Assembly: GCA_017557185.1 (NCBI GenBank)
Contig: JAFZAP010000014.1
Coordinates: 1-64,000 of the forward strand
Reading direction: 5' to 3'
DNA length: 64,000 nucleotides
DNA from: Prevotella sp.
GTDB taxonomy: Bacteria; Bacteroidota; Bacteroidia; Bacteroidales; Bacteroidaceae
The first letter of the stretch is position 1; each line of letters begins with the position of its first letter. The translations under genes and the position numbers were made by a program. The notes under the pieces are model-generated. The model saw only the letters and a list, made by a program, of their open reading frames with translations, made no database searches and was not told the origin of the DNA. Of the stretch, positions 1 to 64,000 are shown one piece after another.

Positions 1-48
1 CAGCTGCCTGAAAGCATTGTCCTTGCTGTCCGAAAACATTGCCCCTGG
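1..48. repeat. Truncated end of a 22-nt periodic array (locus 4)
   Basis: Two 22-nt units, CTGCCTGAAAGCATTGTCCTTG then CTGTCCGAAAACATTGCCCCTG, lie at the left edge, read here in shortened form as GAAAGCATTGTCCTTG and GAAAACATTGCCCCTG. They match the GAAAGCATTGTTCTTG units on the right side of the array at 36.4-36.7 kb. The rest of the array, including any A/T palindrome core, would lie outside the window. The identification rests on matching sequence and period only. Confidence 0.6.
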
Positions 49-88
49 GAGACGCTTGCGTAGCGAAGCAGGAATGGATAGCAAAAGA

Positions 89-123
89 AAAGCCCTCTGC
101 AAACTGGGTTTACAGAGGGCTTT
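89..123 (-). terminator. Rho-independent terminator of the tRNA-Ser/tRNA-Glu operon
   Basis: Perfect 11-bp stem AAAGCCCTCTG/CAGAGGGCTTT with a 13-nt loop. On the minus strand it is followed by TTCTTTTGC. It lies two bases beyond the CCA end of tRNA-Glu. Confidence 0.85.
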
Positions 124-124
124 C

Positions 125-200
125 TGGTAGTCGGTAAGGGAATCGAACCCTTATGCCAAGATTGAGAATCTTGTATCCTAACCGTTAGATGAACCGACCA
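125..200 (-). tRNA. tRNA-Glu (anticodon CTC)
   Basis: A 76-nt cloverleaf on the minus strand with the 3' CCA encoded (TGG at 125-127 on the plus strand). The anticodon stem CAAGA/TCTTG closes the loop TTCTCAA, giving anticodon CTC, and the T arm contains GGTTCGATTCC. It is the second gene of a two-tRNA transcript after tRNA-Ser. Confidence 0.93.
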
Positions 201-239
201 GTTGTCAAAGAATGCATCTGAGTTCTGCTTGCATCCTTG

Positions 240-326
240 CGGAAGCTGGGGGATTCGAACCCCCGGTACGGTAACCCGCACGGCAGTTTAGCAAACTGCT
301 GGTTTCAGCCACTCACCCAAACTTCC
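240..326 (-). tRNA. tRNA-Ser (anticodon GCT)
   Basis: An 87-nt minus-strand tRNA with the long variable arm typical of serine tRNAs. Acceptor arms GGAAGTT and AGCTTCC pair with one G-T pair, and the discriminator base is G. The anticodon stem GCAGT/ACTGC closes TTGCTAA, giving GCT, which reads AGC and AGU. CCA is not encoded. It is transcribed first, from the promoter at 417-448. Confidence 0.93.
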
Positions 327-416
327 TTCCTTACGGGGTTGAACTTCTGCCCGTTTTCAGGGCTTCTGTTCTACCGGGGTTCTGAATTTACCAGAGCATT
401 GTTTTCAAATGCGGTG

Positions 417-448
417 CAAAGGTAATGCTTTATTTTGAAACTGCCAAA
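417..448 (-). promoter_or_regulatory. Bacteroidota promoter for the tRNA-Ser/tRNA-Glu operon
   Basis: On the minus strand, -33 box TTTG (445-448) and -7 box TACCTTTG (417-424) are separated by 20 nt, an exact fit to TTTG-N19-21-TAnnTTTG. It points at tRNA-Ser with a leader of roughly 85 nt. The rest of 327-581 shows nothing recognisable. Confidence 0.8.
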
Positions 449-581
449 TGTTTTTGCAACTTTTTTCGAAAAAAGTGTAAGAATGATGGCTGTCGTTCCT
501 TATCATAACCATTTACTACTCCTTGCAGCCGTGCCTTTTGGGTACTTCTGCAATGATGATGGCTGTTGCGCTGGAGCAGGG

Positions 582-1061
582 TCAGCGCATGTTCTCGTCG
601 ACGAACGAGAGGGGCATGAGGTCTTTCACGCTGTTGATGCAGTACACGCCGCGCGTGCCGTAGAGCAGGATGCGCACGGGCTGCTTGTAGCGGTCTTCCA
701 CCTCGAGGATCACTTGCCGGCAGCTGCCGCATGGCGACACGGGGTCGGGCATGAGTCCGTTGGCGTTCTTGGCGGCGATGGCGAGCGCGGTGATGGCGTG
801 CTCGGGGTGCTGCGACTGAGCGGCGAAGATGGCCGACCTCTCGGCACAGAGCCCTGACGGGAAGGCGGCATTCTCCTGATTGGCGCCGATCATGATGGAC
901 CCGTCGGCGAGTCGCAATGCTGCGCCGACGTTGAAGTTGCTGTAGCGGGCATAGGAGTTTGCCGTTGCTCCGATGGCGGCCTTGACGAGTTCCTGGTCGT
1001 CGGCTGACAGTTCTTCCATCTGGCAGAACTGCATGTTGATTTCAATTCTGATATCTTCCAT
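582..1061 (-). CDS. cdd: Cytidine deaminase
   Basis: Zinc-dependent deaminase converting cytidine and deoxycytidine to uridine and deoxyuridine in cytoplasmic pyrimidine salvage. The 159-residue product has the family signatures: CAERSAI carries the first zinc-binding Cys and the catalytic Glu, and PCGSCRQ carries the other two zinc-binding Cys. N-terminal NFNVGAAL fits the substrate-binding strand. Length suits the small, tetrameric class. The ATG at 1061 (MEDIRIE) was chosen because a longer in-frame version would run into the coding end of the upstream gene, whereas this one starts 4 nt after that stop. It is the last gene of the five-gene operon transcribed from about 4.4 kb. No terminator was recognised after it. 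Confidence 0.93.
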   Translation of the reverse strand: MEDIRIEINMQFCQMEELSADDQELVKAAIGATANSYARYSNFNVGAALRLADGSIMIGANQENAAFPSGLCAERSAIFAAQSQHPEHAITALAIAAKNANGLMPDPVSPCGSCRQVILEVEDRYKQPVRILLYGTRGVYCINSVKDLMPLSFVDENMR

Positions 1062-1065
1062 ATAT

Positions 1066-2508
1066 CTATAGTTTTTTATATTCGAAGGCACCGATGTCGG
1101 GACGTTCATCGCGTGGCAGTCCGTTGCGGTCGACGGGCGGCGCCGTTGCCGGGTCGCCTTGATCGATGGCGGTGCTGATGCTGTCGAGTTGGAAGGAATA
1201 ATTATAGTCTGTTGACGTTACGAAGTGCTTGCGGCCGCCCACGGCTGTGGTGTCCTCAGCATCTTCGAAGACGACGTTGGAGAAGCGGAGGCTGTCGTCG
1301 ATGGCGGGTGTGCGCAGGATGCAGTGTGAGTAGTGGTAGTTGCATGCCTGCGTGGTGTCCTGTGGCAGGACGATGAGCAGCACGTCGTTGACGGCTCCCG
1401 TGACGAGTGTGTTTTGGCATGTGAGCATTTCGAGCGGGTGCAAGTCGGCATTCACGTGCATCGCCACTCCCTGGAAGATGTAGGCTTCGAAGGGGTAGAA
1501 CTGGGCAATGGTGCAGGCGTTGATGTCGGCCCATCCGCCGTCGACCGACAGGCAGTCGTTGAGGGTGTTGGTGATCTGGCAGTTCTCGAGCTTGATGCGG
1601 CTGTTGACGGCGTGTAGTCCGTAACCCTGACAGTTGTGGACGGTGGAGCACATCATTTCGAGCTTCATCCGCTCTACGTCGGAGGAGTCGGCGACGATGC
1701 CATCGAAGGGACTGTGGATGTCGGTGTAGAAGAGTCGGTTGCCGTAGGACGACGACTGGAAGTGCAGCCCTTGCCACAGTCCGCTCATCTGGTCGTAGGG
1801 GAGGTTGTCGAACATGCGGTCGAGTCGGTCGCCGCGGAGGACGATATTTGCATCGGGCGTGCCTTCGGCGATGAGCGTGCCGTAGACGTTGATGCCTGCG
1901 TCGGCATGGAAATAGAACGTGCTGCCAGGTGCCAGCGTGAGCGTGGCGGTGCTGTCGACGGTGATGCCTCCGTAGATGACGATGGGCTTGTCGACGGCCG
2001 TGAGCACGGAGTCTTTGCTGATGTGCACATTGCTGAGCAGGCGTGCATCCCATGAATAGGCGTTGAGGTTCACTTTCTGCGTGACGCCGCTCTCGAGCGT
2101 GAAGAGCAGGTTGTCCTCCACGAGCTGCGGCCGGTCGCCGTGATTATAGGGGGTTGTAGCTTCCACGAACACGCGGATGCTGTCTTTGTTGCGCAGTTCT
2201 ACGTCGTTGGTCTGGAAGCCGATGGAGGCGCCGAGATAGGTGCCGTCGACATTGATACGGAATCCCGACTGGTTGCCTCGTTCGAGCCGGATGTTGGTGC
2301 AGCGTATGCCTTCGCCCGAGCGGTTGTAGACCCAGAAGTCGCGGGTGACGGTCGGCACGTTGCTGAACACGGTGTCGAGCCTCACCGTATCGGTCGAGAA
2401 CGTGAGCAGTCGCGACGGGGAGAGGGTAAAGGAGTCATCGTCGCCACAGGAGGCCAGGATGGCGATTGCGGCGAGCATCATGAATGTAATATTTCGAAAT
2501 TTCATCAT
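1066..2508 (-). CDS. Surface lipoprotein with right-handed beta-helix, choice-of-anchor-Q type C-terminus
   Basis: A 480-residue exported lipoprotein. The N-terminus MMKFRNITFMMLAAIAILASC ends in a lipobox, and the Cys is followed by GDDDS, an acidic stretch like the Bacteroidota lipoprotein export signal, so display on the outer surface is likely. Residues about 40-140 form an Ig-like, beta-rich region. From about 170 the sequence becomes the short-stranded repeats typical of parallel beta-helix (pectin-lyase fold) proteins. The C-terminus PVDRNGLPRDERPDIGAFEY matches the choice-of-anchor-Q ending. No pectate-lyase catalytic residues were recognised, so a carbohydrate-binding or structural role is as likely as an enzymatic one. 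It sits 4 nt before cdd and 24 nt after the HAD gene. Confidence 0.75.
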   Translation of the reverse strand: MMKFRNITFMMLAAIAILASCGDDDSFTLSPSRLLTFSTDTVRLDTVFSNVPTVTRDFWVYNRSGEGIRCTNIRLERGNQSGFRINVDGTYLGASIGFQTNDVELRNKDSIRVFVEATTPYNHGDRPQLVEDNLLFTLESGVTQKVNLNAYSWDARLLSNVHISKDSVLTAVDKPIVIYGGITVDSTATLTLAPGSTFYFHADAGINVYGTLIAEGTPDANIVLRGDRLDRMFDNLPYDQMSGLWQGLHFQSSSYGNRLFYTDIHSPFDGIVADSSDVERMKLEMMCSTVHNCQGYGLHAVNSRIKLENCQITNTLNDCLSVDGGWADINACTIAQFYPFEAYIFQGVAMHVNADLHPLEMLTCQNTLVTGAVNDVLLIVLPQDTTQACNYHYSHCILRTPAIDDSLRFSNVVFEDAEDTTAVGGRKHFVTSTDYNYSFQLDSISTAIDQGDPATAPPVDRNGLPRDERPDIGAFEYKKL

Positions 2509-2532
2509 TATGATAACGATGTTTTCGCCTAT

Positions 2533-3174
2533 TTATTGTGTACCGCGCGCTATGTCGTCGAGCCGCAGGTGCCTGAAGTCGCTGACCGCGATGTCGGCGA
2601 GGGGCATGATGGCATCGGCGGGATTGGTGGTGGCGAGTCCGACCACCGTCATTCCGGCGCTGCGCACAGCTCGCAACCCGTTGAAGCTGTCCTCGAAGCC
2701 CACGCACTCTTCAGGCAGGCATCCCAGCCGCTCGGCAGCGCGCAGATAGCACTGGGGGTGGGGCTTGCTCTCGGTGAAGTCCTCTGCCGTGAGGATGGCA
2801 TCGAAGAGCTCGGTGAGCTCAGGATGGACCCGGTGCACGTTCCGCATCTTCGGCTGGTTGCTGCTGGTCACTACGGCCGTCTTGATGCCCTGCTGCCGCA
2901 GGTTCTCGATGAATGCGCGGGCGCCGGGGATGTAGTCGTAGGTCATCTGCAGCTCGTACTCGTCGAGACGTTGTGTGATGAGCGGCTGCTCGTCGGGCAG
3001 GTCGGCAAACACGCGGTCGTAGATCTGCGTGAGCGTCTGTCCCTTGATGACGTTCTCCAGGCCGGGCTGGTCGGGGAAATAGCGTCGGCACTGCTCGCCC
3101 CAGAAGCGCGAGTACTGCGTCTCGGTGTCGATGATGACTCCGTCGAGGTCGAAGAGTGCTGCTTTAATCTTCAT
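2533..3174 (-). CDS. HAD-family hydrolase, beta-phosphoglucomutase-like
   Basis: A 213-residue cytoplasmic haloacid-dehalogenase-superfamily phosphatase or mutase. Motif I is FDLDGVIIDT (nucleophile and acid/base Asp), motif II is VVTSS, motif III is the Lys of ESKPHP, and motif IV is GFEDSFNGL. An alpha-helical cap lies between motifs I and II (about residues 15-80), which fits the subfamily that includes beta-phosphoglucomutases and small sugar-phosphate phosphatases; the substrate cannot be read from sequence. The ATG at 3174 gives MKIKAALFDLDG. The reading frame stays open for another 150 codons upstream, but that part overlaps tetR and has no family features. It starts 5 nt after the tetR stop. 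Confidence 0.88.
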   Translation of the reverse strand: MKIKAALFDLDGVIIDTETQYSRFWGEQCRRYFPDQPGLENVIKGQTLTQIYDRVFADLPDEQPLITQRLDEYELQMTYDYIPGARAFIENLRQQGIKTAVVTSSNQPKMRNVHRVHPELTELFDAILTAEDFTESKPHPQCYLRAAERLGCLPEECVGFEDSFNGLRAVRSAGMTVVGLATTNPADAIMPLADIAVSDFRHLRLDDIARGTQ

Positions 3175-3179
3175 GTTGC

Positions 3180-3812
3180 TTATGGGTTTTCGTTCAGTGT
3201 CTTGTCGATGATGTCGAGTCCTTCCCGCGTGCAGAAGCCCCTGATGAAGAGGAAGATGATGTTTCGGAAGATGTAGGGCGGTTCGTATTCCGTGTAGAGA
3301 TGCTTCAACAGCACGTTGTGCATCATGTTCTCGCCGAGGCGGGCAATCAGCGTGTAGTCGACATCGCTGCGGAAATAGCCTTCCTCCACACCACGCTGGA
3401 AGAAGTTTTTGATTTTCTGCTGGCTGTTCTCGCGTTTCTTTTTCAGATAGTCCATCACCAGCGGATAGCGGTCGATTTCCGTCAGGAATGTGGGCGGCAA
3501 CTCCGAGAGTTCCTTCATGCGCGTGCGATAGAAGTTCAAGAGGATGTCCATCGTGGTGCGCGGCGCCGCCTGCAGGAATGCCGTCACCTCGGCCTCCTCG
3601 CGAGCCGTGTTGCATTTCACGCATTCAAGCAGAAGCTCCTCCTTGTTGGGATAGATTTCGTAGAGCGTGCGCTTCGAGATGGTGAGTGTCTTCGCAATAA
3701 CGTCCATCGTCACGGCGCGGATGCCCCGTTGCCTGAATTCAGTCGTCGCCACTTCAAGGATTCTTCCTTTCAGTTCCTTGCGGTATTCGGTTTTTGCCCC
3801 AGTCTTTTTCAT
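3180..3812 (-). CDS. TetR/AcrR-family transcriptional regulator
   Basis: A 210-residue regulator. Residues about 10-60 (RILEVATTEFRQRGIRAVTMDVIAKTLTISKRTLYEIYPNKEELL, written here in shortened sense) form the TetR helix-turn-helix: AVTMDVIA, then the recognition helix SKRTLYEIYPNKEEL. The C-terminal all-helical domain should bind a ligand and form the dimer; it has no recognisable specificity. Start MKKTGAK at 3812 sits 4 nt after the upstream upxY stop and gives the usual family length. The gene lies inside the upxY operon, so it may autoregulate that operon or act elsewhere. No clear operator palindrome was seen at the operon promoter. Confidence 0.85.
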   Translation of the reverse strand: MKKTGAKTEYRKELKGRILEVATTEFRQRGIRAVTMDVIAKTLTISKRTLYEIYPNKEELLLECVKCNTAREEAEVTAFLQAAPRTTMDILLNFYRTRMKELSELPPTFLTEIDRYPLVMDYLKKKRENSQQKIKNFFQRGVEEGYFRSDVDYTLIARLGENMMHNVLLKHLYTEYEPPYIFRNIIFLFIRGFCTREGLDIIDKTLNENP

Positions 3813-3816
3813 GTTA

Positions 3817-4380
3817 TTATGTCTTCTCGGTATTCTCTTCCGGTATCGCCACACAGCACCAGCGCGACACCTTCAGCATCACGCCGAGACCCGGCACCTC
3901 CTTCAGCAGGTAGTACTTCTTGTTGGAGCGCACCAGCTTACCGCTCAGGCCCTTTAGCGGACCATACTTCACCAGCACGGGTGTGCCGGCCTTGAGCTTC
4001 GCTTCCTGTTCGCTGACATACTTGCGCAATTCCACCTCCGGGTTACACATCATGCGAAACTCCTGCATCTCGCGGGCAGGAATCTCGCAGAAGTCGCGGT
4101 TCTGGCGGCTCTTCGTGATTACCGACATCTTATAAGGCGAGTCGTAGACGAACTGGCGGAACACATTCTCCGGCATGCACTTCTTCACGAACACCAGATT
4201 CGACACCACGGGTCGCAGGATGTGCTTCACGCGTCCTTCCAATTCAATGTCGACATAGTGCATCGGAACAAAATACTCTATTTTCTGTTCTTCTAGCCAG
4301 TGGCTGATGGCTTTATGCCGCACGGAATATAACTTGATGGCATACCAAGGTGTCAGGTCTTCTTGCTGCTGAATCTCCAT
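3817..4380 (-). CDS. UpxY-type NusG paralogue (transcription antiterminator)
   Basis: A 187-residue NusG-like protein. The N-terminal NGN domain begins PWYAIKLYSVRHKAISHWLEE and includes EYFVPMHY and the LVFVKK strand. The C-terminal KOW region contains GTPVLVKYGPLKGLSGKLV. Bacteroides UpxY proteins of this form promote elongation through the leader of their own capsule operon; that is family knowledge. Here the gene heads a compact operon with tetR, HAD, lipoprotein and cdd genes, and no glycosyltransferase or UpxZ partner is present. The start at 4380 (MEIQQQ) lies 19 nt downstream of the -7 box at 4399-4406; an in-frame ATG further upstream would fall within the promoter. Confidence 0.8.
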   Translation of the reverse strand: MEIQQQEDLTPWYAIKLYSVRHKAISHWLEEQKIEYFVPMHYVDIELEGRVKHILRPVVSNLVFVKKCMPENVFRQFVYDSPYKMSVITKSRQNRDFCEIPAREMQEFRMMCNPEVELRKYVSEQEAKLKAGTPVLVKYGPLKGLSGKLVRSNKKYYLLKEVPGLGVMLKVSRWCCVAIPEENTEKT

Positions 4381-4398
4381 TTTTCTTCTTTTGGGAGA

Positions 4399-4429
4399 CA
4401 AAGATACGAATAAGTGAGGAGAATACAAA
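4399..4429 (-). promoter_or_regulatory. Promoter of the upxY operon, conserved-spacer class
   Basis: Minus strand: -33 TTTG (4426-4429), 19-nt spacer TATTCTCCTCACTTATTCG, -7 TATCTTTG (4399-4406). The spacer closely matches those of the thiamine-receptor and nagB promoters (see findings). The leader before the ATG at 4380 is only about 10-15 nt, leaving little room for a long antitermination leader. Confidence 0.8.
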
Positions 4430-4463
4430 AAGAAAGAAAGAAAATTTTCATTTTTATTATCGA

Positions 4464-4492
4464 CCGAAGGTCAGAGATACTAGTATCTTCGG
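4464..4492. other. Small inverted repeat of unknown role
   Basis: CCGAAG (4464-4469) and CTTCGG (4487-4492) flank AGATACTAGTATCT (4475-4488), a perfect 14-nt palindrome. The element lies between the upxY promoter and the tRNA terminator. It could be a hairpin or a dimeric protein-binding site; nothing in the sequence decides. Confidence 0.35.
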
Positions 4493-4508
4493 CTTAGTAT
4501 GAACCCGT

Positions 4509-4534
4509 AAAAAAAGTGCGCAACGCATGCGCAC
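4509..4534 (-). terminator. Terminator of the tRNA-Thr/tRNA-Gly operon
   Basis: Stem GTGCGCA/TGCGCAC with a 5-nt loop. On the minus strand it is followed directly by seven T residues. It lies 6 nt beyond the 3' end of tRNA-Gly. Confidence 0.85.
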
Positions 4535-4539
4535 TTCGG

Positions 4540-4612
4540 AGCGGTAAACGGGACTCGAACCCGCGACCCTCGGCTTGGGAAGCCAATGCTCTACCAACTG
4601 AGCTATTACCGC
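4540..4612 (-). tRNA. tRNA-Gly (anticodon CCC)
   Basis: A 73-nt tRNA with acceptor GCGGTAA/TTACCGC and discriminator T. The anticodon stem TTGGC/GCCGA closes TTCCCAA, giving CCC (reads GGG). T arm GGTTCGAGTCC. CCA is not encoded. It is the second gene after tRNA-Thr. Confidence 0.93.
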
Positions 4613-4675
4613 AGAAAAGAAAAAGGGAATAATTACTGAATTCAGAAGCCCTTCATCACTAACCATTTCCCTCTG

Positions 4676-4748
<73 letters not shown>

Positions 4749-4759
4749 ATTAGCGGGTG

Positions 4760-4791
4760 CAAAGGTACGTGTTTTTTTCGGAAGAACCAAA
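4760..4791 (-). promoter_or_regulatory. Promoter of the tRNA-Thr/tRNA-Gly operon
   Basis: Minus strand TTTG (4788-4791), 20-nt spacer, TACCTTTG (4760-4767). Only 45 nt separate it from the divergent ftsY promoter, so the two may compete for or share bound polymerase. Confidence 0.8.
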
Positions 4792-4836
4792 AAATATCTG
4801 CGTTTTTTTTCTCGCAGGTAATAATTATGGCGGTTT

Positions 4837-4869
4837 TTTGTGTTATCTCAGATTTTTTCTGTAGTTTTG
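4837..4869 (+). promoter_or_regulatory. Promoter of the ftsY operon
   Basis: TTTG (4837-4840), 21-nt spacer, TAGTTTTG (4862-4869), with the ATG at 4886. It is an exact match to the Bacteroidota consensus and leaves a short leader of about 10-12 nt. Confidence 0.8.
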
Positions 4870-4885
4870 CAGAAAATTTATTATT

Positions 4886-5839
4886 ATGGGTTTATTCGGA
4901 CTATTCAATAAGAATAAGAAAGAGACTCTCGACAAGGGTCTGGAGAAGACAAAACAGAACGTTTTCACGAAGCTTACGCGCGTGGTTGCGGGAAAGTCGA
5001 AGGTCGATGACGAGGTGCTCGACGACCTGGAGGAAGTGCTCATCACCAGCGATGTGGGCGTGGATACGACGCTGAAGATCATCCGCCGCATCGAGGAGCG
5101 TGTGGAGCGTGACAAGTATGTGTCGACTTCCGAGCTCAACGGCATCCTGCGCGACGAGATTGCCTCGCTGCTGGCCGAGAACCACAGCGACGATATGGAC
5201 GACTGGGATTTGCCCAGCGACCACAAGCCCTACGTCATCCTCGTGGTGGGTGTGAACGGCGTGGGCAAGACCACCACCATCGGCAAGCTTGCCTGGCAGT
5301 TCAAGAACGCCGGCAAGAAGGTATTTCTCGGTGCTGCCGACACGTTCCGTGCTGCTGCCGTCGAGCAGATTAGCATCTGGGGCGACCGCGTGGGCGTGCC
5401 TGTGGTGAAGCAGCAGATGGGTGCCGACCCAGCTTCTGTGGCGTTCGACACGCTGCAGTCGGCGAAGGCCAACGGTGCCGACGTGGTGCTCATCGATACT
5501 GCCGGTCGTCTGCATAATAAGGTGGGACTGATGAACGAGCTGAAGAAGATCAAGGACGTGATGAAGAAGGTGATGCCGGAGGCTCCCGACGAGGTGCTGT
5601 TGGTTCTCGACGGCTCGACGGGCCAGAATGCTTTCGAGCAGGCCCGCCAGTTTGCTGCCGTCACGCAGATCACGTCGCTCGCCGTCACCAAGCTCGACGG
5701 TACCGCGAAGGGTGGTGTGGTGATTGGCATCAGCGATCAGCTGAAGGTGCCGGTGAAGTACATCGGCCTGGGCGAGGGAATGGAGGACCTGCAGCTCTTC
5801 AACAAGCGGCAGTTCGTGGATTCGCTCTTCGGCGAATAA
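4886..5839 (+). CDS. ftsY: Signal recognition particle receptor FtsY
   Basis: SRP-receptor GTPase that docks ribosome-SRP complexes at the inner membrane for co-translational insertion. The 317-residue protein is the short form without a long acidic A domain. N and G domains are complete: P-loop GVNGVGKTTTIGKLA, DTFRAAAVEQ, DTAGR, TKLDGTAKGG and the C-terminal GLGEGMEDLQLFN. The N-terminus MGLFGLFNKNKKETLDKGL is an amphipathic, basic helix able to touch lipid. It is the first gene of the ftsY-rimO-HU-HU/LysM run, 19 nt before rimO, and starts just after a strong promoter. Confidence 0.97.
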   Translation: MGLFGLFNKNKKETLDKGLEKTKQNVFTKLTRVVAGKSKVDDEVLDDLEEVLITSDVGVDTTLKIIRRIEERVERDKYVSTSELNGILRDEIASLLAENHSDDMDDWDLPSDHKPYVILVVGVNGVGKTTTIGKLAWQFKNAGKKVFLGAADTFRAAAVEQISIWGDRVGVPVVKQQMGADPASVAFDTLQSAKANGADVVLIDTAGRLHNKVGLMNELKKIKDVMKKVMPEAPDEVLLVLDGSTGQNAFEQARQFAAVTQITSLAVTKLDGTAKGGVVIGISDQLKVPVKYIGLGEGMEDLQLFNKRQFVDSLFGE

Positions 5840-5858
5840 GAGTTGAAATAAAGTCCAG

Positions 5859-7175
5859 ATGAGGAAAGGACAAGTCGATATCATCACGATGGGGTGCTCG
5901 AAGAACCTGGTGGATAGCGAGCTCCTGAAGAAACAGCTGGAGGCCAACGGCTACACCTGCAAGCATGATGCCACGCGCCCGCAAGGTGAGATAGTGGTCA
6001 TCAATACCTGCGGATTCATTGCCGATGCGAAGGAAGAGAGCATTCAGACTATCCTGGAGTTCGCGCAAGCCAAGGACGAAGGCCGCATCAACAGGCTCTA
6101 CGTGATGGGATGTCTCTCGCAGCGATATCTGAAGGACCTCCAGAAGGAGATTCCGCAGGTGGACCGCTACTACGGGAAGTTCGACTACATGCAGCTGCTG
6201 CACGATTTGGGCAAGCGAGAGGTGAAGGCGTGTGCCGGCGTGCGATCGCTCACAACCCCCAGCCACTATGCCTACCTGAAGATCAGCGAGGGCTGCGACC
6301 GCCATTGTGCCTATTGTGCTATTCCGATTATCACGGGCCGCCACCAAAGCCGGCCGAAGGAGGACATCCTGCAGGAGGTGAGGAGATTGGTCAGCGAGGG
6401 CGTCAGCGAGTTTCAGGTCATTGCGCAGGAGCTCACCTATTACGGCCTCGACCTCGACGGCAAGCGACACATCGCCGACCTCATCAGCGATATGGCCGAT
6501 ATTCCCCGTGTGGAGTGGATCAGGCTGCACTACGCCTATCCCCACCAGTTCCCGATGGAGCTGCTCGACGTGATGCGCGAGAAGCCGAATGTGTGCCGCT
6601 ATCTCGATATCGCCCTGCAGCACATTTCCAACTCGATGTTGGAGCGCATGCACCGTCATGTGACACGCGAGGAGACGATGGAGCTCATCAGGCAGTTGCG
6701 GGCTGCTGTGCCCGGCATCCATATCCGCACGACGCTGATGGTGGGATTCCCCGGCGAGACCGACGAGGACTTTGAGCAGCTCTTGGAGTTCACACGCTGG
6801 GCACGCTTCGAGCGCATGGGCGCCTTCGCCTATTCGGAGGAGGAAGACACCTATAGCGGCATCCACTATGAGGACGACGTTCCTGAAGACGTGAAGCAGG
6901 AGCGACTGGGCAGGCTCATGGCCTTGCAGCAGCAGATCAGCGAGGAGATTCAGGCCGCGAAGGTGGGAACTGTGATGCGTGTGGTCATCGACCGCCGCGA
7001 GGGTGATTACTACATCGGGCGCACCGAGTTCTCGTCGCCAGAGGTAGATCCCGAAGTCCTCATCCCAGCCAAAGAGAAACGCCTCTATCGGGGTCGCTAC
7101 TATCAGGTGCTCATCACCGACAGCGATGAATTCGACCTCTATGGAACGGTGGCAGGACTGAAAGATAAAGCATAA
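5859..7175 (+). CDS. rimO: Ribosomal protein S12 methylthiotransferase RimO
   Basis: Radical-SAM enzyme that adds a methylthio group to the conserved aspartate of ribosomal protein S12. The 438-residue length is typical. The N-terminal UPF0004 domain supplies three cluster-binding Cys (MGCSKNLVDSE, NTCGFI, MGCLSQRY). The radical-SAM core carries the CxxxCxxC motif in CDRHCAYCAIP, and the C-terminal TRAM domain (about residues 370-435) ends in YGTVAGL. GCSKNLVDSE and the TRAM ending favour RimO over MiaB. It follows ftsY by 19 nt and precedes the HU gene by 31 nt, so the set is probably one transcript. Confidence 0.95.
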   Translation: MRKGQVDIITMGCSKNLVDSELLKKQLEANGYTCKHDATRPQGEIVVINTCGFIADAKEESIQTILEFAQAKDEGRINRLYVMGCLSQRYLKDLQKEIPQVDRYYGKFDYMQLLHDLGKREVKACAGVRSLTTPSHYAYLKISEGCDRHCAYCAIPIITGRHQSRPKEDILQEVRRLVSEGVSEFQVIAQELTYYGLDLDGKRHIADLISDMADIPRVEWIRLHYAYPHQFPMELLDVMREKPNVCRYLDIALQHISNSMLERMHRHVTREETMELIRQLRAAVPGIHIRTTLMVGFPGETDEDFEQLLEFTRWARFERMGAFAYSEEEDTYSGIHYEDDVPEDVKQERLGRLMALQQQISEEIQAAKVGTVMRVVIDRREGDYYIGRTEFSSPEVDPEVLIPAKEKRLYRGRYYQVLITDSDEFDLYGTVAGLKDKA

Positions 7176-7206
7176 AGTATTACTACATACTACAGACCAG
7201 AAAACA

Positions 7207-7500
7207 ATGAATAACAAGGAATTTATAGCAGAACTGGCACAGCGCACAGGCTATAAGCAGGACGACACGCAGCGACTCGTGCGGACGTTCGTCGACACCT
7301 TGGGGCATCACTTTGAGGAGAGTGAGCCTGTGCTGTTGTCGGGCTTCGGCACCTTCGACGTGAAGAAGCGACTTGAGCGAACGGTCGTGAACCCGTCGAC
7401 AGGCAAGCGCATGCTCGTGCCCCCGAAACTGGTGCTCAACTTCAAGCCTGTAGCATCGATCAGGGAGAAACTAAAGAATGGAGGGGAAGGCAATGGTTAG
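7207..7500 (+). CDS. HU-family DNA-binding protein
   Basis: A 97-residue HU/IHF-fold protein. The helical N-terminus MNNKEFIAELAQRTGYKQDD is followed by the beta-saddle VLLSGFGTFDVKKRLER and the DNA-clasping arm with NPSTGKRMLVPP, where the conserved Pro sits next to the arm tip. It ends FKPVASIREKLKN. The arm reads PSTGKRM rather than the canonical NPRTG form, which may alter DNA affinity. Its 3' end overlaps the following HU-LysM gene by 8 nt, so the two are translationally coupled and may form heterodimers; the overlap is seen, the heterodimer is inferred. Confidence 0.92.
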   Translation: MNNKEFIAELAQRTGYKQDDTQRLVRTFVDTLGHHFEESEPVLLSGFGTFDVKKRLERTVVNPSTGKRMLVPPKLVLNFKPVASIREKLKNGGEGNG

Positions 7501-9052
7501 AATTTCTGATATAGCAGCTGCCCTCACCGCGAAGCATCACATCAGCCAGAGGGAGGCCGAACGCTTCCTGACGAAGATGGTGGACGTGATGAACGACGCC
7601 CTGCGCTATGACAAACAGCTGAAGATAAAGGGACTGGGCACCTTCAAGGTGTCGGCAATCAGCGCCCGCGAGAGTGTGAACATCCATACGGGTGAGCGTA
7701 TCGTCATCGAGGGACGCGAGAAGATTACGTTTACGCCAGAAGCCATCATGCGCGACTGGGTGAACAAGCCGTTTGCGCAGTTCGAGACGGTGGTCGTCAA
7801 CGACGGCGTGGACTTCGACGACATCGACCGTAAGTACCAGAATGATCTGACAACGGAAGACAGCGAGCCGATCGACGATGCTCCTGAGGATGCTGTCGTG
7901 GAAGTACCCGTCGCCCCTGTACTTGAAACGCCTGAGGCTGTGGAGCCGGAAGCACCAGCAGCCGTAGAACCGGCGATAGAAGTTGTGGATGCTTCTGACG
8001 AGCCTGCTGTCGAGGCACAGGTTGTGCCGTTGGTGTCGCAGGTGGAACTTGCCGATGAAGAACAAGAAACTATAAATCAAAATACTAACGAACAAAACGA
8101 AGAAGATATGTTTGACACAGACGATGAATTAGAGGTAAAAGTGGATGAGTATGGCTATCCCATTATCGATCGTGATGAAAACAATCGCTTGAAGAAAAAG
8201 CTGAAGAACAAAACCCGGTTGGTGAATGCTCTTATCGCGGCTATTGTGGCTTTACTGCTCCTTGGTGCTGGCGGCTTCATGTATATGAATAACATCATCA
8301 AAGAGAAGAGCAACCGCATCGACCATCTCGTGGCGCAGATCAAGGAGGAACATCATGCCAGACCGGCTATGCCGCCTGCTGGTCACCGTCCTGCCGACAT
8401 GCGTCCGGGCCGTCCGCCTCATCAGGCTAATGCCGATAATCGCAGGAGTGCTGAACAGGCCGCTGCCGATCATGAGCGCAAGGTGAAGGAACACGAGATT
8501 GCCCTGAAGGCTGAGGAACTGAAGCATCAGGAGGCTATCAAGAAGGCACAGGAAGCGCGTCGCATCGAAGAGGCTCGCCAGGCAGAGCAGATCAGGAAGG
8601 AGATGGAGCGCCGTAAGGCTGAAGAGGCCAAGCAGGCTGCTGCCAAAGCTGCCGAGGCTGCGAAGTTGGCTGCCGCTCAGAAAGCCGCCGAGGCTGCAAA
8701 ACAAGCAGCCGCCAAGAAAGCTGCTGAAGCTGCCGCAGCTAAAAAGGCCGCCGAAGCCGCCGCAGCGAAGAAAGCTGCCGAAGCCGCTGCAGCCAAGAAG
8801 ACTGCCGCCACGAATGCTTCTTACAATGATGATCCTCGTGTCCGCACGGGTGCGTATGTAATTACTGGTGTGAGCGAAACTGTTACTGTACGTGAAGGCC
8901 AGACACTGGCAAGCATCAGTAAGGCTTATCTCGGACCTGGTATGGAGTGCTACGTGGAAGCCATCAATGGTGGCATCAAGACGGTGCAGGCTGGTCAGAA
9001 GATCAAGATTCCTGCCTTGAAGGTGAAGCAGGCTGCCAAGAAGAAGCAATAA
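7493..9052 (+). CDS. HU-domain protein with transmembrane segment and C-terminal LysM
   Basis: A 519-residue multidomain protein. Residues 1-95 are a second HU/IHF domain (LKIKGLGTFKVSAISARESV, then NIHTGERIVIEG as the arm). Residues about 100-235 are an acidic, Pro/Ala-rich linker. Residues about 242-266 are one hydrophobic helix (ALIAAIVALLLLGAGGFMYM) preceded by KKKLKNKTR, so the N-terminus should be cytoplasmic. Residues about 280-440 are a long Lys/Ala/Glu coiled coil, and about 464-509 are a LysM domain (TVREGQTLASISKAYLGPGM). The predicted topology places DNA binding inside and peptidoglycan binding in the periplasm. The ATG at 7493 is preceded by GGAGGGGAAGG; an ATG at 7478 would add five residues. 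It overlaps the upstream HU gene and ends before a strong terminator. Confidence 0.88.
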   Translation: MVRISDIAAALTAKHHISQREAERFLTKMVDVMNDALRYDKQLKIKGLGTFKVSAISARESVNIHTGERIVIEGREKITFTPEAIMRDWVNKPFAQFETVVVNDGVDFDDIDRKYQNDLTTEDSEPIDDAPEDAVVEVPVAPVLETPEAVEPEAPAAVEPAIEVVDASDEPAVEAQVVPLVSQVELADEEQETINQNTNEQNEEDMFDTDDELEVKVDEYGYPIIDRDENNRLKKKLKNKTRLVNALIAAIVALLLLGAGGFMYMNNIIKEKSNRIDHLVAQIKEEHHARPAMPPAGHRPADMRPGRPPHQANADNRRSAEQAAADHERKVKEHEIALKAEELKHQEAIKKAQEARRIEEARQAEQIRKEMERRKAEEAKQAAAKAAEAAKLAAAQKAAEAAKQAAAKKAAEAAAAKKAAEAAAAKKAAEAAAAKKTAATNASYNDDPRVRTGAYVITGVSETVTVREGQTLASISKAYLGPGMECYVEAINGGIKTVQAGQKIKIPALKVKQAAKKKQ

Positions 9053-9090
9053 GAAAGGTAAGCCAGAAGGATAGAACCTTTATCATAGCG

Positions 9091-9137
9091 AGTGCTGTCC
9101 GCTGTCATTCTATTTTGAATGTTCAGCGGACAGCACT
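9091..9137. terminator. Bidirectional terminator
   Basis: Perfect 14-bp stem AGTGCTGTCCGCTG/CAGCGGACAGCACT. On the plus strand it is followed by TGTTGTTT. It lies between the convergent HU-LysM and rhaM-like genes. Confidence 0.8.
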
Positions 9138-9143
9138 TGTTGT

Positions 9144-9461
9144 TTAGTCCATGTGGAAGAGCTCGGGTAGGGGGATGCTGACGGGCGAGTTGTCGGGGTT
9201 CACTTCCATGATGTCGGCCATCATGTCCCACCAGCGTTGTGTGATAGGGTCTACGTTCTCGGTGTCCTGCGAGTTGCCTTCCTTCGAGCACTCCTGATAG
9301 GCGAAGAGAATGTTAGTGTCGCGATCCCAGTAGATGCTGTAGTTGCCTACACCCTGTTCCTTGATCATTTGTTTCAGTTCGGGCCAAATGGCTGCGTGCC
9401 GCTTGGCATACTCCTCCTCACAGCCGGGCTTGAGGAACATCTTAAATGCAAATCGTTTCAT
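9144..9461 (-). CDS. L-rhamnose mutarotase-like protein (RhaM/DUF718)
   Basis: A 105-residue protein of the dimeric alpha/beta-barrel RhaM family, which interconverts alpha and beta anomers of L-rhamnose in the cytoplasm. It begins MKRFAFKMFLKPGCEEEYAKRHAAIWPEL, containing the family KPG..EEYxxRHxxIWPE signature, with SIYWDRDTNILFAYQE and RWWDMMADIM further on. The length is normal. It lies 40 nt after the PnuT-like gene on the same strand and probably shares the riboswitch-controlled transcript, though no thiamine role is known for the family. No other rhamnose gene lies nearby, so the substrate is uncertain. Confidence 0.85.
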   Translation of the reverse strand: MKRFAFKMFLKPGCEEEYAKRHAAIWPELKQMIKEQGVGNYSIYWDRDTNILFAYQECSKEGNSQDTENVDPITQRWWDMMADIMEVNPDNSPVSIPLPELFHMD

Positions 9462-9501
9462 AAGAAGTAGTTCAAATAGTTTATTGCTGCTTCGCAGCGG
9501 T

Positions 9502-10215
9502 TCAAAGGTTTTCTTTCATCATGTGCCGCCACTTGCGGTAGCCGAAGATGGCGATGACAACATATAGTGCATAAAGTGATGCCTTGAAGGGAATGTCCTT
9601 GTAGAAGTAGAGGCAGCAAGTGACAACATCGACGACAATCCAGATAATCCATTGTTCCAGATACTTGCGGGCCAGTGCCCAGATTCCCACAAACGAGAGG
9701 GCTGTTGTGAACGAGTCGGCAATTGGCACGCGCGAGTCGGTACAGGTGACAAGGAAGGTGTAGAGGGCAGCCCACGCAACGAGGGTGAGTATACCCACCC
9801 CCAACCCCTCCCGAAGGGAGTGGGGTCTGGATAGCCAAGAAGTGATAGGGGTGTACTCTAACTTTTCTCCTTGCGAAGAGGAACTTTTCTTCCTCATCCA
9901 GTTCCACCAACCATAGACGGTCATCGCCAAGTAGTAGAATTCCATTCCGCAGTCGGCATAGAGTCCTTTCTGGTAGTAGAGCACGATGCCCAGTGCCTGC
10001 ATGGCGAAGCCTACCGCCCATAGCCAGATGCTTGCGCGATATTCAAGGATGATATAAGCTAGGCCGAGTGCTGTTGTGAGCATGTCGAGCCAATGGGCAG
10101 CGAGGAAAGGGCCCCACCCCGGCCCTCCCCAAAGGGGGAGGGAGACGAGAACTCCACTCCAGCCTGCACCAAAGGAGGAGGAAAGCGAAGTGATTTCTAA
10201 TAGAAGGTCTATCAT
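9502..10215 (-). CDS. pnuT: PnuC-family transporter, probably thiamine-type (PnuT)
   Basis: A 237-residue inner-membrane vitamin carrier of the PnuC fold, with about seven hydrophobic helices and the family features EYRASIWLWAVGF, WWNWMRKK and a hydrophobic WIIWIVVDVVTCCLYFYK. PnuC relatives carry nicotinamide riboside, riboflavin or thiamine. The THI-box riboswitch upstream of the co-oriented TonB receptor makes thiamine the best inference. Two GC-rich palindromic repeats lie in frame within the gene: one codes for SLPLWGGPGWGPF before the first helix, the other for SRPHSLREGLGVG in the cytoplasmic loop after WMRKK. Neither segment resembles the usual PnuC sequence, so both look like insertions the protein tolerates. 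Confidence 0.82.
   Translation of the reverse strand: MIDLLLEITSLSSSFGAGWSGVLVSLPLWGGPGWGPFLAAHWLDMLTTALGLAYIILEYRASIWLWAVGFAMQALGIVLYYQKGLYADCGMEFYYLAMTVYGWWNWMRKKSSSSQGEKLEYTPITSWLSRPHSLREGLGVGILTLVAWAALYTFLVTCTDSRVPIADSFTTALSFVGIWALARKYLEQWIIWIVVDVVTCCLYFYKDIPFKASLYALYVVIAIFGYRKWRHMMKENL
9794..9825. repeat. GC-rich palindromic repeat, copy A (inside pnuT)
   Basis: CCCACCCCCAACCCCTCCC followed by GAAGGGAGTGGGG. It shows the same inverted CTCCC/GGGAG core and G/C-run tail as the other copies and is read through in frame by pnuT. Confidence 0.65.
10111..10144. repeat. GC-rich palindromic repeat, copy B (inside pnuT)
   Basis: GCCCCACCCCGGCCCTCCCC, then AAAGGGGGAGGGAG. Reverse-complemented, it matches copy C at nearly every position. 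It lies within the 5' part of pnuT, upstream of the first membrane helix. Confidence 0.75.
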
Positions 10216-10292
10216 TTCAGGAATACGTTTTCTATCTATTCAATAACGAATTAGCTACCTCAACTTGTGCATGCTACCCATGTATGGTTTGT

Positions 10293-10326
10293 CTCCCTCC
10301 CCACTTGGGGAGGACCGGGGTGGGGC
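10293..10326. repeat. GC-rich palindromic repeat, copy C (intergenic)
   Basis: CTCCCTCCCCACTTGGGGAG, then GACCGGGGTGGGGC. It ends just beyond the stop codon of the TonB receptor gene, between that gene and pnuT, and could attenuate read-through from one to the other. Confidence 0.75.
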
Positions 10327-10327
10327 T

Positions 10328-12775
10328 TTAGAACCTTAGCGTCAGCGAGCCCATTGCGGTGAAGCCGCTCATGGGGATGAAGCCAATCTGGTAGTAGCGG
10401 TTGTCAGGCATATGCCCGTAGCTCTCAGCGACAGCCGAGTAAACCCATCCGCTGGCAGCATAATGGGCGTTGAACACATTTCCGAAGTTCAGACCGACGA
10501 CCATTTCCTTCACGGGCTTCAGCCAAGAGGCCTTCGTGGTGTAGCTTAGGCTGATGTCGGAACGCGTGTAGCCTGGCAGCGAGCGGTCTTTGTTCTCGGT
10601 GTTGTCGAGGTATTGGCGCGAGACGTAGCTGGTGTGCCAGACGGCCTGCCAGCCTTTGTGATGCAGGTCGATGAAACCGTTCAGGATGGTTGATGGCGAG
10701 AAGGCCAGCGTAGAGTTGTCGTAGTGGAACTGGCGCAGCTCGTCGCCGTTGCCGTCACAGTGATAAAGGGCGGCATTAGTATTGCCTTCCCAGTCGTCCC
10801 AGTCCTCAATGAATTCATTGAAGTCCTTGATCTTGTTCATACTCAGGGCAGCATTGCCTTCGAGCGTCAGCCACGTCAGCGGCGCCCACGTAGCTGTCAG
10901 CTCCACACCGAGGCGATAGGAGTCCTTGACATTGGTGGTCAGCGGTTCGCCGATGTCGCTCACGGCACCTGTCTGTACAAACTGGTCCTTATAGTCCATA
11001 TAGTAACCGTTCACCCCAAAGCGCCAGGTTTGAGCAGTAAACTGATATCCCAGTTCATAGTCGACGAGGCTCTCTGCCGTCGGGGCGGGGTAGTTGCCGT
11101 TGTCGGTGAAGTTGTTGCGCTCGGGCTCGCGATGACTCATAGCCACAGAGCCATAGACACGGTGGCCGTCCTGCCGGAAGCTGAAGCCTGCCTTTGGATT
11201 GAAGAAGTCGTATTTCTTATCGATGTCGAGATAGTGCTTATCGTAGAGATAGGTCTTCTCATTGTAGATGAACTTGTCGTTGTAGCCGTCGGTCTTGTAG
11301 CCCACGTGGCGGAACTGCATGTCGGCAAACACATCCCACTGCGGGGTGATGTGGTAAAGGGCCTTCACAAAGGCGTTCCCGTCTAGTTTTGATGCATCGG
11401 AGTCGTAGTATTTGTAGTCGCCGTTCTTCATGAGCAGGCTGCGCAGTTGGTCGTTGCTCAGATAGGTGACGTAGCCGAAATGGTTGCCGTCGAACTGCTG
11501 TAAGGAGAGTCCGCCTATGATGTCCCAGTCCTGGTCCTTGTAGTTCAGGTTCCAAACCAGTCCGTATGTATCCTGCTCAAGGCCTTTCTTGCGTACCCAG
11601 TCGGTGCGCTTCACGCCTCCCAGCGGCTCGCCGTTGAACTCCTCGCTAGGCAGACCGAGTTTCTTGATTTTGTTCTGCCAACGGAACTCCTTGTAATAGC
11701 CGTAGCCGTGTGTGTAGTGCAGGGTGGCCATCGTGTTCCAATGGTCGTTGATGTTCCAAGTGGCGGTGAGCAGGTTGTGGCTCTGCCAGAAGTTGTCGGT
11801 GGTCTTGTTCCAAGGCGTTCCGTCGTTCATCATGTAGCGCTCGGTGATGTACTTGCCGTCGGCATCGCGGGCGAAGTAGCCGTTGTCGTAACTGAGCATC
11901 TCGTAAAGAGTGTTGTAGCGGCCGAGTCCTGCATCGTAGAGGTCCTGATAGGTCTTGATGCCTGTCGAAGCACCATAGGTGCCATCCATCAGCGAAAGGT
12001 CGTTGTCGCCAGCCGTCACGCCGTTCCACGCCTGTCCGGTCTTCTCGAAGTTGCCGAAGTTCTTGTAGGCGATAGAAAGATGATCGTTGATATAGCGAAG
12101 TGAACCGTAATAGCTGCCCGAGCGGCCGCTGGTGCCGTGAATGTAGCCATCGGTGTTGGTCTCGTGATAGGCGCCGTCGAAGAGCCAGTGGTTCCAAAGC
12201 AAGCCCGTCGAGAACGACCCGCCTACGTTGAAGGTATTGTAGGAGCCAAACGACGCACTCACCTCTCCCGATGGTACTAGCGAAGGAGTCTTCGACTGCA
12301 GCGACACCGTTCCGCCAAAGGCACCGTCGCCATTGGTTGATGTGCCCACGCCGCGCTGTATCTGCACCGACCCCAGCAGCGATGAATAGGAGTTCATGTT
12401 TGCCCAGAATACACACTGGTCCTCGGGCGAGTTCAAGGGCACGCCGTCGAGGGTGACGTTGATGCGCGAGTCGCCGGCACCGCGAATGCGCAGATAGGAG
12501 GTTCCCGTTCCCAGTCCGTTCTCGCTCCAGGCCATCACGCCGGGCGTGTGCGAGAAGAGGAAAGGCAGTTCCTGACCGGTAGTGGCGAACTGCTGTAGTT
12601 CTGCTTTCTGGATGTTGGCAACGGCGAATGGTGCGTTTTTATGTCCACGCACGCCGTTTACAATCACTTCCTGGAGTCGCTCAAGGGTGAGCGAGTCGGT
12701 GGCATTTGGCTGCGACAGCGTCGCAGCATACGGAACCATCGCGAAGACGAGTCCTGCCAATAATCTGTTTCTCAT
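10328..12775 (-). CDS. TonB-dependent outer-membrane receptor, probable thiamine receptor
   Basis: An 815-residue outer-membrane barrel with a signal peptide (RLLAGLVFAMVPYAATLSQ). The plug domain follows (about residues 35-150: LERLQEVIVNGVRG, LRIRGAGDSRINVTLDGVPLNSPE, and QIQRGVGTSTNGDGAFGGTV). The rest is a beta-barrel ending in aromatic-terminated strands (MGSLTLRF). The carboxypeptidase-regulatory domain common in SusC-type receptors is absent, which fits a small-molecule rather than a glycan receptor. The TPP riboswitch in its leader strongly suggests uptake of thiamine or a thiamine precursor. The PnuT-like permease gene lies 112 nt downstream and would complete transport across both membranes. 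Confidence 0.9.
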   Translation of the reverse strand: MRNRLLAGLVFAMVPYAATLSQPNATDSLTLERLQEVIVNGVRGHKNAPFAVANIQKAELQQFATTGQELPFLFSHTPGVMAWSENGLGTGTSYLRIRGAGDSRINVTLDGVPLNSPEDQCVFWANMNSYSSLLGSVQIQRGVGTSTNGDGAFGGTVSLQSKTPSLVPSGEVSASFGSYNTFNVGGSFSTGLLWNHWLFDGAYHETNTDGYIHGTSGRSGSYYGSLRYINDHLSIAYKNFGNFEKTGQAWNGVTAGDNDLSLMDGTYGASTGIKTYQDLYDAGLGRYNTLYEMLSYDNGYFARDADGKYITERYMMNDGTPWNKTTDNFWQSHNLLTATWNINDHWNTMATLHYTHGYGYYKEFRWQNKIKKLGLPSEEFNGEPLGGVKRTDWVRKKGLEQDTYGLVWNLNYKDQDWDIIGGLSLQQFDGNHFGYVTYLSNDQLRSLLMKNGDYKYYDSDASKLDGNAFVKALYHITPQWDVFADMQFRHVGYKTDGYNDKFIYNEKTYLYDKHYLDIDKKYDFFNPKAGFSFRQDGHRVYGSVAMSHREPERNNFTDNGNYPAPTAESLVDYELGYQFTAQTWRFGVNGYYMDYKDQFVQTGAVSDIGEPLTTNVKDSYRLGVELTATWAPLTWLTLEGNAALSMNKIKDFNEFIEDWDDWEGNTNAALYHCDGNGDELRQFHYDNSTLAFSPSTILNGFIDLHHKGWQAVWHTSYVSRQYLDNTENKDRSLPGYTRSDISLSYTTKASWLKPVKEMVVGLNFGNVFNAHYAASGWVYSAVAESYGHMPDNRYYQIGFIPMSGFTAMGSLTLRF

Positions 12776-12821
12776 TGTTTTTATTACACCTTATTTATAA
12801 AATAATAAGGGGGGAGAGAAG

Positions 12822-12900
12822 GTCTTTTTCCCTACGCAGGCATTACCCTGTTCAGGTCAGAGGGTATAATCTCAGCATGCCACATGGCTAGCACCCCTTA
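12822..12900 (-). ncRNA. TPP riboswitch (THI box)
   Basis: Minus strand, in order: AAGGGGTGCTAGCC, CTGAGATTATACCC, CTGACCTGAACAGGGTAAT, GCCTGCGTAGGGA. These are the conserved THI-box blocks, including CTGAGA and the TAATGCCTGCGTAGGGA segment. It lies between the promoter at 12924-12954 and the receptor ATG at 12775. A small hairpin CCTTATT/AATAAGG (12789-12810) lies between aptamer and start codon. With no T-run after it, translational control is more likely than transcriptional termination. Confidence 0.93.
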
Positions 12901-12923
12901 ATCTACTGTTTGCAGATCGGGTG

Positions 12924-12954
12924 CAAAGTTACGAATAAGTGAGCGAAATGCAAA
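12924..12954 (-). promoter_or_regulatory. Promoter of the thiamine-uptake operon, conserved-spacer class
   Basis: Minus strand TTTG (12951-12954), 19-nt spacer CATTTCGCTCACTTATTCG, TAACTTTG (12924-12931). The transcript would begin about 20 nt before the riboswitch. A weaker second candidate (TACCTTTG at 13013-13020, TTTG at 13039-13042, spacing 18) lies further upstream. Confidence 0.82.
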
Positions 12955-13044
12955 ACAAAATAATCATTTTTTTGTTTTCATTTCCGAACGAGAGTAACTT
13001 CGCGACTTGTCGCAAAGGTACTAATAAAAAATGATAAGCAAAAA

Positions 13045-14190
13045 TTATTTCACCAAAAGTTTCTTTCCATCGCGGATGACGATGCCTTGTTGCAGGCTCT
13101 CAACGCGTCTGCCCTGCAGGTCGTAAAGGAGTCCGTCATCCCGTTTCACGGAGGGAATGTCGATGCCGGTTGTCTTTGCGTCGTAGCGGAAGTTCAGGTC
13201 GATAATCGTCTCGACGAGTGTTCGGCCCATCACGTCGTAGTTGCCAGAGCGGTCGGTGCCTGCGAAGTCCATCATTACGATGCCTGTCGGTCCCCAGTGG
13301 CTCTCGTCGGAAAGATAGTCGATGACGGCTTTGTTCGTGCTGGCGGCGCACTCGCGGTTACCGTCGGCCGAAGCCGATTTGGTATATCCGCTGGTGTGGT
13401 TGATGATCCAATAGTTGCCGAGCGTGCGTGCAGCATGCAGCTGGGTTGAGAAGTCGAGCATCTTCGTGATAGCATTCACTTTCTTCTCGAGGGCGCCAGA
13501 GGCCGTGAGCTCATAGTAGTCCTGCACATAAAGCGCACAACTCTGCGAGCGTCCCTTGATGCGGCCGTTCTTCTGATTGTCGAAACTGGCATCGTGGCTC
13601 CATCCTGTTATGAATGCTCCCACAGGATTTGTGGCGTAGGAGTCACGACTGGCCACAAGCAACTTGCCGCGCATGTCACCAAGTGTGAGTCGAGGCATGA
13701 AGTTGATGAGCTGGTCCTTTATGCCGTCGGAGTTGAGCAAGTCGGTCATCAGCTGGTTCCACTTCGTGCGATTGCCGCCGTTATCGTTTTCGAAGCGCAT
13801 GACAACGATGGCCGCTTCCGAAGGATTGGCTTTCAACGAGTCGCAGAGCAACTGCAGGGCGTCGGCAAAGCGGATGTTGGTAGCAAGGATTCCGTGATAG
13901 ATGACGAGGTCGCTCTTGCCGGTTTCGTCGTTCGTCACCACAGCCGGCCTCAGGTCGAAGGCTCGTACGCCCGCCGCCCAAAGCTGTGCAAGCGTTAGGT
14001 CCTGCGTCTTGCCGAACTGGTCGCCCAGCACTCCCCATGTGAAGCCTTCGCCTGTGGCGGCATCATGAGTGCCGGGTATCGACAGTTGCATCATGTACAC
14101 ATCATCGCTAAGGCGTTTCATCCAGTTGTCGGCGGCTGCTGGCAGGACGGCGATGAACAGGGCGATGAGGGTGGAAAGTCGTTGAAGCAT
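13045..14190 (-). CDS. Secreted PI-PLC X-domain-like phosphodiesterase
   Basis: A 381-residue exported protein with signal peptide MLQRLSTLIALFIAVLPAAA. The PI-PLC X-like domain starts at MQLSIPGTHDAATG, carrying the first catalytic His, and continues with RAFDLRPAV and YHGILATNIRFADALQLL with the second His. The family cleaves phosphatidylinositol or related phosphodiesters, so an extracytoplasmic lipid or GPI substrate is plausible. The C-terminus GLLYDLQGRRVESLQQGIVI, then a DGKKLLVK ending, is the Prevotella/Bacteroides C-terminal element that resembles a type IX secretion sorting domain. It lies 21 nt after the DUF3298-like lipoprotein gene on the same strand. Confidence 0.83.
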   Translation of the reverse strand: MLQRLSTLIALFIAVLPAAADNWMKRLSDDVYMMQLSIPGTHDAATGEGFTWGVLGDQFGKTQDLTLAQLWAAGVRAFDLRPAVVTNDETGKSDLVIYHGILATNIRFADALQLLCDSLKANPSEAAIVVMRFENDNGGNRTKWNQLMTDLLNSDGIKDQLINFMPRLTLGDMRGKLLVASRDSYATNPVGAFITGWSHDASFDNQKNGRIKGRSQSCALYVQDYYELTASGALEKKVNAITKMLDFSTQLHAARTLGNYWIINHTSGYTKSASADGNRECAASTNKAVIDYLSDESHWGPTGIVMMDFAGTDRSGNYDVMGRTLVETIIDLNFRYDAKTTGIDIPSVKRDDGLLYDLQGRRVESLQQGIVIRDGKKLLVK

Positions 14191-14211
14191 TTTTCTTTTC
14201 GGGTAAGAAGA

Positions 14212-15087
14212 TTATAGCCCAGTCAGTCGCTTGGCAGTAACATTCAGATATGGTTTCAGTTCTTCCCAGGTCAGCACGAAGCTCGGCAAGCCCATTGCAT
14301 AGGCGGCAATCTCGTACTGGTTGTAGAGGAAGAGGATGCCTTCGGATGTGAATAGCGGCGGACATTGCGGCATCGGGATGTAGTAACGGGCCGACTCGTC
14401 GAGGACATTCTCAAGGTCTTCTTCCTTGAAGCCTTCCTCGTTATCGGCGGCAAAATAGCTGACGAGCCCCTTGCGCATGAGTTCCTGCAGATTTCCCTCA
14501 GGCAACTGGCGGATGATATCCCAGCCGATACGGCGGCCGTCGCTCTTGCGGAAGGTCTGACCGAACACCAGATGACTGCCGTGAGCACCACCCTGGAACA
14601 CTTCGTTCACGAATTGGAATGTCACCCAGTCCTTGCCTTCAGCCGTTTTCGTGATGGAGATAGAGTCGAACAACTGCATACCTTGCCGGTCTTCAGGTTG
14701 TATGTTCTCAGCCATCTCTTTCCAGTTGTCGTCGTTGAGTTTCTTGATGGCAGCAAAATAGTGGTCGACCAGCGCAGCCGTATCACTCAGCAACTTGGCG
14801 TAATCGCCTTCGATAGAGTCGCCATAGGTGCCTCCCAGCTCTTCGCTGATCCACTCGTTGATGGCTGCAACGAGTGTGGAGTTCTTCTTGTTGGCAACGG
14901 GGAAGGCCACGTTCAGCGCACTCGTAGCGGTTGAGTCGCTCATGTAGCGCGATGTCAGGTTCACGACCAAAGTGTCGGTCAGTTGCTTTGGCGTGTTGGC
15001 CTCTGTCGGCTCGTTCTTTACTTCTTTAGGACCGCAGGCACAGAGCAATGCCAGCAGCAGGGCGAAGCAGGTGAAATTCCTTTTCAT
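14212..15087 (-). CDS. DUF3298-type lipoprotein (RsiV-like)
   Basis: A 291-residue lipoprotein: MKRNFTCFALLLALLCAC ends in a lipobox and is followed by GPKEVKNEP. The mature part resembles the DUF4163/DUF3298 pair: INEWISEELGG, FVNEVFQGGAHGSH (the family G(G)AH motif), then LPEGNLQELM and the ending LFLYNQYEIAAYAMGLPSFVLTWEELKPYL, the last of which is characteristic of DUF3298. In Bacillus RsiV the domain binds lysozyme; no sigma factor gene is nearby here, so that role is not implied. It has its own promoter at 15130-15160 and probably leads the PLC gene. Confidence 0.8.
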   Translation of the reverse strand: MKRNFTCFALLLALLCACGPKEVKNEPTEANTPKQLTDTLVVNLTSRYMSDSTATSALNVAFPVANKKNSTLVAAINEWISEELGGTYGDSIEGDYAKLLSDTAALVDHYFAAIKKLNDDNWKEMAENIQPEDRQGMQLFDSISITKTAEGKDWVTFQFVNEVFQGGAHGSHLVFGQTFRKSDGRRIGWDIIRQLPEGNLQELMRKGLVSYFAADNEEGFKEEDLENVLDESARYYIPMPQCPPLFTSEGILFLYNQYEIAAYAMGLPSFVLTWEELKPYLNVTAKRLTGL

Positions 15088-15129
15088 AGATGTGTTTCTT
15101 TATGACTGTTTACTTGTTGATTACAACTG

Positions 15130-15160
15130 CAAAGATAACAATTCTTTGAGTAAGAACAAA
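15130..15160 (-). promoter_or_regulatory. Promoter of the DUF3298 lipoprotein gene
   Basis: Minus strand TTTG (15157-15160), 19-nt spacer, TATCTTTG (15130-15137), 43 nt before the ATG. The spacer does not belong to the CTCACTTATTCG class. Confidence 0.75.
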
Positions 15161-15194
15161 ACAAAACCCCGCAAATAACAATTTTTAATGTCGA

Positions 15195-15533
15195 GAGCGT
15201 ATGCTTTCGTGTGGGTGGAGCATTGCTTTCGTATGACTGGAGCATTGCTTTCATATATCTGGAGAAATGCTTTAGTTTAGCTGGAGAATTGCTTTTGTGA
15301 AGCTATCTCAATACTCCCATTCAGTAAATTAACTTAATTTGTTCGGTAAATTAACTTATTTTATTCAGTAAATTAACTTATTTTACTCAGCAAATTAACT
15401 TAATTTACTTATCAAATTAACTTAATTTACTTATCAATTTAAGTTAATTTACTGAACTAGGTCATTGCTCTTGTAAAACGGGAGCATGCATTCAGTCAGA
15501 TGAAAGGCCATATCTGGTATGATGAAAGCAATG
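15195..15533. repeat. 22-nt periodic intergenic array, locus 1
   Basis: The whole stretch repeats every 22 nt. Five units of the form GGAGCATTGCTTTCGTATGA start at 15195, 15217, 15239, 15261 and 15283. Six 15-bp palindromes of the form AAATTAACTTAATTT start at 15326, 15348, 15370, 15392, 15414 and 15436, separated by 7-nt spacers (GTTCGGT, ATTCAGT, ACTCAGC, ACTTATC, ACTTATC). Right-hand units include GGTCATTGCTCTTG and two copies of GATGAAAG 22 nt apart. No open reading frame and no promoter was seen in it. Loci at 36.4 and 61.0 kb have the same design. Confidence 0.9.
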
Positions 15534-15573
15534 AAAAAAAACACCCGCCAACACGTTGTGAGTGTGGCGGGTG
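15534..15573 (-). terminator. Terminator of the 15.6-16.6 kb lipoprotein gene
   Basis: Stem CACCCGCCA/TGGCGGGTG. On the minus strand it is followed by eight T residues. It begins 16 nt beyond the stop codon at 15590. Confidence 0.88.
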
Positions 15574-15589
15574 CCGATTTTGATTCGTT

Positions 15590-16612
15590 TCATCTGATCC
15601 TTGACAAAAAAGAAATCATTCGCTGTTGAAGGTCTTCTGTAAAAATTGCAAGTATGCCGGGATTGGAGGTGCATGTCCGTGCGAACTGCTCAAAGCGTTT
15701 CCTCTCTTCTTCATCCTTAAACACAAATCCTCCCTGTCGCTGGATAATCCTGGCATACAGATACAGCCACTGAATTTGGTTGATGCGTCCGAACATTGCC
15801 GGCTCTGCCTGTTCCGTAGTGGCATTGGCGAGGCTCATGTCTATCATTTGTCGCAAGCCTTTCTTTTCAAACTGTTTCAAGCTTCTGTCCTGAGCGAGTA
15901 TCAGGGGAAACAACGCACACTGGAAGCCATAACGTCCCTTTTCTATTTCGGAAAGGAGTTTCACTTTCTCCATCTTGTGCCAGTGAGTATACAGCTTCTT
16001 AAGCATCGTCTGGACGAAATCCTGTCGCCGGAGTAATTCGTCGTAACCATTAAACTCGATGCACAGGTTGTCAAAGCCCGTTTGCATTTCATCGTATGCG
16101 ATAAAGTCTGACATATACTGGTAATCAAGACATACCTCCACCAAGTCAGGTGTGCGCATGGTTTTCAGCAAATGGGCTGACAATCGTAGTTTTTCTTTGA
16201 TTTGTCCAACACTGTATTTGTCGAAATCCCATTCTTCGTCGCCGGGATAGAGGGGGAAGCTGTAGATATGCGTACATGTCCAGGGGCTGTATGTTTCAAC
16301 CAATTTGTCCAACTCCTGAGTTGTGACATCCTGAAACTGGTTGTCTTGATAACGTTTAAACATCCCTGATTCAGGATATTCAAGCAGATACATCTCATGG
16401 GCATTCTCGCTCCTGAGTATCTTCAGATAAGGGTTCTCCCTTATCTCTGCCTGCAACCACTGGGGCTGGATAGCGTCAGCCTCCTTAATATAATAGGCCT
16501 GTTCAAGCAAAGATAGCTCAATGGTGAAATCCTCCTCATCATCGTGATGGGAACATCCTGCCGCCAATACCGCAGTAGTGATGGCATATAATGCCCAAGA
16601 CAAATGTTTCAT
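15590..16612 (-). CDS. Lipoprotein of unknown function
   Basis: I do not recognise this 340-residue protein. MKHLSWALYAITTAVLAAGC is a lipoprotein signal, and the Cys is followed by SHHDDEED, whose acidic residues suit the Bacteroidota surface-export signal. The mature part looks mainly helical and rich in aromatic, Glu and Lys residues, with no internal repeats and no catalytic motif that I can name. It is probably a single-gene transcript with its own terminator, and it borders the 22-nt array at locus 1 on its 3' side. It may be an immunity-type or stress lipoprotein, but nothing in the sequence supports either. Confidence 0.7.
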   Translation of the reverse strand: MKHLSWALYAITTAVLAAGCSHHDDEEDFTIELSLLEQAYYIKEADAIQPQWLQAEIRENPYLKILRSENAHEMYLLEYPESGMFKRYQDNQFQDVTTQELDKLVETYSPWTCTHIYSFPLYPGDEEWDFDKYSVGQIKEKLRLSAHLLKTMRTPDLVEVCLDYQYMSDFIAYDEMQTGFDNLCIEFNGYDELLRRQDFVQTMLKKLYTHWHKMEKVKLLSEIEKGRYGFQCALFPLILAQDRSLKQFEKKGLRQMIDMSLANATTEQAEPAMFGRINQIQWLYLYARIIQRQGGFVFKDEEERKRFEQFARTCTSNPGILAIFTEDLQQRMISFLSRIR

Positions 16613-16670
16613 TGCGTTGTCGTTTTATAGTACATGGTAAATTTATAATGCGAAGTGACGGCCAACAACT

Positions 16671-16699
16671 GTCAGCCCAAGGCGATGCCCTGGGCTGAC
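16671..16699. other. Hairpin in the gap between lipoprotein and fumarase genes
   Basis: Perfect 9-bp inverted repeat GTCAGCCCA/TGGGCTGAC with an 11-nt loop, 87 nt beyond the fumarase stop. No T-run follows on either strand, so a terminator role is only possible. Confidence 0.4.
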
Positions 16700-16785
16700 T
16701 GCTCATTGTCTCTTCGGTGCGCATACGGCAAGTCTCGAATACGAAATTTCACCAAGTATTGTTTACGATTGCTAACGCGCTGTGA

Positions 16786-18438
16786 TTACTTCTTGCATTG
16801 CGGACACCAGGGCTTCAGCTGCTGGAAGAAGTCGTTGCCCTTGTCGTCGACCAGAATGAAAGCGGGGAAGTCCTCGACGGTGATCTTCCAGATGGCCTCC
16901 ATACCAAGTTCGGGATATTCCACGCACTCGATGGACTTGATGCTCGACTGGCTGAGCACAGCTGCTACGCCTCCGATGGTTCCGAGATAGAAGCCACCAT
17001 GCTTCTTGCAGGCATCGGTGACACATTGCGAGCGGTTACCCTTGGCGATCATCACGAGCGAAGCGCCGTGATCCTGGAACTCATCCACATAGGGATCCAT
17101 ACGATTGGCCGTCGTCGGGCCCATCGAACCACAGGGATAGCCCTCCGGCGTCTTAGCAGGTCCGGCATAGAGGATGGGGTGATCCTTGAAGTAGGCCGGC
17201 ATCTCCTCGCCAGCATCCAGACGGGCTTTCAGCTTGGCGTGTGCGATATCGCGAGCCACAATGATTGTTCCCTTCAGGTTGACGCGTGTGGAAACAGGAT
17301 ACTTCGTCAGCTCTGCGCGAACAGCATCGATGCCCTTGTCGAGGTCGATCATGATGGAGTTTCCGCCTTCGCCGGCCTGAGCAAATTCAGCAGGAATCAG
17401 TTCTGCAGGATTGGCGTCCATCTTCTCCAGCCAGATGCCGTCGGCGTTGATCTTCGCTTTGATGTTGCGGTCGGCCGAACAGCTCACGCCCATACCGATA
17501 GGACACGAAGCTCCGTGACGCGGCAGACGCACAACGCGGATGTCGTGAGCCAAAGCCTTGCCGCCGAACTGTGCGCCAAGTCCGATCTTCTGAGCTTCCT
17601 TCAGCAGCTTCTCTTCAAGGTCGATATCGCGGAAGGCGCGTCCTGTCTCATCGCCCGTTGTGGGCAGGTTGTCGTAGAACTTGATCGAGGCGAGTTTCAC
17701 CGTGAGCAGGTTCTTCTCAGCCGACGTACCGCCGATGACGAATGCGATGTGATAGGGCGGGCAGGCAGCCGTTCCGAGACTCTTCATCTTCTCCACGAGG
17801 AAGGGCAGCAACGTGCCTTCGTTCTGGATGGTAGCCTTCGTCATCGGATAGAAGTAGGTCTTGTTGGCCGAACCGCCACCCTTGGCGACCATTACGAAGC
17901 GATACTCAGCACCCTCGCAAGCTTCGATATCGATCTGTGCGGGGAGGTTACAACGCGTGTTCACCTCGTCGTACATGTTGAGCGGAGCATTCTGCGAATA
18001 GCGCAGGTTGTCCTCGGTGAACGTGTTGAAAACGCCGAGGCTCAGGGCTTCCTCATCCTCGAAGCCCGTCCAAACTTGCTGACCCTTCTCGCCATGAATG
18101 ATGGCTGTGCCAGTATCCTGGCAGAAAGGCAGAATACCCTTGGCAGCCGTTTCGGCGTTGCGTAGGAACTGCAAGGCGACATACTTGTCGTTCTCCGAAG
18201 CCTCGGGGTCGTTCAAGATGGCAGCAACCTGCAGGTTGTGCTCGCGGCGAAGCATGAATTCCACATCGTGGAAAGCCTGCTGAGCGAGAAGAGTTAGAGC
18301 CTCTGGCGAGACTTTTACAATCTGTTTGCCTTCAAATTCAGCTGTTGTCACTCCTTCTTTCGTCAGGAGTCGATACTCGGTCGTGTCTTCACCCAGTTGG
18401 AACATGGGTGCGTACTTAAATTCAGGTTTTGTAGCCAT
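16786..18438 (-). CDS. fumA: Class I fumarate hydratase (iron-sulfur type)
   Basis: A 550-residue oxygen-sensitive [4Fe-4S] hydratase converting fumarate and malate, as used in the reductive branch to succinate in anaerobes. Alpha and beta parts are fused. The N-terminal part contains [11 protein letters not shown] (cluster Cys), KGGGSANK, and GTAACPPYH with another Cys. The middle has [19 protein letters not shown]. The C-terminal beta part has [25 protein letters not shown] and GGVAAVLS. It ends PWCPQCKK, an extra Cys pair at the tail. Length matches FumA/FumB-type enzymes. It is the last gene of the hflX operon, 18 nt after the peptidase. Confidence 0.95.
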
Positions 18439-18456
18439 AATGTTGTTATTTGTATA

Positions 18457-21363
18457 TTAATATCCAAAAATCTCTTCTGTTGACAGACGGCGGATGGGGC
18501 CGATCTTCTCCAACGACTGCATGTCGAGTTCCTTCTCATCGCCGAGGATGACGTAGCGATAGGGCTTACGGGCCATCTGCTGCTCCTCGAAGCGCACGAT
18601 GTCGCTGAGCTGGAGGGCGGGCAGAGCCTCGTAGATCTTCTTGTCGATGTCGTAGTCGATTCCCATCTGCTTCGCCGAGAGCCATGCGTTGATGAGCGAG
18701 AACTTCGTGGTGCGCTGACTCTGCAGGCGCTTCGTCAATGCATCCTTGGCGATTTGGAAGGCCACCGGGCTTTGAGGAATCGTGTCGAGGATCTGGTGGA
18801 ACTGGCGCACGCAGTCCATCATCTTGTCGTTCTGGGTGATGATGTGGGTGAAGAAGTATTCCTTCTGATCCTTGTAGGAGGGTTCCACATAGGCGGCAAA
18901 GGCGTTATAGGCCAGTCCGCGAGCCTCACGCATTTCCTGGAAGACGATGGTGTTCATGCCTCCGCCGTAGTACTCGTTGAACAATGCCTTCACGGCAGCC
19001 TCCTTCGGTTGCCACGGGCGCTGCTCGTTGTGAATCATGCGCATATAGATGTTCTTGGCCTCATAGGGCGCAATCATGACTTCGTTCTGCGGGGTAGCCT
19101 GATAAGTGTAGTGCTTTCCCTCGGGAACGGGCATGAACTTCTTCGGGGTCTTGTGAGTTTTCGTCACCACTTTCGCCAGCTCCTGTTCGCTGAGCGGACC
19201 ATAATATAATAAGGTGTGCTCATACTTCGACAGGTTCTTCAGCAACGAGAGGAACTCTTGCGGGTCCTGCTGGCGCAGCTGGGCAATGCTCAGGTCGTGG
19301 CGGGCGGGGTTGTATTCACCATAGAGACCATATTGCACCAGTCGCGAGAAGTTCTGCTGCTGGTTGAGCTTGGCATCGTTGCGTGCCTTCTCCTCAAGTG
19401 CGATGAGCTGCTGACAGGCCTCGTTATCGACCTTAGCGTTCTGCAACAGGTGCTCCAACAGGGCGAGCGCCTGAGGCATGTTCTCGGCCAGACCGGAGAG
19501 GCTCACGTTCAGACTACGGTCTCTCACGCTGATATTGTAGTTGCAAGCCAGCTTGTAGAACTGCTGCTTGATTTGCTCGTTGGTGTATTTGTCGGTGCCG
19601 AGATAGTCCAGATAGGCTTTGGCATAATAGTAGCGCAGGTCGGCCTCCTTGCCGAAGTCGTAGCGGAAGGAGAGGGTGAAGCGACCGTTCTCGGTGTTCT
19701 TCACATAGATGTAAGGCAGGTTCTTCTTCGTCTTGCCAAAGGTGAGGTCACGCTGGAAGTCGATGAAGCGAGGCTCGATGGGCTTTACCTCTGCATTCTG
19801 CACATCCTTCACGAACTGACTGACGAAGTCGCGGTTGGTGGGAATGGGCGTGATAGCGGGCTTGTCGATCTTCTTCAAGGTCTTGTCTTCGCCCTGACGC
19901 TTCAACACGCTGACGTAGTTCTGGCCGAAATGACGGCGGGCGAAGTCGACAATCTGTTCCTTGGTGATGCCCGAGATTCGGTCGAGATATCCTACCTGCT
20001 GTTCCCAGGGAATTTCGTTGATGTAGGTATCCACGAACAGGTTGGCACGTGCCTGATTGCTTTCCAACCGTGTGAAATAGTTCAGCTTGGCGTTGTTGAT
20101 GATCGACGGCAGCAAATCGTCAGAGAAGTTGCCGCTCTTCAGCTTTTCAACCTCAGCCAGCAGCAGAGCCCGCACCTCTTCGAGCGACTGTCCTTCCTTC
20201 GGTGTTCCACTCATAATGAACAAAGAATAGTCGCGCAGCGTTTCGCTTCCTGCCCATGCGCCGAGCATTTTCATCTGGTTGTTGATGTTGAGGTCGATGA
20301 GTCCGGCAGTACCGTTGCTGAGCATGTCGCCAACGACGTTGAGCGTGTCGATCTGCAGGGAGTTGCCGCGGTCGAAGCGCCAACCCATCCACAGCGTCTC
20401 AGCTTCCAAGCCGTAGATGGTCGTGTCACGCGGGGTTGTGATAGGTTTCAGGGCGGGGAATACGGGCTGGGCAACGTCCTGTCCGGGCTTCCATTGTCCG
20501 AAGTAGCGGTCGATGATAGCGATGGTCTCATCAGGATTCAGGTCGCCGGCCATGCAGATGGCTACGTTGTTCGGACGATACCACTTGTTGAAATAGTTCT
20601 TGATGTTGACAATCGACGGATTCTTCAGGTGTTCCTGCGTACCGATAGTGGTCTGTGTGCCGTAAGGGTGGGGGGCACAGAGCATGCGGCTCATGCTTTC
20701 CCAGAGCTTGCGCTGGTCCTGAGCGATGCCGATGTTGTACTCTTCGTAGACGGCCTCGAGCTCTGTGTGGAAGCCACGGATGACCATATTCTGGAAACGA
20801 TCACTCTGGATCTTCGCCCAGTTCTCGATTTCGTTCGACGGGATGTCCTCGGTGTAGCACGTTACATCGTTCGATGTATAGGCGTTGGTTCCTTCGGCAC
20901 CGATGGCCGACATGAGCTTGTCGTACTCGTTAGGAATGAAATACTTGGCAGCGAGCTGCGAGATGGAGTCGATTTCGTGGTACTTCTGGCGACGAAGTTC
21001 TGGATCGCTGATGAGGCGATACTCTTCATAGCGGCGTTCGATGTCGGCCAGCAGCGGGGCTTCAGCATCAGGATCGATGGTTCCGAAACTCTTTGTGCCT
21101 TTAAACATCAGGTGTTCCAGATAGTGGGCGAGACCCGTCGTCTCTGCAGGATCGTTCTTCGAACCTGTGCGTACGGCGATATAAGTTTGTATGCGCGGTT
21201 TCTCGGTGTTCACGGAAAGATAGACTTTAAGTCCGTTGTCGAGGGTGTAGATGCGGGTCTGCATCAAGTCGCCCTTGACGATCTCGTACTTGTAGTCTTT
21301 AGCTGTTGCTGAAGTCAGCACCGCGCAAAGCATGATGATTGCGCTCAGGATAGTTTTTTTCAT
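18457..21363 (-). CDS. M16-family zinc peptidase (insulinase/pitrilysin type)
   Basis: A 968-residue exported peptidase with signal peptide MKKTILSAIIMLCAVLTSATA. The inverted zinc site HYLEH (His80, Glu83, His84) lies in TGLAHYLEHLMFKGT, and the third ligand is expected in the ETTIG-like AVYEEYNIG region (about residues 205-212). The two homologous halves of the family are both present: an active N-terminal half, and a C-terminal half with the RGLAYNAFAAY segment typical of the inactive half. Members degrade peptides within a closed chamber, so periplasmic peptide clearance is likely. It is third in the hflX-DUF4954-M16-fumarase operon. Confidence 0.92.
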   Translation of the reverse strand: MKKTILSAIIMLCAVLTSATAKDYKYEIVKGDLMQTRIYTLDNGLKVYLSVNTEKPRIQTYIAVRTGSKNDPAETTGLAHYLEHLMFKGTKSFGTIDPDAEAPLLADIERRYEEYRLISDPELRRQKYHEIDSISQLAAKYFIPNEYDKLMSAIGAEGTNAYTSNDVTCYTEDIPSNEIENWAKIQSDRFQNMVIRGFHTELEAVYEEYNIGIAQDQRKLWESMSRMLCAPHPYGTQTTIGTQEHLKNPSIVNIKNYFNKWYRPNNVAICMAGDLNPDETIAIIDRYFGQWKPGQDVAQPVFPALKPITTPRDTTIYGLEAETLWMGWRFDRGNSLQIDTLNVVGDMLSNGTAGLIDLNINNQMKMLGAWAGSETLRDYSLFIMSGTPKEGQSLEEVRALLLAEVEKLKSGNFSDDLLPSIINNAKLNYFTRLESNQARANLFVDTYINEIPWEQQVGYLDRISGITKEQIVDFARRHFGQNYVSVLKRQGEDKTLKKIDKPAITPIPTNRDFVSQFVKDVQNAEVKPIEPRFIDFQRDLTFGKTKKNLPYIYVKNTENGRFTLSFRYDFGKEADLRYYYAKAYLDYLGTDKYTNEQIKQQFYKLACNYNISVRDRSLNVSLSGLAENMPQALALLEHLLQNAKVDNEACQQLIALEEKARNDAKLNQQQNFSRLVQYGLYGEYNPARHDLSIAQLRQQDPQEFLSLLKNLSKYEHTLLYYGPLSEQELAKVVTKTHKTPKKFMPVPEGKHYTYQATPQNEVMIAPYEAKNIYMRMIHNEQRPWQPKEAAVKALFNEYYGGGMNTIVFQEMREARGLAYNAFAAYVEPSYKDQKEYFFTHIITQNDKMMDCVRQFHQILDTIPQSPVAFQIAKDALTKRLQSQRTTKFSLINAWLSAKQMGIDYDIDKKIYEALPALQLSDIVRFEEQQMARKPYRYVILGDEKELDMQSLEKIGPIRRLSTEEIFGY

Positions 21364-21392
21364 CGTTTTTCAGTTACTCAAGATATTGTTGA

Positions 21393-23249
21393 TTACATGT
21401 ATAGTTTCTGGTTCTCGAAGTCCACTTCGCTGTCGAGGAGCTCGAGGAAATCGTCGAGCACGCCTTCTTCGACGTCGCCAAGCGTGAACTCCTTCTCGGC
21501 GTCCTTGCGAATCTCGCCGATCCACGTGCGGCGGGCGGTGATATAGTCCTGGCGCACGCGCTCGGCATCGGCCTCGGTTATTTCCTCCAGACCATAGTAG
21601 TTGCATATCATATCGTATGTCCAAGTCCAGCGATATTCCGAGTAGTTGCGGTCGATTTCGTTGAAGCGCTCAATCACGTCCTCAATGGTTTCCAGCGTGC
21701 CGTCCTCGATATCGTTGATGAGTCGCTTCTCCTCCGACTCCGGCAGCAGCAGACCAGAGAGGTCGGTCCAGTTGCCGAGTCCCACTTCCGTGATGGGTTT
21801 CTGCAGCGCGTGACGTTTCAGCACGGCACCCATGTAGATGCGAAGCGCAATGTCGTAATACTTGATGCCCTTGCGGAGCGACGAGGCATTGATGACGTAT
21901 TCGTGGTAGTTGTACGTTGAAACGTTGTCGCCCGATGCTGAGCGCAGCCGCTCCAGGATCTTCTTGCCACGCAGAATCTCACCGACGGAGTAGGGCGACA
22001 GCCAGTCGAAGTTGACGATGCTCTTGCGTCCGTCGAGCGGGCGCTTGTCGCGCTTCGGCCATTTGCGGATGTCGCGATACAGACCGACGGTCGTGAGGTT
22101 GCGACCCGGCGAGAGATACATGGTGTCGCCGTAGGCAATGAGATACGAGAAGGGCAGGTCGCGCGTGTCAGGATGATACATCAGCTTACCGAAACACACC
22201 GAGAACGTGCCGATCGTAGCAGGCATGAGGAGGTAGGCTCCCGAAGCGGTCTTTGTGCCGCGCTCCAGGGTTCCGTAGTGCATGGGGCCCATCTTGTAGG
22301 CATGGTTCGAAAAGTTGGTGGCAGAGCCGGCGTTGTAGAACGAGAACATACCGCCGATGAGCAGGCTCGACTTGTGGTGAGAGGCCGAGAACGGTCCGCA
22401 GAAGGCTGCGCAGGCCTCGCCGTTCGACATGTAGCTGTTGGCGAAGAACACGCTGGCTGAAGCCGTGAAGCCATTGCTCACGTGGCAGGCCTCGCCGACG
22501 AAGCAATCCTCCATCTTCACGGAGTTGATGATGGAGCAGCCGTCGCTGATGATGGAGTTCTCGCAGATCACGCCCGTACCTATAAATACTGTGTTGGTAG
22601 GTGATGAACTGATGGTGCAGTCACTCAGGCGGGCGGCTCCGCTAATCTCGCAGCAGTCGTAGATCACGGTGTTCGTAATCTCCTTCGTGTTCACGATTTT
22701 CACGTTGTTGCCGATAGTTCCGCGATCGGGAATCGTGCGCTGTATCTGCTCGTTGATCATGCGGCGGATGGCATCCTTTAGCGGTTTGTTTTGGAAGTGC
22801 TTCACCATGAAGGCTGCAAACTGGCTGTTCAGGTCGCGGAACAGGATGAGGTTTCCGTCGCCCACCTCGTTGAGCACGGAGATGAGATGACCTTCGCCAT
22901 AGGTGGCACCTTCGGTTGTTTCCATCGTGCAGACGTTCGAAATGTACGTGTCGTCGCCGATGGTATAGTTGTTGATGTAGTTGCCGATGTTCTCGATGAG
23001 GCAGTTATCGCCTACGGTGACATTGCGCAAAGTGGCGTTGTTGATGCCCGAATGCTTCACGAAGCCTTTCGATACTTCTACGTTTTTCTCGAAGTTGCCC
23101 AAGCGGATGTCGCCATAGAACATCACGCGGTGGAAGTAGTTGGGTTTGAAAAAGTCGGCCACCATCACGCGTGACCAGTCCTCCGACCAACAGCTGTTGT
23201 TCTCGAGGATGTCGATTTCTTGCTCTGTCAGTTGTCTGTATTGGTTCAT
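21393..23249 (-). CDS. DUF4954 family protein with left-handed beta-helix
   Basis: A 618-residue cytoplasmic protein of the Bacteroidota-enriched DUF4954 family, function unknown. Residues about 60-300 show hexapeptide-type repeats (NATLRNVTVGDNCLIENIG, TIGDDTYISNVCTM, VIYDCCEISGAARLSDCTI, IICENSIISDGCSI), which form the triangular left-handed beta-helix found in acyl- and nucleotidyl-transferases. The C-terminal half is helical, with DIEDGTLETIEDVIERFNEI. Similar helices in UDP-GlcNAc or sugar-nucleotide enzymes suggest a transferase, but no active-site His is obvious. It follows hflX by 28 nt and precedes the peptidase by 29 nt. Confidence 0.83.
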   Translation of the reverse strand: MNQYRQLTEQEIDILENNSCWSEDWSRVMVADFFKPNYFHRVMFYGDIRLGNFEKNVEVSKGFVKHSGINNATLRNVTVGDNCLIENIGNYINNYTIGDDTYISNVCTMETTEGATYGEGHLISVLNEVGDGNLILFRDLNSQFAAFMVKHFQNKPLKDAIRRMINEQIQRTIPDRGTIGNNVKIVNTKEITNTVIYDCCEISGAARLSDCTISSSPTNTVFIGTGVICENSIISDGCSIINSVKMEDCFVGEACHVSNGFTASASVFFANSYMSNGEACAAFCGPFSASHHKSSLLIGGMFSFYNAGSATNFSNHAYKMGPMHYGTLERGTKTASGAYLLMPATIGTFSVCFGKLMYHPDTRDLPFSYLIAYGDTMYLSPGRNLTTVGLYRDIRKWPKRDKRPLDGRKSIVNFDWLSPYSVGEILRGKKILERLRSASGDNVSTYNYHEYVINASSLRKGIKYYDIALRIYMGAVLKRHALQKPITEVGLGNWTDLSGLLLPESEEKRLINDIEDGTLETIEDVIERFNEIDRNYSEYRWTWTYDMICNYYGLEEITEADAERVRQDYITARRTWIGEIRKDAEKEFTLGDVEEGVLDDFLELLDSEVDFENQKLYM

Positions 23250-23277
23250 ATTCTTCTTGATTATTGAGATTTCTGAT

Positions 23278-24534
23278 TTAGATGTCTTCCTCGTTGTTAT
23301 ACAGGAAGTCGTTGTAAGGATATTTCTGCACGTGCAGCTGGCGCACCTTCTGATAGATGACTTCGCGGAACTCGTCGATATTCTGCTTCTCCTTGGCTGA
23401 GATGAAGAGGCAGTTCTCGTCGAGACGGGCCATCCACGAGCGCTTCAGCTCGTCGAGTGAGATGTTTTCGCGCGTTGGCTCTGTCAAATCGTCTTCGTCC
23501 TGCGGTGTCCACTTGTAAGCATCAATCTTGTTGAAGATGATCATCGACGGCTTCTCGGCACAGCCAAGGTCAGACAGCGTCTTCTCGACTACCTTGATCT
23601 GTTCCTCGAAGTCGGGATGCGAGATGTCGACGATGTGCAACAGCAGGTCGGCCTCGCGCGTCTCGTCAAGTGTCGACTTGAAGGAATCAACGAGATCGGT
23701 GGGCAACTTACGGATGAAACCGACGGTATCGGCGAGCAGGAAGGGCAGGTTGTCGATGACCACCTTGCGCACGGTCGTGTCAAGCGTGGCAAAGAGCTTG
23801 TTCTCGGCAAACACCTCGCTCTTCGAAAGCAGGTTCATGATGGTCGACTTGCCTACGTTCGTATAGCCCACAAGCGCCACACGGATTAGCCGTCCGCGGT
23901 TCTTGCGCTGGGTGGTCTTCTGCTTGTCGATTTCCACCAGGCGCTCTTTTAACAATGTAATGCGCTGACGGATGATGCGCTGGTCCATCTCGAGCTGTGT
24001 CTCACCAGGTCCGCGCAGTCCCACGCTTCCCTTGCCGCCGCCCGAACCCGAGCCGCCGCCCTGTCGCTCGAGGTGCGTCCAGAGTCGTTGCAGACGGGGA
24101 AGCATGTAGCGATACTGCGCCAGCTCCACCTGCGTCTTGGCATTGGCAGTCTGGGCGCGCATCGCAAAGATGTCGAGGATGAGGCTCGTGCGGTCGAGGA
24201 TCTTCACCTTCAGCTCCTGCTCAATGTTGCGTATCTGCTTGGCAGAGAGCTCGTCGTCGAAGATCACCATACCGACTTCGCGTTCAGCTTCCTCTTCGGC
24301 GCGAATGTAGTTGCGTATCTCCTCCAGCTTTCCCTTGCCGACATAAGTCACGCTACTCGGGCCGTTCATTCTTTGTGTGAACCGCTTCACGACTTCTGCA
24401 CCTGCCGTTTCGGCCAGGAATTCCAGTTCGTCGAGATACTCCTTTGTCTTTGCTTCGTCCTGATTCTGTGTGATGAGGCCCACGAGCACAGCAGTCTCGG
24501 CTTTGGCCTCTGAAATTACAAATTCCTTCATCAA
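23278..24534 (-). CDS. hflX: Ribosome-associated GTPase HflX
   Basis: A 418-residue GTPase that binds the 50S subunit and splits stalled 70S ribosomes. The N-terminal HflX domain has VTYVGKGKLEEI and IFDDELSAKQIRNIE. The glycine-rich linker GGGSGSGGGKGSVGLRGPGETQLE precedes the G domain, which has VGYTNVGKSTIMNLL, DTVGFIRKLP and FNKID. Length is normal for the family. It heads the four-gene operon, with a promoter at 24550-24581, 16 nt before the start. The MM start allows either of two adjacent ATG codons. Confidence 0.95.
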   Translation of the reverse strand: MMKEFVISEAKAETAVLVGLITQNQDEAKTKEYLDELEFLAETAGAEVVKRFTQRMNGPSSVTYVGKGKLEEIRNYIRAEEEAEREVGMVIFDDELSAKQIRNIEQELKVKILDRTSLILDIFAMRAQTANAKTQVELAQYRYMLPRLQRLWTHLERQGGGSGSGGGKGSVGLRGPGETQLEMDQRIIRQRITLLKERLVEIDKQKTTQRKNRGRLIRVALVGYTNVGKSTIMNLLSKSEVFAENKLFATLDTTVRKVVIDNLPFLLADTVGFIRKLPTDLVDSFKSTLDETREADLLLHIVDISHPDFEEQIKVVEKTLSDLGCAEKPSMIIFNKIDAYKWTPQDEDDLTEPTRENISLDELKRSWMARLDENCLFISAKEKQNIDEFREVIYQKVRQLHVQKYPYNDFLYNNEEDI

Positions 24535-24549
24535 TTATAGTTTATGGTG

Positions 24550-24581
24550 CAAAGGTACGATTAAGTGAGCAAAAAACCAAA
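24550..24581 (-). promoter_or_regulatory. Promoter of the hflX operon, conserved-spacer class
   Basis: Minus strand TTTG (24578-24581), 20-nt spacer GTTTTTTGCTCACTTAATCG, TACCTTTG (24550-24557). A second related copy (TTTG 24652-24655, spacer CAATCTCTTCACTTATTTG, CACCTTTG 24625-24632) lies upstream on the same strand. Its -7 box starts CA instead of TA, so it may be decayed or weak. Confidence 0.8.
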
Positions 24582-24683
24582 TTTCTATTTGAGTTTTTTC
24601 GAGCGGAAGAACCTTCGGCGAAGCCAAAGGTGCAAATAAGTGAAGAGATTGCAAAATGAAAACATAAAAATTTTCATTTTTAT

Positions 24684-24714
24684 TTTGTATTTCGCTCACT
24701 TATTCGTACCTTTG
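24684..24714 (+). promoter_or_regulatory. Promoter of the nagB operon, conserved-spacer class
   Basis: TTTG (24684-24687), 19-nt spacer TATTTCGCTCACTTATTCG, TACCTTTG (24707-24714). The ATG follows at 24764, leaving a leader of about 45 nt. It lies head-to-head with the degenerate minus-strand copy at 24625-24655. Confidence 0.82.
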
Positions 24715-24763
24715 CATAATATTCTAGGTAACAACACTTAAGTAATAATTTATTAGTAACGTT

Positions 24764-25555
24764 ATGAGAGTAATTATTGAACCGGATTATGAGCAGCTGT
24801 CACGCTGGGCTGCCGAGTATGTAATCAAGCGAATCAACGAGTTTAATCCTACCCCCGACCACAAGTTTGTGTTGGGACTTCCCACAGGTTCATCGCCCAT
24901 CGGCATGTACCGTAACTTGGTGAAAGCCAACAAGGAAGGCCGCGTTTCGTTCAAGAATGTGTTGACCTTCAACATGGACGAATATGTAGGTCTGCCTGAA
25001 GAGCATCCCGAGAGCTATCACTCATTCATGGCAACCAATTTGTTCAATCATATCGACTGTCCGAAAGAGAATATCCATATCTTGAATGGAAATGCCGAAG
25101 ACCTCGAGGCTGAGTGTGCTCACTACGAGGAGATGATCGCTGAGGCTGGCGGCGTCGACCTGTTCATTGGCGGCATCGGCCCCGACGGCCACATTGCCTT
25201 CAACGAGCCGTTCTCATCGCTTGTGTCGCGCACCCGTCAGAAGACGCTCACCACCGATACCATCATTGCCAACTCGCGCTTCTTTGAGGGCGATGTGAAC
25301 AAGGTTCCCAAGACCGCTCTGACCGTTGGCGTAGGAACCGTGATGGATGCTCGCGAGGTGATGATTCTCGTCAACGGCCATGCTAAGACGCGAGCCCTGC
25401 AGGCTGCCATCGAAGGTCCTGTATCACAGGCGTGGACCATCAGTGCCCTGCAGCAGCACCCCCACGGCATCATCGTGTGCGACGAGGCCGCTGCCGACGA
25501 GCTGAAGGTGGCTACCTACAAATACTTCAAGGACATCGAGAAAGATAATCTGTAA
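24764..25555 (+). CDS. nagB: Glucosamine-6-phosphate deaminase
   Basis: Converts glucosamine-6-phosphate to fructose-6-phosphate and ammonia, feeding amino sugars into glycolysis. The 263-residue protein matches the hexameric family in length and signatures: [16 protein letters not shown] (phosphate loop), NMDEYVGL with the catalytic Asp, and [14 protein letters not shown] with the active-site Asp, His and Glu. It begins 50 nt after its promoter's -7 box. The following gene encodes a degenerate version of the same domain, so this is the copy expected to carry the deaminase activity. Confidence 0.96.
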
Positions 25556-25562
25556 GCCTTTG

Positions 25563-25601
25563 CCCCCAGCCCTCCCCCCACGGGGAGGGTGAGGGTAGGG
25601 G
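25563..25601. repeat. GC-rich palindromic repeat, copy D (intergenic)
   Basis: CCCCCAGCCCTCCCCCCACG, then GGGAGGGTGAGGGTAGGGG. It lies between nagB and the NagB-PIG-L gene. The CCCTCCCC/GGGGAGGG inverted core could form a hairpin in the nagB operon mRNA. Confidence 0.6.
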
Positions 25602-25652
25602 ATTACCCTATACCCCCATCACTACCTTTTAAACCAATTTAACCTTATTATC

Positions 25653-27644
25653 ATGCGACTAAACCTGAGTTCCCAAATCGTACTGAACAAAGTACCCGAA
25701 GCCTTCTACCGTCCGTTGACAGCCGTCGACCGTAGCGAGATTACGCGAATGGAGAAGCTGCCCACAGAGATTTATCCGAAGATGGAGGAGGCAGCAGAGG
25801 CTGTAGCCTACGATATCATCGAAGAAATCAAGCAGAAACAGCGCGAAGGCAAATATTGCGTGCTCGGCCTGGGCACCGGCACCTCGCTCACACCCGTCTA
25901 TGAAGAGCTCATCCGCCGCCACAAGAAGGAAGGCGTCAGCTTCCAGAATGTCGTGGTCTTCAATGCCTATGAATACTATCCCATTACACCAGAGACACAG
26001 CACACCGCCTTGCAGTTGCTTCATGAGCGATTCCTCGACCATGTGGACATTGACCGCCAGAACATATTCTCGCTCGATGGCTCAGTGGCTCAGGAGCGTG
26101 TGCAACAGCATTGCCGTCTCTACGAACAGCGCATCAAGACGTTTGGTGGCATTGATGTTATGCTACTGGGTATTGGTCGCATGGGAAACATCGCTACCAA
26201 TGAGCCGGGCTCGTCGATCAACTCGCCGTCGCGCATCATCCTGATCGACGCCACTTCGCGCGAGGAGATGTCGCGCAGCATGAACAGCAGCGAACTGGTT
26301 CCGCCGTGTTCTGTCACGATGGGTATCGCTACCATCCTTGCTTCCCGCCGCATCTATCTGACGGCATGGGGCGAGGGTAAGGCAGAGATTATCCAGAAGA
26401 CTGTTGAGGGACCCATCACCGACCAGATTCCTGCCACCTTCCTGCAGACGCACAACGATGTGCATGTGGTCACCGACCTCGCTGCAGCAGGTAAGCTGAC
26501 ACGCATCGTGCACCCGTGGCTCGTCACTTCGCTGGAGTGGACCGACAAACTCGTGCGCTCGGCTCTGGTGTGGCTCTGTCAGAAAACGGGCAAGCCCATC
26601 CTGAAGCTTACCAACAAGGACTACAACGAGAACGGTCTTTCCGAACTGCTGGCTCTCTATGGTTCTGCCTATAATGCCAACATCAAGATTTTCAACGACT
26701 TACAGCATACCATCACGGGCTGGCCAGGTGGCAAGCCCAATGCTGACGACACCTATCGCCCCGAGCGTGCAAAGCCATTCCCGAAGCGAGTGATTATCTT
26801 CTCTCCGCATCCCGACGACGACGTCATCTCGATGGGTGGCACGCTGCAACGACTCGTGGCACAAGGTCATGAGGTGCACGTGGCCTACGAGACTTCCGGC
26901 AATATCGCTGTGGGTGATGAGGAGGTGACTCGCTTCATGCATTTCATCAACGGCTTCAACCAGATCTTCGGTGACGGCAAGGATGATATGATCAATAAGA
27001 AGTATGCCGAGATCAAGTCTTTCCTTGCCGAGAAGAAAGAAGGCGACATCGATACGCGCGACATCTTGACCATCAAGGGACTCATCCGTCGTGGCGAGGC
27101 CCGTACCGCCAGCACTTACAGTCAGATTCCACTCGAGCGCGTCCACTTCCTTGACCTTCCGTTCTATGAGAGTGGAAAGATTGAGAAACTGCCTATGACT
27201 GAGAAGGACGTGGCCATCGTGCAGAAGTTCATCAGCGACATCAAGCCTCACCAGATATACGTGGCAGGCGACCTCGCCGACCCGCACGGCACCCATCGTA
27301 AGTGTACCGATGCTGTGCTGGCTGCCATCGATGAAGAGAAGAAAGATGGTGCCGAGTGGCTAAAGGACTGCCGCATATGGATGTATCGTGGTGCTTGGGC
27401 CGAGTGGGAAATCGAGAACATTGAGATGTGTGTGCCCATGTCGCCTGAGGAGCTGCGCGCTAAGCGAAACTCCATTCTGAAGCATCAGTCGCAGATGGAA
27501 AGTGCACCGTTCCTGGGCAACGACGAGCGTCTGTTCTGGCAGCGGGCTGAAGACCGCAACCGCGGAACCGCCAAACTCTACGACGACCTCGGCCTGGCTT
27601 GTTACGAGGCTATGGAAGCCTTCGTGGAATACAAACCCTTGTAA
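25653..27644 (+). CDS. Degenerate NagB-like domain fused to PIG-L/LmbE deacetylase
   Basis: A 663-residue cytoplasmic fusion. Residues about 30-290 have the NagB fold (LGLGTGTSLTPVYEELI for the sugar-phosphate loop), but key deaminase residues are changed. The catalytic Asp of NMDEY is Tyr106 (NAYEY), and PDGH of the active-site loop is RMGN, placing Met177 and Asn179 where Asp and His belong; Glu184 is kept. Residues about 380-640 are a PIG-L/LmbE zinc deacetylase with an intact metal motif SPHPDDDVISMGG (His386, Asp388, Asp389) and a later DPHGTHRKC. The likely chemistry is therefore N-deacetylation of a GlcNAc-type substrate, with the NagB part as sugar-phosphate sensor or scaffold. It is 97 nt after nagB. 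Confidence 0.88.
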   Translation: MRLNLSSQIVLNKVPEAFYRPLTAVDRSEITRMEKLPTEIYPKMEEAAEAVAYDIIEEIKQKQREGKYCVLGLGTGTSLTPVYEELIRRHKKEGVSFQNVVVFNAYEYYPITPETQHTALQLLHERFLDHVDIDRQNIFSLDGSVAQERVQQHCRLYEQRIKTFGGIDVMLLGIGRMGNIATNEPGSSINSPSRIILIDATSREEMSRSMNSSELVPPCSVTMGIATILASRRIYLTAWGEGKAEIIQKTVEGPITDQIPATFLQTHNDVHVVTDLAAAGKLTRIVHPWLVTSLEWTDKLVRSALVWLCQKTGKPILKLTNKDYNENGLSELLALYGSAYNANIKIFNDLQHTITGWPGGKPNADDTYRPERAKPFPKRVIIFSPHPDDDVISMGGTLQRLVAQGHEVHVAYETSGNIAVGDEEVTRFMHFINGFNQIFGDGKDDMINKKYAEIKSFLAEKKEGDIDTRDILTIKGLIRRGEARTASTYSQIPLERVHFLDLPFYESGKIEKLPMTEKDVAIVQKFISDIKPHQIYVAGDLADPHGTHRKCTDAVLAAIDEEKKDGAEWLKDCRIWMYRGAWAEWEIENIEMCVPMSPEELRAKRNSILKHQSQMESAPFLGNDERLFWQRAEDRNRGTAKLYDDLGLACYEAMEAFVEYKPL

Positions 27645-27675
27645 GATGAAGCTTTAGGCTGGCTAATTATTTCCT

Positions 27676-28458
27676 ATGAATAGAGAAATTGACCTGTCAG
27701 TTTCAACATTTGGTGTTGCCCGACAACATCAATACGACGTGGTGATACTTCCCTGGGGGGCAACAGAGCCGCACAACCTGCATCTGCCCTATATGACCGA
27801 CTGCATCCTGTCGCAGGCTGTGGCTGTCGATGCTGCCCAGAGAGCCCTTGACCGCTACGGTGTGCGCTGTATGGTGTTGCCGCCGGTGATGATGGGTTCA
27901 CAGAATCCCGGTCAGCGCGACCTGCCTTTCTGCATCCACTACCGCTACGAGACGCAGCAGGCCATCTTGCGCGACATCGTCGCCTCGCTCAGTCATCAGG
28001 GCATGCGCCGCCTTCTTATCATCAATGGCCACGGCGGCAACTCGTTCAAGCAGATGATAAGGGACCTCTCTATTCCCCGGGAGAGGCAAGGGGTGGGGCT
28101 TCTTATCGCCTCCGCCGAATGGTTTAAGATGGCACCTGCTCGCGACTACTTTGAACATCCTGGCGACCACGCCGATGAGATTGAGACATCAGTCATGATG
28201 CACTACCACCCGGAGTTCGTGCGGCTTGAAGAGGCTGGCGAAGGACGCAGCAAGTCGTTCGCTATCGATGCCCTGCGCGAAGGAAAGGTGTGGATGCCCC
28301 GCCACTGGACGCTCGTCACAGAAGACACTGGCATTGGCAACCCTGCCCTCTCCACAGCTGAGAAGGGCCGCCGCTTCGTCGATGCCTGTGCCGATGGTTT
28401 TGCCCAGTTCCTCCGTGATTTCGCAAAAATCAATAGGCAAGAAGAACTGTATGAATAG
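27676..28458 (+). CDS. Creatininase-family amidohydrolase
   Basis: A 260-residue metal-dependent hydrolase. The family metal residues are visible in PWGATEPHNLHLPYMTD (Glu, His, Asp), INGHGGNS and DHADEIETS. The family includes creatininase, riboflavin/F420 FAPy deformylases and mycofactocin-type enzymes, so creatinine is not implied. Between FKQMIRDL and LLIASAEWF a copy of the GC-rich repeat is translated as SIPRERQGVG, where related proteins have a short loop. It lies 31 nt after the NagB-PIG-L gene, which suggests action on an amide in amino-sugar catabolism. Ends 42 nt before the GH97 gene. Confidence 0.85.
   Translation: MNREIDLSVSTFGVARQHQYDVVILPWGATEPHNLHLPYMTDCILSQAVAVDAAQRALDRYGVRCMVLPPVMMGSQNPGQRDLPFCIHYRYETQQAILRDIVASLSHQGMRRLLIINGHGGNSFKQMIRDLSIPRERQGVGLLIASAEWFKMAPARDYFEHPGDHADEIETSVMMHYHPEFVRLEEAGEGRSKSFAIDALREGKVWMPRHWTLVTEDTGIGNPALSTAEKGRRFVDACADGFAQFLRDFAKINRQEELYE
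28068..28101. repeat. GC-rich palindromic repeat, copy E (inside the creatininase-family gene)
   Basis: CTCTATTCCCCGGGAGAGGC, then AAGGGGTGGGGCTT. It keeps the GGGGTGGGGCTT tail of copy C and a decayed inverted core, read in frame by the gene. Confidence 0.65.
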
Positions 28459-28500
28459 AATGACGGATAAATTACCAATCAAATAAACAGACTTTACAAA

Positions 28501-30582
28501 ATGAAGAAGCTATTCCTTTGCTTGGCCCTGTTCTCCTCGATGGTGGCACAGGCCGACGACAAGACAGTGAGCTCGCCCGACGGACGACTCCAAGTGACAA
28601 TCGCCTGCAACAACGGACACGCCACCTATGCCGTGAGCTACGACGGCACGCAGGTCGTGAAGCCCTCTGCGCTGGGCCTCGTCACCAATCTCGGTGACTT
28701 CACCAGCGGACTCACTATGCAGGAGAAGGCCAGCCAGATGTCCATCAACAACCGTTACAAGCTTACACAGTCGAAGCGCACCGAGGTCGACTACAAGGCC
28801 AACCGCCTGCAGGTGGATTTCAACACTGAGAAGCGAGTCCCCATGAGCGTCATCTTCCAAGTGTCGAACAATGACGTGGCATTCTGCTACCAGCTCGGAC
28901 GCGGACCGAGAGATAACCCCAAGTGTGCTATTATCGAGCGCGAGGCAACGGCCTTCAACCTCCTCGACGGCACGACGACCTTCCTCAGCCCGCAAATCAC
29001 TCCGATGACGGGATGGGAGCGCACGAAGCCCAGCTACGAGGAGGACTACGAGGCTGATGCACCGATGACGAAGGCCTCGCACTTCGGCGTGGGCTACACG
29101 TTCCCCTGTCTGTTCAAGTCACCCCTCCCGACCGAAGGGGCCAACGTCTGGATACTCATTTCCGAGACAGGCGTCACCAGCCAGTATTGCGGTGCACGCC
29201 TCAGCGACTATAAACCTGGAACGGGCTATACCGTAGAATATCCGCAGGAAGGTGAGAACAACGGCTTCGGCTCCACGTCGGCCTCGATTATGCTACCCGG
29301 ATTCACCCCATGGCGCACCATCACCGTCGGCAGCACGCTGGCTCCCATCGTTGAGACCACCGTACAGTTCGATGTCGTGGAACCGCTCTACGAACCCTCC
29401 GAGAAATATCAGCCCGGCCGATACACGTGGAGCTGGCTCGTCTGGCAGGACAGTGCCACCACCTACGACGTCCAGGTGCAGATGATAGATCTCTCGGCAG
29501 AAATGGGCTTCGAATACTGCCTCGTCGATGCCCTCTGGGACACGCAGATCGGCTACGACCGCATCGAGGAACTCGCTGCATATGCCAAGTCGAAGAATGT
29601 GAAGCTCATGCTGTGGTACAACAGCAACGGCTCCGAGAATGATGCTCCGCAGGGACCGCGAGGCGTGATGAACAACTCCATCAAGCGCAAGCAGGACATG
29701 GCGTGGATGAAGCGTATCGGTGTGAAAGCCATTAAGGTCGACTTCTTCGGCGGCGACAAGCAGGAGACCATGCGTCTCTACGAGGACATCCTCAGCGATG
29801 CCAACGACTTCGGTATTCAGTGCATCTTCCATGGCTGCACGCTGCCCCGCGGCTGGGAGCGCATGTATCCCAACTATGTAGGCTCCGAGGCTGCACTCGC
29901 CAGCGAGAACGTATATTTCTCCGACTATCATGCCCGCCAGGAAGGCTTCGAGATGTCTATGCATCCCTTCTCGCGCAATGCCGTGGGCTCCTTCGACTGG
30001 GGCGGCATGATGATGAACCGCTATATGAGCCGCGACAACAAAAGCCGCCACCAGCGCTTCACCGGCGACATCTTCGAGCTTGCTACCGCCATCACCAATC
30101 AGGTCAGCGTGAACTGCGTGGCGATGTATCCCAACAACCTCGAGGAGCTGCCACAGTTTGAACTCGACTTCCTGCGCCAGGTGCCCACCACGTGGACAGA
30201 GACCCGTTACATCGACGGCTACCCCACACGCTATGCCGTCATCGCCCGTAAGGCCACCAACGGAAAGTGGTATGTCGGCGGCATCAACGGCACCAACGCC
30301 CCGATGACGCTCACCCTCAACCTGCCGATGTTCGCAGGCAAGACTGTCACCTATTATGTCGACGAACTCGACAAGAAGGCTCAGAAGACTCAGCAGGCAG
30401 CAGCGAAGGCCGCAGAAAAGGCCGCGAAGGCAGCCCCACAGACTCCCGGTCCGCGTGGAAGGAATCGCGTCACCCTGCCTCCCTATTGGCCCACCCCAGC
30501 CATGAAGACGCTGAAGGTCGATGCGAAAGGCCAGGCCCGCGTCACCCTCCAGCCCATGGGTGGTCTGGTCATTGTGGAATAG
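28501..30582 (+). CDS. GH97-family glycoside hydrolase, retaining-type
   Basis: A 693-residue exported alpha-glycosidase; signal peptide MKKLFLCLALFSSMVAQADD. The N-terminal GH97 beta-sandwich includes VSSPDGRLQVTIA. The TIM barrel carries GFEYCLVDALWD, KNVKLMLWYNSNG and GVKAIKVDFFGGDKQE, where Asp414 sits at the nucleophile position of retaining GH97 enzymes; GSEAALASEN (Glu463) is a candidate acid/base. SusB-type inverting members lack the Asp, so an alpha-galactosidase-like activity is more likely than alpha-glucosidase. Two oddities: an SPLPTEG segment from a partial GC-rich repeat, and a Lys/Ala-rich insertion (about residues 625-660, KKAQKTQQAAAKAAEKAAKA) before the last strands. It closes the nagB operon. 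Confidence 0.9.
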   Translation: MKKLFLCLALFSSMVAQADDKTVSSPDGRLQVTIACNNGHATYAVSYDGTQVVKPSALGLVTNLGDFTSGLTMQEKASQMSINNRYKLTQSKRTEVDYKANRLQVDFNTEKRVPMSVIFQVSNNDVAFCYQLGRGPRDNPKCAIIEREATAFNLLDGTTTFLSPQITPMTGWERTKPSYEEDYEADAPMTKASHFGVGYTFPCLFKSPLPTEGANVWILISETGVTSQYCGARLSDYKPGTGYTVEYPQEGENNGFGSTSASIMLPGFTPWRTITVGSTLAPIVETTVQFDVVEPLYEPSEKYQPGRYTWSWLVWQDSATTYDVQVQMIDLSAEMGFEYCLVDALWDTQIGYDRIEELAAYAKSKNVKLMLWYNSNGSENDAPQGPRGVMNNSIKRKQDMAWMKRIGVKAIKVDFFGGDKQETMRLYEDILSDANDFGIQCIFHGCTLPRGWERMYPNYVGSEAALASENVYFSDYHARQEGFEMSMHPFSRNAVGSFDWGGMMMNRYMSRDNKSRHQRFTGDIFELATAITNQVSVNCVAMYPNNLEELPQFELDFLRQVPTTWTETRYIDGYPTRYAVIARKATNGKWYVGGINGTNAPMTLTLNLPMFAGKTVTYYVDELDKKAQKTQQAAAKAAEKAAKAAPQTPGPRGRNRVTLPPYWPTPAMKTLKVDAKGQARVTLQPMGGLVIVE
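29120..29140. repeat. Partial GC-rich palindromic repeat, copy F (inside GH97 gene)
   Basis: CACCCCTCCCGACCGAAGGGG resembles one half of copies A-E and encodes SPLPTEG in the GH97 protein. The match is short and could be chance. Confidence 0.35.
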
Positions 30583-30619
30583 TCATCCATCTGAAGCAGG
30601 GCAAGGGCCCTATACCAAT

Positions 30620-30656
30620 AAAAGCACCGTTCCGTACAACTCGGAGCGGTGCTTTT
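30620..30656. terminator. Bidirectional terminator
   Basis: Stem AAAAGCACCG/CGGTGCTTTT extended by TCCG/CGGA, with A and T runs on each side, between the convergent GH97 gene (+) and the TIM-barrel gene (-). Confidence 0.88.
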
Positions 30657-30680
30657 CTATATAGCCTTTACAAAGAGTTC

Positions 30681-31517
30681 CTACTTCTCAATCTCGTCCC
30701 ACGCTGCCTTCACGTTGGCGATGGACTGTGCAGCATATTTGAGCATGTTGGGTGCACCGAAGTGTTCGATGCAGAACCAGCCATCGTAGCCCGACGAGAG
30801 GAGTTCTGACATTACTTCCTTCAGGGGCATGATGCCTGTGCCGATGACCAGAGAGGCAGAGTCGTGCATTGCCCTCCTGTCCTTGAGGTGTACGTGGTGT
30901 ACACGCTCGCGGAAATGGCGCAGCGCCACCATTACCTCCTCATCGCAGAAGAGATAGTTGCCCGTGTCGAACACGTGATTGAGTTGCGGCGATGCAGCAA
31001 AGAGATGGTCGAGGATGGGTGTGTTGTAACAGATGGCGCGAGGGTTGTCGTAGTCTTCGACCATCACGTCGATGCCTTCCCGCTGGGCAGCCTTGACGAA
31101 TGCCGCAATGCGTGTGCAGGCAGCATCGATGAACTTGCTGTCGGCATCTCTGGGCAGCATGCCGGGCAGCAGCAACAGGCGCGTGTAATCACGGTGATGC
31201 ATGAAGTCGAGCACCTCGCGGACCACCTTCGGCTGCTCACCTCCGATCAGGTTGATGTCGGCAATCGCGCAGGCATGCTGGAATCCCAGACTGTCAAGCA
31301 GGTTCAGCTCTTCGTCGCTCATGGTCACCCTGATGTCGATGCCCTCATAGCCCAGTTGGCGTACGCGTGTTGCCGCCTCCTTGATGCTGATTTTCTCCTG
31401 TTTGGCGATTTCCGCCACGTGGTCGAAGAAAATGGAGATTCGTCGCTGGGCATGAGTCTGCGTAGCGGTCAGCAATACCACCGCCACCAACATGATTATT
31501 CGCATTACTCTCTTCAT
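30681..31517 (-). CDS. Exported TIM-barrel sugar isomerase/epimerase (AP-endonuclease-2 fold)
   Basis: A 278-residue protein of the xylose-isomerase-like TIM-barrel superfamily with signal peptide MKRVMRIIMLVAVVLLTATQTHA. Metal-binding strands typical of the fold are MVEDYDN (Glu), FDTGNYLF (Asp), HHVHLKDR (His) and WFCIEHFG (Glu). Relatives isomerise or epimerise sugars and, in 3-keto-glycoside loci, process oxidised sugars. The ATG at 31517 was chosen because it opens with the signal peptide; a further 26 codons upstream are open but hydrophilic. It is the last gene of the six-gene operon and a distant paralogue of the gene just before it. Confidence 0.82.
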   Translation of the reverse strand: MKRVMRIIMLVAVVLLTATQTHAQRRISIFFDHVAEIAKQEKISIKEAATRVRQLGYEGIDIRVTMSDEELNLLDSLGFQHACAIADINLIGGEQPKVVREVLDFMHHRDYTRLLLLPGMLPRDADSKFIDAACTRIAAFVKAAQREGIDVMVEDYDNPRAICYNTPILDHLFAASPQLNHVFDTGNYLFCDEEVMVALRHFRERVHHVHLKDRRAMHDSASLVIGTGIMPLKEVMSELLSSGYDGWFCIEHFGAPNMLKYAAQSIANVKAAWDEIEK

Positions 31518-31542
31518 AGCAAGTACTTTCTTGGTTTTAGCC

Positions 31543-32466
31543 TTACTTCGCGTATGACGGGCGGACGAAGGGCTGTGATTTGAGGTACTCGGCACAGCGG
31601 CGGACGCCTTCCATTGAATCGATAGTGCCGTCGTTGCCTTCCATCTCTACGACATAGTCCTGCATACCGGCTAAATCGGCATTGCGGAAGATGGCATCGA
31701 AGCCTACGAAGCCACTCTCGCCGAGTTCATAGATGTCCTTGATGTGCAGCATCTTGAAACGTCCGGGATACTTCTTGAAATAGTGGACGGGTCCCTGCTG
31801 CGCCATAATGGCCCAATAGACATCCATCTGCCAGAACATGTTCTCAGCATCGATGTGCTGCATCATGTAGTCGATCCAAACGACGCCCTCCACCTTCTGA
31901 AATTCGTGGGAATGGGAGTGGTAGCCGAAGAGCAGTCCTGCCTCGCGGCATCGGCGTCCCACCTCGTTATAGAAATCGCAGATGGTCTGTCCGTCCTTCA
32001 ACGTCTTCGGTACCTCGCACCACGGGCTCACGATGTATTTCATGCCAGCAGCCTTATGGGCTTTGATGGCTTGCTCCCACCACTTCAGGGCTTCGGTGAA
32101 ATTGTGGCTGGCCAATTCGTCGGCATTGAGGTTGCGCGTGGCGTGCGACGAGATGGGGTTCAGTCCGGCTGCCTCGCAGTCCTTCTTGTACTGCTCGGGC
32201 GAGACTCCATAGAACTTGCCGTCGCCGTAGTTGGCTGCCTCTACGCCTGTATAGCCCATTTCGTGCAGACGTTTGAACACGTCGACGTGGTTCTTGGCGT
32301 AGGTCTCAGCGTTGCCGAGTATATCGCGGATGCTGTAGAGTTGGAGGTTCATCTGCTTCTGTATTACTTGCCGTCTGGGTGTGCCGGCGCGTCGCCATTG
32401 AGCATCAGCCTGCTGGAATGTCAGCAGACCGATGCAAAAAGTGAGGAAAAATCTAAGGAATCTCAT
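31543..32466 (-). CDS. Exported TIM-barrel sugar isomerase/epimerase (paralogue)
   Basis: A 307-residue xylose-isomerase-like TIM-barrel protein with signal peptide MRFLRFFLTFCIGLLTFQQADA. It has MNLQLYSIRDI, YTGVEAANYGDG, ISSHATRN, FGYHSHSHEF with paired His, WQMDVYWA with a metal Asp, and MLHIKDIYELG. The final VVEMEGNDGTI supplies the metal Glu. The same motif set is common in enzymes acting on 3-keto sugars beside Gfo/Idh/MocA oxidoreductases. It overlaps the upstream DUF1080 gene by one nucleotide and is followed 25 nt later by the second TIM-barrel gene. A signal peptide on each makes a periplasmic pathway likely. Confidence 0.85.
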   Translation of the reverse strand: MRFLRFFLTFCIGLLTFQQADAQWRRAGTPRRQVIQKQMNLQLYSIRDILGNAETYAKNHVDVFKRLHEMGYTGVEAANYGDGKFYGVSPEQYKKDCEAAGLNPISSHATRNLNADELASHNFTEALKWWEQAIKAHKAAGMKYIVSPWCEVPKTLKDGQTICDFYNEVGRRCREAGLLFGYHSHSHEFQKVEGVVWIDYMMQHIDAENMFWQMDVYWAIMAQQGPVHYFKKYPGRFKMLHIKDIYELGESGFVGFDAIFRNADLAGMQDYVVEMEGNDGTIDSMEGVRRCAEYLKSQPFVRPSYAK

Positions 32467-33332
32467 CAGTCACGAATTTTAATGCGAACATTGCGATACC
32501 ACACATCGTCGCCGTGATCTTGGAAGCCGACATAGCCTTCGCGCTTGTCGCCACCCATGTTGAGCAACAGTTTATAGGCAATGGGGAAGTCGCCCGTCTC
32601 GTTGAACTTGCTGTTCTGCAACATCTCCTTCCACTTCGGTGTCCAGAGGTGGTATTCGAGCACGTTCTCACCGTTCTGAGCATGAATGACGGTGCCCTTG
32701 AAGACGGTGATCTTACCCTGGTTCCACTCGCCAGCCTTCTTGGCATTCTGCGGCTTGGCGGGAATCATATCGTAGAGCGAGGCTGCCTGACGGTTGCCGT
32801 CGACGCCGAGTTTAGCATCTTCGTGGCCGTCGTTGTCGAGCACCTGGAACTCAGATGCTGATTGCCAGATGGGCAGATACTCACCCTTGTTCATCACCTC
32901 CTGTGCAAGGTAGAACACGCCGGAGTTGCCGCCTTCTGAAATCTTGTATTCGAACTCAAAGTCGAAGTTGCGGAATTTATGTGCGAAGATGAGGTCGCCG
33001 CCACCTTCAACCTGTGCCTCACCGGTGCCTGAGCCTTTCAGATGGATGGCTCCGTCCTCCACATCCCAGCTGGTGGGAGGCTCGTCCATTCCATAGCCGC
33101 GCCAGCCCTTGAGGGTCTTACCGTCGAACAAGGTGATGTAGCCGTCGTTGTCGACAGCGAAATCAGCGAGTTCCACCTGTGCCTTGTCGACGACTTCGAA
33201 GTCGAGGGCAGCAGCTGACGCGTCTTTGTTACATTCGCAGCCCGAGCAGTTGCAGTTGCACTTACATTTGTTGTTGCAGCCCGTTGCCAGGAATGCGATG
33301 CTGATGGCTGCAAGGAATAATATCTTCTTCAT
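32466..33332 (-). CDS. DUF1080 lipoprotein, putative 3-keto-glycoside hydrolase
   Basis: A 288-residue DUF1080 (concanavalin-like jelly-roll) protein. Signal MKKILFLAAISIAFLATGC is a lipobox, and the mature N-terminus NNKCKCNCNCSGCECNKD holds seven Cys alternating with Asn, Lys and Ser, like a small metal-binding tail. The domain motifs are ITLFDGKTLKGWRGYG, GGDLIFAHKFRNFDFEFEYK, GNSGVFYLAQE, SASEFQVLDNDGH, YDMIPAKPQNAKKAGEWN, and the ending FQDHGDDVWYRNVRIK. Characterised members hydrolyse 3-keto-glycosides by elimination and hydration. It is a close paralogue of the next upstream gene, which has no lipobox. Confidence 0.87.
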   Translation of the reverse strand: MKKILFLAAISIAFLATGCNNKCKCNCNCSGCECNKDASAAALDFEVVDKAQVELADFAVDNDGYITLFDGKTLKGWRGYGMDEPPTSWDVEDGAIHLKGSGTGEAQVEGGGDLIFAHKFRNFDFEFEYKISEGGNSGVFYLAQEVMNKGEYLPIWQSASEFQVLDNDGHEDAKLGVDGNRQAASLYDMIPAKPQNAKKAGEWNQGKITVFKGTVIHAQNGENVLEYHLWTPKWKEMLQNSKFNETGDFPIAYKLLLNMGGDKREGYVGFQDHGDDVWYRNVRIKIRD

Positions 33333-33405
33333 TTTCTTGATGTTACGTCAATTTTAATAAATAAAAACTAGAATCGTTGAGCGTGCCGGCAAGCCGCCTG
33401 CAGAC

Positions 33406-34206
33406 TCACTTCAGAATCTTCACGCGGATGTTGCGGAACCATACGTCGTCGCCGTGATCCTGCATGCCGATGAGTCCTTCGTGCTTATCGCCGCCACAGT
33501 TGTTGAGAAGTTGGAAGGCGGTAGGCCAAGCCTTCTCGGAGAACTTGCTCTCCTGCAGCATGCGCGTCCATTCGGGCGTCCACAGTTCGTAGGTGAGCAC
33601 CTTCACATCGTTCTGCCAATGTTCCACCTTTCCGTCCTTCACCACGATCTTCACCTTGTTCCACTGTCCCCAGGGTTTGGCGTTCTGTGGTTTGGCGGGA
33701 ATCATGTCGTAGAGCGACGACGCCTTGCGGTTGCCGTCGACGCCCAGCTTGGCATCCGGGTGGTTTTCGTTGTCGAGCACCTGGCACTCAGGAGCCGAGA
33801 TGTAGATAGGTTCCATTCCTCCATCGGGACGGGTTACCTCCTGCGCCAGATAGAAGATGCCGGAGTTGCCGCCCTGCTGGATTTTCCATTCCATCTCGAG
33901 TATGAAGTTCTTGAACTTATGGGCGAAGATGATGTCGCCGCCTTCGCCCTGTCCGCGACGGAAGTGCAGACAGCCGTCATCGACCGTCCAGCGTGGGGCC
34001 AGATAGTCTTTGCCGTAACTGCGCCAGCCTCGCGTCGTCTTCCCATCGAAGATGCGGATATAGCCATCCTTGTCGACCTCAAAGGACAGTTTCTGCGTTT
34101 CCGCCCCTTTCAGTTCGGTAGAGACCTTCAACGTCCTTTTCTTCGCCATTGTCGGGGTGTAGAACCCCATCAGCGCAACGGCCAATACAATCAATAGTTT
34201 TTTCAT
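33406..34206 (-). CDS. DUF1080 secreted protein, putative 3-keto-glycoside hydrolase
   Basis: A 266-residue DUF1080 protein with a cleavable signal peptide, MKKLLIVLAVALMGFYTPTMA. Motifs parallel those of its neighbour: IRIFDGKTTRGWRSYGK, GGDIIFAHKFKNFILEMEWK, GNSGIFYLAQE, SAPECQVLDNENHPDAK, YDMIPAKPQNAKPWGQWN and MQDHGDDVWFRNIRVK. The conserved FDGKT, QVLDN and DHGDDVWxRN blocks suggest both copies are active and differ in substrate or location. It lies 24 nt before the Gfo/Idh/MocA gene's stop side on the same transcript, and 73 nt from the next DUF1080 gene. Confidence 0.87.
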   Translation of the reverse strand: MKKLLIVLAVALMGFYTPTMAKKRTLKVSTELKGAETQKLSFEVDKDGYIRIFDGKTTRGWRSYGKDYLAPRWTVDDGCLHFRRGQGEGGDIIFAHKFKNFILEMEWKIQQGGNSGIFYLAQEVTRPDGGMEPIYISAPECQVLDNENHPDAKLGVDGNRKASSLYDMIPAKPQNAKPWGQWNKVKIVVKDGKVEHWQNDVKVLTYELWTPEWTRMLQESKFSEKAWPTAFQLLNNCGGDKHEGLIGMQDHGDDVWFRNIRVKILK

Positions 34207-34230
34207 GATTCGTCGATTGAATGGTTGTTG

Positions 34231-35718
34231 TTATTTAGGCATATCGGGCAGTTTGTAGCCGTTGTAATACTTCGGAATAATGAGGCTCTGGGCATATTCA
34301 TTAGCATCGACTGGTTCGCTATACTTGCGGTCGAACGTGGGATGTCCGTCCTTGATGTTGAAACGGTCCTCGATGACGGCACGAATCTTTGTGCCAGTGG
34401 GGATATTGGTGAAGCGCATCTGCTCTGCATCCCAGTGGAGCCACTGTTCGAGATCCTGCAGACGGACGGCAGCCACACCCATCACGATGACTTCGTTCAT
34501 GGGACCGGAGTAGCAGAAGTCGGCAGCCGATTTCACGCGGGTTTCGGGCGATTCCTTGCAGGCGCGAATCCAGTCTTGCTGGTGGCTAAGGGTGACCACG
34601 CGCTCAATCTCAGGAACTTGCGGGTCGCGGCCGGAAACGAGGAACGGGTCGCGGCCGTAGGTGCCGACCACCATGATATCCTTTGTGCCGTAGAATACTG
34701 TTGCTCCGTCGCCGTCGAACTTCTTACCTTTGGGGATTTCGAACGGCAGGTTCGGGCGTAGTCCGCCGTCGTACCATGTGAGTTCGCATGGGGGCAGAGC
34801 CAGATGTGGCAGGTTCGGTCGGGCAGGGAAGCGGAAGGTGATCTTCTGTGCGGTAGGACAGGCATCGGTCATGAGCATCGTTGAACTGCCGATGACGTCG
34901 GTCGGGTTTGCGAGGTGCAATCCCTTGAAGGCTACTTGCAAAATGTGGTTGGCCATATCGCCGAGGGCTCCTGAGCCGAAGTCCCACCATCCGCGGAAGT
35001 TCCACGGGGTGTACGACGGGTGATAGTCGCGATACTTTGCCGGTCCGATGAAGGCATCCCAGTTCATGGTGCTGGGGATAGCGGGCTTGTCGGTTGGTGC
35101 AGCCATTCCCTGTGGCCAGATGGGTCGGTTGGTGAACGCCTCGATGCGCGTCACCTCGCCAATCTCACCGTTCCAGAGCCAGTTGAGTGCTTTACGTGTG
35201 CCGGGCCACGAAGCGCCTTGATTGCCTTGCTGTGTGGCCACCTGGTGCTTCTCGGCCAGCTTCGTGAGCAGACGGCTCTCGTAGGCATAGAGCGTCATCG
35301 GTTTCTCGAGATAGACGTGCTTGCCGGCGGCTATCGCCTCAGCAGCGATGATGGCATGCGTGTGGTCGGCGGTAGCAATCATCACGGCATCGGCCTTGTC
35401 GAGCAATTCGTCGAACATCTTGCGGTAGTCGTTGTAGGCTTTCGCCTGCGGATACTTGTCGAAGATATGCTTCGCATACTTCCAGTCGACGTCGCACAGA
35501 CCGATGATGTTCTCGGTCTCCATCTCCGCCAGATTGGCGGCTCCGCGTCCTCCGATTCCCACGCCGAGGATGTTGAGTTTGTCACTACGTGTCGCCTTCT
35601 TTTTCTTGTCGGCATTAGCGTCGAGTACTGATGCAGGGAGGATGGTCGGTGCAACCATCATTCCTGCTAAAGCGGCACTTCCTTTCTTTAGAAATTCTCT
35701 TCTTGAAATGTCAGCCAT
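34231..35718 (-). CDS. Tat-exported Gfo/Idh/MocA-family oxidoreductase
   Basis: A 495-residue NAD(P)-binding oxidoreductase. The N-terminus MADISRREFLKKGSAALAGM is a twin-arginine signal (SRREFLKK), so it is folded with cofactor bound before export. The Rossmann motif is ILGVGIGGRGAANL, the substrate Lys lies in HVYLEKPM, and the Tyr/His region is GALGDMANHILQVAF. Relatives oxidise the C3 hydroxyl of a glycoside to a 3-keto group or reduce it back. With two DUF1080 proteins and two TIM-barrel isomerases downstream, a periplasmic 3-keto-glycoside pathway is a reasonable inference. It follows the cupin gene by 117 nt. Confidence 0.9.
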   Translation of the reverse strand: MADISRREFLKKGSAALAGMMVAPTILPASVLDANADKKKKATRSDKLNILGVGIGGRGAANLAEMETENIIGLCDVDWKYAKHIFDKYPQAKAYNDYRKMFDELLDKADAVMIATADHTHAIIAAEAIAAGKHVYLEKPMTLYAYESRLLTKLAEKHQVATQQGNQGASWPGTRKALNWLWNGEIGEVTRIEAFTNRPIWPQGMAAPTDKPAIPSTMNWDAFIGPAKYRDYHPSYTPWNFRGWWDFGSGALGDMANHILQVAFKGLHLANPTDVIGSSTMLMTDACPTAQKITFRFPARPNLPHLALPPCELTWYDGGLRPNLPFEIPKGKKFDGDGATVFYGTKDIMVVGTYGRDPFLVSGRDPQVPEIERVVTLSHQQDWIRACKESPETRVKSAADFCYSGPMNEVIVMGVAAVRLQDLEQWLHWDAEQMRFTNIPTGTKIRAVIEDRFNIKDGHPTFDRKYSEPVDANEYAQSLIIPKYYNGYKLPDMPK

Positions 35719-35835
35719 AAGTTAGGATAGTTAAAGGTTGATAATAATAAGATATGTAAATAATAGATATGTCAATAGGTTCAGATAGATGTCGGTAAAG
35801 GATGTTTAGTTGCAACGGGCGTTTCGACATAGCGG

Positions 35836-36249
35836 CTACTGCCGCGAGCATCTCTTGATTTCAAGAATTCCGTCAGCCTCGTGTTCGACAAACGGTCCCT
35901 CTTTGCATTCCATAAGTACGCTGGGTTCCAGACATTCAACATCGTGCCAGACGTTCGCGGGGATATCAACGCCATAGATTCCGCTCGCCTGACTGAGCAC
36001 GCACGACTCCAGAATCTCACCCTCATCGTTGTAGGTCGACACCTTGACCTTTCCTTTCAGAATGACTACCGTTTCAGCTTTGGTGGGGTGGTGGTGGATG
36101 GGAATCTGTGTGCCAGGTTCCAACGCGTTGAGGAAACGATGGCATTTGTCCTGAAGACTCTGATGAAAGTTGTAGTTCATTCTCAGTCTTGGCGACTTCT
36201 TCGCCTGTTCCACCACACCGTTAATCAGCTGATCGTCTATGATCTTCAT
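35836..36249 (-). CDS. WbuC-family cupin metalloprotein
   Basis: A 137-residue single-domain cupin. The metal-binding cupin motif is IPIHHHPTKAETVVILKGKV, followed by VDIPANVWHDVECLEPSVLMECKEGP. The N-terminal RLRMNYNFHQSLQDKCHRFLNALEPGT is the WbuC-family signature found in some O-antigen loci, where its role is unsettled. No O-antigen gene is nearby; it heads the oxidoreductase-DUF1080 operon. It may bind or isomerise a sugar in that pathway. Its own promoter (36328-36358) suits the ATG at 36249. Confidence 0.85.
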   Translation of the reverse strand: MKIIDDQLINGVVEQAKKSPRLRMNYNFHQSLQDKCHRFLNALEPGTQIPIHHHPTKAETVVILKGKVKVSTYNDEGEILESCVLSQASGIYGVDIPANVWHDVECLEPSVLMECKEGPFVEHEADGILEIKRCSRQ

Positions 36250-36327
36250 TGCATGTCGTTTTTTATTCCACTAAAGAAATATAGATACGATTTTTTTCTT
36301 GCAAAGCAATGCGTCAGAAAGTCATTG

Positions 36328-36358
36328 CAAAGATACAAAAAAATGAACAAAACACAAA
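36328..36358 (-). promoter_or_regulatory. Promoter of the wbuC-like/3-keto-glycoside operon
   Basis: Minus strand TTTG (36355-36358), 19-nt spacer, TATCTTTG (36328-36335), about 79 nt before the ATG. No regulator gene is adjacent. Confidence 0.78.
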
Positions 36359-36437
36359 ATAAATAACCATTTTTTGTTATTATTTTGGAACTATATCTAT
36401 ACAATTTATAATCCCCGAAGCAAATGATTGGCTGTAT

Positions 36438-36742
36438 GGAGCAGTCTTTTCGTGTGTCAAGAGCAATCATCTCGTTTGCCCATCTCAATGCCCTTATGAT
36501 GCTAGAGCAATGAGGTAGAAAAGTAAATTAACTTAATTTGTTCGGTAAATTAAGTTATTTTATTCAGTAAATTAAGTTATTTTACTTACCAAATTAAGTT
36601 AATTTACTCATCAAATTAAGTTAATTTACTGATTAAAATAAGTTGATTTGCTAAATCGAAGCATTGTTCTCGCTATTTCGGAGCATTTCTCCAGCCACAC
36701 GAAAGCACTTCTCCAGCCTCACGAAAGCATTGTTCTTGCTCA
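36438..36742. repeat. 22-nt periodic intergenic array, locus 2
   Basis: Left units (22 nt each) start at 36438, 36460, 36482 and 36504: GGAGCAGTCTTTTCG, AGAGCAATCATCTCG, ATCTCAATGCCC and AGAGCAATGAGG. Six 15-bp palindromes of the form AAATTAAGTTAATTT start at 36525, 36547, 36569, 36591, 36613 and 36635, exactly 22 nt apart, with spacers GTTCGGT, ATTCAGT, ACTTACC, ACTCATC and ACTGATT. Right units are inverted: CACGAAAGCACTTCTCC and CACGAAAGCATTGTTCTT, 22 nt apart. It fills the gap between divergent promoters. Confidence 0.9.
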
Positions 36743-36780
36743 TATATAAAAGACATCATCACCATTATGATTGCGAAACA

Positions 36781-36812
36781 TTTGGAGATGTCGAAGAAAA
36801 GTCGTAACTTTG
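36781..36812 (+). promoter_or_regulatory. Promoter of the EEP-dockerin gene
   Basis: TTTG (36781-36784), 20-nt spacer, TAACTTTG (36805-36812). It lies inside the longest open frame, so translation must begin downstream, supporting the ATG cluster at 36821-36833. Confidence 0.8.
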
Positions 36813-36832
36813 CAGCACTAATGCCAATGACT

Positions 36833-39103
36833 ATGAACAAATTCATCCAGTTTCTGACCATGCTTTGCATGATGACGGCTGCGCAGACCATGCAGGCTGC
36901 CGACTACACCACATTGCTCACCCCCGCAAGAGGATTTACTGAGGTGACGAGTACGAACGCTATCGTGGCTTCTCCCGACTATTACTATATACTGGTTTCA
37001 GCTGAAAACACAGGGCTGGTGGTTGGGATTGGTGCCTATGAAGCTAAACCCGACTGGGCTAGCACAGAGTCGAAGGCCCTTCGCTATTTGGCAGCCGACG
37101 AGACAGCTGTATTGGAGTCAGCCAACTTCTTCACCATCGAGCAGGACGGCAATTACATCGGACTGCGCAATGTGGTTTATAGTGCTGATCTGTTCCAGAC
37201 ACACGAAAACGCAGGGTATATGTATGTGAATACCTATACTGACAAGGCGCTCGACGAATGGAGTTGGCTAATACCGACGTTCCAGGATGGCTACTGGTTG
37301 TTTGAGAATGGCAAATATCCGATGTCGAGCGAAGCCCAGTGGAAAGGATATATGGGTTCGTGGACGCCTGGTCGCTTAGAGATCGGAGAACCTATTGCCT
37401 TGAACCGCCTAAACACAAGTGAGGACCCCGCAGGCCATTATCGCCTGTTCCGCATTGCAAAAAGCGACCTTCGGACAACGCAGAAAAAACTATTGAAGTC
37501 AGCTAGCACCACTAATCCCTTGAATGCCACATGGCTCATCACGAATCCTTCGTTCGAGACGGGAGATATGACGGGTTGGACTTTCGTGGCTTATAACAGC
37601 GATGGAGAAGTTATCTCTCCCGAGGATTACAATGATACTGGGCTAAAGGATTATAATTTAACGTATAAGGATGGACTGTACCTTTTTAATGCTTATCAAT
37701 GGTGGTGTCCTTCTATGAGCATTACTCAGACGGTCAACGATATGCCCTGTGGTGAGTACGAGTTGTCAGCGCTATTATGTACTTGGGAAGGTCGCAATGT
37801 GTTCTTCTCGGCAAATGGCTCTACGGTAACTAAGACGGGTGTGAACGATATTATAGGTATTCCTGTTACGATTCCAATCATGGTAGGTGCCGACGGCAAA
37901 TTGATGATTACTGCCGGCAGTAATTCAGAATGGTGGAATGCAGGCCATGAAGGCGAGACACAGACGTTCTTCAAACTCGATGACTTGCGCCTTGTGTGCA
38001 AGAAACTGTATCAGTCGGAAGAAGAGGCCTCTTTCACAGCTGCTGCTCTGAATGTGGATGGACTGCCGCAGAAAATTCTTGGTTTTATCACGGTGAACGA
38101 AGACGGCCCGGGCAGCGACGGCACGAAACTCATCAGCAGGTATCTGAAGATGAAGGGTTACGACTTCATCGGAGTCAGTGAGGATTTTAACTATCATGGC
38201 TCGTTGATGTCGGAAATTGATGATTACTATGATAGTGGCGAAGTGCGTGCTACGTTAAGTTTAGGTGATTTTTCTTATCCTTTCGACACCGACGGCCTAA
38301 ACCTAATTTGGAAGACCAGCAAGGTTTCCGCAGAGAACGAGACTTGGACGCGGTGGGAACACTCAGAGTCTGGCGATGGAAACCAGTATGTGAAGAAGGG
38401 CTATCGCCATTATGATATGACGGTCGGTGAAGGGCTGGTGATAGATGTATATGTGCTTCACATGGATGCTGGCGATGTTGTTTCATCGCGTGAACAACAG
38501 TGGAGCCAGATGGCTGATGCCATTAACTCTTCAGACAGTAGCCGTCCGAAATTGGTCATCGGCGATACTAACAGCCGCTGGACGCGCGAGGATATTAGGA
38601 CTAACTTCATCGACAAATTGAATGGATACAGTGTTGGAGATCCTTGGGTGCAGTTCTATCGTGGCGGAATATATCCAACGACTGACATGAGTGACCTTAC
38701 TGACCAAACCGATCAAGCTAATTTCACAAATTACGAAGTTGTTGATAAGATTCTGTATGTGAACCCATCGGCCGCTGATGCCCTGCAACTGGTACCGAAG
38801 AAATTCCGCATTGAGCAGGATTATACCTACGGGTATGTCAATGTAACCAGCGATACGAAGTGGTTGGGTGACCATCGGCCAGTAGTAGTTGATTTCTCGT
38901 TGGTTAGGCTGAGTGAGTTGAAGTTCCTGGCTGGCGACGTGAACCGTGATGGGAAGGTGGATATTGCCGACTTAACTGCTCTGGTGAACTATCTGATCAC
39001 CCATGAAGGCGATTATGATCTCGAGGCAGCCGATATGAATCATGACGGCGATGTGACAACGGATGACGTGGAGCCGCTGGTCAATCTGTTGCTGGCAGAG
39101 TAA
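36833..39103 (+). CDS. Secreted endonuclease/exonuclease/phosphatase-domain protein with dockerin
   Basis: A 756-residue exported protein, start MNKFIQFLTMLCMMTAAQTM (signal peptide). Residues about 28-205 are a module (SPDYYYILVSAENTG, FQDGYWLFENGKYPM) shared with the large dockerin protein at 51.8-56.5 kb. Residues about 238-395 are a carbohydrate-binding-like jelly roll (NPSFETGDMTGWTF). Residues about 400-688 are an endonuclease/exonuclease/phosphatase fold (AALNVDGLPQKIL, GDTNSRWTRE, GDHRPVVVDF), used by DNases, phosphatases and sphingomyelinases. Residues about 700-756 are a type I dockerin with two calcium loops (DVNRDGKVDIAD, DMNHDGDVTTDD). The promoter at 36781-36812 rules out the longer start. 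No cohesin protein is visible nearby. Confidence 0.85.
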   Translation: MNKFIQFLTMLCMMTAAQTMQAADYTTLLTPARGFTEVTSTNAIVASPDYYYILVSAENTGLVVGIGAYEAKPDWASTESKALRYLAADETAVLESANFFTIEQDGNYIGLRNVVYSADLFQTHENAGYMYVNTYTDKALDEWSWLIPTFQDGYWLFENGKYPMSSEAQWKGYMGSWTPGRLEIGEPIALNRLNTSEDPAGHYRLFRIAKSDLRTTQKKLLKSASTTNPLNATWLITNPSFETGDMTGWTFVAYNSDGEVISPEDYNDTGLKDYNLTYKDGLYLFNAYQWWCPSMSITQTVNDMPCGEYELSALLCTWEGRNVFFSANGSTVTKTGVNDIIGIPVTIPIMVGADGKLMITAGSNSEWWNAGHEGETQTFFKLDDLRLVCKKLYQSEEEASFTAAALNVDGLPQKILGFITVNEDGPGSDGTKLISRYLKMKGYDFIGVSEDFNYHGSLMSEIDDYYDSGEVRATLSLGDFSYPFDTDGLNLIWKTSKVSAENETWTRWEHSESGDGNQYVKKGYRHYDMTVGEGLVIDVYVLHMDAGDVVSSREQQWSQMADAINSSDSSRPKLVIGDTNSRWTREDIRTNFIDKLNGYSVGDPWVQFYRGGIYPTTDMSDLTDQTDQANFTNYEVVDKILYVNPSAADALQLVPKKFRIEQDYTYGYVNVTSDTKWLGDHRPVVVDFSLVRLSELKFLAGDVNRDGKVDIADLTALVNYLITHEGDYDLEAADMNHDGDVTTDDVEPLVNLLLAE

Positions 39104-39161
39104 TCAAGGGAATGATACTGCCTGAATAATTCATGAACGCTCAAGTATGAGTCGTTGTTGG

Positions 39162-39929
39162 TCAGGGTGAAAATGGCGTAAAGTTATCCCAGTACAGGAC
39201 AATGTCCTTGACGTTGGCGGTATTGAAACTCGAGGGATTCAATACTGTCAACTTTGGGAACTCGCAAAACATATTGTACATTTTCTTGACGTTGGTGGTG
39301 TTGAAGTTCGACAGGTTAATAGCCCCCAACTCACTACAATTATAGAACATCCAGCCCATGTAGGTCACGTTGGCGGTGTTGAAGCCCGACAAGTCAAGAT
39401 TCTTCAGGGATAAACACCAGCTGAACATATCTCCCATATTCGTCACGTTTGCCGTATTGAAACTAGTCACATCAAGAGTCTCCAAGGTCTCGCAATCAAA
39501 GAACATAGATCCCATATTTGTCACGTTGGCCGTGTTGAAGTTCGAGAGGTCAAGGGACGTCAGGGATTTGCAACCACAGAACATACCGGACATATCCGTT
39601 ATGTTCGCTGTATTCAAACGGCTGAGGTTGTTGATGGTGGTGAGTTTTTCCATGCCGCAGAACATTAATCTCGCCGTAGTCAGCCCATCGTAGTCGGTAA
39701 ACGAATCATGGAAGTCTACCGTAGTGATATCGGTGATATGCGTCCATTCGGGTCTGGAACTTGTCCAAGGCACGTCGAACGTTGTGCTGTGTGACATCCG
39801 GTTATTGTCGTAATAGAACGTGAGTTCGGTACCGTCGGAAGAGAGTGCTGCATAAGGTTCTTGTGCCATCAGCGTTATAACACCGATGATGGTCAGCAGG
39901 GTAATCAGATATAATCTAAGGTGTTTCAT
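39162..39929 (-). CDS. DUF285/BspA-type leucine-rich surface protein
   Basis: A 255-residue exported protein with signal peptide MKHLRLYLITLLTIIGVITLMA. The N-terminal half has ELTFYYDNNRMSHST and WTHITDITTVDFHDSF, as in Bacteroidota DUF285 proteins. Five tandem repeats of about 24 residues follow, of the form SLTSLDLSNFNTANVTNMGSMF, a leucine-rich-like solenoid linked to adhesion. It ends abruptly (VLYWDNFTPFSP) without the C-terminal sorting element common in such proteins, so it may be a short or shortened member. It lies 30 nt after the AmpG-like gene on the same strand; co-transcription is possible. The gap 39104-39161 shows nothing. Confidence 0.82.
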   Translation of the reverse strand: MKHLRLYLITLLTIIGVITLMAQEPYAALSSDGTELTFYYDNNRMSHSTTFDVPWTSSRPEWTHITDITTVDFHDSFTDYDGLTTARLMFCGMEKLTTINNLSRLNTANITDMSGMFCGCKSLTSLDLSNFNTANVTNMGSMFFDCETLETLDVTSFNTANVTNMGDMFSWCLSLKNLDLSGFNTANVTYMGWMFYNCSELGAINLSNFNTTNVKKMYNMFCEFPKLTVLNPSSFNTANVKDIVLYWDNFTPFSP

Positions 39930-39959
39930 ATGGCATGAGGCCTGAAAAGCAAAAAGGTT

Positions 39960-41276
39960 TTATTCTTCCTCTTCTTTCTTCTTTCCGAACTCTGGGTCGA
40001 TCTTTAGGAAACTGGTGACGATGAATGTCACAGCGCAGCATGCCATCACGATGATGAAGAAGTGCTTATAGCCCACGGCTTCCTGCAGGGCGCCGGCGAA
40101 GAGACCGGGAATCATCATCGACAGGGCCATGAAGGCCGTGCATAGTGCGTAGTGGCTGGTCTTGAAAGTGCCTTGGCTATATAAAATAAGGTATAGCATG
40201 TAGGCAGTGAAGCCGAAACCGTAGCCGAACTGTTCGATGAACACGCATACGTTGACGACGAACAGACTGTCGGGGAGGGCATAGCTCATGTAGACATAGA
40301 CGAGGTCGGGTAGTGTGATAGCGCACACCATCGGCCACAGCCATCGGCGCAATCCGTCGCGTCCGGCACAGATACCACCGAGGATTCCGCCAAGTGTAAG
40401 ACCGATGACACCCACGGTTCCTTGTACGAGTCCGTACTCCTGTGGCGAGAGTCCGAGTCCGCCGTTGTGTCCGGCATCGATAAGGAACAGCGCCGACACC
40501 TTGGCGAGCAGTCCTTCGGGCATGCGGTATAGCAACATGAAAAGGATGCCGATGATGGTTTCCTTTACGGGAAATTTGGTGAAGAAGGTGGCGATGGTAT
40601 GCACGAACTCGCTCCAGATGGTGCTTGCATTGATGTCTTTGCGTGGCAGGTCGTCGCTGGGTCGTGGCAGAATGTAGCTATGCCAGAGCCATAGGGCGAT
40701 GAAGAGTCCGGTGACACCATAGAACATCAGGCTCCACGAGAAGGCGATGCTGTTACGATAGATGACCTGCAGGTTGCCGGCAATCATCACCAGGATGCCT
40801 TGGCCGAAAATGGTGGCCAGCCGATAGAACGTGGAGCGGATGCCAACGAACCATGCCTGGTTGTGTTCGTTGAGTCCAAGCATATAGAAACCATCGGCAG
40901 CTATGTCGTGGGTGGCACTCGAGAAGGCCATCACCCAGAAGAAGAACAGCGATCCTTGTAGCCAGAAGTGGGTGGGCAATGTAAATGCCACACCGCCAAA
41001 GGCTGCTCCGATGAGCAACTGCATCGCTGTGATCCACCAACGCTTGGTCTTTATGAGGTCTATGAACGGGCTCCATAGCGGCTTGATGACCCACGGCAGG
41101 TAGAGCCATGAGGTATAGAATGTGATCTCGGCATTCGAGAGTCCAAGCTGTTTGTAGAGCACGATGGAGATAGTCATCACCGCCACATAGGGCAGTCCTT
41201 CGGCAAAATAGAGCGTGGGCACCCATGCCCAAGGCGATGCTCCGTCGCGTTTAGTATACCTTCTTGATTTCTGCAT
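39960..41276 (-). CDS. AmpG-like major facilitator permease
   Basis: A 438-residue, twelve-helix major-facilitator permease. The N-terminal [30 protein letters not shown] (read in pieces: [18 protein letters not shown]) and [15 protein letters not shown] are typical of the AmpG/PAT family that imports anhydro-muropeptides or GlcNAc-anhMurNAc. [12 protein letters not shown] and [11 protein letters not shown] follow. Its start overlaps the 3' end of the GT2-DUF4922-SpoIID gene by 26 nt, so translation is coupled. Since SpoIID-type enzymes act on peptidoglycan, the pair points to murein-fragment turnover or salvage; the exact substrate is inferred. Confidence 0.87.
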
Positions 41277-44200
41277 TTTGGTAATAATGTGTTAAGATTT
41301 CGTGATAGTCTTTCCCGGTTTCACCCATCACGGCAGCACCGATCTGGCAGAAACCGACACCATGTCCCCAGCCGCGGCCATGAAGAACGAAGGTGATGGC
41401 TTCGGCATCGCGTTCCTCGGCAGCAGCCTCGGCCGACGGCGGCAGCACATCGACCAGTTTTTCAACATCGAAGCAACTGCTCTTCAGATGGGATGTGGAG
41501 AGCAGACGTCGGATTTCGAGTTCCTTCCCGACGGTGTATTCGCCCTCGGTGCCCACGAACTTCAGTTTCCAGATGCGGCCGCTCTTGCCTCGCTCCATTG
41601 GAACAAGGTCTTGGATAGCACCCAAGCTGATGCCAAGTTTACCCTGCAGCCACTCGGCTACCTGCTTGGCGCTGATGGTCTCGGTCCACTCGTAGAAGTC
41701 GGCAGTTTCCTGATCGTAGTCGTTCAGCACCTGTCGGATGATGTGTTCGTCGTGCGTGTTGCACCACGGACACTCCACCGACTGCAAGTAGGGCTTCTTG
41801 ATGTCTTCCCAACAGTATTGGTATTCCTCGGTGCGACCGCCACAACACTTCGAGAAGCGTGTGTCGCATACTTGATCTTCAGACATTAGCACCTGTCCCT
41901 TCGTGGCTCTGATGGCCTCGGCCACGTGTGGATTGGCGGCACGGGTAATGCCCTGATAACGTTGGCAGTGGTCGTCGGCACATACGTCGAAGATGGTATG
42001 TTCCTCACGGTCGTACCAGCGGATGAGTTCGTCGTCCTTCTTGATAAAGGAGAAGAAATTGTCGCGGTGGTCGCCGTTCTCTTCGCGTTTCTTCATCTGA
42101 GCCAGCAACCACGAACGGGAGATCACGGCATGCGCTTTGAGGAGTTCGATGGAGGAGGTGGCACTCATCTCGCTGGAGATGACGCTCTCGAGATATTGTT
42201 CGACTGAGAGTTCGTTGATGGCACAGATTTGATCGGCTTCCACCACCAGATGCAGGGCTCCACGGAAGGTCTGCGTTTCCTTGCGCTCCCAATGGAAACC
42301 CACGCCGATCACCACGTCTTCAAGCGAGAACGATGCATCGGAACGCTTCGGAATGAAGCGCAGTTCACGATACTGATTGCCATTCCACAGGATGCCGCCT
42401 TCGGCAAACTCCACCAATTGCGTACCTGTGATATCAACGCCCTTTGCGGTGTAGGACTTGTTCAGCGTGAAACGAATCTGCTGAGCGCTCACGATGCCTA
42501 CGCTGACATTAGGCTCTTCGCCCATCGCTTCTTGCTCCTTGCCCCCCACGTCTTGTTCCTTGGTGTGGAACTGCTTCAGCTGGTCAGTCAGTTGTTGCAT
42601 GGCCGTGTCGCTGAGGCTGCACTCGCGCAGAATGGCGGTGGCTTCTTCTGCAGTGAGGTTTTCGAAGTCTTGCTGTCTGGGCGTGATGATGAGTCCCGAC
42701 ATGTCGAGAGCACCGGGACTGACAAGCCGTTGCTTGGCATCATCAGCAAAATAGCAGTCGGGTCTGTGCTTCTGGCGGGGGAACACAACGGAGATAAGTG
42801 TGTCGTGCTGTCGCCATGCCACGATGTTCATCATGGGCTCATCTTGAGTCGGGCAAAGTGTATCGAACTCCTTATAGAATATCTCGAAGAGGCGGGCGTC
42901 TTCATCAGCTTTTTTGCTACGAAGAACGAATGCCGGACATACGAAGTCGTGTAACAGGGAGATGCTGGCATCGTCGTTTAATCTGAACACTTCCTCCAGA
43001 TTACGGCTCAATCGCGGCCAGCTCTGCTGCAGCGGAATGATTCCGTTGGTGCCCGCCTGCAGATGCATGTGGTCGGGAGCGGAGGCGCCGCACCGAGGAC
43101 CGTTGTAGAACACCATCATATCTGGATAGCGACTCGTCAGCTGATGCATCATCGGATAATGGCCGCTGATGCGTTGTGGCTCATGACTCGTCAGGGGAAT
43201 GGTGAAATGCATGGGAAGGATAGGATAGGGGTTGACAAGTAGTTCGTAACTCGCCTTCCCGTTGCTGCTCACCATGGTTTTAGCGAATTGTTCTGATGGC
43301 CGGTTCTTTGCACATAGGAAGCAGGGGCGTTCATTAATAGTGTTTGCATCGATCTTTGCTCCTGTCGAAACCATGCGGGCAGGATTCCATTGCACACGCA
43401 GAGTAGTATCGCCTGCTGAGAGTTCGCGTGTCTGAACATTGGTCAGGTCTCGATAGCGCTGATTGGCATCTTCCCATTTCTCTAACTGTCGGTCGAAGAA
43501 TCGTGTCAAAGGTGTCTCGCGGTTCGGATTCTCGGCTGACTGGCGTGCTTTCAGTTCCATGGTGCGCAGGCGATCCTTGTAGAGGTTGTTGGCATTCTGT
43601 TTCTCAATGGAGAGGGCGGCATCGCTGTTTCCATCCCACCGGCGACAGAGGTACAATTCGTCAAAGATACGGCCGATGCGCCACTGACGGCTAAAAGCCA
43701 GTCCCATGGCATAGTCCTCACCATAGCTGGTGTTAGGGAACTGCAACTGACGGGCCAAGGGTGTGAAGAAGGCACGTGGAGCGCCGAGTCCATTGATGCG
43801 CAAAGCGTTGTTCGGTCCGTTTTGGTCTGTCCACTCCTTATGGTCGATAAGGCCTGGCGGAAGTGTTTCCAACTGGAAGTTGCACATGCGGTAGCTACCG
43901 ATCATCATGGCTGCGTGTTGCTCGTAGAAGGCATCAACGATGCGTTGCAGCGTCAGGGGTGACGAATAAAGGTCATCGGAGTCGAGCTGCACAGCAAAGC
44001 GCCCACAGCGGTCGTCGTTGATGGCCATGTTCCAGCAGCCGCCAATACCTAAATCCGTGCGTTCGGGAACGATGACGACCAGTCGTCCTTTGCTCTCTTT
44101 GCAAAGCTCAGTAAGTATATCGCTTGTGCCGTCTGTAGAATGGTTGTCAACGACAATGACATTGAATGGGAAGCGGGTTTTCTGGGTAAGTGCGCTCTCA

Positions 44201-45039
44201 ACGGCATCGCGAATGGTCTTGACACGATTGAAGACGGGAATCACCACTGATGCCTCAACGTCGAAATCCTGTTCGTCGAAGTCGATGTCGGTATATGTGG
44301 TGGTGTCAACCAATGCATTGACGGCCTCCAGATGATGAGTGCAGGCGATTTCCATCTCAATCTGCACCTCGCGATTACGAGGGTTCACATAGTCGAACTG
44401 CCGCTCGCCGCTTTTGCGTGTGTCGAGTTCTATCGTTGTATATAACAGCTCGTTCAGATGGAATAGCTGCTGCTGACGGCTCAGGAACAGGCGCAGGTCA
44501 TACCAGCCGGCATAACAATAGATGTGGCGAGTGTCGCCGTTTTGCTGAAGTGCAGAGACTGTTTTCTCCCATGATTTAACCAGTGATGTGCGTAATAATA
44601 CTAAAGGTCCGAAGTCGAAGTCGTCGCGTAAAGAGCCTTCTTGATAATCGATGACGGGATGTCGTACAACGAGTTTCTTGCTGTCTGTGCTCTGTTCTTC
44701 CAGATAGTCGCTATAGACCATGGCGGCTTGGGTCTCGTCGGCAGCCCTGACTAGACGATCGACAGCATGTGAGCCAAGCATCACAGGTGGTGTCTTCAGG
44801 TTGAAAAGGATGTAATCGGCCTTCGCTGCATGGCTGATAACCCTCATAGTTCCGGTAGAGAGCAGATCGCTGACAACGAGTGTCTGACAGCTTTTGGGAG
44901 TAGTTGAGTGCTTTTCAAAGTCTTGTCCTACGAGCAGGAATATCTTTCTGACATTCTTGTTGTGTCGCAAAGTTTCGATCATCGGAGCAATAACCTCGAT
45001 ATCGTCGCAAGGCAGAAAACAATCAATGCGTTCTCTCAT
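41251..45039 (-). CDS. GT2 glycosyltransferase-DUF4922-SpoIID fusion protein
   Basis: A 1262-residue, three-part protein. Residues 1-260 are a nucleotide-sugar-like alpha/beta domain. Residues about 265-480 are a GT2 glycosyltransferase ([37 protein letters not shown]). Residues about 560-840 are DUF4922, related to the HIT/GalT superfamily: [11 protein letters not shown], then DHMHLQAG with the His-x-His-x-Gln motif, which suggests nucleotidyl-transfer or phosphorylase chemistry. Residues about 920-1255 are a SpoIID domain, a lytic transglycosylase fold ([39 protein letters not shown]). No signal peptide is visible, although SpoIID domains normally act outside the membrane. It is the first gene before the overlapping AmpG-like permease. 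Confidence 0.88.
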
Positions 45040-45118
45040 TTTAATCTTGTTTTATTAAATAATAGGTGCAAATATACAAAAAAAAGTCGAAGAATGATAA
45101 ATTGAGGGGAAAAAATTG

Positions 45119-45126
45119 TACCTTTG
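45119..45126 (+). promoter_or_regulatory. -7 element upstream of rlmN
   Basis: TACCTTTG, 26 nt before the ATG at 45152. No good TTTG lies at 19-21 nt upstream. A minus-strand TATATTTG at 45069-45076 lies before the divergent fusion gene, again without a clear -33 box. Confidence 0.55.
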
Positions 45127-45151
45127 CAGATTGAAAGTGGCTAAATGCATC

Positions 45152-46213
45152 ATGGATTCCACAAAAAAGCGCCTAATTGGCTTGACGTTGGCCGAACTGA
45201 AAGATGTGGCAACATCATTGGGAATGCCTGCCTTTACAGGTGGACAGATGGCGCAGTGGATCTATGTGAAGCATGTGGCAAGTATCGACGAGATGACCAA
45301 TCTCTCGAAACAGAATCGTGAGCGGTTGAAGTCGGAATATGAAGTGGGCATTATGCCGCCTGTCGAAAGCCAACGCAGTGTTGACGGAACTGTGAAGTAC
45401 CTGCTTCCTGTGAGATGTTCCGATGATTCGGGCATGGCTGGCGGCAAGTTCGTGGAAACGGTTCTCATTCCCGATGGCGAGCGGGCAACGCTTTGCGTGT
45501 CGTGCCAGGTGGGATGCAAGATGAACTGCCTCTTCTGTCAGACAGGCAAGCAGGGATGGCATGGCAATCTCTCTGTTGCTGACATCCTGAACCAGATTTA
45601 TGCCATTCCCGAGAGCCATGAACTTACCAACATCGTCTTCATGGGACAAGGAGAGCCGATGGACAATCTGGATGCTGTGTTACGCGCCACGGAGATTCTC
45701 ACTGCCGACTGGAGTTTGGCATGGAGCCCGAAGCGCATCACGGTGAGCTCGGTAGGTCTGCGGGGGAAACTCAAACGATTCCTTGACGAGAGTCCCTGCC
45801 ATGTGGCCATCAGTTTGCATTCACCTCTCCATGAGCAACGCATGCAGCTGATGCCAGCAGAGAAAGCTATGAACATCTCGGAAGTGGTGGAACTGTTGCG
45901 AGGCTATGATTTCGCACATCAGCGACGCCTCTCCTTCGAGTACATCGTGTTTAGAGGACTCAACGACTCCATGGCACATGCCCGAGCAATCGTCGACCTG
46001 CTGCGTGGCTTGGACTGCCGCATCAACCTGATATGCTTCCACCAAATACCTGGGGTGCCTCTTCGTGGAGCTGATGAACAGACGATGTTGCGTTTCCGCG
46101 ATTATCTCACTGCTCATGGTGTCTTTACGACAATTAGGGCATCGCGTGGAGAGGATATCTTCGCAGCATGTGGCTTGCTCAGTACTGCCCGACAGGAAGG
46201 TCAGTCTTGCTGA
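45152..46213 (+). CDS. rlmN: 23S rRNA (adenine2503-C2)-methyltransferase RlmN
   Basis: Radical-SAM methyltransferase that modifies A2503 of 23S rRNA (and A37 of some tRNAs), affecting peptidyl-transferase accuracy. The 353-residue product has the cluster motif CxxxCxxC in CQVGCKMNCLFCQTG. Also present are MGQGEPMDN, SSVGL, and the C-terminal FTTIRASRGEDIFAACG, which carries the second catalytic Cys. The ATG at 45152 was chosen over an in-frame TTG at 45116 because that codon lies within the -7 box. It is first in the rlmN-pdxA-flippase run. Confidence 0.95.
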   Translation: MDSTKKRLIGLTLAELKDVATSLGMPAFTGGQMAQWIYVKHVASIDEMTNLSKQNRERLKSEYEVGIMPPVESQRSVDGTVKYLLPVRCSDDSGMAGGKFVETVLIPDGERATLCVSCQVGCKMNCLFCQTGKQGWHGNLSVADILNQIYAIPESHELTNIVFMGQGEPMDNLDAVLRATEILTADWSLAWSPKRITVSSVGLRGKLKRFLDESPCHVAISLHSPLHEQRMQLMPAEKAMNISEVVELLRGYDFAHQRRLSFEYIVFRGLNDSMAHARAIVDLLRGLDCRINLICFHQIPGVPLRGADEQTMLRFRDYLTAHGVFTTIRASRGEDIFAACGLLSTARQEGQSC

Positions 46214-46244
46214 AGCATATTCTTGGATATATTTTTAACAATCA

Positions 46245-47327
46245 ATGATAATGGAAGAAAGAAAAATCCGCGTAGCCATTACGCATGGCAATACCAACGG
46301 TATTGGATACGAACTTATTTTTAAGACTTTTGCAGAGCCGGAGATGTTAGAACTCTGCACTCCAGTTGTCTATGGTTCGCCGAAATTGGCAACCTATCAT
46401 CGCAAGGCGCTTGGCACAGAAACCGTGTTTAGTATAATAAGCTCTGCAGACGAAGTGCGCGATGGGCGTATCAACCTGATCACCTGCTTCGACGAGGAAG
46501 TGAAGGTAGAGCTGGGCAATCCTACGGAGGAAGCCAAGAAAGCTGGCGACAAGGCCCTGAGCAAGGCAGTTGCCGACATGAAAAACGGTGCTTATGATGC
46601 TTTACTCCTTGGTCCTCTGGAGACCAATGCCAATTTGGAGGCAACGGGGTTACAGCTCCTCATGGCTGGACCTCTCCGTGTAGCGGTGGCAACGAGTGGT
46701 ATGGCGTTGAAAGATGTTGTGGAACAGTTGAATACCGACCTCATTCTCAAAAAGTCTGATATGCTCTTCACGATGCTGAAGCGCGATTTGCGTGTTAGCA
46801 ATCCTCGTGTAGCAGTGCTTGCCTTGAATCCTAAAGCTGATGGGGTAGAGGAGAGCGAGATGATTGCTCCTGCAATTCAGAAACTTGTCGCCTCGGGGAA
46901 GCAAGCATATGGCCCCTATTCCGCCAGCGACTTCTTCGGTACAGAGAAATACCATTCCTTCGATGCCGTGTTGGCCATGTATCACGATCAGGGTGTTGCA
47001 CCACTCAAGGCCCTCGCAGCGACAGAAAACATCGTCTATGTAGCAGGACTGCTCGTGCCCTGTGCCGCTTCGTGCTATGGTCCTTCATTCGATATTGCCG
47101 GCCATAACGAAGCCGATGCCGATCCGTTCCGCCAGGCTCTTTATGCAGTTATCGATGCTGCTCGCAACCGCAAGAATTATGATGCTCCGTTGGCAAATCC
47201 ATTACCGAAGCTCTATCATGAGAAGCGCGACGAGAGTGAGAAGGTACGTTTTGCTATTCCAAAGAAACGCGAAGGACGTGAGAACGAGAAAGATGTCCAG
47301 CAAGAACAACCGCAAGCAGAGGAATAG
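46245..47327 (+). CDS. pdxA: 4-hydroxythreonine-4-phosphate dehydrogenase
   Basis: NAD-dependent, metal-dependent dehydrogenase of pyridoxal-5'-phosphate synthesis (the DXP-dependent route), forming 3-amino-2-oxopropyl phosphate. The 360-residue product begins VAITHGNTNGIGYELIFK (family VxxTxGDPAGIGPE, here varied to HGNTNGIG) and carries AVLALNPKADGVEESEMIAPAI and the metal-binding YHDQGVAPLKAL. The C-terminus has a charged tail (KKREGRENEKDVQQEQPQAEE) beyond the domain. The altered first loop is common in Bacteroidota PdxA. It lies 31 nt after rlmN and 24 nt before the flippase-like gene. Confidence 0.93.
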   Translation: MIMEERKIRVAITHGNTNGIGYELIFKTFAEPEMLELCTPVVYGSPKLATYHRKALGTETVFSIISSADEVRDGRINLITCFDEEVKVELGNPTEEAKKAGDKALSKAVADMKNGAYDALLLGPLETNANLEATGLQLLMAGPLRVAVATSGMALKDVVEQLNTDLILKKSDMLFTMLKRDLRVSNPRVAVLALNPKADGVEESEMIAPAIQKLVASGKQAYGPYSASDFFGTEKYHSFDAVLAMYHDQGVAPLKALAATENIVYVAGLLVPCAASCYGPSFDIAGHNEADADPFRQALYAVIDAARNRKNYDAPLANPLPKLYHEKRDESEKVRFAIPKKREGRENEKDVQQEQPQAEE

Positions 47328-47351
47328 CAGAATCAGCTTGGCAATGTACCT

Positions 47352-48392
47352 ATGAAGAAGAAATATCAAAACGGCTTTTTCGCTTTCGGTCTGCTGGTGC
47401 TCATCGTCATGGTGACACAGCTTGACTTCGGTCAGGTGTGGAGCGGATTGAAACACGCTGGCTACTGGTTTTTTGCAGTGGTAGCGCTGTGGGCTGTTTT
47501 GTATGTCTTCAATGCTGCTGCTTGGTATACCATCATCAAGGCACAGGTGAGCAAAGAGGAACTTGAGAAACAGGCGAAAGAGACAGGAAAACCTGTTTCG
47601 GCAACGCCTTTCTCCTTCTGGTGGCTTTATAAAATCACGGTCAGCGGCTTTGCACTGAACTACGCCACTCCTGGTGGACTGATGGGCGGAGAACCATATC
47701 GCGTCATGGAACTGGCTCCGAAGATCGGAACGGAACGGGCGTCATCATCGGTGATTCTATACGCTATGACCCATATCTTCAGCCATTTCTGGTTTTGGTT
47801 CCTGTCGATCTTCCTTTATATCATGATCAGGCCTGTTAACCTTTTCATGGGAACCGTTCTTACCATTATAGGCTCATTCTGCATACTGGGTCTTTGGTTC
47901 TTCATGATTGGCTATAGGAAAGGACTGGCTGTCAGGGCAATGAAGATTCTGCGGCATGTTCCTTTTGTCAAGCGTTGGGCAAGGGATTTCATAGAGGTTC
48001 ACCGCGAACAACTCGATACCATCGATAAACAGATAGCAGCTCTTCACAACCAGAATCCAAAGAGTTTTGTTGTAGCAGTGGTCTTGGAGTTGCTCTGTCG
48101 TATCGGTGCAGCCCTCGAAGTATTCTTCGTGTTGCTTATCCTCATGCCATCGGTGAATTATTTGCAGTGTATTCTTATCCTGGCATTCACATCACTTTTT
48201 GCCAATATGCTATTCTTCATGCCCTTGCAACTTGGTGGACGTGAAGGAGGTTTTCTCATGTCGGTCAACGGACTGGGAATGACCGCTAGTGCCGGAACTT
48301 TTGTTGCACTGATTGTACGCATTAGAGAGCTGATATGGACAGGAATTGGTCTTCTGCTTATCAAAATAGACAAGCAGAATCCCAAGAAATGA
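47352..48392 (+). CDS. Lysylphosphatidylglycerol synthase-like TM protein (YbhN/UPF0104 type)
   Basis: A 346-residue inner-membrane protein with about eight helices. The N-terminal [18 protein letters not shown] and [19 protein letters not shown] helices, the [19 protein letters not shown] loop and [14 protein letters not shown] near the end are hallmarks of the flippase-like domain found in MprF, YbhN and related proteins. It has no soluble transferase part, so it would move rather than make lipids. Its substrate is unknown. The 3' end is close to the promoter for the next gene, which begins 59 nt further on. Confidence 0.87.
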
Positions 48393-48409
48393 TAAAAAAA
48401 CTGCCAAAA

Positions 48410-48442
48410 TTGCAGATATCTCGAATAAAATGTGTAATTTTG
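48410..48442 (+). promoter_or_regulatory. Promoter of the sigma-54 activator-lptE-secG run
   Basis: TTG (48410-48412), 22-nt spacing, TAATTTTG (48435-48442); ATG at 48452. The fit is good at -7 and weak at -33. It suggests that the downstream genes can be expressed apart from rlmN-pdxA. Confidence 0.6.
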
Positions 48443-48451
48443 TCACCCCAA

Positions 48452-49699
48452 ATGGATAGTAGTAGACTACAAACGGTAAAAAGTAGGTATAACATCGTGG
48501 GAAATTGCGATGCTTTGAACCATGCTTTGGATGTCGCCCTGCAGGTAGCACCCACCGATTTGAGTGTGCTTATCGTAGGCGAAAGCGGAGTCGGCAAGGA
48601 GATCATTCCGCGTGTCATCCACGACAATTCCCCACGTCGACGCGAGAAGTATTTCGCTATCAACTGTGGTTCGATTCCCGAGGGTACTATCGACAGTGAA
48701 CTGTTTGGACACGAGAAGGGATCGTTCACGGGAGCCATCGGCGAGAGCGAAGGCTATTTCGGCATTGCCAACAAGGGTACTATCTTCCTCGATGAAGTGG
48801 GAGAGCTGCCTTTGGCAACACAGGCACGGTTGTTGCGAGTGCTCGAGACGGGTGAGTATATCCGTGTGGGTGGGCAGAAGATCATGAAGACTGATGTCCG
48901 TATCGTTGCAGCTACCAATATCAATATGCGGAAGGCCATCAGCGAAGGAAGGTTCCGTGAAGACCTCTATTATCGTCTGAACACCATCCCGTTGCAGATG
49001 CCTGCACTGCGAGATCGTGGAGAAGATATCCTAATGCTGTTCCGTCTCTTTGCCACTCAGATGGCAGAGAAATACCGTTTGCCCAAAATCACGCTTTCCG
49101 AAGATGCTAAGCGTCTGATGCTACAGTATAAATGGCCGGGCAACGTGCGACAGCTCAAGAACATAACAGAGCAGATGTCGGTGCTCAGCGAGAAGCGCGA
49201 GATAGATGTTGAAACACTATCGAAATATATCCCGCAGGATCCGGAGAGTACGCAACTGGCTGTGATCGGTCATGCAGGCTCCCACTCCTATGAGAGCGAA
49301 AGAGAACTGCTTTATAAGATTCTCTATGAGCTTCGCGGTAATGTGAGTGATCTGCGACGCGACATGAACAGTTTGCGCAAGCAACTCGATGAGGCTAGGG
49401 GCTTGAATGGCGCTGTGGGATTCCAACATCCTATCCAGGCGGTTGATGTGTCGGGTATGGCTGTGACACCTGTTACAGGTTCCGCCGGCATGGCCTCACA
49501 AGTCCCCTTAGAGGAAGCTGAGGCAGAAGAGATTAAAGAGCCTGAAAGCCTTAATCTGACTGACCTCAGTAGGCAGATGCTTGAGAAAGCCCTCGAGCGC
49601 AATGGCGGAAATCGCAAGCGTGCTGCCCAGGAACTGGGCATCAGCGACCGGACACTCTATCGTAGGTTGAAACAATACGGACTTGAAAAAGAGAAGTGA
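48452..49699 (+). CDS. Sigma-54-dependent transcriptional activator without receiver domain
   Basis: A 415-residue AAA+ enhancer-binding protein. The AAA+ domain (about residues 20-250) has VGESGVGKEIIPRVIH (Walker A), ELFGHEKGSFTGA, GTIFLDEVGELPL (Walker B), RFREDLYYRLN and WPGNVRQLKN. The sigma-54 contact loop reads GSFTGA rather than GAFTGA, a conservative change. A Fis-type helix-turn-helix closes the protein (GNRKRAAQELGISDRTLYRRL). With no N-terminal sensor, control must come from its level or a partner. The ATG at 48452 was chosen because the -7 box TAATTTTG lies 10 nt upstream; a longer in-frame start falls inside the promoter. Confidence 0.93.
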   Translation: MDSSRLQTVKSRYNIVGNCDALNHALDVALQVAPTDLSVLIVGESGVGKEIIPRVIHDNSPRRREKYFAINCGSIPEGTIDSELFGHEKGSFTGAIGESEGYFGIANKGTIFLDEVGELPLATQARLLRVLETGEYIRVGGQKIMKTDVRIVAATNINMRKAISEGRFREDLYYRLNTIPLQMPALRDRGEDILMLFRLFATQMAEKYRLPKITLSEDAKRLMLQYKWPGNVRQLKNITEQMSVLSEKREIDVETLSKYIPQDPESTQLAVIGHAGSHSYESERELLYKILYELRGNVSDLRRDMNSLRKQLDEARGLNGAVGFQHPIQAVDVSGMAVTPVTGSAGMASQVPLEEAEAEEIKEPESLNLTDLSRQMLEKALERNGGNRKRAAQELGISDRTLYRRLKQYGLEKEK

Positions 49700-49712
49700 T
49701 TTACAAGGAACA

Positions 49713-50270
49713 ATGAAGAAAGTCATCAGCCATATCACCAATTGCCATCGCACAGGAGTACGCTTGTGCATGCTGTTGCTGTGTCTGTCGTTTGACTGCT
49801 TCATGCTTTCTTCGTGTGTTCCCCACTATAGCTTCAATGGTGCCAGCATCGACTATAGTACAACGAAGACCATCGAGATTGCCGACTTCCCGATTCGCGC
49901 CAGTTATGTGTGGGGACCTATGGGACCGCTCTTTAATAATCAGTTGAAGGACACCTATGCCAATCACACCAAGCTTATCCAGGTGAAACGCAATGGTGAC
50001 CTGAAGATTGAAGGTGAGATTACGCAGTATACGCAGCGCAACAAGTCTGTGTCGAGCGAAGGATACTCCGCCCAGGTGGAGCTCTCGATGACCGTCAACG
50101 TGCGGTTTACCAATAATAAGAAACACTCCGACGACTTCGAGCGTTCCTTCACGGCAACTTCGTCGTACGAATCAACGCAATCGCTCAATTCCGTTCAGGA
50201 AGAACTCGTCACGCAGATGGTGAAGGAGATTACCGACCAGATCTTCAATGCCACCGTTGCCAACTGGTAG
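49713..50270 (+). CDS. lptE: LptE-like lipoprotein for LPS assembly
   Basis: A 185-residue outer-membrane lipoprotein expected to plug the LptD barrel and help place lipopolysaccharide in the outer leaflet. An unusually long hydrophobic leader (RTGVRLCMLLLCLSFDCFMLSSC) ends in a lipobox, followed by VPHYSFNGASID, the Bacteroidota LptE start. Conserved features are IADFPIRA, LKDTYANHTKLIQV, GDLKIEGEITQY and the C-terminal LVTQMVKEITDQIFN. The ATG at 49713 (MKKVIS) starts 14 nt after the stop of the activator gene. The TPR gene follows after 28 nt and secG after that, an order common in the phylum. Confidence 0.88.
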   Translation: MKKVISHITNCHRTGVRLCMLLLCLSFDCFMLSSCVPHYSFNGASIDYSTTKTIEIADFPIRASYVWGPMGPLFNNQLKDTYANHTKLIQVKRNGDLKIEGEITQYTQRNKSVSSEGYSAQVELSMTVNVRFTNNKKHSDDFERSFTATSSYESTQSLNSVQEELVTQMVKEITDQIFNATVANW

Positions 50271-50298
50271 GTCATGACAAGATATATAAGTAAGGAAT

Positions 50299-51078
50299 AT
50301 GGAACTGACAACACTCATCAAACACCCGGAAAGGCTCGATAAGGAGACACTCTACGATCTCCGTTCGCTCCTTGCGCTCCATCCTTACTATCAGCCGGCA
50401 CGTCTGCTCCTGTTGAAGAATCTCTATCTTCTCCACGATGAGTCTTTCGACGAAGAGCTGCGGCGCGCTGCTATCTATCTGACCGATCGCAGCAAGCTCT
50501 TCGACCTCGTCGAGGCTGCTCACTATCAGCTGTCGCCTGCCGCTAAGGAGAAAAATGACCATCAGGCAGAAGCAGATGCTCCCCAGTCTGCCGACCGCAC
50601 CATCACACTCATCGACCATTTCCTTGACTCCATTCCCAAGGACGAAGAGGAACAGGCTGAAACGAAGCGGCGCCCGACACCTGCTGATGCCGCTGTCGAC
50701 TATGTCGCTTATCTTCTTGATATCGAAGGTGAGCAGAATCAGGCTAAGACTTCAGAACCTGCCCCCGAAATGAAGGGACAAAGTCTCATCGATCACTTCA
50801 TCGAGAACGAGGGTGGTAGGATTCAACTGAAGGAAGAAATCGATTATACACCTGATGTTGATAAAATTACTGATAGTGACGAAAATGATGACGATGATGG
50901 CTATTTTACCGAGACTTTAGCTAAAATTTATATAAAACAGGGTCGATATAGCAAGGCTTTAGAAATTATTCAGCGTTTAAATTTGAATTATCCAAAAAAA
51001 AATGCTTACTTTGCAGACCAAATTCGATTCCTTGAGAAATTGATATTGAATAACAAACAAAACAACAAACAAAAATAA
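50299..51078 (+). CDS. TPR-like protein between lptE and secG
   Basis: A 259-residue cytoplasmic protein; function unknown. The N-terminal RSLLALHPYYQPARLLLLKNLYLLHD and the C-terminal FTETLAKIYIKQGRYSKALEIIQRLNLNYPKKNAYF are tetratricopeptide-like helix pairs. Between them (about residues 85-195) is an acidic, low-complexity region (DSDENDDDDG) with two DHF(L/I) helices, likely disordered. No signal peptide or membrane segment. Its placement between an outer-membrane assembly lipoprotein and a translocon subunit suggests an envelope-related scaffold, but that is inference. It ends 7 nt before secG. Confidence 0.75.
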   Translation: MELTTLIKHPERLDKETLYDLRSLLALHPYYQPARLLLLKNLYLLHDESFDEELRRAAIYLTDRSKLFDLVEAAHYQLSPAAKEKNDHQAEADAPQSADRTITLIDHFLDSIPKDEEEQAETKRRPTPADAAVDYVAYLLDIEGEQNQAKTSEPAPEMKGQSLIDHFIENEGGRIQLKEEIDYTPDVDKITDSDENDDDDGYFTETLAKIYIKQGRYSKALEIIQRLNLNYPKKNAYFADQIRFLEKLILNNKQNNKQK

Positions 51079-51085
51079 TTAAAAA

Positions 51086-51496
51086 ATGGTTTACACATTA
51101 TTCGTAATTCTTATCGTTATTGCAGCACTGCTGATGATCGGCATCGTGCTCATTCAAGAGTCTAAGGGCGGTGGTCTTTCCTCAAATTTCTCCGCCTCAA
51201 ACCAAATCATGGGTGTCCGTAAGACTACCGACGTGATTGAGAAGGCTACATGGAGCCTCGCTGCTGCCAGGGTTCTCTTCAGCGTCATCTGTGCCTACGT
51301 GGCACCGAAGTCTGTCACTGAGCAGAGCGTACTTGAAAACGTGGCTACCGAGACACAGACCACGAATCCCACCAACACACAGGGATTTGGTGCTGGTCAG
51401 CAGGCTGCTCCCGCTGCTGCACAGGATGCCGCTGCACCCGCAGCTAAGGAAGCTCCCGTCGCTGCTCCTGCAGCAAAGGATGCCCCCGCTCAGTAA
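51086..51496 (+). CDS. secG: Preprotein translocase subunit SecG
   Basis: Small inner-membrane subunit of the SecYEG translocon. The 136-residue protein has the usual two helices, the first starting VYTLFVILIVIAALLMIGIVLIQESKGGGLSS, with the SKGGGL loop conserved, then NQIMGVRKTTDVIEKATWSLA. Beyond the second helix is an Ala/Pro-rich tail (about residues 100-136, GAGQQAAPAAAQDAAAPAAK), common in Bacteroidota SecG and probably unstructured. It is last in the lptE-TPR-secG run. No T-rich terminator is evident; a TGAGAAAA/TTTTCTCA stem at 51531-51552 is followed by A residues only. Confidence 0.92.
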   Translation: MVYTLFVILIVIAALLMIGIVLIQESKGGGLSSNFSASNQIMGVRKTTDVIEKATWSLAAARVLFSVICAYVAPKSVTEQSVLENVATETQTTNPTNTQGFGAGQQAAPAAAQDAAAPAAKEAPVAAPAAKDAPAQ

Positions 51497-51570
51497 GAAA
51501 CAGAGAATACTGCGGAAATAGCAGTAGTTCTGAGAAAAAGACTGTTTTCTCAAAAAAACTTCGGGATTTG

Positions 51571-51602
51571 TTTGGTTATTCCAAATAAATCCCGTATCTT
51601 TG
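51571..51602 (+). promoter_or_regulatory. Promoter of tRNA-His
   Basis: TTTG (51571-51574), 20-nt spacer, TATCTTTG (51595-51602), 41 nt before the mature tRNA 5' end. Confidence 0.82.
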
Positions 51603-51642
51603 CACTCGCTTTTGAAAAGAAGCGTCAAAAAGCTACCAACAT

Positions 51643-51717
51643 GGTGCCCGTAGTTCAGTTGGTTAGAGCGTCAGATTGTGGTTCTGAATGTCGTGGGTTC
51701 GAGTCCCACCGGGCACC
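51643..51717 (+). tRNA. tRNA-His (anticodon GTG)
   Basis: A 75-nt tRNA including the extra 5' G (position -1) that pairs with discriminator C73, the histidine identity pair. The acceptor is GTGCCCG/CGGGCAC, and the anticodon stem TCAGA/TCTGA closes TTGTGGT, giving GTG. CCA is not fully encoded (CA only). The last part of its 3' half is repeated at 51759-51775. Confidence 0.94.
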
Positions 51718-51721
51718 CATA

Positions 51722-51752
51722 AAGACATCGCCGATAGGCAATGTCTTTTTTT
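51722..51752 (+). terminator. Terminator of tRNA-His
   Basis: Stem AAGACATcGCC/GGCAATGTCTT with GATA loop, then a seven-T run, starting five bases after the tRNA. Confidence 0.85.
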
Positions 51753-51758
51753 GTGAGC

Positions 51759-51775
51759 AGTCCCACCGGGCACCC
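51759..51775 (+). repeat. Duplicated 3' end of tRNA-His (possible attachment-site remnant)
   Basis: AGTCCCACCGGGCACCC, 17 nt, is identical to 51702-51718 in the T arm and acceptor of tRNA-His. tRNA 3' ends are common integration targets, and a duplicate beyond the terminator is how such an event leaves a mark. No integrase or island lies between the copies, which are only 57 nt apart. Confidence 0.6.
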
Positions 51776-51776
51776 C

Positions 51777-51819
51777 AGTAAATCCCTGTAAGTATTAACT
51801 TGCAGGGATTACTGTTTTT
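51777..51819 (+). terminator. Second terminator between tRNA-His and the dockerin protease gene
   Basis: Long imperfect stem AGTAAATCCCTGTAAGT/ACTTGCAGGGATTACT with an ATTA loop, followed by GTTTTTATT on the plus strand. It lies 18 nt from the end of the convergent minus-strand gene and may serve both strands. Confidence 0.75.
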
Positions 51820-51836
51820 ATTGGCATCTTGCTCCG

Positions 51837-54800
51837 TCACTCTCCAAGTATAATTCTCGCCAATGCAGTCACATCGGTAAATGTTATCACACCATCGTGG
51901 TTCACGTCAGCCCTTTTGGGGTCATAGTCATTGTCCTTGTTAAGGATGATGTTCACTAACTTGGTGACATCGGCAATGGTTATCACACCGTCATTGTTCA
52001 CGTCGTAGTTATTCATGTATGCATCATATTCGGCTTCTGTCCACAACTCCCAGACACCATATGCCCAGTCTTGGAAGTTGTCTCCGATGAGTCCATTCGA
52101 TGCTACGCGATTCTGATCGGTAACGCTGATGTAGAGATAATCGCCTGGCCAGGCACCTGCAGGGGATGGCGAGCGACGAAGCTGATAGCCTGATAATTCC
52201 CCTTCACTATAAGGAATGCTTTCCCAAACATAACCTGTGGCATCGTCGGTTTTCGACCAGTAGAAACCTCCAAGATATGTATTTGTGTCGTTGAACTTGA
52301 TGGTGGCACCGCTTTCGCATACTGTCCATGTGATGGCCGAGCCAGCGCTGGTGACATAGGCGTCATTGGTGCCTTCGGTAAGTCCGAGGAAACTATCTGT
52401 AATCTTGTTGTAGAGATAGTAGGTACCCGTAAAGAAATGAGGTGTCTCGAAGGTCACGCTATATGCCTCGTTGCTCACCTGTCCCGCGTAGCCGACAACG
52501 TCGGCGGGGAATTGTAGGGTGTAGGTGGCATCTGCCTCAAGCATTACGTTATTGAAACTTATGGAAGCGGTATTGCCAGAGAAGTAGATGAGGTAATCGC
52601 CCACTATCGTTTGCCCCTTATAAAGTGTAGCTTTGGCCGAGTTGTTCAGCTTGGCAAATACGGCACCTTCCACGTTGCTGCGTGCTTCCGTAAAGGCGAG
52701 CGTCCACGTCGTGAGTTCCTGAGTACCTGTATAGACACCTTCTTGAATGTTGGAGGTAGGCTTTCCCACGTTGTAGCCGGGGATAGAGAGTCCGAGGTAT
52801 TCTATGCGGGCGTCATCGAAGGCTATCCAGTCTTTGGCGATATTTTCCGCCTTGGCACCAACTTGCAGTAATCCATCTGTCACTTGCACAATGACCGAAG
52901 TACGTCGGCCGTCGTTATCGCCGCCAATGAGACATTGCTCGTTGTTGGCATAGAGATAGAATGTGCCAGTTTCGTCAGCGCGTCGAGTGGCGATAGCCGA
53001 GAAGCGGTAGTAGCCGTCAGGCAGGCCCTGGATCTTCTGATAGATCTCGGCATTGCCTACGCCATCACTATTCCATCGTTCAATGAAACGACTGCCAACC
53101 TTGCCTACCAGGCCATTGTTATCTGGACAACCCCAATCGTTGCCCACACAGGTCCAGCCTATCGATGTGCGCCGCTCTGCTCCTGGGTTCTCGAGGATAT
53201 AGGTCACATCAAGTGGATGCTCGAAAGTGGCATCTGGTATACCAGCATCGAAACGCTTCACATAGTCACCACGCAGAATGGTGAAGATGTCGAAATGGCC
53301 GATATTGACATCCGTCTTGTTCAACGCAGTTTCTGCATCATCGGTAAACACACCTTCCCAAGGACCAAGGTAGCCATATTGGGGATAGACACCATTCTGG
53401 ATAGTCCAGTATCCATCGGGCAGGTACGCAAGCGATGTGCGCCCCCAAGCCGGATCACCTCCACCATTGTCGCTGCAACGATAGTTCCATGATGCATTCC
53501 ATTCCGTCTGGAACATGAAATCAGGATTCGTGACATTGGCAAGTATCTGGAATTCTGTGTCATCCACGATGTAGGAATCGATGGTCCAGAGTGCTTCCTT
53601 GTCAGTTCTGGGATTGATGTCCATATCATACCACATTGCCTTGAAAGCCGTTCCTTGGTGATTGCCATCCTTTATCCTCATGGCAAGATCCTGATCATGG
53701 TCGTAGAGGAGGTAGAAATAGGGGCTATAATCAGTGGGTAGTGCTGTGATTCTGTTGAACCCGTCATCTTCCAGTTGCTCCTTCAGGGATGCAACTACTC
53801 CGTCGGAGCCCAGATAGTAGAGTTTGAAGTTATCGGCCATGGTCCAGTAGTATGTATTGGATACCGTTCCGCGCAAACCGATGCGCAGGTTGCCAGCCGG
53901 GAACTCGCCCTGCATGACATTGTTGTATTTGTTTCGAGCCATGTAGTTGCTACCTGCCTCCATGGTGTTGGGAATATAGGTGTTGCCTGCAGTGGTGAAT
54001 TCCCCATTGCTGATGCTTGCCGTCTGCTGTCCGTCCACCACATGCTTGATCTTCTGCGATGAGCTGTTGATATACATTACGGCATTCACATCGTTTGTGC
54101 CGCTGGTGTAGGCTGTATAAACCTCGCCCGGCTCACCAGGACGCTGGAAGGCGTCAACCGTATACTGGTATTTGCCGCTGGGCATATTCGGCAGAATCTG
54201 GTAAAAGTCGAAGGTCTTCTCATAGAACTCCACAGCACCAAAGTTGCGCGTCGGGTCAAGCGACCAGCCTTCTGTGCTTTCCGTGAAATCGGCATTCTCG
54301 ATGAGGAAGGTAAGGTCGTAGTAGCCATTGTTTGAAGGCATGGTGTTGTTAAGGAAGTCGAGGCCAGCTGCCTTGATGTCCTCAATATACTGTATCACTT
54401 GATCCATCGTCACCGTTCCGCTGATAGCCGAGTTGATTGTGTTGATGGTGTTGGTGAGAGAAGTCGTAGCTCCGCTGGTTTTGTCGGTGTGCGATACATT
54501 CTTGGCGGCAGCATAGCCATTGAGGTAGCGGCGCAGTTTGTCGATTTGTATTTCGATGGCACCACTTTCAAAGGTTGCCAACTCGTCTTCGGGGATAATA
54601 ATCCATCGCTGCATCGAAGCATCGTCCCATATACTGAAGCCTGTCGAACCCACGGCTCCGTTAGCCTTAGCATCCAAGGCCTGTCCGGCGCCAAAGTCTA
54701 TCATATAGTAACCTTGATACGTCTGTGAGCCTACGTTCACATCCACACGGCACTTCTTCATCTGAATGTCGGTGGCTGTCGAACCTGTTGTGAAACCATT

Positions 54801-56528
54801 GGTGGCGTCATTGCTGTTGTATCGAATGTAATGCCCCGTGTTGGCATTCTTGATATGGTATTTCTGTATGGAGGCATCGAAGGTCATATACCACGATGCA
54901 TTATTACTTGCCTCGAGGGCCTGGCTCGCCGAGAGGACTTTCCATTCCAAGTTGCCGCTGCTGTTCTCTACCAGATACGATGTGGTTAGACCACGGTCCT
55001 TGTCCTCACATTTGAAGTAATACTTTGTGTTATCGTCCTGAGGATAAGCGTAATAGGGGAGCAGCCACTGGGCATCGGTCAAGGGCAGACCGCCTTCACC
55101 CAACGCTTCACAAACGAGGGCATTGCCGATATAGAGCTGGTCGGAGCCGTTGTCCTCATGAGCACCGTTGATGCCGTATGGCCAAAGATGCATACCATCA
55201 CCATTGAGCACCTCGGTTTCGTTGTTGTTCCAAAAACGGAGGGCATCCCAAACTGGATACTGATTGCGGGTGAAGTCTCCCCACATCCAGTGTTGGCCTA
55301 CGCCCACACCATGCAACATCTCATGTAGAATGGTACCCGTGTTCTGATAGCTCCAACTGTCGCCCACTGAGCACCAGCCGCCATACGAACACTCCGCCGT
55401 GGGTACACCGCTGACGTGTCCGATGGAAGGCCAAAACGTGGTCAACTGGGTAAGATTATCCCAGAAATGGTCGAATCCCCATTCGCACGAACTTCTGATA
55501 TGATTGTCTGCCGTTTCATCCCCAGAATCACGGACGCTCCAGTGAATATCTCCCTGAGGCAGTGTCGGCACCTTGATGACATCGCCGTAACCCACGGCAT
55601 AGTCTTTGGTCATAGCATAGGCACGCACATAGTACATCGTACCTGGTGTCAGGTCTTGCAGCCAGATCACCTTGCCATAGGAGTCTATCCAGTCGGTGGT
55701 GTAGTTGTCGGAAAGGGTGGGGTTAGGGCTGGTGCTATAGCAGAAGCCTTCCTCTACTACATTGCTACCTGTATAGGACAGTCGGCCGAAAATCCAGATG
55801 CTGCCACGTGCGTGGCGCTTGTTCGTGGTCACTGAGGGGGCAGAGCCCGATGGATGTCTCAGGCGATAGGGACGCTCACCTGCCACAACTGCCTTGGCGG
55901 CATTGGCCACATTCGTGAGGCTACCGCCATTGATGGCTGTGGTGAGCGTGCTTACCAGACTACTGTATTGCGTGTCGTTGCCCACGCTGCTAATCAGGCT
56001 GTTGGCGTAGTTCTTCACGGTGTTTCCTGCACTTTGAATATAGGAAGACGTATTACCAAGATAGGTCAGCATGAAATTGTCGCAACCCACCCAGTTTCCA
56101 GAAGCACCATCGCACACAAAACCGATCTCTGCCGTACCGTCGGTCACGAAGAAGTCGAGCGTATAGGTGTTGAGCGTTGTTACTGCAGTACGAAGTCCGT
56201 TGGCTACAATCCACGCACCTGTCTGTGCGGCATTTACGTTGTTTTGCGATATGTTCATAGCAGATGCCGTCAGGCGATAGACACCACTCGACAGACCTGT
56301 GACGGTCTGTTTTACCGAGGCACAGCCCAACAGGCCTGGGGCAGCAATCCATCGCTCGATATAGGTGTCACCAGCTTTATAGGATGACATGCCATCGTTT
56401 GTCTGTAATTGCATCTTGAAGACGGTCCATCCGTTTGTGCCGTCTTCGAAACTAGGATTTGTTATGCTTTGGCCAAAGGCGTAAATGCCTCCTGTAATAA
56501 GCGCCAAAAAAATTAATAGCTTTTTCAT
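51837..56528 (-). CDS. Large secreted putative zinc protease with dockerin
   Basis: A 1563-residue exported protein, signal peptide MKKLLIFLALITGGIYAFGQ. The N-terminus (SITNPSFEDGTNGWTVFKMQ) is a carbohydrate-binding-like jelly roll; a fibronectin-like stretch follows (about residues 235-330). HEMLHGVGVGQH at about 402-413 gives an HExxH zinc site; the third metzincin His would fall on Gln412, with His one position later. Residues about 490-650 contain ricin-like or lectin-like repeats, and further jelly rolls follow. Residues about 919-1086 match a module in the 36.8 kb EEP protein. The C-terminal 60 residues are a dockerin (DVNNDGVITIAD, DVNHDGVITFTD). Protease identity is inferred from the HExxH alone. 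Confidence 0.82.
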   Translation of the reverse strand: MKKLLIFLALITGGIYAFGQSITNPSFEDGTNGWTVFKMQLQTNDGMSSYKAGDTYIERWIAAPGLLGCASVKQTVTGLSSGVYRLTASAMNISQNNVNAAQTGAWIVANGLRTAVTTLNTYTLDFFVTDGTAEIGFVCDGASGNWVGCDNFMLTYLGNTSSYIQSAGNTVKNYANSLISSVGNDTQYSSLVSTLTTAINGGSLTNVANAAKAVVAGERPYRLRHPSGSAPSVTTNKRHARGSIWIFGRLSYTGSNVVEEGFCYSTSPNPTLSDNYTTDWIDSYGKVIWLQDLTPGTMYYVRAYAMTKDYAVGYGDVIKVPTLPQGDIHWSVRDSGDETADNHIRSSCEWGFDHFWDNLTQLTTFWPSIGHVSGVPTAECSYGGWCSVGDSWSYQNTGTILHEMLHGVGVGQHWMWGDFTRNQYPVWDALRFWNNNETEVLNGDGMHLWPYGINGAHEDNGSDQLYIGNALVCEALGEGGLPLTDAQWLLPYYAYPQDDNTKYYFKCEDKDRGLTTSYLVENSSGNLEWKVLSASQALEASNNASWYMTFDASIQKYHIKNANTGHYIRYNSNDATNGFTTGSTATDIQMKKCRVDVNVGSQTYQGYYMIDFGAGQALDAKANGAVGSTGFSIWDDASMQRWIIIPEDELATFESGAIEIQIDKLRRYLNGYAAAKNVSHTDKTSGATTSLTNTINTINSAISGTVTMDQVIQYIEDIKAAGLDFLNNTMPSNNGYYDLTFLIENADFTESTEGWSLDPTRNFGAVEFYEKTFDFYQILPNMPSGKYQYTVDAFQRPGEPGEVYTAYTSGTNDVNAVMYINSSSQKIKHVVDGQQTASISNGEFTTAGNTYIPNTMEAGSNYMARNKYNNVMQGEFPAGNLRIGLRGTVSNTYYWTMADNFKLYYLGSDGVVASLKEQLEDDGFNRITALPTDYSPYFYLLYDHDQDLAMRIKDGNHQGTAFKAMWYDMDINPRTDKEALWTIDSYIVDDTEFQILANVTNPDFMFQTEWNASWNYRCSDNGGGDPAWGRTSLAYLPDGYWTIQNGVYPQYGYLGPWEGVFTDDAETALNKTDVNIGHFDIFTILRGDYVKRFDAGIPDATFEHPLDVTYILENPGAERRTSIGWTCVGNDWGCPDNNGLVGKVGSRFIERWNSDGVGNAEIYQKIQGLPDGYYRFSAIATRRADETGTFYLYANNEQCLIGGDNDGRRTSVIVQVTDGLLQVGAKAENIAKDWIAFDDARIEYLGLSIPGYNVGKPTSNIQEGVYTGTQELTTWTLAFTEARSNVEGAVFAKLNNSAKATLYKGQTIVGDYLIYFSGNTASISFNNVMLEADATYTLQFPADVVGYAGQVSNEAYSVTFETPHFFTGTYYLYNKITDSFLGLTEGTNDAYVTSAGSAITWTVCESGATIKFNDTNTYLGGFYWSKTDDATGYVWESIPYSEGELSGYQLRRSPSPAGAWPGDYLYISVTDQNRVASNGLIGDNFQDWAYGVWELWTEAEYDAYMNNYDVNNDGVITIADVTKLVNIILNKDNDYDPKRADVNHDGVITFTDVTALARIILGE

Positions 56529-56561
56529 ATCTACACTTTATATTACTGATTGCTTGGTTGT

Positions 56562-57287
56562 TTATAGTGTCTTTTTCGTTATTCTCGCCAGATAATCATA
56601 ATGCTCTCCCTCGGCCACTACCTCGACAGCATATCCGCATTTGTCTGCTTGCTGCCTCAATGTGTCAGCGTCGATATAGAGCCAGTCAAAGGGCTTTCCG
56701 ATGGTGTCCTTATATTGCATCTGGAAACTATGCTCACCGTAATAGGTCATTTCCTCAGGGTACTCAATCATGCCATCTTCATCCTCGAACACATAGCTAA
56801 TATCCGATGAATCACATAGCACCTGACCTCCAGGAGTTAGTATCTTGTCGAGACATCGGAAGAACTCGGGCAGACGTTCCATAGTTCCGACAATCCCAAT
56901 ACCGTTCATCAGCATAAGGATGGTATCGTATTGCCCCTCCATCGTAAAAAAGTCCTGTTCCAGCACCTTCCTGACTCCTCGCTCTTTCATGGTCATTACT
57001 GACAGAGGGGAAATATCAATGGCGGTCACATCGACACCTCGTTGTTGAAGGACAAGCGAATGACAACCCGCGCCGGCCCCGACATCAAGTGTCTTTCCTT
57101 TCGCCATGTCAAGGGCTTTGCGTTCTATCTCAGGCATGTCCTCATACTTTCGGAATAGCGTTTGCAGGGGAATCTCGTCCTCTTCAAACATAGGGGAGAA
57201 CACCTTGAGTCTGTCAGCCTTACCCGTTTGATGGTAGTCTGCAATGGCTCTGCCCATCGGATCTGTCTTACTATTGACTTTGTCCAT
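56562..57287 (-). CDS. Class I SAM-dependent methyltransferase
   Basis: A 241-residue methyltransferase. The SAM-binding motif is LDVGAGAGCHSLVLQQRG, followed by VTAIDISPLSV, the QDFFTMEGQYDTILMLMNGIGI segment (motif II region) and PGGQVLCDSSD. The C-terminal half is a mixed sheet with FDWLYIDADTLRQQAD. The fold resembles small-molecule methyltransferases of the UbiE/COQ5-like set, with no clue to substrate. It lies 33 nt upstream of the dockerin protease on the same strand and may be co-transcribed with it and the lactonase, 71 nt upstream. Confidence 0.87.
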   Translation of the reverse strand: MDKVNSKTDPMGRAIADYHQTGKADRLKVFSPMFEEDEIPLQTLFRKYEDMPEIERKALDMAKGKTLDVGAGAGCHSLVLQQRGVDVTAIDISPLSVMTMKERGVRKVLEQDFFTMEGQYDTILMLMNGIGIVGTMERLPEFFRCLDKILTPGGQVLCDSSDISYVFEDEDGMIEYPEEMTYYGEHSFQMQYKDTIGKPFDWLYIDADTLRQQADKCGYAVEVVAEGEHYDYLARITKKTL

Positions 57288-57358
57288 ATCTTTGTTTTGT
57301 TTCTTTTGAACTTATCGGTGAGAGTGGCGCCTCCTCTGGTATCTTTTCTTTCCTTTGT

Positions 57359-58444
57359 TTACCTTTTGCTGGCTACGAACTGTGCGCAGACGGCCTTGCT
57401 GACGCGGATGTCCTGATGGGTGTCGGTGAGCATGCCTGTCTTCATGTCGCGGCGAAACACCTGGATCTTGTTGCTGTCGCGACAGCAGCACAGCAGGTAG
57501 CGGCCGTTCGGTGTAATGTTGAACTGTCGTGGATGAGCTGCCGTGGGCTGGTAGCCAATGCGCGTAAGCATTCCTGTCTTACTATCGACTGAAAAGATGG
57601 CGATGCCCTCGGCTCTCAGGCGGTTGCTGGAATAGAGGAACCTGCCGTCAGGACTCAGATGAATGTCGGCCCCGCCACGTGCGCACACGCTGTCGGACAC
57701 AATCTCCTGCAGCCTTTTCAGGCGCCCTTGCGAGTAGCTGAACACCGTCACCTTTCCCGAAAGCTCGCTCATCAGATAGGCAAAGCGGCCATCGTTGCTG
57801 AAAACGATATGGCGCGGTCCGGAATCTGCACTGACATCGGCTGCCACACCATTCGCAATCACCTGCTGTCCGTTCAGTCTGTACGATAGAATGCGGTCGG
57901 CGCTGAAGTCGGTGGCCAGTGCATACTTTCTATCGGGAGTGAAGCAGGCACAGTGCACATGAGGGGCTTCCTGCCGTGAGAGGTCAGGACCGCCCGTTGC
58001 TCCGAGGAACCTTGTCGTGAGCGTTGTTTGCTTACCGAGTCGGAACACGCTCATCGAGCCTCCTGAATAATTGGCTGTGAGTGCGATGTTGCCGTTGGTG
58101 GAAACATAGCAGGGATCGCCACCCATCACGGGAGTCGATTCCAGCAGTTGCATAGCCCCACTGTTGGGATTCAGTCGGATGGTGTTGAGCGAAGCGTTCT
58201 CGTCGTTGGTCTCGCTGACGGCATACACCGTTCGCCCGTCGCGAGCAATGGTCAGATACGACGGGTTCTTCACCGCCAGCGAATCCAAGGCCTCCGCATC
58301 ACCAGTCGTCTGGTCGAAGCGATAGGAGTAGATGCCTTTGCTACCCCCGTCGGTATAGGTGCCGACGAGCATCATGACTTTCTCCTGTGCCTGCATCTGG
58401 CAGATACCCAATATGGATAATGTGAAAAGAATCTTCAGTCTCAT
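57359..58444 (-). CDS. Exported lactonase-family beta-propeller (6-phosphogluconolactonase-like)
   Basis: A 361-residue protein of the seven-bladed propeller lactonase family. Signal peptide MRLKILFTLSILGICQMQAQ. Typical features are LVGTYTDGGSKGIYSYRFD, LTIARDGRTVYAVSE, HVHCACFTPDRKYALATDF, ADIHLSPDGRFLYSSNR and HPRQFNITPNGRYLLCCCRDSNKIQVF. Cytoplasmic relatives hydrolyse 6-phosphogluconolactone; an exported version is more likely to act on another sugar lactone. It lies 38 nt after amrS on the same strand and 71 nt before the methyltransferase. Confidence 0.88.
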   Translation of the reverse strand: MRLKILFTLSILGICQMQAQEKVMMLVGTYTDGGSKGIYSYRFDQTTGDAEALDSLAVKNPSYLTIARDGRTVYAVSETNDENASLNTIRLNPNSGAMQLLESTPVMGGDPCYVSTNGNIALTANYSGGSMSVFRLGKQTTLTTRFLGATGGPDLSRQEAPHVHCACFTPDRKYALATDFSADRILSYRLNGQQVIANGVAADVSADSGPRHIVFSNDGRFAYLMSELSGKVTVFSYSQGRLKRLQEIVSDSVCARGGADIHLSPDGRFLYSSNRLRAEGIAIFSVDSKTGMLTRIGYQPTAAHPRQFNITPNGRYLLCCCRDSNKIQVFRRDMKTGMLTDTHQDIRVSKAVCAQFVASKR

Positions 58445-58482
58445 GTCTTTATCGGATATAGTGTGTCTCTGCTTTTATAGGT

Positions 58483-59364
58483 TCAAACATTACCTAAATA
58501 CACATGCTTCATGCCTTCTTCCTGTGCGATGCGCTTCGCCTCTTGCAAAGTGTGGAGTGGGGTGGGCGCAATGTCCTTCATCCGATAGCGGGGGAAGAAA
58601 CGGCTGAAGTGGAGTGGAGCATCGCTGAGGCTCTGTTCGTTCAGCCAACGGCACATGTCGCGTATCATCTGCATGTCGTCGTTCACGCCGGGAATGACGA
58701 GGTTGGTCAGCTCTATCCACACACCTGCATCGCGCATGGCGAGGATTGTGTCGAGGACGGGTTGCAGCCGCCCGCCGCTGACCTTCTTGTAGATATCGTC
58801 GCTGAACGATTTCAAGTCGATGTTGGCGGCATCGAGATAGGGCAGCAGGTCGGCCAGTGGTTCCTTGCAGACGTAGCCCGCTGTGACCAGGATGTTCCAG
58901 AGTCCCTTCTCGTGAGCCAGGCGTGCCGTATCGATGACATATTCTATATAGGTGAGAGGTTCGGTATAGGTGTAGGCGATGCCGGGACAGTTGTGTTTCA
59001 GGCAGAGCGCCACGACATCTTCCGGAGTGAGGCGATAATAGTCGACATCATCAGGGGCGACCTGCGAGATGTCGTGGTTCTGACAGTTCAGACAGCGGAA
59101 GTTACAGCCCGTGCAGGCAAGTGAGAGGCACGTCGTGCCAGGATGAAAATGATAGAGCGGTTTCTTTTCCACGGGGTCGATGGCGAGTGCGCACGGCTCG
59201 CCATAAACCTCGCTGACAAGCGTGCCTCCGCGGTTGCGGCGACTGCGGCACAGGCCTGTCTTGCCGTCGGCAATGCGACAGTGGTGCGGACAGAGCTGAC
59301 ATCTCACAGCCCCATCCTCCAGACGCTCATAATATCTGCACTCGTTCGTCATCAATTCTCTCAC
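58483..59364 (-). CDS. amrS: AmmeMemoRadiSam system radical SAM enzyme
   Basis: A 293-residue radical-SAM protein that partners AMMECR1 and MEMO1 proteins in a conserved three-part system with no settled function. The N-terminal ferredoxin-like Cys cluster is CQLCPHHCRIADGKTGLCRSRRN, and the radical-SAM motif is CTGCNFRCLNCQNHDIS (CxxxCxxC). IAYTYTEPLTY and NIDLKSFSDD follow. The partner genes are fused and encoded 18 nt upstream, which supports the assignment. No signal peptide is present, so it stays in the cytoplasm while its partner is exported. The first ATG (MRELMTN) or the next (MTNECR) may start it. Confidence 0.92.
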   Translation of the reverse strand: MRELMTNECRYYERLEDGAVRCQLCPHHCRIADGKTGLCRSRRNRGGTLVSEVYGEPCALAIDPVEKKPLYHFHPGTTCLSLACTGCNFRCLNCQNHDISQVAPDDVDYYRLTPEDVVALCLKHNCPGIAYTYTEPLTYIEYVIDTARLAHEKGLWNILVTAGYVCKEPLADLLPYLDAANIDLKSFSDDIYKKVSGGRLQPVLDTILAMRDAGVWIELTNLVIPGVNDDMQMIRDMCRWLNEQSLSDAPLHFSRFFPRYRMKDIAPTPLHTLQEAKRIAQEEGMKHVYLGNV

Positions 59365-59382
59365 TCCACTCTCCCCTTTCTC

Positions 59383-60894
59383 CTAAAACACAATCGCCTC
59401 GTAGACATAAAGCTCAGCATCGCGCCAGCCGTCCCAGCCGATACCCACTTTCTCGCGCGAGCAATGGCCGACGAATTCTTCCTTCGTCCAGTTCACCTCG
59501 TCGGCAACCTGCGGAAGGAACGTTCCGCTGCGACGGCCCTTCTGAATGAAGATGCCGTGTCGGTGCAATTCGAACTCGTCGAGGCTATGGATGCGGCGCA
59601 TGGGGGTGAGCACCGAGATTTCAATGTCGATGTCGGCGAGCTCATCGCTGCGCACAGGAGTGAAGCGCGGATCTTCAGATGCTGCAGCGCGAGCCATAAT
59701 GTTCACGATTTCGTGTAGCGGTACGTCTTCGCCGAAGTGGCCGAGGCAACCACGCAGATGCCCGTGCTTGTGAAGCGATACGAACGCCCCGCACTTCTCT
59801 TTCAGCACTGGATGCTCCGCCAAGAGCGACGTATCGACTTTCGCGGCTCGCTTTCCGTCGAGCGAACTCTTGATGCTGTTATAGGCAATTTCCTTCAGCA
59901 GCGTCTTCTCTTCGTCGGTAAGCGAGAAGCCGTCGGCCGACTCTTGTTGTGCTCGGAGGAAGGCAAACGAATGGTAACCCACCACGCGGCTAAGGTCATG
60001 ATTATCAATGTCTCCGGAGTTTTGGTACAACAAGTGCTTCACCTTGTAGCAGCTGTCGAGCATCAGCATCAGCGTGATGATGGGGAACTCGCCGCAGGCA
60101 CTCGTCGACAGGTTGCGCTTGCCGCTGCGGGCATTCGTCTCGATGGCAGCAATGAACTGTTCCACGTTGCCGGTCTCAATGGCTTTGCCCGTCAGCGCAT
60201 CAGCCTCATAGGCATCGTCGTACGACGGATAGTGCGAGAAGTCGCTGCTGATGACGAAGAGGTTTTCGTCGGTGAAATAGGGCTTCAGCACCTCAGCCAT
60301 GCGTTGCAGCTTCTGGTAGTCGTTGGTGGAAATGATGATTGGAACGATGGGAGGCACATCGCCCAGCCTCCGCTGCAGGAACGGCAGCTGCACCTCCAGG
60401 CAGTGTTCCTTTGCATGGGCGGCTTCCTGATAGCCGAACAGGCTGTCGGCCTCGGTGAGCTGTAGCGCCATCTCACGATCCACCTTCACATTGCCCAGCG
60501 GCGTAGCGTAGTAGTCGGCCTCCGTATTCACCGATGCCCCGTCGAGCCATACGTGGTGGCTGGGGCCGAGCATGAAGATACGCTTGTAGGGTTTGTCGGG
60601 GTTCAGCGTCATGTAGGCCGATGCTGCCACATTGCCCGAGAAATAATAACCGGCATGAGGCACGATGAGTGCTGCCACACGCTGCGCTTCCGTTTTCCCT
60701 CGATGGAGCGCCAGCAGGCTGTCCACCTCCTCGCAGAGTGCCTTGGGATTGCCTGTATAGAAGCGGTTGGCCTGTGTCGCAGGCCTCACCACAGGCGTTT
60801 CAGCGCTATGGTCGTCGGTCCATAGCCTGTCCTTCGATTGTCCGTTGCACGAATTCATCATCATGATTATTGCTATAACGATAGTCCATAACAT
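59383..60894 (-). CDS. AmmeMemoRadiSam MEMO1-AMMECR1 fusion lipoprotein
   Basis: A 503-residue fusion from the start MLWTIVIAIIMMMNSC, a lipoprotein signal whose Cys is followed by NGQSKD. Residues about 30-305 are MEMO1 (Protein B): LIVPHAGYYFSGNVAASAY, MLGPSHHVWLDG, EHCLEVQLPFLQ, SSDFSHYPSYDDAYEAD and GYHSFAFL carry the His/Asp metal site. Residues about 320-503 are AMMECR1 (Protein A): GAFVSLHKHGHLRGCLGHFG with the family LRGCxG motif, then ASEDPRFTPVRSDEL and FLPQVADEVNW. Both domains would sit outside the inner membrane. An ATG five codons earlier is also possible. It borders the 22-nt array at locus 3. Confidence 0.9.
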   Translation of the reverse strand: MLWTIVIAIIMMMNSCNGQSKDRLWTDDHSAETPVVRPATQANRFYTGNPKALCEEVDSLLALHRGKTEAQRVAALIVPHAGYYFSGNVAASAYMTLNPDKPYKRIFMLGPSHHVWLDGASVNTEADYYATPLGNVKVDREMALQLTEADSLFGYQEAAHAKEHCLEVQLPFLQRRLGDVPPIVPIIISTNDYQKLQRMAEVLKPYFTDENLFVISSDFSHYPSYDDAYEADALTGKAIETGNVEQFIAAIETNARSGKRNLSTSACGEFPIITLMLMLDSCYKVKHLLYQNSGDIDNHDLSRVVGYHSFAFLRAQQESADGFSLTDEEKTLLKEIAYNSIKSSLDGKRAAKVDTSLLAEHPVLKEKCGAFVSLHKHGHLRGCLGHFGEDVPLHEIVNIMARAAASEDPRFTPVRSDELADIDIEISVLTPMRRIHSLDEFELHRHGIFIQKGRRSGTFLPQVADEVNWTKEEFVGHCSREKVGIGWDGWRDAELYVYEAIVF

Positions 60895-60997
60895 GCTACA
60901 AATATACACAAAAAAACGCAGAGTGGTATCGAAACAGCCGATTTTCCAACAATTATTAAGAAAGTATCAAGCGACACAGCAGGCTCCTACACAGCAT

Positions 60998-61302
60998 GGA
61001 GCATAGTTTTTATGTGGCTAAAGCAATCGTCTAGTTTGCCTAGAGCAATCATATCATTTTGCAAATTAAGTTGTTTTGTTCAGTAAATTAAGTTATTTTA
61101 TTGAGCAAATTAAGTTAATTTACCGAGTAAAATAAGTTAATTTACCGAACAAATTAAGTTAATTTACTGATCAAATTAAGTTAATTTACTGAATCAGGTC
61201 ATTGCTCTACACTTTTTAGGGCAATGCTCTCCATTCATCAGAGCATTGCTTTCGCACCATTAGGGCATTGTTTTTGCATCACTAGGGCATTTTTTGCACC
61301 AC
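60998..61302. repeat. 22-nt periodic intergenic array, locus 3
   Basis: Left 22-nt units start at 60998, 61020 and 61042: GGAGCATAGTTTTTATG, AAAGCAATCGTCTAG and AGAGCAATCATATC. Six 15-bp palindromes of the form AAATTAAGTTAATTT start at 61063, 61085, 61107, 61129, 61151 and 61173, each 22 nt apart, with spacers GTTCAGT, ATTGAGC, ACCGAGT, ACCGAAC and ACTGATC. Right units start at 61217, 61239, 61261 and 61283: TAGGGCAATGCTCTC, CAGAGCATTGCTTTCG, TAGGGCATTGTTTTTG and TAGGGCATTTTTTGC. No coding frame lies in it. Confidence 0.9.
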
Positions 61303-61322
61303 TTTACTTATTCACCGTCTGA

Positions 61323-61499
61323 GCCCCGACGGGGCGTTAAGACTACAGGCAGGGTGTGAAGTGCGAAGCACGACACCCCTGCTACTGATGTCAACAGAAT
61401 GTAAGTGCCGAAGGTACGACAGAATTCTGTCACCCCGTCGGGGTTTTGTTTTGTTGTTGCCCTTTTTGCAGGGTTTCGCTTCGCTTCACCCCTGCCTGT
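61323..61499. repeat. Imperfect long palindrome (possible MITE-like or structured element)
   Basis: ACAGGCAGGG (61345-61354) and CCCTGCCTGT (61490-61499) form outer arms that continue with GTGAAGTGCGAAGC against GCTTCGCTTCAC, a good but imperfect inverted repeat. Inside are CCCCGACGGGG (61324-61334), CCCCGTCGGGG (61433-61443) and the perfect palindrome ACAGAATTCTGT (61419-61430). No open frame with family features was found. A folded RNA or a non-autonomous mobile element both fit. Confidence 0.55.
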
Positions 61500-61645
61500 G
61501 TCCTGTCGCACTTTCAGTGCTCTATTTGGTCATCTACTTTATCATTACCATTTTTTTCTGGAAAAGTGGCGGCGGTTTGGAAAAAAAGAAGTAAATTTGC
61601 AAAGACAAACTAGACCTGCAATTAAGAATTTAAATCACGACAATC

Positions 61646-64000
61646 ATGAGAAGAATAAGACTGTATTGCGCAAGTGTTCTGGCAGGATTGCTGTTGACAC
61701 CTGTCTCCGTCGGCGCTACCAAGCTGATGGGAGTGAGAGTAATTGACAAGGATTACCTGATGGTGCACTTCAGGGATGGCGAGGTACATTACCGCGACAA
61801 CGGCACGGGGCCGAGTGCCTATCTGGGCCATTCGTTTGCCGAGGGTGACGACACGCTGTTGGTGTTTGGCGAAAGGCTGAACACGGCTGCCGCTCAACAG
61901 GCTTCGGCGTGGAAGGTGAGCTCGACCGACGATGCGGCGTTTGCCTCGCAAAGCCCGACGGCTGTCTGGCGTAAGAGCAAGCCCATGCAGACCGACCACC
62001 TGTTGGAGAGTGAGCTCGACCACTGGCTGTTCCTGAAGCTGCCGAAGCCGATGCGGCAAGGCCACACCTATACCGTGAGCATCCCGAAGGGACTGGGCTG
62101 CGACCAGACATCGGCGAGCATCCGCTTCGACATCTGGAATACGCCGTCGGAAGCCATCCACGTGAACATCATCGGCTACACACCATCGGAGGCTGTGAAG
62201 GCTGCCGACCTGTACCAGTGGCTGGGCGATGGCGGTCAGCGCGACTACAAGGCGTGGGAGGGACGCAAGGTCTTTCTATACGATGTGAAGACAGGCAAGA
62301 AGCAGCAGGCGGGAACCGTGAAGTTCTGGAAGTCTGCTTCTGCGTCGTCGCAGGAGGCAGGTAGCAAAGCCTTGATTGGCACCGACGTGTGGAACATCGA
62401 CTTCAAGGGCAGCCGTCCGGGCCGCTATCGCCTGGTGGTGGAGGACGTTGGTTGCAGCATGGACTTCGACATCAGTCCCAGCATTTACTTCGAGCCGTAT
62501 CACTACTCGGTGAGAGGATATTACTACATGCGGCTGGGCGAGCCGATTGATCCCGATCATGTCTTCCCTGTTCCGCGGCAGCCGCAGTTCATTCCCGAGA
62601 CTGACCCGAAGGGATTCACCATCTATAAGACCGACCTTCACCCGTGGCATCCGGAATGGATGGCGCTGCGCAGCGACGTCTGGGACGAGCCGCATTTCAA
62701 GCCTGTGCAGCAGTCGTTGTTCTGGCGGCATCGTCTGCCGGGCAATCCTGTAGCCGTCGACGTGAGGGGTGGCCACTCCGATGCCTTCGACTGGGACCGT
62801 CATCTGGCCCATGTCAGCAATATCTACGACTTGCTGTTGCCCTATCTGCTCACGGGCGGAGCGCTGAACGACGACAACCTCGGCATCCGCGAGAGCGGCA
62901 ACGGCATCCCTGATCTCATCGACGAAGCCCGCAACGAAGCCGATTTCTTCCTCAGCATCCGCGACGGCGAGGGCTATTCGCAGGGTGTGACCAACCCGAG
63001 CAACGACTGGACGGTGATGTTCCAGGCCGCCTGCACCTCGATGGCTGCGTGGGCGAATGCTGCCAACTGTGCCATTATGGCTGAGGCGTTCCGCGTGCAG
63101 GGCAACGACTCGCTGCGCGCCTACTACACGCAGGAGGCTATTACGGCATTCCGCTATGCCAGCAGGCAGGAAGACCAGCAGCTCGACGTCCGTCAGGACA
63201 TCGGCAGTATGGGCATGCGGGGTCGTGACTTCCGGCAGATGGCAGCGGCGTTCCTCTATAATCTCACGGGCGAGAAGGAGTGGGAGGACATCATGGCTGC
63301 AGAGAGTATGATCAAGGACGGCAAGTCGTTGCTGTTCAACAAAGGCCGGCAGGGCTTTTTCGTGGCAACGGCGACGAATGCGTTCAACCCGGGCGAGGTG
63401 GGCTTCTGCCAGCTCTGGGCGGCTGCCGCCTATGTCACCTGCCCGCATCAGCGTCATTACGGCGAACTGTATCAGAACTTACTGGCAAGCATCAATGCTC
63501 ATGCGGAGGACTACAACCTGAGCCACATGGCGGAGCGCCCGTCGCGACGCACCGCCAACGACAGCCGCTGGCAGACCTCGCAGAACCTGCAGCTGGTGAT
63601 GCTTGCCCACTACATCGCCAAGGACAAGGTGCGCCGCCAACAACTGGAGCACGCTATGTTTACGGAAGCAAGTTGGTCGTTGGGCCGTAATCCTGGTAAC
63701 ATTGTGGAGATGACGGGCCTGGGCGAGCGCCATATCACGGATGTTTATTCCACCGGCCGCAACGACGGCGATGCAGGTACGCATCCCGGTCAGACGCCGT
63801 TCAATGGAACGGAGACGTGGTCGCCAGGCCACAACGGCGGTGATGCCCGCATCTTGCTCAACCGCTGCTATCCTTCGTGGAACGATGGTGGCTGGCCGCG
63901 CCAGGAGTCGTATTTCAACCAGCGCTACATGTGGGTGAACGGTGAGTTCACGCCGCGTGAGACCATGCGTGGCAAAATGGCGCTGCTCGGCTACCTGTAT
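61646..64000 (+). CDS. GH9-family glycoside hydrolase (partial, 3' end outside window)
   Basis: At least 785 residues, open to the window edge. Signal peptide MRRIRLYCASVLAGLLLTPV, with an early Ig-like CelD-N domain (about residues 165-275: VNIIGYTPSEAVKAADL, GRYRLVVEDVG). The catalytic (alpha/alpha)6 barrel runs from about 290: DVRGGHSDAFDWDRHLAHVSNIYDLLLPYL has the family's Asp pair region (usually GGWYDAGD), then GIPDLIDEARNEADFFLSI, SWSLGRNPGN and THPGQTPFNG. GH9 enzymes cleave beta-1,4-glucan; the altered first motif may mark another substrate. A -7-like TAAATTTG lies at 61592-61599 without a good -33 box. Confidence 0.85.
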   Translation, partial: MRRIRLYCASVLAGLLLTPVSVGATKLMGVRVIDKDYLMVHFRDGEVHYRDNGTGPSAYLGHSFAEGDDTLLVFGERLNTAAAQQASAWKVSSTDDAAFASQSPTAVWRKSKPMQTDHLLESELDHWLFLKLPKPMRQGHTYTVSIPKGLGCDQTSASIRFDIWNTPSEAIHVNIIGYTPSEAVKAADLYQWLGDGGQRDYKAWEGRKVFLYDVKTGKKQQAGTVKFWKSASASSQEAGSKALIGTDVWNIDFKGSRPGRYRLVVEDVGCSMDFDISPSIYFEPYHYSVRGYYYMRLGEPIDPDHVFPVPRQPQFIPETDPKGFTIYKTDLHPWHPEWMALRSDVWDEPHFKPVQQSLFWRHRLPGNPVAVDVRGGHSDAFDWDRHLAHVSNIYDLLLPYLLTGGALNDDNLGIRESGNGIPDLIDEARNEADFFLSIRDGEGYSQGVTNPSNDWTVMFQAACTSMAAWANAANCAIMAEAFRVQGNDSLRAYYTQEAITAFRYASRQEDQQLDVRQDIGSMGMRGRDFRQMAAAFLYNLTGEKEWEDIMAAESMIKDGKSLLFNKGRQGFFVATATNAFNPGEVGFCQLWAAAAYVTCPHQRHYGELYQNLLASINAHAEDYNLSHMAERPSRRTANDSRWQTSQNLQLVMLAHYIAKDKVRRQQLEHAMFTEASWSLGRNPGNIVEMTGLGERHITDVYSTGRNDGDAGTHPGQTPFNGTETWSPGHNGGDARILLNRCYPSWNDGGWPRQESYFNQRYMWVNGEFTPRETMRGKMALLGYLY

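Follow-up and report, generated by a model that had tools for sequence, protein, structure and literature searches.

Intergenic arrays of palindromes in a 22-nucleotide register in Prevotella

Three gaps between genes in a 64-kb stretch of Prevotella DNA, the whole of which is referred to here as the window, hold A/T-rich palindromes that recur every 22 nt. What do such arrays represent: sites for a protein, a mobile element, operators, a structured RNA or tandem slippage? The window lies on contig C112 of a 3.35 Mb assembly of 116 contigs (G000), and the arrays were compared within this genome, with a sister species and across the Bacteroidales. At a probability of about one half, we read them as nucleoprotein platforms: sets of phased sites, spread through the genome as a discrete element, for a putative homodimer that is probably architectural.

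Arrays in the window

At up to two mismatches, the AT palindrome (AAATTAASTTAATTT) occurs 18 times in the window, and all of these matches belong to three arrays of six with exact 22-nt steps, as a sequence-only reading of this stretch had claimed. Tandem Repeats Finder returns the same 22-nt period at the three loci. With one mismatch allowed, 16 matches are present, against 0.0 expected from 20 first-order Markov simulations. Perfect or one-T variant palindromes gave no match inside called genes at the loci examined, in keeping with the non-coding placement that had been proposed.

Locus 1, on the forward strand, comprises left flank units -6 to -1 of the AGCAWTGCT type, with units -6 and -1 weak (15194-15318), a core of six AT palindromes at the 22-nt period with centres C, C, C, C, C and G (15326-15450), and right flank units 6 to 9, which are partly degenerate, unit 8 giving no match (15458-15538). 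Locus 2, also on the forward strand, has left flank units -4 to -1 (36437-36517), six AT palindromes with centres C, G, G, G, G and G (36525-36649), and right flank units 6 to 9 (36657-36737). Locus 3 lies on the reverse strand, with three flank units on its low-coordinate side (60997-61055), a core of six AT palindromes (61063-61187) and further flank units on its high-coordinate side (61195-61297). The spacer order GTTCGGT then ATTCAGT, noted earlier for loci 1 and 2, is seen on reading the sequence. The fragment reported at positions 1-48 is real, and consists of two flank-type units, AGCATTGTC and AACATTGCC, set 22 nt apart with no strand assigned; because contig C112 stops at position 1, it is probably the remnant of a fourth array that was cut by the assembly. 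Rfam gave six matches in the window, five tRNAs and one TPP riboswitch, none of them at the arrays; the riboswitch (12812-12908) is barely over the gathering score.

A composite element of about 14 units

Thirty-seven arrays were found in G000 by the core query and in the stretches fetched, together with a short remnant on contig C74 (a 41-bp match). This count may be too high by two or three, since the arrays on contigs C18, C33, C38 and C51 sit at contig ends and have near-identical cores. Contigs C16, C69 and C112 likewise start or end in or at arrays, and the practical consequence is that the arrays break assemblies. The genome contains 194 palindromes at up to one mismatch, and none matches the reversed-pattern control.

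Core units were counted, at up to five mismatches, in 79 arrays (37 from G000, 38 from the sister species RUG178 and 4 from other assemblies). Six units are present in 57 arrays, five in 7, eight in 6, seven in 5, four in 2, nine in 1 and eleven in 1, so that the earlier statement of exactly six holds as the mode but not as a rule, the other 22 arrays having 4, 5, 7, 8, 9 or 11. The canonical element comprises four flank, six core and four flank units, 14 in all (~308 bp), and is roughly dyad-symmetric, the right-flank consensus being the reverse complement of the left. The flank dyads, AGCAWTGCT, number about four per side and keep the register of the core, as had been suggested: among matches of at least 7/9 within 200 nt of the core in the arrays analysed, 222/248 on the left and 201/225 on the right lie at multiples of 22. 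The ends vary by whole units, and no fixed terminus was seen in the arrays.

Palindrome centres are often identical along one array. Across the six-unit arrays, left-hand centres tend to be C and right-hand centres G (unit 0: 41 C, 14 G; unit 5: 4 C, 53 G). In 480 core units selected at up to four mismatches, the preceding base is a pyrimidine in all 480 and the following base a purine in 477. The two half-sites vary independently overall, both being off consensus in 42 units against 36.6 expected (Fisher p 0.24). Independent half-sites bounded by a pyrimidine and a purine are as expected for a dimer on duplex DNA.

The flank dyad also forms arrays of its own. Pairs of AGCAWTGCT set 22 nt apart give 163 matches in G000 at up to one mismatch, with none for the reversed control. 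Among the matches listed, 20 places outside the AT arrays were fetched, and these carry arrays of the GC-type dyad GGAGCAWTGCTCC with no AT core, scored under a permissive rule at 6-12 units; one of them (L189) has a 1-nt register slip. The existence of GC-type arrays lacking an AT core indicates that the AT arrays are composites.

Shared and empty sites in a sister species

An exact two-unit pattern searched in a collection of 84,980 species occurs at 44 places in seven assemblies, 38 of which are in RUG178 (G330), a genome ~85% identical to the window species over aligned genes. RUG178 carries 38 arrays, compared with 37 in G000. For 14 G000 sites, RUG178 has an array that borders the same gene, or genes, with the sides in agreement. 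Ten unmatched G000 sites were searched in RUG178 through the ends of their flanking genes; two are array-free, one has an array with another core and seven are undecided. The array with another core, at the counterpart of L024 (L171:715-802), has AATATATCATATATT twice inside the usual flank units, and brings the firmly shared sites to 15/37. The conservation at gene borders by which the sequence-only reading had proposed to judge the arrays is thus present, and with six units as the mode and 15 of 37 sites in common, the arrays do not fit the slippage products of variable unit number and no conservation that it had named as the outcome against it. Two further pairings, L008/L043 and L038/L084, were not counted, having one neighbour each in common at an odd distance or with low identity, and L036/L068 was rejected as the same site because the aligned stretch is on the wrong side.

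The two array-free sites correspond to window locus 3 and L034. At the former, homology with RUG178 stops at 60964 and resumes at 61551; at the latter, the gap between genes is 304 bp shorter in RUG178, close to 14 x 22 = 308. For window locus 2, one of the seven undecided sites, the AT palindrome is absent within the 2 kb fetched at the likely RUG178 counterpart of the right-hand gene. A repeat of another kind (CCCCGACGGGG ... CAGGCAGGGTGTGAAG) adjoins array 3 in the window at 61320-61550. RUG178 loci L043 and L046 match this repeat and the array over ~440 bp, and the repeat is absent at the RUG178 counterpart of the locus 3 site.

Probable constraint on the dyads

Indels were compared in 20 pairs of arrays treated as orthologous, a set in which several pairs share members and which includes L036/L068, not the same site. 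The cores differ by three indels, each of 22 nt. Gaps in the wider arrays comprise whole units (22, 44 and 88 nt) and eight others (4, 5, 5, 6, 9, 11, 11 and 72 nt), most of the eight lying in outer flank units. With L036/L068 left out, flanking intergenic identity is 0.37-0.57 in 13/19 pairs, the other six belonging to close relatives or to the L031 and L020 groups.

Palindromes and spacers behave differently between the two species. Between 29 arrays of G000 and 26 of RUG178, the difference in palindrome columns is 0.026 (permuted, 0.027 +/- 0.005), and in spacer columns it is 0.149 (permuted, 0.100 +/- 0.016), about three s.d. beyond. Orthologous cores are 0.859 identical, compared with 0.840 for non-orthologous cores (14 pairs, L036/L068 left out; difference 0.019, s.e. 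0.015), and 4/14 orthologues rank 1-2 of 38; that orthologues barely stand out argues against plain descent with neutral change. In the set that includes L036/L068, core identity is 0.859 within G000, 0.839 within RUG178 and 0.846 between the genomes. As the within-genome values bracket the between-genome value, the cores appear held to a consensus, with no clear genome-specific homogenisation.

We read this pattern as stabilising selection on the dyads. Renewal from an unchanging master family could produce the same picture, since near-identical array subfamilies point to recent copying and slow turnover from a constant master could mimic stabilising selection. In 52 array pairs with cores at least 95% identical, which are not independent, flank identity is 0.74, 0.73, 0.70 and 0.57 at units 1-4, falls to 0.33 at unit 5 and is random (0.24-0.28) from unit 6.

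One register with different palindromes across the genus

Other Prevotella species have the same 22-nt architecture with different palindromes. The AT palindrome itself is rare, matching in 3/150 genomes of related species, the window's own included; with so many relatives lacking it, any function is not essential to the genus in this form. A search with locus 2, scoring two candidates per genome, matched 37/398 genus genomes, again counting its own. Other palindromes among the genus arrays include AAATYAATTTRATTT (G006), AAAATAAATTATTTT (G266), AAATTCACTGAATTT (G173) and AAAACAAATTGTTTT (G191). A generic four-unit 22-nt pattern at up to one mismatch is found in 147/398 genus genomes, a rough figure, because units with four-base A/T runs satisfy the reversed control too, which is therefore no null; matches were inspected for ~20 genomes. 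Three genomes (G120, G200 and G211) match only the reversed control, TTTN9AAA at 22 nt, with 244, 135 and 157 matches, respectively, and none to the main pattern; they perhaps hold further array families of opposite A/T polarity.

In G006, several 22-nt array classes occur side by side (L152-L168), of the AT core, CTGCGAG, CCTATGG and GATAATG types. Three of 17 loci bearing another palindrome in this genome share a neighbouring gene with arrays of G000 or RUG178, two of them on the same side, where a rough estimate gives ~1 expected. Scanned exactly over the order, the generic four-unit pattern matched 11/393 genomes, several plainly through AT-rich or simple-repeat noise; real-looking arrays are present in G608, G755 and G673. 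An exact scan of viral contigs for two adjacent AT palindromes gave no match, nor did blastn of locus 1 against plasmids and phages.

Possible roles of the arrays

Palindromic sites in intergenic DNA would suit operators through which a transcription factor acts on adjacent promoters. In gaps of at least 100 bp, convergent and divergent gene pairs number 20:11 among 81 gaps with AT or GC arrays and 18:35 among 134 without (p 0.012; fetched loci of G000 and RUG178 and five stretches of other assemblies, with genes called by a simple script and orthologous gaps counted twice). The 30 flanking proteins examined, from 16 sites, have ordinary roles in metabolism, the envelope and regulation, with no common function, and five of them lack a Pfam match. 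The relative excess between convergent genes and the ordinary neighbours argue against promoter operators, which we hold improbable, and fit an element that sits between transcription units; the G084 repeats described below lie between divergent genes in 0/21 cases. Penicillinase_R-type repressor genes adjoin two of the 16 sites (L012:4401-4772 and L014:3080-3466), both shared with RUG178; they speak for operators and might point the way to a dimeric DNA-binding protein. A transcribed RNA or extruded cruciform, in which the whole dyad-symmetric array would fold as one long stem, is suggested by the predicted stability, as RNA, of the window's three arrays, far greater than that of dinucleotide shuffles (z -7.4, -8.3 and -7.8), and by mirrored changes slightly in excess at position 5 of the palindrome (5 against 1.4 expected). 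However, any dyad array must fold stably as a single strand, and native 14-unit arrays (mean -90.8 kcal/mol, n=53) have weaker folds than chimeras of left and right halves from different loci (-103.8 kcal/mol, 12 permutations), the native fold beating the chimera mean in 6/53 arrays, so that the hairpin is not what is conserved. Left-right flank complementarity at matching distance in 71 arrays is no higher within loci than between them (five z, -2.6 to -0.1); over all 25 left-right combinations, two z are above +2 and three below -2. Mirrored compensation in the palindromes is absent overall and depleted at position 4 (7 against 18.3 expected). The chimera and covariation results outweigh the favourable z-scores, leaving the hairpin very improbable, and a dimer bound to duplex DNA is the reading that we prefer. 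Neutral slippage yielding a minisatellite of no consequence would account for the whole-unit gains and losses and for centres that are often the same along an array, but it sits badly with a six-unit mode in 57/79 arrays, with 37 arrays of one consensus, with diverged flank units that keep register and with palindromes fixed while spacers drift; we give it scarcely any credence.

A non-autonomous mobile or selfish element without a host role, in which the 22-bp units are sites for a transposase or copying enzyme and the half-arrays its inverted ends, is a possibility that we doubt but take seriously. It would explain a discrete copying unit with flank identity kept to unit 4 and random from unit 6 (the 52 pairs), presence and absence at orthologous sites (window locus 3 and L034) and reverse-complementary flank consensuses. 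The sites of MuA and TnsB are also 22 bp. Against it, neither a fixed terminus nor a target duplication was seen at the two array-free sites compared, and long-term site conservation and fixed palindromes are unexpected of a dead passenger. No transposase gene was noticed between two arrays in a search for Y1_Tnp, and the Y1/RAYT transposase, found in 9/31 genomes searched, is present in none of the array-rich genomes G384, G084, G017, G174, G191, G374, G342 and G356; with no correlation between Y1_Tnp and arrays across the 31 genomes, a link to RAYT was rejected. A RAYT/Y1-type protein of 176 aa, with the motif MPNHEHL that we take to be typical of the type, is encoded 1.2 kb from an array (L025:2293-2823). 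Even as a selfish element, it would show short repeats holding their register and number across species divergence in an unusual manner.

The nucleoprotein platform that we favour would work as follows. We infer a putative homodimeric, sequence-specific DNA-binding protein that binds each dyad (YAAATTAASTTAATTTR), one dimer per 22 bp, with the second dyad class GGAGCAWTGCTCC, in flanks and separate arrays, bound likewise. Neighbouring dimers would make contact, bending or wrapping some 130-300 bp of the intergenic stretch. The target of the array would be the chromosome, in its folding, supercoiling or organisation into domains between transcription units, and not a single promoter. A discrete element of about 14 units would have been dispersed, and its recognition sequence would have changed from one Prevotella species to another alongside the protein that binds it. 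The cooperative protein array proposed from the sequence alone agrees with the dyad register, the largely independent half-sites, the constant palindromes with drifting spacers and the whole-unit core indels; no cognate gene was recognised beside the arrays. Against the platform weigh the eight indels of the wider arrays that are not whole units, the register slip at L189, the orthologue signal, which is small but not zero, and the mirrored changes that are depleted at position 4 yet somewhat enriched at position 5. The accompanying suggestion, that two helical turns per unit place all palindromes on one DNA face, holds by arithmetic only at 11 bp per turn. In relaxed B-DNA (10.5 bp per turn), 22 bp is 2.1 turns, a drift of ~34 degrees per unit, and bound dimers would therefore trace a slowly winding path unless the DNA were underwound.

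More tentatively, Prevotella and a few other Bacteroidales genera may share a chromosomal system in which each genome carries dozens of dyad arrays in a 22-bp register, the sites of a putative fast-evolving homodimer. A new palindrome class would come to occupy the middle of older arrays (the AT core in GC-type arrays; the AATATATCATATATT core at the RUG178 counterpart of L024) without any change of register. Fixed geometry with changing letters points to a quickly evolving DNA-protein pair, for which the core is a good bait in finding the binding protein. If this is right, the Bacteroidales gain a candidate nucleoid-organising or insulating element.

Comparison with known elements

Iterons and the ParR/parC, Lrp and MuA/TnsB arrays likewise repeat protein sites in phase, at about 11 or 22 bp. 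These are single loci or element ends, whereas the arrays described here occur in dozens of copies per chromosome. REP/BIME elements are dispersed extragenic palindromes with regular spacing and alternating orientation in the part of the source available to us (PMC2817692). The window arrays differ in their fixed 22-nt dyad register, in their lack of correlation with RAYT, Y1_Tnp being found in 4/14 array-bearing genomes (G000, G330, G010 and G006), and in showing no sign of hairpin selection, the compensatory pairs amounting to a small excess at one position. BrickBuilt, a minisatellite-MITE of P. gingivalis, is likewise known to us from part of its description, as an intergenic element with 19 copies in one strain, built of tandem 23-nt direct repeats that are imperfect within and between copies (1 to 22.8 repeats per copy) and bounded by a leader and tail with terminal inverted repeats resembling IS5-family elements (PMC4596501). 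The period of the window arrays is 22 rather than 23 nt, and IS5-like leader and tail ends were not seen in them; their ends vary by whole units, with no clean target duplication at the two array-free sites compared.

The closest relative in kind is PINSR of P. intermedia, a 188-bp repeat of function not known; in the portion of the report consulted, it is intergenic, non-coding and dispersed, with 177 and 184 copies, no terminal inverted repeats and about three-quarters of its sites kept between two strains (PMC4755523). The window arrays resemble it in being intergenic, high-copy and non-coding and, as set out below, differ from it in build, so that the earlier statement that no named element has this design holds only in part. 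That portion of the report makes no mention of a 22-nt register (PMC4755523).

Genome G084 has 234 three-unit matches. Its repeats are built of units, AAAA-N7-TTTT, that follow one another in the 22-nt register in a nearly fixed order of different units. We take these to be PINSR from their size, copy number and intergenic place, rather than by a match to the published consensus. PINSR has one 188-bp consensus and the G084 repeats a fixed order of different units, in contrast to the homogeneous six-palindrome core set in flanks of another class in the window arrays, and the G084 units (AAAACCTACGCTTTT and others) are plainly unlike the AAATTAASTTAATTT cores. Over the first 0.27 Mb of one contig, 20 loci yielded 21 of the G084 elements, of which 18 lie downstream of a co-oriented gene; the arrays of the window species have no such orientation (16/28 co-oriented). 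Among the titles and abstract openings listed in searches of open-licence literature, none describes arrays of 22-nt period in Prevotella. What is new here is a 22-nt register shared across the genus by arrays of differing palindromes, the 4-6-4 composite, and evidence that the dyads are constrained. If our reading is right, PINSR and these arrays together form a single, so far unrecognised class of chromosomal element in a major genus of the gut, rumen and mouth, with geometry in common and sequence that differs by species.
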